From assembly GCF_017315945.1 (NCBI RefSeq), contig NZ_JAFLWI010000025.1, forward strand, positions 1 to 35,182: DNA of 35,182 nt. Reading direction: 5' to 3'. This stretch comes from Candidatus Enterococcus courvalinii. Its GTDB lineage: Bacteria; Bacillota; Bacilli; Lactobacillales; Enterococcaceae. Each line of letters opens with the position of its first letter. Position 1 is the first letter of the stretch. Below the pieces are notes generated by a model that saw nothing but the letters and a program-made list of their open reading frames with translations, had not been told where the DNA came from and did no database searches. The translations under genes were made by a program, and so were the position numbers. Below are positions 1 to 35,182 of this stretch, one piece after another.

Positions 1-1
1 T

Positions 2-82
2 GACTTGAATGCCGAAGAAGAAGACATTGAAAATCTTGAAGCCTTTGCTAAAGCACTTGTAGCGAAAGCTGATTCGTTCTAG
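2..82 (+). CDS. C-terminal end of an unidentified protein (partial)
   Basis: An open frame enters from the left edge and ends at a TAG at 80-82, giving about 26 residues that end in AFAKALVAKADSF. The piece is acidic, then helical (EEEDIENLEAFAKALV). A perfect 20-bp inverted repeat with a T-rich tail starts 11 bases after the stop, which supports a real gene end. The fragment is too short to assign a family. A helical C-terminus of this kind occurs in many small enzymes, including flavodoxin-like reductases, but nothing here proves that. Confidence 0.6.
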   Translation, partial: DLNAEEEDIENLEAFAKALVAKADSF

Positions 83-93
83 ATGCTTCACTT

Positions 94-154
94 AAATAAA
101 ACAAAAAACCGCTACGAATCGAATAATGATTTTTAGCGGTTTTTTGTTTTATTT
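94..154. terminator. Bidirectional rho-independent terminator
   Basis: The arms at 94-113 and 135-154 are perfect 20-bp complements with a GC core (ACCGCT/AGCGGT), a 21-nt loop, and flanking A and T runs on both sides. It ends the partial gene on the left and could also block leftward transcription. Confidence 0.85.
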
Positions 155-170
155 AATACTCACTCAACGC

Positions 171-209
171 AAAAAACAAAAGGTATACCAAAGTTTTGGC
201 ACACCTTTT
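171..209 (-). terminator. Terminator of the TetR-family gene
   Basis: Read on the minus strand, AAAAGGUGUGCC (209-198) pairs with GGUAUACCUUUU (189-178), and inner CCAAA/UUUGG pairing closes a short loop. A U-rich tract follows at 180-171. Two of the pairs are G-U on the minus strand and would be A-C mismatches on the plus strand. The element therefore serves the leftward gene that ends at 270. Confidence 0.7.
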
Positions 210-269
210 CAAAAAAAATGATTCAACGATCTTATGTAAATACAATGGGCAGTACAGCACAGTCCAATA

Positions 270-842
270 CTAATAATCCACCTTGATTGGTTCTTCTTGT
301 ACAAGAATGGCATCGATACTGTCTTGAATCAATTTTTCAATTTGAACATCTGTTGGATGAATAATTCCTGAAGACATCAATGCAGCAATTCCCGTTGCGA
401 CGATCCAAGTACCATTATGAAGTGATTCGATTTGTTCTTTTGACAAATTTGCATATGCAGCATCTTGTTTGACTGCATCCGTGAAATAATTATAAGAAAA
501 TTCTTGCATTGCTTCTCCCCCACCGTACTCATCCAAGTACAAAGAGCGATATAATCTTTTCTCACTGTTAGCAAAATGAATATAATTGTAAGCCAAATCA
601 ATAATTTTGTGTCCAGTATGTTCGACCGGAAAAACTTCGTTGCTTAGATAACTATAAATTTGTTCAAATAATTCTGTTTTTAGATCATCCATATTTTTGA
701 ATTCCAAATAAATTGGTTGTGTCGAACATTTCATTTTACTGGCGATATTTCGTGCAGTAAATCTTGAAAAACCTTCTGTAGCAACTACTTCATACGCAGC
801 AGCTAAAATTTGCTCTCTGGTAATCGTCTTTTTTCTTGCCAT
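270..842 (-). CDS. TetR/AcrR family transcriptional regulator
   Basis: This 190-residue protein is the usual size for the family. The N-terminal region (about 8-55) is a typical TetR DNA-binding domain: ITREQILAAAYEVVATEG, then a helix-turn-helix around TARNIASKMKCSTQPIYLEF. The remaining two-thirds should be the helical ligand-binding and dimerisation domain, whose ligand cannot be inferred. A strong ribosome site (TGAGGAG, near 853-860) fits the ATG at 842. It is monocistronic with its own terminator. It diverges from pepS across a 260-bp gap, so it could control itself, pepS or a distant target. No clear operator was proven; an imperfect palindrome, CCACCTGTTGG, lies at 880-890. Confidence 0.85.
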   Translation of the reverse strand: MARKKTITREQILAAAYEVVATEGFSRFTARNIASKMKCSTQPIYLEFKNMDDLKTELFEQIYSYLSNEVFPVEHTGHKIIDLAYNYIHFANSEKRLYRSLYLDEYGGGEAMQEFSYNYFTDAVKQDAAYANLSKEQIESLHNGTWIVATGIAALMSSGIIHPTDVQIEKLIQDSIDAILVQEEPIKVDY

Positions 843-1031
843 AATTTTTTAATCTCCTCAAAAATTATTTATAACGCTTCCACCTGTTGGTTATTTTAAT
901 TGTAACACGTTTTTTTTGATATGCAAAATTTGTTTTTTTACTCTACGTCTACCCTTTTACCACAGCAATAATCTTAATTTCTATTTTTATAAAAATCATG
1001 AAACTAAACATCTCAGTTCGCTATTTGCCAA

Positions 1032-1060
1032 TTGTTTCTATTATTAATAAATGTTATCAT
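1032..1060 (+). promoter_or_regulatory. Sigma-A type promoter for pepS
   Basis: TTGTTT at 1032-1037 and TATCAT at 1055-1060 are separated by exactly 17 bases. Initiation would be near 1067, about 35 bases before the pepS ATG. This is a pattern match only. Confidence 0.6.
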
Positions 1061-1102
1061 ATTACTGGTTATTAAATCAAATAATGAGGGGGAGTAATAT
1101 AC

Positions 1103-2335
1103 ATGTTAGCAAATTTTAATAAATATATTGAGAAATATGCACGCTTAATCACCGAAACCGGAATCAATGTCTCAGAAGGTCAAACAGTTGTTTTACAAAT
1201 CAGCGTTGACCAAGCACCTTTAGCACGCCTGATTACGAAAGAAGCATACCAATTGGGAGCTGCGGAAGTCATTGTGCAATGGACAGATGATCCTATTCAA
1301 AAAGAATTTTTAACTCATGCAGCAACAGATCGCATCGAAAATGTTCCACAATATAAAATCGATCAAACAAATGATTGGGTAGCAAAAGGTGCGAGTCGAA
1401 TTAGCGTCGTTTCTGCTGATCCTGACTCTTTAGCTGGTGTCGATGGCAACCGTGTAGCAAGTTACCAAGCTGCTGTTGGCAAAGCAATGATGAATTTGCG
1501 TAAAGCGACTCAAGCAAATAAAGTAAGTTGGACAGTTGTAGCTGCCGCAGGTAAACAATGGGCAGCTAAAGTTTTCCCTGATTTACCTGAGTCAGAACAA
1601 GTGGATGCACTTTGGGATGAAATTTTCAAAACTACTCGCATTTATGAAGACGATCCTGTACTTGCCTGGAAAAATCATGATGAAAAATTAGCGAGAAAAG
1701 CCAATGAATTAAATCAAGAACAATTTACTGCTTTACATTACACGGCACCAGGTACCGACTTGGTTATTGGTCTACCAAAAAATCATTTATGGGAGGGAGC
1801 TGGCAGCTTGAATGCACGCAATGAAAAATTCATGGCAAATATGCCTACCGAAGAAGTTTTTACAGCTCCTGACAGTCGCCGTGTGGATGGCTTTATTTCT
1901 AGCACTAAACCTTTAAGCTACGCTGGAACTATTATCGAAGGAATGAAATTTACCTTCAAAGATGGAAAAGTAGTTGACTTTTCCGCTGAAAAAGGTGAAG
2001 AAGTTTTAGCAAAACTATTGGACACAGATGAAGGTGCACGTCATTTAGGCGAGGTTGCTCTTGTTCCTGACCCCTCACCCATTTCTCAATCTGGAATTAT
2101 TTTCTTCAATACCTTATTTGATGAAAATGCTTCAAATCACTTGGCACTTGGCTCGGCTTACGCATTTAACTTAAAAGGTGGAACAGAAATGACCGAAGAA
2201 GAACTAGCAGATGCTGGTTTGAACCGTAGCCAAACCCATGTAGACTTCATGGTTGGCTCAAATAAAATGTCGATTGATGGCATTCGTGAAGATGGTTCAA
2301 CTGTTCCAATTTTTAGAAATGGTGATTGGGCATAG
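1103..2335 (+). CDS. pepS: Aminopeptidase PepS (peptidase family M29)
   Basis: This 410-residue metalloaminopeptidase matches the normal length of family M29 (AmpS, PepS, aminopeptidase T). It removes N-terminal residues from peptides in the cytoplasm. The expected metal ligands can be placed by analogy with AmpS: E251 in MPTEEVF, E317 in HLGEVALVPD, H346 in NHLALGSAY, and H379 and D381 in THVDF, with Y353 as the conserved tyrosine. No signal peptide or membrane segment is seen. The ATG at 1103 follows a GGGGGAG ribosome site at about 9 bases. The gene stands alone, with its own promoter and a strong terminator. Confidence 0.93.
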   Translation: MLANFNKYIEKYARLITETGINVSEGQTVVLQISVDQAPLARLITKEAYQLGAAEVIVQWTDDPIQKEFLTHAATDRIENVPQYKIDQTNDWVAKGASRISVVSADPDSLAGVDGNRVASYQAAVGKAMMNLRKATQANKVSWTVVAAAGKQWAAKVFPDLPESEQVDALWDEIFKTTRIYEDDPVLAWKNHDEKLARKANELNQEQFTALHYTAPGTDLVIGLPKNHLWEGAGSLNARNEKFMANMPTEEVFTAPDSRRVDGFISSTKPLSYAGTIIEGMKFTFKDGKVVDFSAEKGEEVLAKLLDTDEGARHLGEVALVPDPSPISQSGIIFFNTLFDENASNHLALGSAYAFNLKGGTEMTEEELADAGLNRSQTHVDFMVGSNKMSIDGIREDGSTVPIFRNGDWA

Positions 2336-2360
2336 TTTCCCTAGATTATTTATCTGATAA

Positions 2361-2396
2361 AAAAACCCCTCCACCACACTGTGTGGAGGGGTTTTT
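2361..2396 (+). terminator. Terminator of pepS
   Basis: The 14-bp perfect arms at 2361-2374 (AAAAACCCCTCCAC) and 2383-2396 enclose an 8-nt loop, and the right arm ends in a T run. The first arm begins 26 bases after the pepS stop. Confidence 0.9.
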
Positions 2397-2500
2397 GAGA
2401 CCTTTACATGAATTTTAGATGCAATGTAGCAAGTTGTAATTAATAGTCTACTAGTTAAAAACTAGTATTTGAAATAAATTGGCACACATTCGACACAAAA

Positions 2501-2542
2501 AACAACAAAGAAGCTTCTAAACTAATGTTTAGAAGCTTCTTT
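2501..2542 (-). terminator. Terminator of the tRNA-Arg transcript
   Basis: The 16-bp perfect arms at 2507-2522 and 2527-2542 enclose a 4-nt loop. On the minus strand they are followed by a T-rich tract (TTTGTTGTTTTTTG). The element begins 4 bases beyond the tRNA 3' end. Confidence 0.85.
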
Positions 2543-2545
2543 TTA

Positions 2546-2617
2546 CGTTCCCTGCCGGAATCGAACCAGCAACTAATCCTTAGGAGGGATTTGTTATATC
2601 CATTTAACTAAGGGAAC
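2546..2617 (-). tRNA. tRNA-Arg (anticodon CCU)
   Basis: The minus strand folds into a complete 72-nt cloverleaf. The acceptor stem is GTTCCCT/AGGGAAC with discriminator G. The D arm is GTTA/TAAC. The anticodon stem AATCC/GGATT has the loop CTCCTAA, which gives anticodon CCT and reads AGG. The T arm is GCTGG/CCGGC with loop TTCGATT. The CCA end is not encoded. A terminator follows directly. No clear promoter was identified in the roughly 60 bases upstream, although TTGGAC and TTGTTC hexamers are present. Confidence 0.95.
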
Positions 2618-2723
2618 TTTTTAACGATTGATTAAAACATAAAAATTACTTTGAACAATTTAAGTCCAACAGAGTTATTGTAGCTGTTTTGATTTTTCCT
2701 TGCAAGCTTTCCTCTCATAAAAA

Positions 2724-2767
2724 GCGAATATTTCTTGCTCTTTTCCTCCTAAAAGCAAACTATTCGC
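2724..2767. repeat. Imperfect inverted repeat upstream of the 52-aa gene
   Basis: GCGAATA at 2724-2730 is complementary to TATTCGC at 2761-2767. Inside these arms, TTGC/GCAA and CTTTT/AAAAG segments also pair with a small offset. It lies 66-109 bases before the small gene at 2833. It could be an operator or a leader hairpin, and its function is unknown. Confidence 0.4.
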
Positions 2768-2832
2768 CATCTACTACTCGCTGATGCTACACTTAGAGTA
2801 TAAATAAATCTTATGCTTAGGAGGAATTTTTG

Positions 2833-2991
2833 ATGACAGAAAAGCCGAAAGAAAAAATTTATGCCGAACGTTTCGACGCCTCAAAGAAAGATCGAGAAAA
2901 AATTTCAAAAGCAGCTATTCAGGAACATAAAGAAGATCACCCTCAATCACCAAGCAAAAAATTCAAATTTAAGAAAAAACCGACTCAGTAG
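2833..2991 (+). CDS. Small basic hypothetical protein (52 aa)
   Basis: An ATG at 2833 follows an excellent ribosome site (TAGGAGG at 2818-2824, 8-base spacing) and opens a 52-residue frame beginning MTEKPKEKIYAERFDASKK. It is very lysine-rich, with a tail (KKFKFKKKP) that could bind nucleic acid or acidic surfaces, and it has no membrane segment or cysteine. A bidirectional terminator follows at 3051. The ribosome site, the stop and the terminator make a real gene likely. I do not recognise the family, and any role is unknown. Confidence 0.65.
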   Translation: MTEKPKEKIYAERFDASKKDREKISKAAIQEHKEDHPQSPSKKFKFKKKPTQ

Positions 2992-3050
2992 GAACTGATT
3001 GCGTCCATGATAAAACACGGACGAAAAAATTCATGAGCAAATGAAAGAGT

Positions 3051-3097
3051 AAAAAAGAGTCAGGCAAGGCGCGCACGCCTTTTGCCTGACTCTTTTT
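3051..3097. terminator. Bidirectional terminator between convergent genes
   Basis: The arms at 3051-3071 and 3076-3097 (core GAGTCAGGCA/TGCCTGACTC, plus AGGCG/CGCCT) pair with one 2-nt bulge and a 4-nt loop, flanked by A and T runs. It lies 3 bases past the stop of the leftward acetyltransferase gene and also serves the 52-aa gene. Confidence 0.85.
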
Positions 3098-3100
3098 CTT

Positions 3101-4282
3101 TTAGAAATAATCATTTAAAACAGGTTTTTGATCTGGAATCAGTTCCGCCAATTTTTCAACTAATGCTTCTGAACAAGTCAATTTTTCTTGGAAAACCAAT
3201 TCTTGAACTTTTTTATAACCCATGAATAATTGCGTTAAACTTTGGATCGTTCCACTAACTTTTGGCAACATGGAGTCTGTTACTTGCTTGACCCGAACTT
3301 CCCCTTCCACTAGAACCACTTCAAAAACACCTTCATTCCACTCTGCATAAGCATCTTCCGTTACTTCAACAGCGAAAGCACCTTGTGTTTTTGGAAATGG
3401 ATAAATGGCTAAAAATTTAGCTATATCAACAATTCTTGCCATCATATCTGGTGTGATTGTTGTTTTTGCAAAAGGATTTGCAAGTAGCGCATTCAGATTA
3501 TTCCCAGCATAGCCACAAGCAAACGCAAATGTTTCAAACGCCCCACTATGTGAACCAACAAAGCGAGCAAGTGCTTGAAACGCAGTATGTGTCAAATAAC
3601 CCCATTCGACAATAGTAAAAGTTGGTGTTTCCAAGCGATAAACTAAATAACCCGCTACTGCACCAGACTCATCATAATATAAGGCAAACTGATGACCTTT
3701 CTTTTGGCGGAATTTAAAATCAATCCACCAAGTTTCTCGTGCTACTGCACCACGTTGGTTGTGTGACATTTGGGGATAAATCTCAGCTATTGCTTCTTGG
3801 GCTTTATCAAATGAAGTCCGAACCATTTTCCCTGGCACTTTTTTGACTGCAGGGAAATCACGACTAGCTAACTCATAATGAACCTTTTCAAATAACAGTT
3901 CATAGCCATAACGACGATAAAAAGGATAAGAAAATGGTGCTAAATAAGACAATGTCACATCTCTTTCTCGACAATCAGTAAGAATTCGCTCCATGATTTG
4001 ATTGATTCCGCCTTGTCCTCTTGCCTCTGGATACGAAGCAACATAGCCGATTCCAGCCATCAACAGGTCTTTTCCATGAAAAGCAACCGGAAATGGTGTC
4101 GCCATCACTTGACTCATCAATTGTTCTTCTTCATTGAAAAAGCCATAATTCCACGAGTGCTCTGCGATAGTTTGAAACCGTTCTCGACGTTCAAACGTAT
4201 CTTCAAAATTAAATGCGTAAGCAGCCAAATCAAACATCTCGTCGATTTGTGCACTGCCTAATTCTTTGACCTTTTTATTCAT
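3101..4282 (-). CDS. Eis-like GNAT family N-acetyltransferase
   Basis: This 393-residue protein has the size and plan of Eis-type acetyltransferases: an N-terminal GNAT domain with the acetyl-CoA loop near 80-100 (VASYPEARGQGG), a second GNAT-like part, and a C-terminal sterol-carrier-like domain. In mycobacterial Eis the C-terminal carboxylate on a Phe takes part in catalysis. This protein also ends in Phe (LNDYF). The start was set at 4282 rather than at an upstream in-frame codon, because GTAGGAGGAG lies at the right distance and the N-terminus MNKKVKELGS then fits the family. The substrate is unknown. A terminator-like hairpin sits immediately before its ribosome site, so expression may depend on readthrough from the PTS operon. 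Confidence 0.8.
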   Translation of the reverse strand: MNKKVKELGSAQIDEMFDLAAYAFNFEDTFERRERFQTIAEHSWNYGFFNEEEQLMSQVMATPFPVAFHGKDLLMAGIGYVASYPEARGQGGINQIMERILTDCRERDVTLSYLAPFSYPFYRRYGYELLFEKVHYELASRDFPAVKKVPGKMVRTSFDKAQEAIAEIYPQMSHNQRGAVARETWWIDFKFRQKKGHQFALYYDESGAVAGYLVYRLETPTFTIVEWGYLTHTAFQALARFVGSHSGAFETFAFACGYAGNNLNALLANPFAKTTITPDMMARIVDIAKFLAIYPFPKTQGAFAVEVTEDAYAEWNEGVFEVVLVEGEVRVKQVTDSMLPKVSGTIQSLTQLFMGYKKVQELVFQEKLTCSEALVEKLAELIPDQKPVLNDYF

Positions 4283-4302
4283 TCTTGCTACTCCTCCTAC
4301 AC

Positions 4303-4365
4303 AAAAAACTGATTGATGACTTGCTTGGAGTTTTCTTTGCAAACTCCAATCCACGCTCAATCAGT
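4303..4365 (-). terminator. Terminator or attenuator hairpin ahead of the acetyltransferase gene
   Basis: On the minus strand, ACTGATTGA (4365-4357) pairs with TCAATCAGT (4316-4308). An inner 9-bp stem is formed by TTGGAGTTT/AAACTCCAA (4349-4341 with 4333-4325). A run of T follows at 4308-4303. The ribosome site of the next gene starts only about 6 bases later. It either ends the DUF3284 transcript or attenuates readthrough into the acetyltransferase gene. Confidence 0.75.
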
Positions 4366-4407
4366 CCATTTACAACTTACTTTTTCTTTTCGTCATGTAA
4401 TGATAAC

Positions 4408-4821
4408 CTAATAGGTTTCTTCAATCATCGTCAACATTTTTTTGAATTGGCGACGTTTGAAGTACATCAAGATTGTGCCCAAAACCATATCATTCAACTT
4501 TTGTAATACACCATGCGAAGTCATTTGTTCCGTGTAATGGATCTCACACGAGGAATCATCAATTGGTTTGATTTGATAGTGAACCACAAAATCATTTTTA
4601 GTCGTTGATGTCCGAAATTTATAAGACTGGTTTTCAATGACTTCCTCGATTTTGATTCGAGCACGGCTAGATTTAGAAAATACTTTTACATATTCAAAGT
4701 TATTTAGCTGCTTACGTGTGATACTTTTCCCTGTTGCTTTACGTACATCAAAAAGAACAGAGTCCATAACTTTATCGTAAAAGAACGATGCCGGAATATT
4801 CATTTTTTTCGTAAGTTCCAT
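4408..4821 (-). CDS. DUF3284 domain-containing protein
   Basis: This 137-residue soluble protein matches the DUF3284 family, which is often found beside lactose/cellobiose-type PTS genes in enterococci and relatives. It starts MELTKKMNIPASFFYDKV and shows alternating beta-strand and helix character of the kind seen in START-like folds, but this is not proven. Its ATG overlaps the stop of the 59-aa gene by one base (TAATG), so translation is probably coupled. The function is unknown; the placement suggests an accessory role in sugar uptake or metabolism. Confidence 0.8.
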   Translation of the reverse strand: MELTKKMNIPASFFYDKVMDSVLFDVRKATGKSITRKQLNNFEYVKVFSKSSRARIKIEEVIENQSYKFRTSTTKNDFVVHYQIKPIDDSSCEIHYTEQMTSHGVLQKLNDMVLGTILMYFKRRQFKKMLTMIEETY

Positions 4822-5000
4822 TAGTTATTTTTCTCCTTTACTTCTTTTTTCTTTCCTTTTTTAAAGAAATAGATACCTAAGCCTAACAAAAACAAGCCTG
4901 TAACCATGCTATATAAATCATAACTTTGGGTATTGGGATTTAGACTATACAATAACACTAAAGAGCCAATACTACATAAAAATAAGCCATTTTTTATCAT
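4821..5000 (-). CDS. Small two-helix membrane protein (59 aa), hypothetical
   Basis: The frame begins with ATG at 5000 and ends in TAA at 4821-4823, with 59 residues. There are two hydrophobic segments, about 5-20 (GLFLCSIGSLVLLYSL) and 32-47 (MVTGLFLLGLGIYFF), then a highly charged tail (KKGKKKEVKEKNN) likely to face the cytoplasm. The stop overlaps the ATG of the DUF3284 gene (TAATG), which supports translation. The ribosome site (AGGATGG) is moderate. It sits in the PTS-associated gene set, but I recognise no family. Confidence 0.65.
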   Translation of the reverse strand: MIKNGLFLCSIGSLVLLYSLNPNTQSYDLYSMVTGLFLLGLGIYFFKKGKKKEVKEKNN

Positions 5001-5030
5001 TTAAACCATCCTATCTTTCAAACACTTTTA

Positions 5031-5252
5031 TTATACTGCAGTTGCTTGGAAATATAAAACTGATCCCCAAGGTTGTGCTTTGATCAGCTCTTTCGCCTTT
5101 TTAGCGGCTGCTTCCGGATCACTTGCCGTTGTTTCAAACATTAGCTTGATTCCTTGTTTTTCTTTAAATTGGTAACTGATTCCATCTTCGTTGAATCCTT
5201 CTAAAAGTTCTTTGATAGCATCTTGCTGCATTGCACTTGCGATTGTAATCAT
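5031..5252 (-). CDS. Conserved hypothetical protein of 73 aa in the PTS locus
   Basis: This 73-residue soluble protein reads like one small alpha/beta domain: MITIASAMQQDAIKELLEGF, a strand around ISYQFKEKQGIKLMFET, a helix (DPEAAAKKAKELIKAQ) and a final strand (GSVLYFQATAV). AGGAGG lies 9 bases before the ATG. The gene follows the IIC gene but is separated by a hairpin plus T run that ends only about 10 bases before its ribosome site. It is probably expressed at a reduced level by readthrough. The family and function are not recognised. Confidence 0.75.
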   Translation of the reverse strand: MITIASAMQQDAIKELLEGFNEDGISYQFKEKQGIKLMFETTASDPEAAAKKAKELIKAQPWGSVLYFQATAV

Positions 5253-5275
5253 TGATTTATCCTCCTAATATTTAC

Positions 5276-5316
5276 AAAAAAGACTGCCTCCACCTCACTG
5301 GAAGCGTCAGCAGTCT
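5276..5316 (-). terminator. Hairpin terminator or attenuator after the IIC gene
   Basis: On the minus strand, AGACTGC (5316-5310) pairs with GCAGTCT (5287-5281), with an additional inner CTTCCA/TGGAG helix. A run of T follows at 5281-5276. The ribosome site of the 73-aa gene (5261-5265) follows almost at once, so it probably acts as a step-down element inside the operon. Confidence 0.75.
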
Positions 5317-5328
5317 ATCTCTACTTAA

Positions 5329-6789
5329 TTATAGTTGTTCCCCTGCATTAGGATCCATTTTGTTTGCTGCAATAACAAATGGCGCCCAGATCAAGAAGGT
5401 TACGATCATACATACTAAGGTTACGATTGGCGCACGCCAGTCAGCCCCTGTTGCTAAGAATGATAGTAAGAATGGCGGTACAACCCATGTTACTTGTTGT
5501 GATACCGGTGCGACCAGACCTAGGTAAGTTGCTACCCAACCAATTGCTGTCGCAACCACTGGTGCAATCAAGAAAGGAATGAACATGATTGCGTTCAATA
5601 CGATTGGTAAACCAAACATTACTGGTTCATTGATATTGAAAAGACCAGGTCCAATTGACAGTTTTGCAACTGTTAGATAATCCGCACGTTTTGAGAAGAT
5701 CAAGATAGCAATCAAGAGAACGATTGTCCCACCTGAACCACCGAACCAAGCGAACGCATCAAATGAACCACGAACCCACATGTAAGCTTTGCCGTCTTCA
5801 ATTGCATCTAAAACAGCTGGTGTCCCTGTTTTTCCGTTGTATCCTTTTTGGAAAATATCGATATTGATCAATTGTGCTTGTCCCCAGATACCTTCTAATA
5901 CTGGTGCCAATACGTTTGGACCATGAATCCCGAAGAACCAGAAAATTTGCACAAAGACTGTAACGATCAATACAGCGCCGATCCCTTGTGATAGACCAAG
6001 GAATGGTTCAGCAATGTATTTTTGAACCAAGTCAATAATCAATTGACCATCAGTGAAACGTCCGACAACATAGTTAATAATTGCAATTACATATAAAGCG
6101 ATTGTTGCTGGCAAAATAGCTGCGAAGGCTTTAGAAACTGCCGGCGGTACTGAATCAGGCATTTTGATCGTAATGTCAGCTAACATCAATTTACAGAAAA
6201 TAATAACAGAAATGGCACCCATGATCATAACAGTAAAGTAAGCATTTCCATTTAGGTGATTTAAATTCAACCATCCCCATAAACCAACAGATAATGTTCC
6301 ATCTGCTACAGTCGCACCAACACCACTGTTGTTGATTGCTTCTGCTACATTTGCTGGAACATCCACATTTAGTGCTGCTGATAAGGAAGGACCAAACGCG
6401 ATTCCTTGAATCAACGTTGCTAACCCTACGATACCACCTGCTAGGTCATTGACACCATAAGCACGTGCTAAGTTATAGCCCCAAGAAAAGGCAAAAATCA
6501 GACCTGCGATAGCTAGTGTTCCGTTCCAAACAAAACCGTTGATCCCAATAATAACATTCAATACTGCATAGAAACCTTTGTCTGCTGCTAAACTATCTGC
6601 ATAAGTACTAATAAATTGCTGTGGCAAATCACGAATGATTGCATTGATCATTACAGCAACAGACCCTGCCATCGTTGCAGGCATTGTACCGATAAAAGCG
6701 TCACGTAAAGCAACTAAGTGCTTCTGCGCGCCAATTTTAGCGGCAACCGGTAGGATGTGTTTCTCCATCCAAGCTGTTAATCCGTTCAT
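5329..6789 (-). CDS. PTS lactose/cellobiose-type transporter subunit IIC
   Basis: This 486-residue integral membrane protein belongs to the EIIC of the lactose/N,N'-diacetylchitobiose/cellobiose PTS family (CelB-like). It forms the sugar channel and uses phosphoryl groups relayed by IIA and IIB. The sequence begins MNGLTAWMEKHILPVAAKIG, typical for the family, then shows about ten hydrophobic segments. Family-typical stretches include FFGIHGPNVLAPVLE, SFDAFAWFGGSGGT and NINEPVMFGLPIVLN, the last of which is part of the sugar-binding region. A good AGGAGG ribosome site precedes the ATG. The 142-base gap to the IIA gene holds three tandem hairpins. The exact sugar (beta-glucoside, cellobiose or another) cannot be read from the sequence. 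Confidence 0.92.
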   Translation of the reverse strand: MNGLTAWMEKHILPVAAKIGAQKHLVALRDAFIGTMPATMAGSVAVMINAIIRDLPQQFISTYADSLAADKGFYAVLNVIIGINGFVWNGTLAIAGLIFAFSWGYNLARAYGVNDLAGGIVGLATLIQGIAFGPSLSAALNVDVPANVAEAINNSGVGATVADGTLSVGLWGWLNLNHLNGNAYFTVMIMGAISVIIFCKLMLADITIKMPDSVPPAVSKAFAAILPATIALYVIAIINYVVGRFTDGQLIIDLVQKYIAEPFLGLSQGIGAVLIVTVFVQIFWFFGIHGPNVLAPVLEGIWGQAQLINIDIFQKGYNGKTGTPAVLDAIEDGKAYMWVRGSFDAFAWFGGSGGTIVLLIAILIFSKRADYLTVAKLSIGPGLFNINEPVMFGLPIVLNAIMFIPFLIAPVVATAIGWVATYLGLVAPVSQQVTWVVPPFLLSFLATGADWRAPIVTLVCMIVTFLIWAPFVIAANKMDPNAGEQL

Positions 6790-6846
6790 TTTATTGTTCC
6801 TCCTATAAGTTTATTTATACAAAGAGTTGCCTCCCTATACCAAGTT

Positions 6847-6930
6847 AAAAAATCCGTTCAAAAATTTTTTTCTTCTTCCGTTCAAAAAAGAAGGTGTTGG
6901 CGTATAACTTCTCCCGTTCAAAAAAGAAGT
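6847..6930 (-). repeat. Three tandem RNA hairpins with a common UUGAAC loop
   Basis: On the minus strand three hairpins follow the IIA stop codon, at 6930-6907, 6893-6872 and 6871-6847. Each has the apex UU-UUGAAC-GG, in which two U-G pairs close a UUGAAC hexaloop. The lower stems differ but pair in each case: ACUUCU/AGAAGU, CUUCUU/AAGAAG and an A/U-rich stem AAAAAAU/AUUUUUU. A 16-base core is exactly repeated at 6878-6893 and 6914-6929. On the plus strand the U-G pairs would be C-A mismatches, so the structure belongs to the PTS mRNA. The function is unknown. Candidates are a protein or small-RNA binding array, or a stability element between IIA and IIC. Confidence 0.7.
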
Positions 6931-6931
6931 A

Positions 6932-7252
6932 TCACTCATTTCCTAAGCGACGATAAATATCAATAATTTCTTTTGCTAAGTCTGTAAATGCGATTGAAGT
7001 CATCAAGTGATCTTGGCTGTGAACCGTTAATAAAGTCACTTGTACATGATTTCCTTGTGCTTCTTGTGTTAGCATTTCTGTTTGTGAATGATGTGCTTGG
7101 ACTAATGATTCTTCAGCATCCGCGATCTTTTGATCTGCTAAGGTAAAATCACCTTTTTTCGCTGCCGCAATTGCTTCCATTGCATCACTTTTTGCATTAC
7201 CACCAAACATGATCAAACCCATGATTGCTTCTAAATTTTGTTGATCTTCCAC
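6932..7252 (-). CDS. PTS lactose/cellobiose-type subunit IIA
   Basis: This 106-residue protein is full length for the LacF/CelC/ChbC-type IIA family, a helical trimer that passes phosphate from HPr to IIB. The phosphorylated histidine is H78 in VHSQDHLM, with D81 as the conserved metal-binding aspartate. The N-terminus NLEAIMGLIMFGGNAKSDAM is family-typical. It lies 29 bases after the IIB gene on the same strand and belongs to one sigma-54 transcript. The ATG at 7252 has an acceptable ribosome site (GGAGGAAAA). Confidence 0.93.
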   Translation of the reverse strand: MEDQQNLEAIMGLIMFGGNAKSDAMEAIAAAKKGDFTLADQKIADAEESLVQAHHSQTEMLTQEAQGNHVQVTLLTVHSQDHLMTSIAFTDLAKEIIDIYRRLGNE

Positions 7253-7281
7253 GTGTGTTTTCCTCCAAATGTCTTAATCAG

Positions 7282-7599
7282 TTATTTCATCAAACTTTCT
7301 GCTTGTTCAAGTACTTTTGCACCATTCATCATGCCGTAATCTTGCATGTTGATTACATCTAAAGGAATGCCTTTTGGTGCTAATTTTTGTTCAAATTGGG
7401 ATTTCATGAAGCGGACTTGCGGTCCTAATAAGAGTACGTCTACATTTTTTGCTTCCAAATTGTTGTCTGCATCTGAAGCTGAAACTGCAAAGATGTCTGC
7501 ATCGATTCCCTTTTCTTCAGCTGCTTTTTGCATTTTTGTTACAAGTAGGCTTGTGCTCATTCCAGCGGAACAAACTAACATGATCGTTTTTTTCACCAT
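7282..7599 (-). CDS. PTS lactose/cellobiose-type subunit IIB
   Basis: This 105-residue protein matches CelA/ChbB-type IIB, which accepts phosphate from IIA on Cys10 (MVKKTIMLVCSAGMSTSLLV) and transfers it to the incoming sugar. VLLLGPQVRFM is also typical. I chose ATG 7599 over the in-frame GTG at 7608, because AGAGGGAG is 8 bases upstream of the ATG and Cys10 then takes its usual position. It is the first gene of the PTS operon, about 30 bases downstream of the start expected from the -24/-12 promoter. Confidence 0.93.
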   Translation of the reverse strand: MVKKTIMLVCSAGMSTSLLVTKMQKAAEEKGIDADIFAVSASDADNNLEAKNVDVLLLGPQVRFMKSQFEQKLAPKGIPLDVINMQDYGMMNGAKVLEQAESLMK

Positions 7600-7638
7600 T
7601 TTCTCCACTCCCTCTAATTTGTTTTACACTTTATTATA

Positions 7639-7656
7639 ATGCAAGAAGCGTGCCAA
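7639..7656 (-). promoter_or_regulatory. Sigma-54 (-24/-12) promoter of the PTS operon
   Basis: The minus strand reads TTGGCACGCTTCTTGCAT, a match to the sigma-54 consensus TGGCAC-N5-TTGCA. The GG at 7654-7653 and the GC at 7642-7641 are separated by exactly 10 bases. Initiation would be near 7630, about 30 bases before the IIB ATG. The LevR-like activator with a GAYTGA loop encoded directly upstream is the expected partner. Confidence 0.93.
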
Positions 7657-7657
7657 T

Positions 7658-7700
7658 AAAAAACAGACTAAAATAGCGTTTTCACGCCTTTTAGTCTGTT
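7658..7700 (-). terminator. Terminator of the activator gene, abutting the sigma-54 promoter
   Basis: On the minus strand, AACAGACTAAAA (7700-7689) pairs with TTTTAGTCTGTT (7673-7662). An inner GCGT-GAAA-ACGC hairpin caps it, and a T run follows at 7663-7658. The T run ends one base before the -24 element begins. Confidence 0.85.
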
Positions 7701-7708
7701 AAATCAGT

Positions 7709-7751
7709 GCGCACACTTTACGTTTTGTGTGCAAAATAGTAATTAGTGTGC
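7709..7751 (-). promoter_or_regulatory. Probable upstream activator site for the LevR-like regulator
   Basis: Three copies of a six-base element lie between the activator stop codon and its terminator: GCACAC at 7711-7716, GTGTGC at 7727-7732 and GTGTGC at 7746-7751. The first two form an inverted repeat. They would be about 80-120 bases upstream of the sigma-54 start, the usual place for an enhancer. Binding by the neighbouring activator is inferred. Confidence 0.5.
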
Positions 7752-7764
7752 TTTACTGTATACT

Positions 7765-10464
7765 TTATTCATTTTTGATTTTATTTTCCAAAAACATCTG
7801 TGTAAGATAAGCAATCTCATCTTCCGAGATTTTAATTTGATATTTTCTTTCTAATGGCATTAAATTCGTACGAACCATGTCCATCTCAAGTCGATATTTC
7901 TTGGCAAACTCAGAAAGCTGTTTAAAGACCCGACTTTCTTCGTTTTTGATAAGAGCATCAATCATGAATGCTAAATGAATCAAGATGCCTGCATCCACAC
8001 CTGGCTCCACGATGATTGAAATATCTGTTTGAACTTGTTGAACTACCTTTTGTAACGAATAAATCAGTTCATCTATTGCTGGAATGGATGACAACGAGTC
8101 TTTTAACGAATAGACAATCTTATCAATTGGGATTTCATCGTCAGCCATCCGCTTCAATGTGTTTAATTTCTCATCATTAAAAATATCGTATGCCGAAAAG
8201 AACGGGATATTTTGATAATCGACATCCACTGTCCCAGCAATCGCTTTGATCTCATATTCTTCTAAAAGAGCATCGATATGTTTTTTGAAAGATTCTCTTT
8301 CTAAAAACTGCATTTGGATCAACTCAACTTTTTGTTGATTGATAACTGGTGCAATCCGTTGATAAAGCTTCGCAGCTACGCCTTCCCCAGTAAAGCAAGT
8401 CACGATAACTGCTTTTTTACGTTGGTTATCCGCCACATCGCCCAACTTGAATTGGTCACGAACAATTGATTCAAAGGATAATTGGATATTTTGATAAATA
8501 TCTTCTAAACTTCTTCCGACGTTCGCCATTCGGATTGCTTCAATCACAATCATCGTACTTGTCATCGTGATTGCTTTTGTCCGAACACCGGTCTCTTCAT
8601 AAATCAAATTACTAAATGTGTTTAAGGAACCCATATCAGTTAATAACAGCAAACCATTGCTTAGTTGTGCTTGACGAGCTTTCACATAAGTTAAGACTTC
8701 TTCATACATCGTTTGGACTTCCATAGCAAGTGGCATGTTAAATGCTGCCCCGATTTTCGTTCCAAGCAGTTCTTGTGCCATTTCCAACATACTCGAAGCC
8801 GTTTGGCGCCCGTGCATCAACACAAGGACATCCACATTATTTTCTTTGACTCGCTCACTCTCACCTAAATTAATTGACAAAAACATGCTGATGAAGCCTA
8901 TTTCATCAAACGGAATCTCCACTTCACATTCATCTTCAATAATGGTAGACAAATCAATGGCGACTTGAAATTCTTTCTTAAAATGTTTGCGGATATTATT
9001 CAAGTCCGGATGAACGATCATGTGTCCATCACGTACCCGATCTAATGTACTTTGTAAATGTAAAGCAAAAGCAAATCGCGCTTTTTCATTATAAATCCGA
9101 TCCAATCGTTCTTCTGCCACATCATATAGTTGATTCGTCAACTGCCAAATGTCATCTGGCAACAAATCTTTAGGAATATTGCTTTGCGTTAACTCTTCGA
9201 CATAAGTTTCAAAGTACTCATCAACATCTTTTGAAATCAGTGCTTCTAAATCAATACTTTCCACACCAGTTTCAGCCAAACTAGCTACTTTTTCTTCAAT
9301 ATCATTATAAACTTGCATATTACGTTCAGGATCTTGTGACCAAACAACATCTGCCAATCCTGGCTCAAAGGTCAGGTATTGGCTTTTGCTTTCGATAAAA
9401 TGATCTAAGCGTTCTGGAAGTTCCTTGATTTTTAACAAGCCTTTTTGAACTTGCAACGAAAGTTCTTCTTTACGAATAATCAATTTTTTCTCGTTATGCG
9501 TGCGATAATGCAGAAATGATTTTGCACAAACCAATTTTAAATCACGTTTCACTTGCCCGATATTTCCTTCTGCATCATAGAGCATAAATGCTAAAATTGC
9601 TTCTCGCTCAATGTCGATTCGTTGATTCAATCGATTCGCCTCTTGTTTAATGAAAAGCGAAATGATTTCATACCGTTCATCCAATGAACGGGAAGCTAAG
9701 TTTGGCAATGTAATTGCCATTGGAATCCGACGATTAAACGTTGTCAAAAAACTTTCAGAAGACTCTGTTGTAGCTCCTATGATTTGTACAGCTGCTTCAT
9801 GAACTTGCGCACTTTCCCCTAATGGTCGATAGATTCCTTTGTCAATAAAAGTGAACAACATTTCTTGTCCTTCTGGTGGAAGACGATGAATTTCGTCAAG
9901 GAATAAAATTCCGCCATCTGCTTTTGCAATTAAACCTGGGCTATCTTCTGCAGCTCCTGTGTAGGCACCTTTTTTGATTCCAAAAATGTGTCCAAACAAT
10001 AATTGAGGATTCTGCGCGTAATCTGCACAGTTAAACGAAACAAATGGTGCATCGGGTGCCAAAGTTTCAGAATCCATTGCAAAATGATACATACATTCTG
10101 CAAACATCGATTTTCCTGTACCTGTTTCCCCGAAAATAATCGTATGTAATCCTCTTGGCGGATAGAGAATTGCTGCTTTTGCTTGTTGAATACTCACTTT
10201 TAGCGACTCATTTTCTCCTACTAATGTTTCAAAGGTCACTTGTGTTGATGAGTCGACATGGACTTCTTCTTTTGCTTCTTTGGACATAGAATAAACCACC
10301 GGACGACCAGCGGTTTTCATGATTTGTCGCTCTTTATATAGATCACTTAAATAACGGCTTGCATTACTTCGATCGATGTGAAGATGTTTGGCTACGTCAC
10401 TTGCCGTTAAGCCGTGTTGATTGATTGTTAATAAATGGATGATTTCTTTCTTGCGAGCATTCAT
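7765..10464 (-). CDS. LevR-family sigma-54-dependent activator with PRD and EII-like domains
   Basis: This 899-residue protein has the full LevR/ManR/CelR layout. It has an N-terminal winged-helix domain (1-60). The AAA+ domain carries Walker A GETGTGKS (112-119), the sigma-54-contacting loop GAYTGA (166-171, a variant of GAFTGA) and Walker B GGILFLDE (184-191). A first PRD lies near 440-550. A mannose-type EIIA-like domain carries VLVLMHGRQTASSM with the likely phospho-His. A GatB-like EIIB domain carries VTCFTGEG with Cys. A second C-terminal PRD contains IHLAFMIDALI. It should open the sigma-54 promoter at 7639-7656 when the PRDs report sugar flux. Enterococci are known to have several such PTS-linked activators; this one belongs with the lactose/cellobiose-type operon by position. 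Confidence 0.95.
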   Translation of the reverse strand: MNARKKEIIHLLTINQHGLTASDVAKHLHIDRSNASRYLSDLYKERQIMKTAGRPVVYSMSKEAKEEVHVDSSTQVTFETLVGENESLKVSIQQAKAAILYPPRGLHTIIFGETGTGKSMFAECMYHFAMDSETLAPDAPFVSFNCADYAQNPQLLFGHIFGIKKGAYTGAAEDSPGLIAKADGGILFLDEIHRLPPEGQEMLFTFIDKGIYRPLGESAQVHEAAVQIIGATTESSESFLTTFNRRIPMAITLPNLASRSLDERYEIISLFIKQEANRLNQRIDIEREAILAFMLYDAEGNIGQVKRDLKLVCAKSFLHYRTHNEKKLIIRKEELSLQVQKGLLKIKELPERLDHFIESKSQYLTFEPGLADVVWSQDPERNMQVYNDIEEKVASLAETGVESIDLEALISKDVDEYFETYVEELTQSNIPKDLLPDDIWQLTNQLYDVAEERLDRIYNEKARFAFALHLQSTLDRVRDGHMIVHPDLNNIRKHFKKEFQVAIDLSTIIEDECEVEIPFDEIGFISMFLSINLGESERVKENNVDVLVLMHGRQTASSMLEMAQELLGTKIGAAFNMPLAMEVQTMYEEVLTYVKARQAQLSNGLLLLTDMGSLNTFSNLIYEETGVRTKAITMTSTMIVIEAIRMANVGRSLEDIYQNIQLSFESIVRDQFKLGDVADNQRKKAVIVTCFTGEGVAAKLYQRIAPVINQQKVELIQMQFLERESFKKHIDALLEEYEIKAIAGTVDVDYQNIPFFSAYDIFNDEKLNTLKRMADDEIPIDKIVYSLKDSLSSIPAIDELIYSLQKVVQQVQTDISIIVEPGVDAGILIHLAFMIDALIKNEESRVFKQLSEFAKKYRLEMDMVRTNLMPLERKYQIKISEDEIAYLTQMFLENKIKNE

Positions 10465-10517
10465 ACAAACCCTCCTTTAGTGAGTTTTCATTGATGCCGT
10501 TTTCAACATAATAACAC

Positions 10518-10540
10518 AAAAAGGCGCTTATTTGCGCCTT
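10518..10540 (-). terminator. Terminator overlapping the end of the helicase gene
   Basis: AAGGCGC (10540-10534 on the minus strand) pairs with GCGCCTT (10527-10521) and is followed by a T run. The helicase TAA (10530-10528) lies in the 6-base loop, so the last sense codons form the 5' arm of the hairpin. Confidence 0.8.
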
Positions 10541-11808
10541 GCTCCTTTATTTTTTTGCTTTTTTGTTTTCTTCTTGTTCTTACTTTTTTTATTTACTTTT
10601 TCTGTTTCAGGAAGCATTTTTGTGTGTTTCGAGACTGTTCGATCCGCTTTTTTTAGTGGACGTTCTGTTTTTTCTTCTTTTTCAGCGGGCTCATGATGCA
10701 GCATCCCACCGTACAAATAGATTTCAGTTATTGTGATGTCCGCCTCACGCGCGATTTTCTTCATATCTCTTAACTGATTGTCTTGAACCAAAGTAATGAC
10801 TGTACCAGCATTGCCCATTCGTCCCGTACGACCTGAACGGTGAAGATATGTTTCGACATTGAACGGAACTTCCGCGTTGATAACATAAGGTAATTTAATA
10901 ATATCTAAACCACGAGCAGCCACATCTGTTGTCAACAAGGCTGTCGTTTTACCTGCCTTGAAATAATCTAGTGCTGCTTTTCGAAGCAATTTGTTTTGAT
11001 CTGAAGCTAAACTTCCAACCGTTACACCACGGAACGTTAGTTTTTCTTCCATCAGACCTAATTCACTTAATTGGTTAAAGAAGACTAAACCTTGAAAACC
11101 AGCCACATGCATCAAACGACGCAAGTAGTCATCTTTTTTACGTGCAGGAACACGTAAAAAGTAATGCTGTAGTCCTTTTCTTGACTCGTCTTCCTTAGAA
11201 ACATCTACCACTTGGAGTTGTTTTCCGCTAATTTCCTCAAACATTTCCAACAAACGATCGGCCGTAGCAGAAAAGAAAGCGAATTGATAATCAACGGGCG
11301 CTTGATGCAAGATTTGTTTTACTAATTGAACACTGCTTTCATCAAATAACTGATCGGCTTCATCAAATACCATTGTTTGGATTTGGTGTGCTTTTAGTTT
11401 CTTAGCTTTCATCAATTCTAACACTCGTCCTGGTGTCCCTACTAAGATTTCTGGTTTTTTCTTTAGCCCTTCAATTTGTCGTTTCACATTGGCACCGCCA
11501 AGTAACGATTGAACTTTTAGATCAACTAAGGCTGCCCATGTGCGAGCTACTTCCGTTACTTGGATTGCCAGCTCTTGTGACGAAGTCAAAATAAGTAGAC
11601 TGCTACCAGCTTGTGGTTGGACATTCAGCAATAATGGCCAAAGATAAGCTAAGGTTTTGCCAGAACCAGTTGGGGATATGGCTACCAAGCTTTCTTTTTC
11701 ACGTAATTTTTGAAAAACAGCTTGTTGAATCAAAGAAGGTTCTTCAAATCCTTGACTCGTCCATTTTTCTTGCCATTTTTCGGGAAATGCTTGTATAAAT
11801 TCATTCAT
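10528..11808 (-). CDS. DEAD-box ATP-dependent RNA helicase
   Basis: This 426-residue protein has all core motifs: a Q-motif region (GFEEPSLIQ), Walker A SPTGSGKT (45-52), GG and TPGR, DEAD (149-152), SAT (180-182), ARGLD and HRSGRTGR (322-329). The tail from about 375 is strongly basic (KKSKNKKKTKKQKNKG) and probably binds RNA. The stretch SLLGGANVKRQIEGLKKKP resembles the B. subtilis YfmL (CshC) group, linked to ribosome assembly; that assignment is from memory. Its ATG overlaps the stop of the upstream oxidoreductase gene by one base (TAATG), so the two are co-translated. Its own terminator includes the final codons. Confidence 0.93.
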   Translation of the reverse strand: MNEFIQAFPEKWQEKWTSQGFEEPSLIQQAVFQKLREKESLVAISPTGSGKTLAYLWPLLLNVQPQAGSSLLILTSSQELAIQVTEVARTWAALVDLKVQSLLGGANVKRQIEGLKKKPEILVGTPGRVLELMKAKKLKAHQIQTMVFDEADQLFDESSVQLVKQILHQAPVDYQFAFFSATADRLLEMFEEISGKQLQVVDVSKEDESRKGLQHYFLRVPARKKDDYLRRLMHVAGFQGLVFFNQLSELGLMEEKLTFRGVTVGSLASDQNKLLRKAALDYFKAGKTTALLTTDVAARGLDIIKLPYVINAEVPFNVETYLHRSGRTGRMGNAGTVITLVQDNQLRDMKKIAREADITITEIYLYGGMLHHEPAEKEEKTERPLKKADRTVSKHTKMLPETEKVNKKSKNKKKTKKQKNKGARRK

Positions 11809-12821
11809 TAAATTTCTTCCTCATTATCTGCATCAAAAGTGATGCCTCCATTTTTTCTTAAATCATAAACGACTTGATTCACGTTACGTGCCAATTCGAC
11901 CCATTCTTCATACAATAACCCCCATGCACGATCTTCACGATGAGTCAATACGTTCGCAAAGTCTTCTGCCTCTTCCACCATTGGATTCTCAGCGGCTTGA
12001 ATTGCTAGATCCACAATTTCTTGGTGATTTCGATCATGGAATTCTGCTTTCTCAATCGCATTCACACCATTTAAAACTAAGGTTCCTGAATCAAAATAAA
12101 TTTCAGAAGGCATAAATGAATCGCCAATTTTTCCAGGTTGGATTGCAACATCAAAGGAATCATAGCGTAAAATCCCCCAGCCAAGACCATCGACTCCAGT
12201 CGAAATTTTTCTTGAAAAATAGTGGACTTCTTTTGGCATACCGAACCAAGCAACTGCCGCATAAACTAAATAAACACCTAGATCCATCATTGCTCCACCA
12301 GAAAAATGTGGAGAGAAAATATTTGGTTCTTCACCATCTAGGACTTGGTCATAACGAGAAGAATACTTCATATAGCTAAAGTTCGCACCAATGATTTCGT
12401 CTTTTGAAGGTAAGTGATCTGTAACTTTTTTAAAGCCTTTTTCATGAATATTGCGAGCAGCCTCAAAGAAGTACACTTTTTGTTCATTCGCTAGATGAAT
12501 GATCTCGTCCATTTCTTTTGGTGTTGAAAAGGCTGGTTTTTCGACGATCACATTTTTACCAGCTAAAATCGCTTGTTTAGCCTGTTCAAAATGTAGACTG
12601 TTTGGTGAAGCAATATAAACAGTATCCATATGGGCAATGCCAAAGAATGTTGTTAAGTCTGTCGCAAACTCGATATCCCCCGGATACTTTCCGCCAAATG
12701 TTTGTGCTTTTTCCAATTTTCTTGAATAAACTGCTGTTAATTCATATTTTTTTGTACTTAAAGCTGCTTCAACAAATTGATGGGTGATCCAATTCGTTCC
12801 AATAATACCTAAATGAATCAT
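11808..12821 (-). CDS. Gfo/Idh/MocA family oxidoreductase
   Basis: This 337-residue protein has an N-terminal Rossmann domain (IHLGIIGTNWITHQFVEAAL; the dinucleotide loop is GTNWI) and the family motif VEKPAF near residue 100, whose lysine is usually catalytic. The C-terminal alpha/beta domain contains GGAMMDLGVYLVYAA, typical of family members that act on sugars, inositols or dihydrodiols with NAD(P). The substrate is unknown. It sits between sfsA (18 bases upstream) and the helicase gene (1-base overlap), so all three are probably one transcript. Confidence 0.88.
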   Translation of the reverse strand: MIHLGIIGTNWITHQFVEAALSTKKYELTAVYSRKLEKAQTFGGKYPGDIEFATDLTTFFGIAHMDTVYIASPNSLHFEQAKQAILAGKNVIVEKPAFSTPKEMDEIIHLANEQKVYFFEAARNIHEKGFKKVTDHLPSKDEIIGANFSYMKYSSRYDQVLDGEEPNIFSPHFSGGAMMDLGVYLVYAAVAWFGMPKEVHYFSRKISTGVDGLGWGILRYDSFDVAIQPGKIGDSFMPSEIYFDSGTLVLNGVNAIEKAEFHDRNHQEIVDLAIQAAENPMVEEAEDFANVLTHREDRAWGLLYEEWVELARNVNQVVYDLRKNGGITFDADNEEEI

Positions 12822-12839
12822 TTTCTCGTCCTCTTTTCT

Positions 12840-13577
12840 TTAATGATTTTCAATCACTGGATTTTTAAATGGCGCCTCCAGATCAAAAGGAATTCTTTGC
12901 TTTAATCGTACACTATTCGCGTTCACCACACAATTATACGTAAGAACTTGAACCCCTGCTGCTTGAGCCGATTGAATAGCCAAGGCAAATTCTGGTTGCA
13001 TTTCTTGATGAATCGTTGAGACTGTTACTTGTTCAAATTGAGCAATAAACAAAACATACGTCAAATAGCCCTCTTTGCGTGCATCGATCAATTCCAAGAT
13101 ATGTTTCAGTCCTCGCGTCGTTGGCGCATCTGGAAATGCTCCAACAGCTAAATTTTCCAACGTCATTCCTTTAACTTCCACAAAAATTTTTTGATTTGTT
13201 GAAGTTTCCAAATAAATATCAAATTTTGAATGATGATACACAACTTCCCGCTTCAAAAATATGATTTCTCCTACCAACTCAGGCAACTGGATAAGCCCAT
13301 TTAAAATGCCTTCAGCTGCTAATTGATTGGGTAATTGACTATCAATGTTGAACCAAACGTCTTTTTTCTTAACCGCAATCAAATCATAATCGGTTTTTCT
13401 TTTGGGACTTGGAATGTAAGTCACTGCAACTTGCGCACCTGGAAGAAACACTTCTCTTCCGCGTCCTGTATTCTTGACATGAGCAGTGATGATCTCGCCA
13501 TCTGCTTTTTGACAATAGGCAATAAAACGATTGGGTCGTTCAAGAAAAGAGACGACCTCGACTTGTTGATACTCCAC
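12840..13577 (-). CDS. sfsA: SfsA family protein
   Basis: This 245-residue protein is a full-length SfsA (named for sugar fermentation stimulation in E. coli). The N-terminal part has an OB-fold-like region with AHVKNTGRGREVFLPG. The C-terminal part has the family signature VEVKGMTLEN and FPDAPTTRGLKHILEL. The D...E-x-K arrangement (KFDIYLE and VEVKG) resembles the PD-(D/E)xK nuclease core, and DNA binding is reported for the family. The true role is unresolved. It is the first gene of a probable sfsA-oxidoreductase-helicase operon and diverges from the DUF4828 gene. Confidence 0.9.
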   Translation of the reverse strand: MEYQQVEVVSFLERPNRFIAYCQKADGEIITAHVKNTGRGREVFLPGAQVAVTYIPSPKRKTDYDLIAVKKKDVWFNIDSQLPNQLAAEGILNGLIQLPELVGEIIFLKREVVYHHSKFDIYLETSTNQKIFVEVKGMTLENLAVGAFPDAPTTRGLKHILELIDARKEGYLTYVLFIAQFEQVTVSTIHQEMQPEFALAIQSAQAAGVQVLTYNCVVNANSVRLKQRIPFDLEAPFKNPVIENH

Positions 13578-13609
13578 TTGTTGTCACCTGTCTTTCTATT
13601 TAGTATCCT

Positions 13610-13638
13610 ATCATAATTTCACTAAAAACACTTGAAAA
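13610..13638 (-). promoter_or_regulatory. Possible sigma-A promoter for sfsA
   Basis: TTTTCA (13638-13633) and TATGAT (13615-13610) on the minus strand are 17 bases apart. They would start RNA near 13603, about 26 bases before the ATG. The -35 match is only moderate. Confidence 0.5.
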
Positions 13639-13746
13639 ACCAGTCGAAAGTCTTAGAGAATTTTTATCCTTTTTTCGGTAGAATGAATGTAAGCATAAAA
13701 AGGACGATGGACTTCCCATTCACTTTAGTTAAGAAGGAGTGATTCA

Positions 13747-14103
13747 ATGAAAAAAAGAATTTCGTATCTGATTGGCATGTCGTTGTTAACTTTACTCGGC
13801 GGGGTCGCTGTGCAAAAAAGACAACAAAAAAAGCAAGAAAAAACAATTGATGCTACGACTTACGTTCGCACGTGGTATTTTCAAGATCATCATCAACAAA
13901 TCCATCAACTCACTGTTCTTCCTGAATATACATTAGTTTTGGATCAGCAACCAATCCAAGCGACGATCATCGAATTAAATACTCAAAAATTTGTTGTTCG
14001 TGATCAATATGGTTACCATCTCATCTTAACAAACCAATCACCAATGACATTTTACGATGAAGCTGAAGATGTTTCATATACTTTGAGTAAAAAAGAGCAA
14101 TAA
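13747..14103 (+). CDS. DUF4828 domain-containing protein
   Basis: This 118-residue protein has an N-terminal hydrophobic segment (ISYLIGMSLLTLLGGVAV, about 5-22) preceded by MKKR and followed by a very basic stretch (QKRQQKKQEKK). That suggests a membrane anchor or an uncleaved signal. The rest is a small beta-rich domain (TYVRTWYFQDHHQQIHQLTVLPEYTLVLD). The sequence agrees with DUF4828, a family of unknown function in lactic acid bacteria. AAGAAGGAGTG precedes the ATG. It is monocistronic with a terminator at 14180. Confidence 0.8.
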   Translation: MKKRISYLIGMSLLTLLGGVAVQKRQQKKQEKTIDATTYVRTWYFQDHHQQIHQLTVLPEYTLVLDQQPIQATIIELNTQKFVVRDQYGYHLILTNQSPMTFYDEAEDVSYTLSKKEQ

Positions 14104-14179
14104 TTTATTTCAATTTTCTTGTCACAAAAATCACTTAAAAAACCAGTTCAAATAATTAATTTGTTTCCAATAAATAATC

Positions 14180-14208
14180 CAGCTGACCAATTTGTGTCAG
14201 CTGTTTTT
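14180..14208 (+). terminator. Terminator of the DUF4828 gene
   Basis: The 8-bp arms CAGCTGAC (14180-14187) and GTCAGCTG (14196-14203) have an 8-base loop and are followed by TTTTTGTTTG. Confidence 0.8.
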
Positions 14209-14322
14209 GTTTGTGAAGAGAGCACAAAAATTCCTCATTTTTTCATTTAGAAAAATAGTCATTTTCATTTTTTTTTGTTACACTTACTATTGATGGTTTT
14301 TACCATGAAAGGATGATCGAAC

Positions 14323-14970
14323 ATGACACCAAATCGAGAGGATTACTTAAAAATCATTTTAGAGTTGGGTGGCGATACAACGAAAGTCAATAACAAACAA
14401 ATCGTATCCAGCCTGGATGTCTCACCGGCGTCCGTTAGTGAAATGATTTCAAAACTTGTGAAAGAGCAATTAGTTGAACATTCACCTTATCAAGGCGTAC
14501 AATTAACGACTGCGGGACTTTATAAAGCTAGTAGCTTGATTCGCAAACATCGTTTATGGGAAGTTTTTTTAGTTGAACATTTAGATTATCGTTGGAATGA
14601 AGTGCATGATGACGCTGAAGTCTTAGAACATGTTACCTCAGAACAACTTGCAGATCGTTTAGAAAACTATTTGAATCATCCTAAGCATTGCCCTCACGGC
14701 GGCATTATTCCACAAAAAGAACAAGTCGTTCATGAAGAACGACGCCAAACATTAGAATCTTACCCACTTGACACACATATTCGCATTGCGCGTGTATTAG
14801 ATGAAAAGGAACTACTTGACTACCTTGTAACCATTGATCTAAATATTGATGAAGAATATGAAATCATTGATATCGCAGCTTATGAGGGGCCGATTACGAT
14901 AAAGAACGAAACCAAACAAATTTCCGTCAGTTTCAAGGCGGCTAGTACCATTTTTGTTGATAAACTATAA
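14323..14970 (+). CDS. DtxR/MntR-family metal-dependent transcriptional regulator
   Basis: This 215-residue protein has the complete three-part plan of the family: a winged helix (REDYLKIILELGG through SVSEMISKLVKEQLVEHSPYQGVQLT), a dimerisation/metal region with HRLWEVFLVEHLDY and HPKHCPHGGIIP, and a C-terminal SH3-like domain. The length is that of the ScaR/SloR/EfaR type, usually Mn(II)-responsive repressors. A 4-base-loop palindrome (ATGGT-TTTT-ACCAT, 14293-14306) lies just before its ribosome site and could be an autoregulatory site or a leader hairpin. Only 14 bases separate it from zwf, so the two are almost certainly cotranscribed. Whether it is the main manganese regulator of this cell cannot be told. 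Confidence 0.9.
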   Translation: MTPNREDYLKIILELGGDTTKVNNKQIVSSLDVSPASVSEMISKLVKEQLVEHSPYQGVQLTTAGLYKASSLIRKHRLWEVFLVEHLDYRWNEVHDDAEVLEHVTSEQLADRLENYLNHPKHCPHGGIIPQKEQVVHEERRQTLESYPLDTHIRIARVLDEKELLDYLVTIDLNIDEEYEIIDIAAYEGPITIKNETKQISVSFKAASTIFVDKL

Positions 14971-14984
14971 AGGAGGACATCTGC

Positions 14985-16508
14985 ATGTCAAATGAAAAAA
15001 ATGTTTTATTTACGATTTTTGGCGGTACAGGCGATTTAGCGCAACGCAAGCTGTACCCTTCCTTATTCCGTCTTTATAAAAAGGGGAATTTAAATGAACA
15101 CTTTGCAGTGATTGGTACCGCACGTCGTCCTTGGTCAGATGAACACTACCGTGAAGTAGTCAAAGAAACCATCCAATCATTGAATCCAACGGCTAAAGAG
15201 GCAGAAGAATTTGCTGACCATTTCTACTATCAATCACATGACGTAAATGATTCTACTCATTACCAAACACTGAAAGAATTGGCAGACAAATTAGATGAGA
15301 AATATCAAATCAATGGGAATCGTGTGTACTATTTAGCAATGGCGCCACAATTTTTCGGAACGATCGTTACACATTTGAAATCAGAAAAAATTGTTACCGA
15401 AACTGGCTTCAATCGTTTGATTATTGAAAAACCATTTGGTGCAGATTATCAATCTGCTTTTGACTTGAATCAACAAATTCGGCAAGTTTTCCCAGAACAA
15501 GACATTTTCCGGATCGATCACTATCTCGGAAAAGAAATGATTCAAAATATTTCAGCCATTCGCTTTGCAAATAATATTTTTGAATCACAATGGAACAACC
15601 GCTACATTGACAATATTCAAATCACATTTGGTGAAAGCCTCGGTGTCGAAGATCGTGGTGGGTATTACGATCACAGTGGTGCATTAAAAGACATGGTACA
15701 AAACCATATTTTACAAGTTGTCGCTTTGTTAGCCATGGAACCACCTGTTGCTTTTTCTGAAAAAGAAATTCGGACAGAAAAAATCAAAGCTTTAAAAGCT
15801 GTTCGAATTTATAACGAAGACGAAGTTAAAGAAAATTTTGTTCGTGGACAATATGCAGCAGGAGAATTAGATGGACAAACTTTCAAGGCATATCGTGATG
15901 AAGATAAAGTAGATGAACATTCTGAAACAGAAACATTTGTTGCTGGTAAATTCACCATTGATAATTTCCGATGGTCGGGTGTTCCTTTTTATATCCGAAC
16001 TGGTAAACGTTTGACAGAAAAAGGAACCCGAATCAACGTGGTCTTCAAACAAGTCCCCGTCAATGTTTTTAAAACTTCTGTTGACGAAGCTTGCGAAGAA
16101 ACAAACCTTCCACCAAATGTTTTGACCATCTACATTCAACCAACTGAGGGTTTTTCTCTTTCACTTAATGGAAAAGAAGTTGGACAAGGTTTTGATACTG
16201 AACCAATCAAGCTGGCCTTTCGAAATAGCGCTGAAATGGTTGAAAATAGCCCTGAAGCTTACGAAAAATTACTTTTAGATTCCTTAAATGGTGATGGAAC
16301 AAACTTTTCACATTGGGAAGAAGTTGCTCAATCTTGGCATATCGTTGATGTGATCCGTAAAACGTGGGATCAGATCCAACCAGATTTTCCTAATTATAAT
16401 GCTGGTTCAATGGGACCTGATGAAGCATTCGAACTTCTAGAAAAAGATGGTTTTGAATGGATTTGGCAACCAGACCACTGGTACCGTGAACGTGGAAAAT
16501 TAAATTAA
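14985..16508 (+). CDS. zwf: Glucose-6-phosphate 1-dehydrogenase
   Basis: This 507-residue enzyme oxidises glucose 6-phosphate to 6-phosphogluconolactone and makes NADPH, the entry step of the oxidative pentose phosphate pathway. Clear signatures are the nucleotide-binding GGTGDLAQRKL (from 13), EKPFG (148-152) and the active-site signature RIDHYLGKE (176-184) with its catalytic histidine and substrate lysine. The ribosome site is AAGGAGGAC. It follows the DtxR-type regulator gene by 14 bases and ends at a strong terminator, so it forms a two-gene unit. Confidence 0.97.
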   Translation: MSNEKNVLFTIFGGTGDLAQRKLYPSLFRLYKKGNLNEHFAVIGTARRPWSDEHYREVVKETIQSLNPTAKEAEEFADHFYYQSHDVNDSTHYQTLKELADKLDEKYQINGNRVYYLAMAPQFFGTIVTHLKSEKIVTETGFNRLIIEKPFGADYQSAFDLNQQIRQVFPEQDIFRIDHYLGKEMIQNISAIRFANNIFESQWNNRYIDNIQITFGESLGVEDRGGYYDHSGALKDMVQNHILQVVALLAMEPPVAFSEKEIRTEKIKALKAVRIYNEDEVKENFVRGQYAAGELDGQTFKAYRDEDKVDEHSETETFVAGKFTIDNFRWSGVPFYIRTGKRLTEKGTRINVVFKQVPVNVFKTSVDEACEETNLPPNVLTIYIQPTEGFSLSLNGKEVGQGFDTEPIKLAFRNSAEMVENSPEAYEKLLLDSLNGDGTNFSHWEEVAQSWHIVDVIRKTWDQIQPDFPNYNAGSMGPDEAFELLEKDGFEWIWQPDHWYRERGKLN

Positions 16509-16523
16509 AGAATCTTTTGACAC

Positions 16524-16571
16524 AAAGAAGCACATATCTTCAACAGTTGATAAGATATGTGCTTCTTTTTT
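16524..16571 (+). terminator. Terminator of zwf
   Basis: The 17-bp perfect arms at 16524-16540 and 16552-16568 (core GAAGCACATATCTT) with an 11-base loop run into TTTTTT. Confidence 0.9.
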
Positions 16572-16588
16572 GATTAGTTAGTTTACAT

Positions 16589-16626
16589 AAAAAAGAACTA
16601 CCCAACCAAATGGATAGCTCTTTTTT
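16589..16626 (-). terminator. Terminator of ileS (end of the dcw-ileS block)
   Basis: On the minus strand, AAAAAAGAGCTA (16626-16615) pairs with TAGTTCTTTTTT (16600-16589) using one G-U pair. An inner CCA/TGG helix adds stability. It begins 10 bases after the ileS stop. Confidence 0.8.
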
Positions 16627-16635
16627 GCTTTTTTC

Positions 16636-19428
16636 TTATTCGAATCCTTCTGCAACAGCTTCTGGATAATTTTCTTCAACGATTTTAGCACAACGTCCGC
16701 ATAAATGTGGTAATTTTTCATCTACACCAACATCTTTACGAATTTGGCGACAACGATCACAAACTTCGCCATCTGCTTTTTCGACTAAAATCGCGACATC
16801 TTCAAAATCAACTGCTTCAGCTGGCGCAGCATCTTTTGCAGAGGCAACTTCAAAATAGTCAGGAGAAATAATCAACAATTGTGGAATATCGGCATCTACT
16901 GCTGTCAATAATTCACGAACTTGTTCATTTGGATAAACAGTTACTTTTGCTTCTAAAGATTTACCAATCAATTTCGCATTTCGTGCTTCTTCCAAAGCTT
17001 TCAACACTTTATCACGGAAATCCATAAATGCTTCCCAAGTATCCATTAATTCCTCTTGATTTGAAAATTCTTCATAACCAGGCAATTCACTCAATTGTAC
17101 ATAGTCTTCTTCTTCTTTTAAGAATGACCAGATTTCCTCTGTTGTATGAGGAATGATTGGCGTTAACAATTTTGTTAATGCTACAGCCGTTTGATAGAAA
17201 ACAGTTTGCATACAACGACGTTGATAGTCATTTTCTGACTCAATATAAACAACATCTTTGGCAAAATCTAAATAGAAAGCAGATAGATCCACAGTTAAGA
17301 AGTTCATTACTGTACGATAAATATGCATGAAATTATATTTTTCATAACCTTCATCACGAATTTCTTTAATCACTTGGTTCAAGCGAACAGTCATATATTT
17401 ATCAACGGAACGTAATTCATCGTAAGAAACTGCATCTTGTTTTGGATCAAAATCTTCTGTATTAGCAATCAAGAAACGCATCGTATTTCTGATTTTGCGG
17501 TATACTTCAGCTACTTGTCCTAAGATATCCATTGAAACGCGAACATCAGCTTCATAATCAACACTTGAAACCCATAAACGCAGAATATCTGCACCAAATT
17601 GTTTGATAACTTTATCAGGAACAATCGTATTTCCTAAAGATTTACTCATCTTGCGTCCTTCACCATCCAGTGTGAAACCTTGAGAAAGAACTGAGCGATA
17701 TGGTGCTACACCATTGATTGCCACACTTGTTGTAATGCTTGAGTTGAACCAGCCACGGTATTGGTCAGAACCTTCCAAATACATATCTGCTGGAAATGAT
17801 AATTCTGGGCGTTGACGTAAAACTGCTTCATGTGAAGAACCAGAGTCGAACCAAACATCCATGATATCTGTTTCTTTGGTAAACTCGCCATTTGGTGAAC
17901 CAGGATGTGTGAAGCCTTGTGGTAAAAGATCTTTTGCTTCTTTTTCAAACCAAATGATTGAACCATGTTCTGCAAATAATTTTGCCACGTGCTCAATTGT
18001 TTCTGGTGTAATGATTGCTTCACCATTTTCCGCATAGAAAATTGGTAATGGTACACCCCAAGCACGTTGACGAGAGATAACCCAGTCTCCACGGTCACGA
18101 ATCATGTTATACAAACGAGTCTTACCCCATGGAATAATCCAGTTCACATTTTCAACTTCAGCCAAAATATTTTGACGGAAGTCATCAATTGATGCAAACC
18201 ATTGTGGTGTTGCACGATAGATAACTGGTTTTTTTGTACGCCAGTCGTGCGGATAGCTATGTGTAAAGAATTCTAATTTTAAGAGCGCGCCTTTTTCTTC
18301 AAGTAATTCTGTAATCATTGGATTTGCTTTGTCATAAAAAACACCTTCAAAACCTGGTGCTTCATCCGTAAACACACCTTTAGAATCCACTGGTGAAACA
18401 ACTGGTAATTTATATTTATTCCCCGCAATGTAGTCATCTTCCCCATGTCCAGGAGCCGTGTGAACTAAACCAGTCCCTGCTTCTAAAGTTACATGGTCAC
18501 CTAAGATGACTACAGATTCACGATCATAAAAAGGATGCTGTGCTGTCATAAATTCCATGTCTTTACCAGAAATTTCTTTCAGTACAGTAACATTTTCCCA
18601 ACCAATTTCAGCTTGAACTTTTTCTAATAGATCTTTTGCTACAACAAATTTTCGTCCATCAGCTTCAACTAAAACATAAACAAAGTTTTCATTTACAGCG
18701 ATTCCTTGATTTGCTGGTAAAGTCCATGGTGTTGTTGTCCAAATAACAAATGAAGTACCTTCATCTAAGATTCCTTTGCCATCTTTCACTTTAAAAGCAA
18801 CAAAGATTGATGGTGATTTTACATCTTTATATTCGATTTCAGCTTCAGCAAGAGAAGATTCACTTGATGGAGACCAATAAATTGGTTTTAATCCTTTATA
18901 GATGTACCCTTTTTCTGCCATTTTTCCAAACACACGAATTTGTGCTGCTTCGTATGATGGGTCCAATGTTACATATGGATGTTCCCAGTCTCCAGCGACA
19001 CCTAGACGTTTAAAATCCTCACGTTGTTTGTCGACTTGAGAAAGTGCATACTCACGACATTTTTCTAAATACTCTGTGATTGGCATTTCTTTACGTTTGA
19101 TGCCTTTATTTGCTAAAACTTGTTCGATTGGCAATCCATGTGTATCCCAGCCTGGAACGTAAGGTGCGCGGAATCCAGACATTGATTTTGAGCGAATGAT
19201 AATATCTTTACTAATTTTATTCAAAGAGTGACCTAAATGAATATTACCGTTCGCATAGGGAGGTCCATCATGTAGAATAAAACTTGGTTTGCCTTCATTT
19301 AATTCTTGTCTTTTCTGGTAGATGCCTACTTCTTCCCATTCTTTTTGCCATTCACCTTCACGGTTAGGCAAATTACCACGCATAGGAAATTTTGTTTTTC
19401 CTAATTGTAGTGTCTCTTTCATTTTCAT
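16636..19428 (-). CDS. ileS: Isoleucine--tRNA ligase
   Basis: This 930-residue class I synthetase charges tRNA-Ile. It has the HIGH-type motif HLGH (64-67) within [16 protein letters not shown], a large editing domain, KMSKS near 596 ([12 protein letters not shown]), an anticodon-binding domain and a C-terminal zinc module with paired CxxC motifs (CDRC and CGRC). The length is normal for bacterial IleRS. The ATG at 19428 is preceded by AAGGAG at a rather long 12 bases. An isoleucine T-box leader fills the gap to divIVA and should control expression by tRNA-Ile charging. Confidence 0.98.
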
Positions 19429-19464
19429 AAAAGAACTTCACTCCTTTGATTTTTTTCTAAACGC

Positions 19465-19502
19465 AAAAAAAGGCATGTGCATCCCAAAGGGACGAACATG
19501 CC
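19465..19502 (-). terminator. T-box-controlled terminator of the ileS leader
   Basis: GGCATGT (19502-19496, written on the minus strand) pairs with ACATGCC (19478-19472). There is an inner GTCCC/GGGAT helix, and a T run follows. It overlaps the T-box sequence, as expected for an antiterminator/terminator switch. Confidence 0.88.
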
Positions 19503-19680
19503 GTGGTACCACCCAAATTTAAGTTACAAAAAGCGTAACTTCTTCGAGACCAATAACGAGGTCAGCCGTTACTTCTTACTTTTATTTCAGAAATAATTGA
19601 GGTAGAGGATCTTTCACTTTGGAGGGTCTTGCCAAACTCACACTACCATTGGCTCGCTAAAAAGAATTCAAAGTGCTTTT
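19465..19680 (-). promoter_or_regulatory. Isoleucine T-box riboswitch leader of ileS
   Basis: The minus strand carries the T-box core GGGTGGTACCACGG near 19514-19501. Its UGGU can pair with the ACCA end of uncharged tRNA-Ile. Upstream is a Stem I region with a GCCAA/TTGGC hairpin and the specifier context GTGAAAG-ATC-CTC. The specifier ATC (complement of 19608-19610) is an isoleucine codon, matching the downstream gene. The terminator at 19465-19502 is the regulated output. The leader nearly fills the divIVA-ileS gap, and no convincing promoter was seen inside it. Confidence 0.92.
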
Positions 19681-19685
19681 CTGTT

Positions 19686-20390
19686 CTACTCGTTTTCGTC
19701 AGCAATAACAGAGAGATCAATTTCTCTCGTATCGAATGTTTGAACTGCTGGAGATTCTAACGTTTCTGGTTCTGAGTTTACAACAGGATTATTTTCATTG
19801 TCAAGTTGTTTTGCCAAAACTTCCTTGATCACTTCATGACTGTCATTCACATAACTTGAGAATGGCTGTAAAATTTCATCCCACTCAGGACTCTTAACTT
19901 GTTCTAATTGTGATTCTAACATCAAACTAATACGTTGATGGAAGACACGTGTGCGTTTTTTCAAATCTTCTGTTTCTGCTGCAAGTTGTTTAGCTTTTTC
20001 AGTCGCATCTGTTAAGATTTGACGTGCTTTTTCTTCTGCATCTGTTGTTAGTTGGTGTGCGCGTTTTTCAGCGTTAGCAACCAATTCATCTGCTTTATTT
20101 TGAGCAGATGTCACAATTACTTCAGATTCTTTGCTTGCACTTGTTTTTACTTTATCAGCTGTGTCCTGTGCAACAATAATCGATTGATTCAATGCATCTT
20201 TTAATTCATTGAAGTACTCTAATTTTTCTTCAGAATGTTTAATTGCCTTTTCTAATTCACGATTTTTAGTTGTTGCTTCCTCATAGTCACGAACAACTAA
20301 ATCTAGAAAATCATCTACTTCATCTTGATTATACCCACGCATTTTCGTTGGGAATGTTTTATTTTGAATATCTAATGGAGTTAAAGCCAT
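19686..20390 (-). CDS. divIVA: Cell-division/polarity protein DivIVA
   Basis: This 234-residue cytoplasmic protein is a curvature-sensing scaffold at the septum and poles. The N-terminal lipid-binding domain is clear (MALTPLDIQNKTFPTKMRGY, then NQDEVDDFLDLVV), including the Phe and Arg of the membrane-inserting loop. A long alanine/lysine/glutamate-rich coiled coil follows (about 35-165), then an acidic tail (EIDLSVIADENE). It is 20 bases downstream of ylmH and is part of the dcw operon. Confidence 0.95.
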   Translation of the reverse strand: MALTPLDIQNKTFPTKMRGYNQDEVDDFLDLVVRDYEEATTKNRELEKAIKHSEEKLEYFNELKDALNQSIIVAQDTADKVKTSASKESEVIVTSAQNKADELVANAEKRAHQLTTDAEEKARQILTDATEKAKQLAAETEDLKKRTRVFHQRISLMLESQLEQVKSPEWDEILQPFSSYVNDSHEVIKEVLAKQLDNENNPVVNSEPETLESPAVQTFDTREIDLSVIADENE

Positions 20391-20410
20391 GAATAAACCA
20401 CCTCTTTGTT

Positions 20411-21193
20411 TTATTTGCGTAATACACCAAATAATACCCTATATTTTTCTTTTTTCGTTTTTCCCTCAAGCTCTTGAATCTGGATTCGCCCATAACCACG
20501 AATCGAAACAATATCTAATAATTCAAGAATAAAATCTGGTCGTGTGTTTTCCGTCCAGTTCACTTTTACTTTACCAGATTCAATCAATTGTTTCGACCTT
20601 TGTCTAGAAATATTATAGATTTCTGAAATGACGCTATCAAGTCGCATCGAAGTAACTGTTCCTCTTTCTTGTGTCCAACTATCTTTTGGCAATAACATTT
20701 CTGTATAAGCAATTGGTTCTAAACGAGCCGTTACTTTTCCAATTTTCGTTATTTGAGCAACAACAAAGTGTTCAATTTCTCTTGCAACAAAGATTTGCCA
20801 TCGTTCACCATCTGAGATAATATCTCCAAAATAAGCACGTTTAATGCCGGTACCTACCAATGTACCTAATATCTTTCCATGACTTAAGCTAGCGAACTTA
20901 CTGGGATAGTGTACCTCGTACAAGCTCACTTCAAAATCGTCTTCAGCAGGTTCGTAATACTCTGGATAAATCAAGCATCGTTTTCTCTCTGCTTGTTCAT
21001 ACCCACCATAAAACGTGAAACGCAACTCACTGTCTTGCCGAATCAAAGTTTCCAAAATATAAGCTTGTCTTGGATCTAAGAAATCAGTTAAGTACGGTGC
21101 GTATTGGCTTTGTACTTGCTCAATCCAGTCACCCACCGAATCAATAAATGTTCGTTCTTCCGTTCGAAAATGTTGGTAGATATTTTCATCCAT
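20411..21193 (-). CDS. ylmH: YlmH family RNA-binding protein with S4 domain
   Basis: This 260-residue protein of the conserved dcw-linked YlmH family has an N-terminal half with FYGGYEQAERKRC and a C-terminal S4 RNA-binding domain (RLDSVISEIYNISRQRSKQL and SGKVKVNW). In Firmicutes, YlmH is linked to division-site genes and to rescue of stalled ribosomes. The start is ATG 21193: AGGAGG ends 8 bases before it, whereas the in-frame GTG at 21202 lies inside that ribosome site. Confidence 0.92.
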   Translation of the reverse strand: MDENIYQHFRTEERTFIDSVGDWIEQVQSQYAPYLTDFLDPRQAYILETLIRQDSELRFTFYGGYEQAERKRCLIYPEYYEPAEDDFEVSLYEVHYPSKFASLSHGKILGTLVGTGIKRAYFGDIISDGERWQIFVAREIEHFVVAQITKIGKVTARLEPIAYTEMLLPKDSWTQERGTVTSMRLDSVISEIYNISRQRSKQLIESGKVKVNWTENTRPDFILELLDIVSIRGYGRIQIQELEGKTKKEKYRVLFGVLRK

Positions 21194-21212
21194 GATACTC
21201 ACCTCCTAAAAA

Positions 21213-21482
21213 CTATAAAAGTGAAACAATAATCATCGTTAGTCCTTGGCTAGCTAGGTTCAAAACGATAACTGCCACCATGATTGTAAGGTCGATTGGT
21301 CCAAAACGTAAGTTTAATCGATCAAACAAGCTAAGATATGGTTCACAGATTCTCGATAAAAATTTCCCAAAAGCAGATTGATACCCGCCAGGAAACCAAG
21401 ATAACAACGCATAAATAACTAATAAAATAGTATATAGATAAACTGCATCATTAAGTAAATTAAGCAAACGATAAATTAAAAT
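21213..21482 (-). CDS. ylmG: YggT/YlmG family membrane protein, probable AUU start
   Basis: This small membrane protein of the YggT/YlmG family has two hydrophobic helices (YLYTILLVIYALLSWF and LTIMVAVIVLNLASQGLTMI) flanking the conserved SRICEPYLSLFDRLNLRFGPIDLT. Members help organise division and septum proteins. The frame has no ATG near its start. A TTG at 21467 is 22 bases from the only ribosome site (AGGAGG at 21495-21490). The in-frame ATT at 21482 is 7 bases from it and gives the family-like N-terminus ILIYRLLNLLNDAVYLY, 89 residues in total. I therefore prefer AUU initiation, with the TTG start (84 residues) as the alternative. Confidence 0.85.
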   Translation of the reverse strand: MLIYRLLNLLNDAVYLYTILLVIYALLSWFPGGYQSAFGKFLSRICEPYLSLFDRLNLRFGPIDLTIMVAVIVLNLASQGLTMIIVSLL

Positions 21483-21496
21483 GGTCCTTCCTCCTC

Positions 21497-22090
21497 TTAC
21501 AGATCAAAAATATTTGCATCTGCGAATGTTTGAGCAGTTGAACTATCAATTTCCATACCAGTTGGTGTACAAAGAAAAATTTCATCGCCAACCCGTTTGA
21601 TATCTCCATCCAATGCATAAACTGTTCCAGTTAAGAAATCAACAATGCGACGCGCTTGTTTTTCTTCCACTAAATGAAAGTTCACTAATGTTGCTTCACC
21701 AGCAATGATTTTTTTTGCAATCATCATTGCTTCTGAATACGCACGTGGTTCCATCACTGTGATTTTATTTGCCAAATTGGTTTTGGGTTCATAAGATTGA
21801 CGAGCAGTTTTTTCTTCTTGTTTCACTGGTCGTGTTGGAGCTTGACGAAGCTCAATTACTTTCTTTTGCTCAACAGTTGGTTTTTCCTCACGTGTCGCGT
21901 AATGCGAATGGTTGGTAACTGTTTGAGTTGCCTCACGCGTTGGTTTGTTAACTGTTGGTTTTACCGTTTTTTGTGTTTGTGACTGAGTCACCGTTTGTTT
22001 TTTTGTTTCAGGAAAATCTGGATATTCGTACTCTTCTTCATCGGCTAATCCGAAAAAATTAGCAATTGCTCCTCTATTTAAAAGTGGCAT
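21497..22090 (-). CDS. sepF: Cell division protein SepF
   Basis: This 197-residue protein has an N-terminal amphipathic membrane-targeting helix (MPLLNRGAIANFFGLADEEE), a long low-complexity linker rich in T, K, Q and V, and a C-terminal SepF core (about 105-197; ATLVNFHLVEEKQARRIVDF and GTVYALDGDIKRVGDEIFLC) that polymerises and binds FtsZ. The linker is longer than in B. subtilis SepF. It tethers the Z ring to the membrane alongside FtsA. GGGAGGAAG precedes the ATG, and the gene is 13 bases from yggS. Confidence 0.95.
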   Translation of the reverse strand: MPLLNRGAIANFFGLADEEEYEYPDFPETKKQTVTQSQTQKTVKPTVNKPTREATQTVTNHSHYATREEKPTVEQKKVIELRQAPTRPVKQEEKTARQSYEPKTNLANKITVMEPRAYSEAMMIAKKIIAGEATLVNFHLVEEKQARRIVDFLTGTVYALDGDIKRVGDEIFLCTPTGMEIDSSTAQTFADANIFDL

Positions 22091-22103
22091 GACTCTTCCT
22101 CCC

Positions 22104-22781
22104 TTATTTGTCCTTGAATAGCGCTGTACCTACACGGATAAATGTTGCTCCTTCTTGTATCGCAATCGGAAAATCTTGACTCATTCCCATACTTAATTCT
22201 TCACACGGTGCATGAGTAAATCCTTGCTGATGAACAAGGTTACGTAAGTTTTCAAGTGTTCCAAATACTTTGTGGATTTGTTCAACAGAAGCATCTTTGG
22301 GGGCCATAGTCATCAAGCCAATTACCTTGATTTTTGAATAATCACCTAAAGATTCAACAAATGAAAGTAACTCATCGGGCGTAATTCCATGTTTGGATTC
22401 CTCACCTGATACATTTACCTCAATAAAGCAAGCCAATTCTTTCTGAGCTCGCTTTTGAATTTCTTCTGCTAATTTCAAACTATCCAACGCATGAAAATAA
22501 TCAATTTCATTTACAATTAATTTTACCTTCCTACGCTGTAAATTACCAATCAAATGCCATTTTATTTCAGGAAAATTAACTAAGTCTTGCTTCTTCTGTA
22601 ATAATTTGTCCACACGGTTTTCTGCACAATGCAAAACCCCCGCTTCAACAAGTTGTTTGGTTGTATCTGAATCAACTGATTTTGTTACAGCAACTAATTG
22701 AACTTCTTTCGGATTTCGATGAACAAGAGCACACGAATCCTGAATTTCTTGCTCAATTTCTTGCAAGTTGTCAGCAATCAT
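22104..22781 (-). CDS. ylmE: YggS/YlmE family pyridoxal-phosphate homeostasis protein
   Basis: This 225-residue protein belongs to the single-domain PLP-binding YggS/PROSC family. The cofactor lysine is K34 in LVAVTKSV. Other family blocks are HLIGNLQRRK, VNVSGEESKHGI and ELSMGMSQDFPIAIQEG with a terminal RVGTALF. The family keeps free PLP and amino-acid pools in balance and usually lacks its own catalytic activity. It sits between ftsZ (17-base gap) and sepF, as in other Firmicutes. Confidence 0.93.
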   Translation of the reverse strand: MIADNLQEIEQEIQDSCALVHRNPKEVQLVAVTKSVDSDTTKQLVEAGVLHCAENRVDKLLQKKQDLVNFPEIKWHLIGNLQRRKVKLIVNEIDYFHALDSLKLAEEIQKRAQKELACFIEVNVSGEESKHGITPDELLSFVESLGDYSKIKVIGLMTMAPKDASVEQIHKVFGTLENLRNLVHQQGFTHAPCEELSMGMSQDFPIAIQEGATFIRVGTALFKDK

Positions 22782-22798
22782 GTGCTCTATCCTCTCCT

Positions 22799-24037
22799 TT
22801 ATCGCTTGCGACGGAAGAACGGTGGCGTATTTAATTCGTCATCGTCATTCGCTTTTGTTTCTTCGCGGCTGAATGTATCAAAGTCTTTTTTTTCAACATG
22901 ATCAAAATTTGATTCTTCAACTTTAGGACGGACATTTTGTTCACGTCTGATATCCCAATCGCCAAAGCTGTTTTCATCTTCAGTCGAAGTCGGTTTTGCT
23001 TGGTCCATATCTAAGATAGGTTTTTGAGCTTGTGATTGCATTTGTTGTCTAGCTGGACGGCTAGACTTACGCTCCTTTTTTGACTCATCAATACCTGTTG
23101 CAATAACCGTTACGCGGATTTCATCGCCCAATTCTTCGTTAATTGATGTACCTAAGATAATGTTTACATCACCTGTAGCAGCATTAGCAACAATATCAGA
23201 AGCATCTTGTGCTTCAAATAAAGTCATATCTAACCCACCAGTAATGTTCAACAATACTTGTTCTGCTCCATCGATGGATGTTTCAAGAAGTGGAGAAGAA
23301 ATAGCTTTCTTCGTTGCTTCAACGACACGTTCTTCACCGCTAGCAACACCAATTCCCATTAGTGCAGTTCCTTGGTTCTCCATCACTGTTTTAACATCAG
23401 CAAAGTCTAGATTGACATAGCCTGGTGCAGTGATTAAATCAGAGATCCCTTGAACCCCTTGTCGTAAAACATTATCTGCTTCACGGAATGCTTCAAGCAT
23501 CGGAGTTTTTTTATCAACAACTTCAAGTAAACGATTGTTTGAAATAATCAATAATGTATCGACATTTTCTTTCAAACGAGCAATACCTTCAGCAGCAAAA
23601 CGTCCTCGTTTAGGTCCTTCAAAAGTAAATGGTCGTGTAACAACACCCACTGTCAAAGCACCTAATTCTTTGGCAATCCCTGCTACGATTGGTGCAGCAC
23701 CAGTACCAGTACCACCACCCATTCCAGCAGTGATAAAAATCATGTCTGCACCATCTAAAGCTTCGCGCAATGATTGTTCACTTTCTTCAGCAGCTTTTTG
23801 GCCAACTTCTGGTTGAGAACCAGCACCAAGACCGCGTGTATATTTAGGGCCTAATTGAATAACAGTTTCAGCCTTTGAATTTTTTAATGCTTGAACGTCT
23901 GTGTTGGCTGTGATGAACTCAACACCTTTAACGTTTTCTTCAATCATACGGTTTACAGCATTACCGCCGCCGCCGCCGACACCGATGACTTTGATAACTG
24001 CGCCGTCATTGATATTATTATCAATTGAGAATTCCAT
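22799..24037 (-). CDS. ftsZ: Cell division protein FtsZ
   Basis: This 412-residue tubulin homologue forms the Z ring. The GTP-binding signature GGGTGTG is at 107-113, the T7 synergy loop is [11 protein letters not shown], and the N-terminal [14 protein letters not shown] is intact. After about residue 320 comes a variable charged linker and the C-terminal peptide [13 protein letters not shown], which binds FtsA and SepF. The ATG is preceded by GGGAGGAAT. It is 22 bases from ftsA. Confidence 0.98.
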
Positions 24038-24059
24038 GTTTTATTCCTCCCAGGATGAA

Positions 24060-25382
24060 TTAATCAAAAATATTTGTAAAGAAACCTTTGATTTTACTTG
24101 TTACGTTTTCACCAGATTTTTTTTCTTCTGGTTCTTCATAAGTTACTTCTTCAGCTGATTCGTAAGAGTCATATGAAGGTGCTTCATGTTCAGTAACTGA
24201 TACATGCTGAATGGCTGTTTCGCCAGTAACTGCTGATTTAGCAAGTTGATATACCTCGCTTAAATTTGCTGAGTAATCAACAATACTAATGACGTTTGTA
24301 AAGACTGGATTTCTTAGTCCCATATGATTAGGAACATACAGTTTTACGTTAACACCAAAAATTTCTTGTGCTAGTTCAACCACGCCTGGCAAGCTAGCCG
24401 CACCGCCTGTTAATATGACGCCACCAGGTAATTCCAACGCTTCGATTTGATCCAAAGCATCTTTTGCTTTATTAAAGATCTGTTCCATGCGAGCTGAAAT
24501 TACTTCTGATAGATAACGTTCATCAACTTTAACAGGTTCTGATTGTCCAATTACATCCACAGGAAATTCTTCGTTTTCTGACGTTCTTTCTGGATATGCA
24601 TCACCATAATTGATTTTTAATGCTTCTGCATTGTTGAAGGAAGTGTTCAAAACGATAGAGATATCTTTAGTGGCAAATTCGCCACCTTCTTGGTCTGTGT
24701 TTGTAAATTTCAATTGTTTGTCATGCATAACGGCCGTTGTAGTTTGGCCACCACCCATGTCAATAACAATCGTTCCAAAATCTTTTTCTCCATCAGAAAG
24801 AATCGTTTCCGTTAAAGCTAACGGTGTGATAACTAATTCGTTGACAATTAAACCTGCTTTTTCGACACATTTTCTAATATTATGAACAATTGTTTTTGGT
24901 CCAGTAAATAATAAACCAAACATCTCTAATCGCACACCGATCATTCCTCGAGGATCTCTAATCCCTTCAAAACCATCTACAGTAAAGTCTTGTGGCAAAA
25001 TTGACACGATCTGACGTTCAGGAGGAATTGAACGAACAAGGGCAGCTGAAGCCACATTTCTGACATCTTCATCGGTGATTTCTTTTGAATCCCCATTTAC
25101 TGCAATCATTCCTTGGCAATTTTCGACTTCAAGCATATTTGCAGGTAACCCTACGCTGACACCCTTAATTTGAATGCCTGCTTTTTCTTCTGCTTGTCGT
25201 ACTGCACGTTGAATCGCTTGAACTGTTTTATCAATATCAACGATAATGCCGCGGTTAATCCCTTCTGATTTTGCGTTTCCTACTCCAATAATATTCATTT
25301 GGCTGTCGATATATTCAGCCACGACAACTTTGACAGATGTCGTTCCAATATCAAGGCCTACATACATTCCTGTTTTTGCCAT
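24060..25382 (-). CDS. ftsA: Cell division protein FtsA
   Basis: This 440-residue actin-like ATPase anchors FtsZ to the membrane and recruits later division proteins. Actin-fold phosphate loops GLDIGTTSVKVVV (from 9) and IVIDMGGGQTTTAVM are present, as are a SHS2/1C domain and an adenosine loop LTGGAASLPGV. The extreme C-terminus is an amphipathic membrane helix (SKIKGFFTNIFD). The gene has a 150-base upstream gap with its own promoter, which is unusual within this tight cluster. Confidence 0.97.
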   Translation of the reverse strand: MAKTGMYVGLDIGTTSVKVVVAEYIDSQMNIIGVGNAKSEGINRGIIVDIDKTVQAIQRAVRQAEEKAGIQIKGVSVGLPANMLEVENCQGMIAVNGDSKEITDEDVRNVASAALVRSIPPERQIVSILPQDFTVDGFEGIRDPRGMIGVRLEMFGLLFTGPKTIVHNIRKCVEKAGLIVNELVITPLALTETILSDGEKDFGTIVIDMGGGQTTTAVMHDKQLKFTNTDQEGGEFATKDISIVLNTSFNNAEALKINYGDAYPERTSENEEFPVDVIGQSEPVKVDERYLSEVISARMEQIFNKAKDALDQIEALELPGGVILTGGAASLPGVVELAQEIFGVNVKLYVPNHMGLRNPVFTNVISIVDYSANLSEVYQLAKSAVTGETAIQHVSVTEHEAPSYDSYESAEEVTYEEPEEKKSGENVTSKIKGFFTNIFD

Positions 25383-25448
25383 GAATGGGATTCCCTCCTA
25401 CTTACTATTCCATATACAAGCGAACAACTAACGTTCGTTTTTAAATAT

Positions 25449-25477
25449 ACTATATTATAGATATTCACTGCTTTCAA
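25449..25477 (-). promoter_or_regulatory. Internal sigma-A promoter for ftsA-ftsZ
   Basis: TTGAAA (25477-25472) and TATAGT (25454-25449) on the minus strand are 17 bases apart. The start would be near 25442, about 60 bases before the ftsA ATG. The leader then includes an inverted repeat, CGAAC/GTTCG (25437-25421), near its 5' end. Confidence 0.7.
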
Positions 25478-25532
25478 TTCTACCATAAATTTATAGTTTT
25501 TAGAAAGTAGATTATCACTTTTTAAGGTTGTT

Positions 25533-26672
25533 TTATTGATTTTCGATTGAACTGATGGAAGATGGTGTTGACTCATCAGCTTGTTGGCTGGACTCACTTG
25601 ACTCTCCAGACTCTATTTCTGTTGATGTATCAGTATTTTGAGTTCCTTTTTCATCAGTAGAAGTTTCTGTTTGCTCTTCTTCACTATTTGAGTAGGGATA
25701 AGAGAAAATTCCAACCTCCATGTCAATCACACCATTTTCTTTCATTTCTTTGGCAACTTGTGGATAATATTTCATTTGACTAGCTAGATTCGTAATATTC
25801 ACAAGTACTTGATTACCATCGTTCATGTTCATCTGAAGTAAGTTTTCATTACTTTCTGTAGGTGCATATTTGATCTCTGAAATAGCTTTTTGTAGTTCGG
25901 CAGAAAGTTGATTATATTGCTCTACCAATGCCTTGATTTTTGCATCACTTTTAAATTCCTCAAGAATCGGTAGATTTTTTGTAGGATTGTCCACTTTTTG
26001 ATCTAAAACAATGCCATTCTCGAGTACTGGATAATACTTGTTTTCCGTAGCAATCAGCGCAATATCTTTATATTCTGTAATGGCTAATTCAAATTGATTA
26101 ATCGAATGGAAACTGATTTTTGCTGTTTTCACTCGAGGCTGTTCGGTTTTCAATTCTTTGACATATCGATCCTTGTTCCAATATTGTGTCCACAAATTGT
26201 CGCCAATCTTTAATTTTGATTCAGTAATGACCGTCTCACTAGGGATAAGTTCATTACCGGTTACTGCAACTGCTTCTAGCTTACTATACGGAGAAATATA
26301 ATAAATCAAAAATAACAATGGAATCCCTAAAATTGTAATAATCAATGATAGTCTGCGCGTCAAGACTTTGTTACGCTGATTTTTTAAATTAGGCAATCGA
26401 TTTAAGAAGGAACCGTTATATGGTCCTGTCTGTTTAGTTGATTCTTCTGGTTCAGTCAAAAATGCTGGAAGTTCATCCGTCTCAACTTTGTCGGACGAAT
26501 CTTCTAACTGTTTTTCTTGATTCTCATCAGATTCATCTGAATGATTGCGAAGTTCGTCGTCTTTTTTATGATGTTCAGCTAAATATTTTTGGTTGGCCTT
26601 TTGCCACGGAGTTAATTCATCCTGGTTATCAGATGATTTCGGTAAATCATTTGGTTCTTTCTTTTTACTCAC
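25533..26672 (-). CDS. divIB: Cell division protein DivIB/FtsQ
   Basis: This 379-residue bitopic membrane protein is a component of the FtsL-DivIC-DivIB complex that activates septal wall synthesis. It has a long charged cytoplasmic N-terminus, one membrane helix (about 108-127, LSLIITILGIPLLFLIYYIS) and an external POTRA domain (LEAVAVTGNELIPSETVI), then the beta domain and a Ser/Thr/Glu-rich tail. GTG 26672 is preferred over GTG 26684 because AAGGTGG then sits 8 bases upstream and the product starts MSKKKEPNDLP, as in related DivIB. Its ribosome site overlaps the end of murG. Confidence 0.93.
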   Translation of the reverse strand: MSKKKEPNDLPKSSDNQDELTPWQKANQKYLAEHHKKDDELRNHSDESDENQEKQLEDSSDKVETDELPAFLTEPEESTKQTGPYNGSFLNRLPNLKNQRNKVLTRRLSLIITILGIPLLFLIYYISPYSKLEAVAVTGNELIPSETVITESKLKIGDNLWTQYWNKDRYVKELKTEQPRVKTAKISFHSINQFELAITEYKDIALIATENKYYPVLENGIVLDQKVDNPTKNLPILEEFKSDAKIKALVEQYNQLSAELQKAISEIKYAPTESNENLLQMNMNDGNQVLVNITNLASQMKYYPQVAKEMKENGVIDMEVGIFSYPYSNSEEEQTETSTDEKGTQNTDTSTEIESGESSESSQQADESTPSSISSIENQ

Positions 26673-26687
26673 TAAGACCACCACCTT

Positions 26688-27779
26688 TTACTTTTTAATA
26701 ACAGTTTGAACTAGTTCATATAAACGCTTAGATGCATCCGGCATTCCTTGCTCTTTTGAAGCTTTGGACATTTGTTGCTGCACTGTTTCATTTTTCATGA
26801 TTTCAGTGATTGCTGTTCCTAAAGATTCGCCTGTTAGTTCACTATCTGCAATCATTTTTGCGGCACCTGCATTCACTAAACTTTGCGCATTTTTTGTTTG
26901 ATGGTCATTGGTCACGTAAGGGCTTGGAATCAAAATTGCTGGTAATCCTAGTGCTGTAAATTCAGCAATAGAAGTTGCCCCCGCTCTCCCTACAAGTAAA
27001 TCACTATTTGCCATCACTTCAGCCATTTGTCGAATATACGGCTGGATACTGACATTGCTTTGTTTGGTAACATCGACTTGACTTTTAATTTGTTCATAAT
27101 AGCGATCACCTGAAGCGTATAGTACTTGATAATTATCATCATCAAAATTTTCCAGAAACTCCATTACTGCTTCATTTAACTTCAGAGCGCCTTGGCTTCC
27201 GCCAAAAATCAGAACCGTTTTTTTGTCTGTCGCTAATCCAAAATTGGCTAAAATAGTCGATTTTGGTGTGTCAGCGACTTCTTGTGCGCGAGGATTACCT
27301 ATCAGACTTGACTTTTCTTCTGGAAAAAATTGTGCTGCATCCTGGAAAGAAAGAGCGATCTTATTAACATAACGACTAAGAAATTTATTCGTAATTCCTG
27401 GAACACTATTTTGTTCATGAATGATTGTTGGAATGTTTAACTTTGCCGCAGCATATACAACGGCACCTGAAACATAGCCACCTGTTCCAATCACCACATC
27501 TGGTTGAAAATCTTTCAAGATTTTTTTTGCTTGGCGAATACTTTGCAAAAAGAGTTGGACTGTTTTCACATTATCAAATGATAATTTTCGTTTGAATCCT
27601 TGAATTTCTAAAGTATGAAAAGGAATACCAGTCTCTGGAACAATTTTATTTTCTAATCCTCGTTTTGCCCCGACATACATAAACTCAGCATCTTGATCTT
27701 GAGACTTCACATAATTAACAAAGGCTAATGCTGGATAGATATGACCACCTGTTCCGCCGCCTGTAACCAAAATTTTCAT
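26688..27779 (-). CDS. murG: UDP-GlcNAc:lipid I N-acetylglucosaminyltransferase MurG
   Basis: This 363-residue GT28 family enzyme converts lipid I to lipid II on the inner membrane face. It has the N-terminal [14 protein letters not shown] loop, HEQNSVPG, the second nucleotide-domain loop FGGSQGAL and the donor-binding region [19 protein letters not shown]. It lies 20 bases after murD. Its TAA is fused to the ribosome site of divIB (TAAAAGGTGG). Confidence 0.97.
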
Positions 27780-27799
27780 TTTTATCGCTCGTTTCTTTT

Positions 27800-29161
27800 C
27801 TATTTTAATTTATTGACAGCTTCCATGAAGCGCGCACCGCGAATCTCGAAGTTAGGATATTGATCCCAACTTGCATTCGCTGGAGATAACAAAATAACGT
27901 CTCCTTCATCGCTTAACTCTAATGCAAGTGGCACAGCTGTCTCAACATTTTCTGTTATTTCAATCACTTGAATACCAGCCTTTTGACCAGCTTCAACTAG
28001 TTTATGTTTCGTTTCACCAAACGCAATCAATGCTTTTAGATTTTTCAGAGACGGAACTAGTTCATCAAAACTATTACCTCGGTCCAATCCACCAGCTAAT
28101 AAAATCATTTTTTCTGGAACAAAACCACTTAGTGCCATTTCCGTTGCTAAGATATTCGTTGCTTTAGAATCATTATAAAATTTTCTTCCTTGGATTTCTC
28201 CTACATATTGAGTACGATGAGGCACACCATGGAACAAACGAAGTGTTTGCTTAATTGCTTCTGTAGAGACACCATATAGTTTAGCAACCGTAATTGCCGC
28301 CAAAGCATTTTCAATGTTATGTGCGCCAGGAACACCCAAATCTGAAGCATCCATAATTTTTTCTTGATTATAGTAAATGATACCATCTGTACAATATGCA
28401 CCTTGTTCTAGCACTTCTGTTGTTGAAAAAGGTAGGACCTGTGCTTGAGTTGCTTGAGCCAACATTCGTAGTTCTTCTTGGTTCCAATTCAAAATTAGAT
28501 AATCTGCCGTTGTCATGTTTTTTTGAATTTCCCATTTTGCTTTTACATACTCTTCACGTGTTCCATGATAGTCGATATGGGCTTCATAAATATTTGTAAT
28601 AACTGCTATGCTCGGATGGAAATCTGTAATACCCATTAATTGGAAACTTGACAATTCCATAACGATTTTATCGTCTGCTTGTGCTTCCTGAGCTACGCTG
28701 CTTGCTGGATAGCCAATATTTCCAGCTAAACGAGCCATTCCCTTACTTTTTCCTGCATTTAATAATAATCCTGTCATTGTTGTTGTTGTTGTTTTTCCAT
28801 TCGTTCCAGTAATACCAATAATTGGACATTCCGCTACCTCGTAAGCTAACTCAACTTCCGTAATTACCGGAATACCCATTTCTTGTGCCTTCGCTACCAA
28901 TGGATGATTATATGGAATGCCAGGATTCTTTACCATTACAGAAAAATCTTCATCTAATAGCTCAATTGGGTGACTTCCTGTGACTACTTTAATTCCTAAA
29001 GCTAATAAATCTTGTGCCTCTGGATTTTCATCGAAAGGTTTTCCGTCATTAACGGTGACAAGTGCGCCCAATTCATGTAACAATTTGGCCGCACTAAATC
29101 CGCTTTTTGCAAGTCCTAAGACTAGGACTTTTTTATTTTCATATGTTGTGATTTTTTTCAT
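27800..29161 (-). CDS. murD: UDP-N-acetylmuramoylalanine--D-glutamate ligase MurD
   Basis: This 453-residue cytoplasmic Mur ligase adds D-glutamate to UDP-MurNAc-L-Ala. The P-loop is GTNGKTT (119-125). Other family blocks are the N-terminal Rossmann loop LVLGLAKSG, the ligase motifs [12 protein letters not shown] and [20 protein letters not shown], and the C-terminal [19 protein letters not shown]. It is 13 bases from mraY and in phase with the dcw operon. Confidence 0.97.
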
Positions 29162-29174
29162 TTCCTGTCATCTC

Positions 29175-30137
29175 CTACCAAACAAGCCATAATGTAATGA
29201 GTGATGTTACTAAACTAACTAACCAAAAAACAATATCAATTTTCCATTCAGACCAACCACTCATTTCAAAGTGATGATGAATCGGTGACATTTTGAAAAT
29301 TCGTTTTCCAGTTAACTTAAATGAAGTTACTTGTAACATTACACTTGCTGTTTCCATAACATAAATCAAGCCAACTAATAACAACGTCCATTCTTGATTT
29401 AGCATCATTGAGATTGCTGCTAGCAAACCACCTAAGGCTAAAGAACCCACATCTCCCATAAAGATTTTCGCAGGTTTGTGATTGTAAGCAAAGAAACCAA
29501 TCAAACCACCAACAACACTTAAGCAAATAATCAAAACATCTAATTGATTTTGATGCCAAGCAATAAGAGCATACGTTGCAAAAGATATCGTTCCTAATCC
29601 TGCAACTAACCCATCGATTCCATCTGTTAAATTGACTGCATTTGAAAAACCAACTAACCAGAAAATTGCGAATAGACCATAGAAAACTCCTAAACCAATT
29701 TCTAATCCAAAAAAGTTAAGTACACCTGGATAACCTTCAGAACGATAAACAAGATAAAAAGCTATCCCACCAATAATTTGACCAATCAATTTTTGTATGG
29801 AATTTAATCCCATATTTCTTTTTTTAAAAACTTTAATAAAGTCATCTAAAAACCCAATCGCACCATATAACGCTAAAACAAATAACAATATAAAAAGTAT
29901 TGGTGTTAGTTGATTTTGCCATGCTCCCACCCAAATACCAGTTAAAATTGCTGCAATCAGGAACACTAAGCCACCCATTGTCGGAGTCCCGGCTTTGATG
30001 TTATGCCATTTAGGTCCTTCTTCACGAATCGCCTGTCCTTGTTTTTTCATTTGAAAGTAGCCAATAAACAATGGCATTACTGCAACTGTCATTGCACAGC
30101 TACTCACAATGGGGATTAATGCTTGTGTCCATTCCAT
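29175..30137 (-). CDS. mraY: Phospho-N-acetylmuramoyl-pentapeptide transferase MraY
   Basis: This 320-residue enzyme with ten membrane helices makes lipid I from UDP-MurNAc-pentapeptide and undecaprenyl phosphate. Catalytic landmarks are DDFIKVFKKRN (the paired aspartates plus lysine), NLTDGIDGL and the C-terminal HHHFEMSGWSEWKI (MraY-specific histidines). The start MEWTQALIP at 30137 has a GGAGA-type ribosome site. It lies 25 bases after the PBP gene. Confidence 0.97.
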   Translation of the reverse strand: MEWTQALIPIVSSCAMTVAVMPLFIGYFQMKKQGQAIREEGPKWHNIKAGTPTMGGLVFLIAAILTGIWVGAWQNQLTPILFILLFVLALYGAIGFLDDFIKVFKKRNMGLNSIQKLIGQIIGGIAFYLVYRSEGYPGVLNFFGLEIGLGVFYGLFAIFWLVGFSNAVNLTDGIDGLVAGLGTISFATYALIAWHQNQLDVLIICLSVVGGLIGFFAYNHKPAKIFMGDVGSLALGGLLAAISMMLNQEWTLLLVGLIYVMETASVMLQVTSFKLTGKRIFKMSPIHHHFEMSGWSEWKIDIVFWLVSLVTSLITLWLVW

Positions 30138-30162
30138 GCTGTTTTCTCTCCTATTTCTTTTC

Positions 30163-32358
30163 TTACTCTTTTAAAGTAAAGTGTAATTTTTTATCTGTAA
30201 TTTTTTCATACGGTGCGAGACTTTGCTCCGTGCAATAGCCATCACCATCAAAAGTGACTTCGATACCAAGAATTTTGCCTAACTTCATAATATCAGCTTT
30301 TGACCAACCAGTAACATCAGGCATCAGCTCATCGCCGCCCGTTTGTAGAATCAATTTTTCACCCAAAATAAGTTTATCACCGTTGGAAGTTGATTGTTTG
30401 ATAACTTTCTTTCCGTTACCAATCACTACTGGCTGTAAGCCACTTTTTTGTGCATCGGCTGCAGCAACATCTGATTCTAAATTGCGATAATCAGCAACCA
30501 CTACTTTTTCTGTCTGATCCGTCTTTTCTTTGGTGTCGCCCTCTGTTTCTTTGAAGTCCATTGCTCGTTTCATCAATGGGTTAGCAATTTTTGCCAGAGC
30601 CATTCGATCGTAGGTTTTTGGATGTTTCATTGTTAAATAAAGAACGTATTCAGGATCTTCTGAAGGAACCATTTCAACGATTGAATAAAGATAAGAAGTA
30701 TCTCCCACTTGGTAACCACCAGAATCAGAAGCAATCTGTGCTGTACCAGTTTTTGCTGATACGTTATATCCTGGTACGGAATAAACGCCATAGGCACTTC
30801 CATAATTTTCGCTTTCAACAACATCACGCATATATTCACGTACTTTTTCTGTTGTTTCTTTTGAATATGGTTGTCCTAATACTTCTGTTTGAGATGTTCG
30901 CTCTTCTCCAGTTTGTGGATCAACGATTTTACTGATGAATCTAGGTTGAAGCATCGTTCCATTGTTAGCAATTGAAGAAAATGCCTTCATCATTTGGAAG
31001 TTAGTCACACCAATTGCTTGACCATACGCACTCATTGCACGGTCAACAATATTTTCTGTTGGCAATGTGCCTGCATTTTCATCATCTAATCCAGAGTGAG
31101 TACTTTGACCAAAGCCAAGCTTTTGAAGATAGTTGTACCAACGTCCACCTAGTCTTTGTTCTAAAATAACCATCCCAACGTTACTTGACCAAGAAAGAGC
31201 TTGACGCATTGTCAATACACCTTTTTCTCCAAAGTCATGGTCATTAATGGTTGCATCTGCTACAGCGATTTTTCCAGAAACAAATGTTTCGTTTTCGTTA
31301 TATTCGCCTTCCTCAATAGCCGCAGCAGTAGTAAAGACTTTCATTGTCGAACCCGGCTCATAACGATCTTGAACTAAGAAATTACGCCAAACAGCATTTT
31401 CGTCTTTTAATCCCTCCATTGTTTCAGGGTTAAAGGTTGGACGTTGACCCATTGCTACGATTTCACCAGTTTTAGCTTCCATTAAAACAGCAGTTAGCTC
31501 TTCAGGCTGATATTCTTGATTAACTTGATCCATCAATGTTTCTAAATAACTTTGTAATCTACTATCTAGAGTGGTGTAGATATCTTGACCATCTTTAGAA
31601 GCAACTTCATCAGCAACAGTCCCTGGTAAAGGGTTTTGATACTTGTCTTTTTGATAAACAATCTTGCCATCTTTCCCAGTTAAAATATCATTGTAAGCCG
31701 ATTCTAGTCCCAAACTACCGACTAACCCGTCGCCTTCTTTATTAGGAATTGCAAATCCAATAAAATGGGAAGAAAAAATACCATTTGGATACATACGCGA
31801 TTTGTGTGCATCAAAGTAAAGACCAGCTAAACCAGCTTCTTTCATTTGTGCTTCGATCGTCTGCTTTGTTTCCTGAGTGATATTCTGCCCGTAATTTCCA
31901 AACTCAACTTGATATAACTCATTATCTGCTCCATTTTTTAAGATTTTAAGTGCAGCACTTTTCTTAATTGATAAATTATCACTTAAAATTGTTGCAATCT
32001 TACTAAAATCTTTTTCTTGAGCATAAAGTTTTTTATTTTCAGATGTATATGTTTTTGAAAGAATCGCTTTGATGGAATAAGAGGTCGCATCTTCAGCAAT
32101 TGCAACACCATTTCGGTCATAAATTGTGCCCCGTTTCGCCTGCACAACTTCACTACCTCTGTAAAGTTGTTCTGTTTTTTCAGATAACGAAGTACCAGCC
32201 ACATGACCACCTATTATAATGTACGAGAAACGGACGGCAAATAAAAAGAACAACACAATACTCGTAGCAAATAAAATGATACCTACTTTTTTGCGATTGT
32301 TCATCGGATTTTGATTTTTCTTTTCCATAAACCGCCGAAATTTATTTTTAAGACTCAT
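30163..32358 (-). CDS. ftsI: Class B penicillin-binding protein with PASTA domains (FtsI/PBP2x type)
   Basis: This 731-residue septal transpeptidase has one N-terminal membrane helix (about 25-50), a dimerisation/pedestal region, and a transpeptidase domain with STMK (337-340, nucleophile S337), SSN (391-393) and KTGT (536-539). The C-terminal part (about 640-730) holds two PASTA-like modules (QKSGLQPVVIGNGKKV and MPDVTGWSKADIMKLG). This is the PBP2x plan of streptococci and the product often called PbpC in E. faecalis. It cross-links peptidoglycan at the septum and is a beta-lactam target. Its ATG follows the ftsL TAA with no gap (TAAATG), so translation is coupled. Confidence 0.96.
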   Translation of the reverse strand: MSLKNKFRRFMEKKNQNPMNNRKKVGIILFATSIVLFFLFAVRFSYIIIGGHVAGTSLSEKTEQLYRGSEVVQAKRGTIYDRNGVAIAEDATSYSIKAILSKTYTSENKKLYAQEKDFSKIATILSDNLSIKKSAALKILKNGADNELYQVEFGNYGQNITQETKQTIEAQMKEAGLAGLYFDAHKSRMYPNGIFSSHFIGFAIPNKEGDGLVGSLGLESAYNDILTGKDGKIVYQKDKYQNPLPGTVADEVASKDGQDIYTTLDSRLQSYLETLMDQVNQEYQPEELTAVLMEAKTGEIVAMGQRPTFNPETMEGLKDENAVWRNFLVQDRYEPGSTMKVFTTAAAIEEGEYNENETFVSGKIAVADATINDHDFGEKGVLTMRQALSWSSNVGMVILEQRLGGRWYNYLQKLGFGQSTHSGLDDENAGTLPTENIVDRAMSAYGQAIGVTNFQMMKAFSSIANNGTMLQPRFISKIVDPQTGEERTSQTEVLGQPYSKETTEKVREYMRDVVESENYGSAYGVYSVPGYNVSAKTGTAQIASDSGGYQVGDTSYLYSIVEMVPSEDPEYVLYLTMKHPKTYDRMALAKIANPLMKRAMDFKETEGDTKEKTDQTEKVVVADYRNLESDVAAADAQKSGLQPVVIGNGKKVIKQSTSNGDKLILGEKLILQTGGDELMPDVTGWSKADIMKLGKILGIEVTFDGDGYCTEQSLAPYEKITDKKLHFTLKE

Positions 32359-32751
32359 TTACTTCACTTTCCTTAAATTGTCGTCATTAATGGACAATCC
32401 TTTTTCTTCTGCGATTTGTTTCACGCGTTCTGTACGCGAAAGTTCATTCTTTTCTTGTTCTAAAGTTGTTTTTTCTGTTTTCTTTTCAGTAATATCTGCT
32501 TGAATCGAAGTAATAGCTTGCTCTGCACCGCTAATATTGGTTCTTAACATAATCGTTAAGACAGACAAAGAAATTAACGCAACGATTAGACCACTGATAA
32601 CTAATTTTTCCAAATTAGAGATTCGTTTCAACCGTCTAGCTGGTGATTGAGGTAGAACAATCTCTTGACTAGAATCTGGCAGTTGTTCAGCTTGATCCAC
32701 CATGTCAGGGAAATCATATGGATATTCATGTGCTCTCTTTAGTTCTGCCAT
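32359..32751 (-). CDS. ftsL: Cell division protein FtsL
   Basis: This 130-residue bitopic protein has a basic/acidic cytoplasmic N-terminus, one membrane helix (about 49-70, LEKLVISGLIVALISLSVLT) and an external coiled coil (about 72-120; AITSIQADITEKKTEKTTLE). It partners DivIB and DivIC and feeds the PBP encoded immediately downstream. Identification rests on position, length and topology, because the family sequence is poorly conserved. It is 4 bases from rsmH. Confidence 0.93.
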   Translation of the reverse strand: MAELKRAHEYPYDFPDMVDQAEQLPDSSQEIVLPQSPARRLKRISNLEKLVISGLIVALISLSVLTIMLRTNISGAEQAITSIQADITEKKTEKTTLEQEKNELSRTERVKQIAEEKGLSINDDNLRKVK

Positions 32752-32755
32752 TGTT

Positions 32756-33718
32756 CTACTCCTCTTTCACTCGTATTTTTTCCGCAATTCGCAGTTTTGC
32801 ACTGCGTGAACGATTATTTTCAGCTAATTCTTCTTCAGATGGAAGAATTGGCTTTCTGGTGATTACTTTTAGTTCTGGTTGAAACTCATCAGGAACCACC
32901 GGTAATCCCGGTGGTAAATCTTTCACTGTACTGTATTCTTTAAATAAGCTTTTAACAATTCGATCTTCTAATGAATGGAACGTAATTGCACTGATTCGAC
33001 CATTTAATTTCAATAGTTTGATTGCTTGTTCCAAAGAAGTTTCCTCTGCTCCAAGTTCATCATTTACCGCAATTCGTACTGCTTGAAAAATTCTTTTCGC
33101 AGGATGGCCACCTTTTCTTCTAGCTGGAGCTGGAATCACACGTTTGATGATTTCAACTAATTCGCCAGTTGTTTCGATTGGCTTTTCTTTTCGTACACGC
33201 TCGATTTCACGAGCAATTTGTTTCGAAAATTTTTCTTCACCATAACGAAAGAAAATTTTTACCAGTTCTTGATAAGAATATTCATTGATAACATTAAAAG
33301 CAGAAATTGGTGCTGACTGATCCATTCGCATATCTAATGGTGCATCTTGGTGGTAGCTAAACCCACGTTCCGCCTCATCTAATTGAGGTGAAGAAACACC
33401 TAAGTCATACAAGATCCCATCGACTTCTGTCACTTCTCGTTCAGCCAACTGAAGCTCTAACTCCCTAAAATTAGCTTTGATAAAAGTAACCATTCCTTTT
33501 TCAACATATGGCGCTAACCGTTGTTTTGCATGGTCAATTGCCTTTTGATCCTGATCAAAAGCGTAAAGATGCCCATCGGTGTTCAATTGGCTTAGTAAAT
33601 ATTCACTATGTCCGGCACCGCCTAAAGTACAGTCTACATAAATTCCGTTTGGTTTAACGTTCAAGCCATCTACGGTTTCCTTCAACATGACTGTATAGTG
33701 TTGAAATGTTTCAGTCAT
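32756..33718 (-). CDS. rsmH: 16S rRNA (cytosine1402-N4)-methyltransferase RsmH
   Basis: This 320-residue SAM-dependent enzyme methylates C1402 of 16S rRNA. The SAM loop is [16 protein letters not shown] (from about 27). Other family blocks are [27 protein letters not shown] and [13 protein letters not shown]. It is also named MraW and is the classic partner of mraZ at the head of the dcw cluster. The ATG at 33718 lies 19 bases after the mraZ stop. Confidence 0.97.
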
Positions 33719-33737
33719 TGGTCAGCCTCTTCCTATT

Positions 33738-34169
33738 CTATAGTCCAAAATCAATCATATTTTCAGCAATTTCATCGAAGTTACTTTCAGCTTCATCAGA
33801 AAACGTTTGCCAACGTGTTTCGTCCCAAATTTCGATTCGATTTGAAACACCAATCACTACGCATTCCTTTTCTAGACTTGCATGACTTCTCAAAGTGCTG
33901 GGAATGTTGATACGACCTTGTTTATCAAGTTCGCATTCAGTGGCAGCCGAGTAAAAAAACCGCACAAAAGTACGTGCATCTTTTTTGGTCAACGGCATTT
34001 CGCTAAGCTTATCTTCTAAGTTCTCCCACTCGCTCATTGGATAGCCAAAAAGACAGCCATCTAAACCACGAGTTAGTACGAACTTTTCACCAAGCTCATC
34101 ACGAAGTTTTGAAGGCACGATCAGACGACCTTTTGTATCAATATTATGCCGATATTCGCCCATAAACAT
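33738..34169 (-). CDS. mraZ: Transcriptional regulator MraZ
   Basis: This 143-residue protein has two SpoVT/AbrB-like MraZ domains: the first in [16 protein letters not shown] and the second in [15 protein letters not shown], each with the DxxGR motif. It forms ring-shaped oligomers and binds direct repeats in front of itself. The start was set at 34169 instead of an in-frame codon further upstream, because the product then has the standard 143 residues. A GGGGGT ribosome site lies about 9 bases before this ATG. It is the first gene of the dcw cluster. Three GTGG repeats at exact 10-base spacing lie 41-64 bases upstream. Confidence 0.95.
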
Positions 34170-34209
34170 TGAAACTACCCCCATTCCTCCACTAACTAAA
34201 ATTAGTCTA

Positions 34210-34233
34210 CCACAATCCCCCACTTTCTACCAC
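34210..34233 (-). promoter_or_regulatory. MraZ operator: three GTGG direct repeats at 10-bp spacing
   Basis: On the minus strand GTGG occurs at 34233-34230, 34223-34220 and 34213-34210, in the contexts AAGGTGGTAG, AAAGTGGGGG and ATTGTGGTAG. The spacing is one helical turn. Known MraZ targets are short TGG-type direct repeats at this spacing upstream of mraZ. A fourth GTGG at 34192-34189 is 21 bases further on. Confidence 0.8.
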
Positions 34234-34262
34234 CTTTTCTGGAAAATCTGAGACGAACTTTT

Positions 34263-34291
34263 TTTACATTAACTATTTTTTAAAAAATCAA
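34263..34291 (-). promoter_or_regulatory. Candidate dcw promoter upstream of mraZ
   Basis: TTGATT (34291-34286) and TGTAAA (34268-34263) on the minus strand are 17 bases apart. RNA would begin near 34256 and run through the GTGG repeats. The -35 hexamer lies within the terminator of the upstream DUF3397 gene. The -10 match is moderate. Confidence 0.45.
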
Positions 34292-34327
34292 GCTGTGAAA
34301 AATCTTTTAAAAGACTCTCCACAGCTT
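34281..34327 (-). terminator. Terminator of the DUF3397 gene
   Basis: AAGCTGTG (34327-34320 on the minus strand) pairs with CACAGCTT (34297-34290). An inner TCTTTTAAAAGA palindrome adds to the hairpin, and a T run follows. It starts 9 bases after the stop codon. Confidence 0.82.
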
Positions 34328-34335
34328 TTTTGATG

Positions 34336-34704
34336 TTATAAATAACTCACAATGTTAAACACAATGAGCACTAAATACAAAATGATCGTTAGTAAAAAAG
34401 TTAATCGCCACGTCATTTTCAGATAACGGGAATAAACAATTTCTTCATAATAGTATGCCTGAAAAACGGCAATACAAATTCCTAAAAGCAGGACAGAAAT
34501 AATAAAAAAGGGTAAAACCGAAATGGTTCCCATATTTCTTGAAAGTTCATGCATTCCTCCCCATAGAAATGGGATAGCTAAATCAGGAGCCTTTAAATTA
34601 AAGCGACGATTCAATGCAAAGATTCGCACTAAAAATTGGCAACCAAATAAAACGATTGCCGGAAAGATATACCAAAATAAGACTATTGGCGTAAAAGTAC
34701 CCAT
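34336..34704 (-). CDS. DUF3397 family membrane protein
   Basis: This 122-residue protein has four hydrophobic segments: IVLFWYIFPAIVLFGCQFLV, the loop-flanked LAIPFLWGGMHEL, ISVLPFFIISVLLLGICIAV and LTFLLTIILYLVLIVFNIV. The sequence and its place just upstream of mraZ match DUF3397 (YllA-like) of Firmicutes, a family without known function. AAGGAG lies 9 bases before the ATG. A TATACT element at 34741-34736 (minus strand) may be its -10, though no good -35 was found. It has its own terminator. Confidence 0.85.
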   Translation of the reverse strand: MGTFTPIVLFWYIFPAIVLFGCQFLVRIFALNRRFNLKAPDLAIPFLWGGMHELSRNMGTISVLPFFIISVLLLGICIAVFQAYYYEEIVYSRYLKMTWRLTFLLTIILYLVLIVFNIVSYL

Positions 34705-35047
34705 GTGATGAAACTCCTTCTTTCTAATTGCTCTAAGTATACTGCAAATACTTTACACAACTATTTCATTTTATTTAATTTATTGTGATTATCATTTTTA
34801 GATGACCACTTTTGTTTCTTGTTTATTACAGTCAGATTATTTTAGACAACTAGCAAATCATTTGACAGAGGTCATTAAACAACATCTAAAAAAGAGCTTA
34901 TCATAATTTTTCGGTCTGAACCACCGTTTTAAAAAAGACATTCTTAAATATTTTATTTTTAATATTAAGAAATTTACTTCGTAACTTGAACAAAAACATA
35001 AAAGGTTGTACACTATTGCTAATGAATCTAACTTAAGGATGAACGCG
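34705..35047. other. AT-rich intergenic region with divergent promoters
   Basis: This 343-base gap lies between the leftward DUF3397 gene and the rightward DUF4044 gene. It contains the DUF3397 ribosome site and a TATACT -10-like element at 34736-34741. A perfect TTGACA is present at 34862-34867, but its 17-base-spaced partner is the weak TCTAAA. An imperfect AT-rich inverted repeat (CTTAAATATT/AATATTAAG) lies at 34943-34969, and a good promoter for the rightward gene is at 34986-35014. I see no further gene in it. Confidence 0.6.
34986..35014 (+). promoter_or_regulatory. Sigma-A promoter for the DUF4044 gene
   Basis: TTGAAC (34986-34991) and TACACT (35009-35014) are 17 bases apart, with TG immediately before the -10. 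The expected start near 35021 leaves a 27-base leader containing the AAGGATG ribosome site. Confidence 0.7.
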
Positions 35048-35164
35048 ATGAATAATAAAAAGCAAACAAGTACTTTTTCTAAAGTAACAAAAGTAGTCAT
35101 TTGGACAATGTTGATTTTAACTGTTGGTTCAGTCGTACTAACCGCTGTCATGAGCGTACTATAA
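35048..35164 (+). CDS. DUF4044 family small membrane protein (38 aa)
   Basis: An ATG at 35048 opens a 38-residue frame, MNNKKQTSTFSKVTKVVIWT followed by MLILTVGSVVLTAVMSVL, ending at TAA 35162-35164. It has a basic N-terminus and a single membrane helix (about 16-38). The pattern fits DUF4044, very small single-helix proteins of lactic acid bacteria with no known function. A good ribosome site (AAGGATG) and a promoter precede it. It is a complete gene close to the right edge. Confidence 0.8.
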   Translation: MNNKKQTSTFSKVTKVVIWTMLILTVGSVVLTAVMSVL

Positions 35165-35182
35165 AAAAACATTGGCTATCTC

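What the first reader, a model, noticed from the sequence alone, without database searches (positions are those of the whole stretch)
6847..6930. Three tandem hairpins with an invariant UUGAAC loop and covarying stems inside the PTS mRNA
In the IIA-IIC intercistronic region, three consecutive hairpins (6930-6907, 6893-6872, 6871-6847 on the minus strand) all present UUGAAC closed by two U-G pairs. Their lower stems are different sequences that still pair, one being purely A/U. Conserved loop plus compensatory stems is the signature of a selected RNA element rather than a simple DNA repeat. The U-G pairs make it specific to the sense strand. The loop does not match CsrA (GGA in loop) or PRD antiterminator targets known to me. 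It may be a multivalent protein or small-RNA site setting the IIA/IIB to IIC ratio.
Basis: partly seen in the sequence, partly recalled or inferred. Interest (0 to 1): 0.72.

Follow-up and report, generated by a model that had tools for sequence, protein, structure and literature searches.

The report
sRNA docking hairpins before PTS gene
The three repeated RNA hairpins are most likely docking sites for a small RNA, for which we found no earlier report, that also covers the start signal of the next sugar-transporter gene; the two partners have changed in step across about fifty bacterial species.

Summary
Observation confirmed: three hairpins with loop UUGAAC closed by U-G pairs lie between PTS IIA and IIC. 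The motif recurs at that place in orthologous operons across Enterococcaceae, with different stems that still pair, and hardly anywhere else. Following the loop complement led to a partner: an intergenic locus after uvrA, unlinked to the operon, with a promoter-like sequence, 5' hairpin, two mostly open seeds and a terminator. Seed 1 is complementary to the IIC Shine-Dalgarno region, seed 2 to the hairpins. Of 60 genomes with both regions read, 48 have motif and sRNA, 8 neither; the 4 discordant ones are two broken operons, a contig end and a false hit. Seeds and targets covary: in 51 genomes (24 distinct sRNAs) cognate pairing beats all of 20,000 re-pairings at both sites. Best explanation: a trans-acting sRNA represses IIC translation, with tandem U-turn loops as docking and probably titration sites. 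It works like E. coli ChiX on chbBC, without sequence kinship found. Expression and effect on IIC are untested.

The parts
6907..6930 (-). Hairpin 1: loop UUGAAC, two U-G closing pairs; 15-nt perfect complement (UUCUUUUUUGAACGG, counted by eye) to the sRNA
   Evidence: duplex -23.0 kcal/mol
6872..6893 (-). Hairpin 2: same loop; 16-nt perfect complement to the sRNA
   Evidence: duplex -22.4 kcal/mol
6847..6870 (-). Hairpin 3: same loop, A/U-only lower stem; 14-nt complement to the sRNA (by eye)
   Evidence: duplex -17.6 kcal/mol
6817..6840 (-). Fourth hairpin between the docking hairpins and the IIC Shine-Dalgarno; no UUGAAC
   Evidence: fold; similar hairpins visible by eye in relatives
6799..6811 (-). 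AACUUAUAGGAGG: IIC Shine-Dalgarno region, complementary to sRNA seed 1 (13 pairs with one G-U; 11 perfect)
   Evidence: duplex -17.5 kcal/mol
5329..6789 (-). PTS IIC, lactose/cellobiose family; presumed repressed cistron
6932..7252 (-). PTS IIA, lactose/cellobiose family
7282..7608 (-). PTS IIB, lactose/cellobiose family
7640..7656 (-). TTGGCAC...TTGCA, sigma-54-type -24/-12 element upstream of IIB (by eye against the recalled consensus)
7765..10464 (-). LevR-type regulator: sigma-54 activator, PRD and EIIA-man domains
5031..5252 (-). 73-aa ORF after IIC, conserved with it, no Pfam family at cut-off

Best explanation
The gap between IIA and IIC is the target of a trans-encoded small RNA of about 90-115 nt whose gene lies directly after uvrA (own genome: G000:C12, about 15977-16084, outside the window). 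Shown by sequence: the locus has a promoter-like sequence, a 5' hairpin, two mostly single-stranded seeds and an intrinsic terminator; seed 1 is complementary to the sequence over the IIC Shine-Dalgarno and seed 2 to the UUGAAC hairpins; both complementarities covary between unlinked loci. Inferred: the sRNA first meets an exposed U-turn (YUNR, here UUGA) loop, opens the weak U-G closing pairs and zips on (12-19 nt perfect in 44 of 51 genomes); it or a second copy pairs over the Shine-Dalgarno and blocks IIC translation, while IIB and IIA can still be made. In all but one species read (G097) the seed order would let one sRNA bridge a hairpin and the Shine-Dalgarno. Two or three docking sites per mRNA should soak up sRNA, so that strong sigma-54/LevR induction outruns the repressor (a threshold). 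That last step is the least certain.
For: (1) In the own genome CTATA-N4-14-CCGTTCA occurs at two places only: the sRNA locus and the antisense of the target gap. (2) The seeds are invariant in 14 of the 15 genomes of the genus (37 of 37 columns; G002, with one extra A, left out), the upstream spacer is not (15 of 53). (3) Co-occurrence in 60 genomes: 48 both, 8 neither, 3 sRNA only (one a false hit), 1 target only (contig end). (4) Covariation: G108 CCUAUAAGUAA with UUACUUAUAGG; G102 CCUAUAAAUAUU with AAUAUUUAUAGG; G034 CCUAUAGAAA with UUUCUAUAGG; G097 CCGUUCAU with loop AUGAACGG and CCUAUAAAAAA with UUUUUUAUAGG. Cognate against re-paired: hairpin run 14.58 vs 11.68 nt, Shine-Dalgarno run 9.88 vs 7.88 nt, 0 of 20,000 permutations each (first version, Shine-Dalgarno only). 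(5) G152 and G288, in another family of the order, have both the hairpin and an sRNA right after an ORF ending like UvrA. (6) In 7 sRNAs folded, mean unpaired probability is 0.58-0.99 in the seeds, 0.31-0.41 overall. (7) The loop starts UUGA, the YUNR U-turn described for fast RNA-RNA pairing (PMC4485353, passages).
Against: No expression data; no listed candidate in PMC5593968 Table 1 (section read) could be matched to it. Permutations and Fisher test ignore the tree. G015 has only a 5-nt perfect Shine-Dalgarno run (G-U pairs extend it); 4 of 51 genomes have only 7-9 nt at the hairpin. In G000 and G033 the first bases of seed 1 are paired in the fold. Seed order is reversed in G097. Enterococci seem to lack Hfq, CsrA and ProQ homologues (PMC7724050, passage), so any helper is unknown. 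The promoter is not listed by the consensus scan.
Confidence: 0.88

Rival explanations
1. The gap is mainly a sponge (trap) that removes the sRNA to free other, still unknown targets; repression of IIC is secondary.
For: Two or three docking sites besides the Shine-Dalgarno site in 38 of 71 regions. E. durans keeps the sRNA after losing the gap. ChiX has this arrangement in E. coli (PMC4098024, passages).
Against: No second conserved target seen: in ten congeneric genomes the 11-mer ACTTATAGGAG is at the IIC site in nine (G012 has a variant) and at six other places, which I did not examine; no other UUGAAC hairpin of this kind. Shorter pairings were not searched.
Confidence: 0.3
2. The hairpins bind a protein that recognises the UUGAAC loop.
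For: An invariant loop on varying stems is also how a protein site looks.
Against: The element is confined to one operon per genome. It is missing where the sRNA is missing. The loop of G097 changes together with the sRNA. Letters beside the loop also follow the sRNA.
Confidence: 0.05
3. The hairpins only protect the upstream IIB-IIA mRNA or mark a processing site, setting stoichiometry without a trans RNA.
For: In the species read by eye the first one starts a few to about 40 nt after the IIA stop codon.
Against: Does not explain the invariant loop, the matching locus after uvrA or the covariation with it. The two effects could coexist.
Confidence: 0.06

Closest known systems
ChiX (MicM/RybC) sRNA and the chbBC intercistronic site of E. 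coli and Salmonella
   Same: A trans sRNA pairs with the mRNA of a PTS operon of this broad family, which acts as decoy (PMC4098024, passages); that the site lies in the gap before the C gene is recalled.
   Different: No sequence kinship found (no Rfam match at cut-off for 7 sRNA loci), no Hfq reported in the host, up to three docking hairpins plus a Shine-Dalgarno site, no chiP-like second target known.
Antisense RNA systems with YUNR U-turn recognition loops
   Same: A hairpin loop with a U-turn motif is met by a single-stranded tail or loop of the other RNA (PMC4485353, passages).
   Different: Those I know are mostly cis-encoded plasmid or toxin systems (recalled); here the sRNA is unlinked and the mRNA carries up to three equal loops.
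ANTAR (EutV) dual-hairpin targets in E. faecalis
   Same: Tandem hairpins with six-base loops in an enterococcal transcript (paper PMC3369931 seen in a search listing only; details recalled).
   Different: Recalled A1/G4 loop rule not met by UUGAAC, and the partner found is an RNA.

Membership tests
trans-encoded base-pairing sRNA with its target | sRNA gene unlinked to the target | tested here: met
   uvrA and IIC far apart where both are on one long contig, e.g. G011 1.588 and 0.836 Mb, G007 1.030 and 1.819 Mb
trans-encoded base-pairing sRNA with its target | own promoter and intrinsic terminator | tested here: inconclusive
   Terminator found in L003 (1 against 0.1 in shuffles). A -35/-10 pair was picked by script in 44 of 51 loci, some with poor -35; one search did not list it
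trans-encoded base-pairing sRNA with its target | seed complementary to the ribosome binding site, conserved by covariation | tested here: met
   0 of 20,000 permutations
trans-encoded base-pairing sRNA with its target | expressed, and changes target expression | not testable with these tools
   needs RNA and reporter work
ChiX-chbBC | target in the gap before the C component of a PTS operon of this family (recalled) | tested here: met
ChiX-chbBC | homologous sRNA sequence | tested here: not met
   No Rfam family at gathering score in 7 sRNA loci; permissive scan of L003 gave only matches far below cut-offs
ChiX-chbBC | second mRNA target freed by the trap | tested here: inconclusive
   No conserved second site recognised for the 11-mer or the hairpin; shorter sites not searched
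ChiX-chbBC | Hfq dependence and trap-induced sRNA decay | not testable with these tools
   PMC7724050 says enterococci seem to lack Hfq, CsrA and ProQ homologues (passage)
YUNR U-turn recognition loop | Y-U-N-R in the recognition loop | tested here: met
   UUGA in 31 of 31 rows of A1, rows being chosen to hold UUGAAC; definition from PMC4485353. The turn itself is untested
ANTAR dual hairpin | hexaloop with A at 1 and G at 4 (recalled) | tested here: not met
   loop is UUGAAC
CsrA site | GGA in the hairpin loop (recalled) | tested here: not met
   loop is UUGAAC

The most novel reading that the evidence does not exclude
The tandem U-turn hairpins are a built-in titration device: one IIC mRNA carries two or three equal sRNA-docking loops upstream of the real repression site, so the operon counts its own transcripts and releases IIC synthesis only above a threshold. 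This would be an Hfq-free, independently evolved counterpart of the ChiX trap at the same point of a PTS operon, kept by mRNA-sRNA co-evolution across two families of the order, perhaps even tied to N-acetylglucosamine control through the ATTGGTATAGA stretch that the sRNA locus shares with the region before a NagE-like gene.
Probability: 0.45. Interest if true: 0.82.

Novelty: new variant of a known kind. Interest (0 to 1): 0.7.

Why it matters
Few sRNA-target pairs of Gram-positive bacteria have evolutionary proof of pairing (my judgement). Here about fifty natural sRNA/target versions, with compensatory changes in two unlinked loci, amount to a ready-made mutational test. The case shows how an sRNA can be found from the target side alone, gives an apparently Hfq-free model for sRNA action, and looks like convergence with ChiX on a PTS operon. 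It also gives a concrete way to ask what multiple docking sites on one mRNA are for.

Tried and rejected
A regulon of UUGAAC hairpins: every R1 match listed at E < 0.01 in 105 family genomes is in the IIA-IIC gap. Of 11 genomes outside the family with such a match, one (G152) is in the gap; of the other ten, nine lie in or antisense to unrelated open frames and one (L168) between ORFs. Of 20 weaker hits fetched, 13 share one context antisense to ileS coding without a stem (identity read from L167), and one (L146) is the sRNA locus of G102 read backwards; the other six were not pursued.

Protein partner encoded in the operon (73-aa ORF): it goes with IIC also where hairpins are missing. Terminator role: no U-run after the last docking hairpin in genus g9 (by eye).

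dre/NagR operator in the sRNA (ATTGGTATAGA recalled a GntR-family site): I first thought it refuted. On re-checking, of four sites in the own genome the two outside open frames are the sRNA locus and one 225 nt before a NagE-like PTS gene (552.6 bits against a cut-off of 553.2, fragment). In the other four genomes no NagE was recognised beside a site. Left open, not rejected.

Same element on plasmids: no match. Rfam: no family at cut-off for gap or sRNA (weak matches only in 32, 70).

Was the sRNA already listed? PMC5593968: section with Table 1 read whole, other passages. Placed through tmRNA and sRNA_2410 in G007 no candidate fits (Rfam scan of 7 of the 20 pieces), but the two landmarks show that synteny is broken, and that G007 is E. 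faecium is a guess. Supplements of PMC7724050 (128 E. faecium predictions) could not be opened, so an anonymous prediction there is not excluded. PMC7724050, PMC10117718 and PMC12870237 (passages) have no 'uvrA' in the main text. Of ten paper searches, two were about ChiX and YUNR; judged from the listings, none of the others showed this pair.

Full report
WHAT IS IN THE WINDOW. The minus strand carries a LevR-type regulator (sigma-54 activator, PRD and EIIA-man domains), a sigma-54-type promoter sequence (by eye), PTS IIB, IIA, a 142-bp gap, IIC (lactose/cellobiose family) and a 73-aa ORF.

THE HAIRPIN IS CONSERVED. I looked at the region upstream of 71 IIC homologues, paralogues included. 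TTGAAC[AG]G occurs twice in 35, three times in 3, once in 11 and not in 22. Stems differ widely, e.g. GUUAAAGU/ACUUUAAC, CUUC/GAAG, GUGGG/CCCAC, and still pair. Counts on 31 selected hairpins: 89.9% of cells paired against 64.3% shuffled, 65 double-sided cells against 24.0; two of the five measures do not discriminate, and the selection favours pairing (observation check). U-G next to the loop never varies in the 31; the next pair is U-G or C-G. Seven paralogous IIA-IIC gaps of the same genus (L009-L012, L015-L017) have no such hairpin.

IT IS NEARLY UNIQUE TO THIS GAP. A covariance model (R1) finds, at E < 0.01, only this gap in 105 Enterococcaceae genomes. In 395 genomes of the order it finds one more such gap, in another family (G152), and ten matches elsewhere. 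G288, of the same genus as G152, has the hairpin with one mismatch. In the own genome 28 of 29 other TTTGAACGG sites lie in an open frame of at least 80 codons, sense or antisense; the one that does not is L003.

THE PARTNER. L003 lies after uvrA. On the strand of uvrA it reads CUUCCUAUAAGUUCAAUCCGUUCAAAAAAGAAUUG followed by a terminator. CUUCCUAUAAGUU pairs with AACUUAUAGGAGG, the sequence over the IIC Shine-Dalgarno (13 pairs, one G-U). UCCGUUCAAAAAAGAA pairs with the hairpins (16, 15 and 14 nt). Duplex energies are -17.5 to -23.0 kcal/mol. A script picked a promoter such as TTGTTT-N17-TAAAAT in 44 of 51 loci; 38 of these give a product of 91-115 nt and 6 give 137-162 nt, where another -10 or terminator was taken. 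Seven folded sRNAs show a 5' structure, mostly open seeds and a terminator. In 14 of 15 genomes of the genus the seed block is invariant in 37 of 37 columns, the terminator in 33 of 36, the 5' part in 25 of 32, the promoter block in 17 of 41, the upstream spacer in 15 of 53, the downstream spacer in 19 of 38 (G002 left out).

CO-OCCURRENCE. uvrA was found in 105 of 105 family genomes; I read the downstream region in 64, 60 of which also have a target region. Motif and sRNA: 48. Neither: 8. Target only: 1 (G109, contig ends 139 nt after uvrA). Fisher p 5.5e-7 on the raw table, not corrected for relatedness. The sRNA criterion was only CCGTTC[AG] within about 430 nt; seed 1 was then seen by eye in the printed rows.

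COVARIATION BETWEEN UNLINKED LOCI. Genus g1: AAGUU with AACUU; g9: CCUUCUAUAAAUAAU with AUUAUUUAUAGGAGG. Inside g9, G108 has AAGUAA with UUACUU, and G102 AAAUAUU with AAUAUUU. In g7, G034 has AUAGAAA with UUUCUAU, and G097 AUAAAAA with UUUUUAU plus CCGUUCAU with AUGAACGG. In g6 the Shine-Dalgarno match extends to 14 nt in G019 and G086, 9 nt in G033 and G089. In G152, AAUUCCGUUCAA matches UUGAACGGAAUU. Test on 51 genomes, 24 distinct sRNAs: hairpin run 14.58 cognate against 11.68 re-paired, Shine-Dalgarno run 9.88 against 7.88, energies -21.71 against -18.80 and -17.37 against -13.73; 0 of 20,000 permutations reach the observed mean for any of the four. Before this test 14 of 63 target genomes were dropped: 10 without sRNA (G109's contig end and G016's false hit among them), 3 without a fetched uvrA region, 1 with sRNA but no motif; G152 and G288 were added.

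HOW IT PROBABLY WORKS. [quoted passage not shown] The U-G closing pairs should open easily. The sRNA order 5'-anti-SD, anti-loop-3' fits antiparallel binding to a hairpin and the Shine-Dalgarno at once, except in G097. Blocking the Shine-Dalgarno should lower IIC alone; extra hairpins should titrate the sRNA. Pairing is supported by covariation; expression, repression and titration are inferred.

WHAT IS KNOWN. ChiX of E. coli pairs with the chb operon mRNA, which acts as decoy (PMC4098024, passages). The arrangement is alike; no Rfam model relates the RNAs. Ten searches of an open-access library showed no report of this pair in their listings; an anonymous entry in unread supplements remains possible.

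OPEN POINTS. Eight genomes of genus g15 (relatives of E. dispar and E. asini) lack the motif; the uvrA region was read in six and has no sRNA. Three of the eight have another hairpin with loop UUGUUGGU in the same gap (by eye). What controls the sRNA is unknown; the shared ATTGGTATAGA before a NagE-like gene is a lead only. The sugar is unknown: equivalog models score below their cut-offs.

Noticed in passing
window 5031-5252 (-): 73-aa ORF after IIC, matched in 64 of 105 family genomes, nearly the same ones that hold this IIC (65), with no Pfam or NCBIfam family at cut-off.
   Followed up: partly
L076, L083, L085 (gap before IIC): Three genus g15 genomes without UUGAAC have a different hairpin with loop UUGUUGGU and varying stems at the same place (by eye); possibly another trans partner.
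   Followed up: no
   Followed up: partly
L173 / G023:C1 1705405-1707030: Operon remnant: IIB, IIA and hairpin present, IIC appears truncated and runs into a DUF3284-like protein (by eye).
   Followed up: no
window 4408-4821 (-): DUF3284 protein (Pfam PF11687) downstream of the PTS operon.
   Followed up: no
window 6795-6825 (-): UAUAA and UUAUA before the IIC Shine-Dalgarno could pair and compete with hairpin 4; seen by eye in several relatives.
   Followed up: no
L141, L142 (G109 contig ends): The same sequence with TTTTTTGAACGG lies at the ends of two contigs of one genome, probably a repeated element.
   Followed up: no
L462 (G000:C8:62657, -): ATTGGTATAGA, also present in the sRNA locus, lies 225 nt before a NagE-like PTS gene.
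   Followed up: partly
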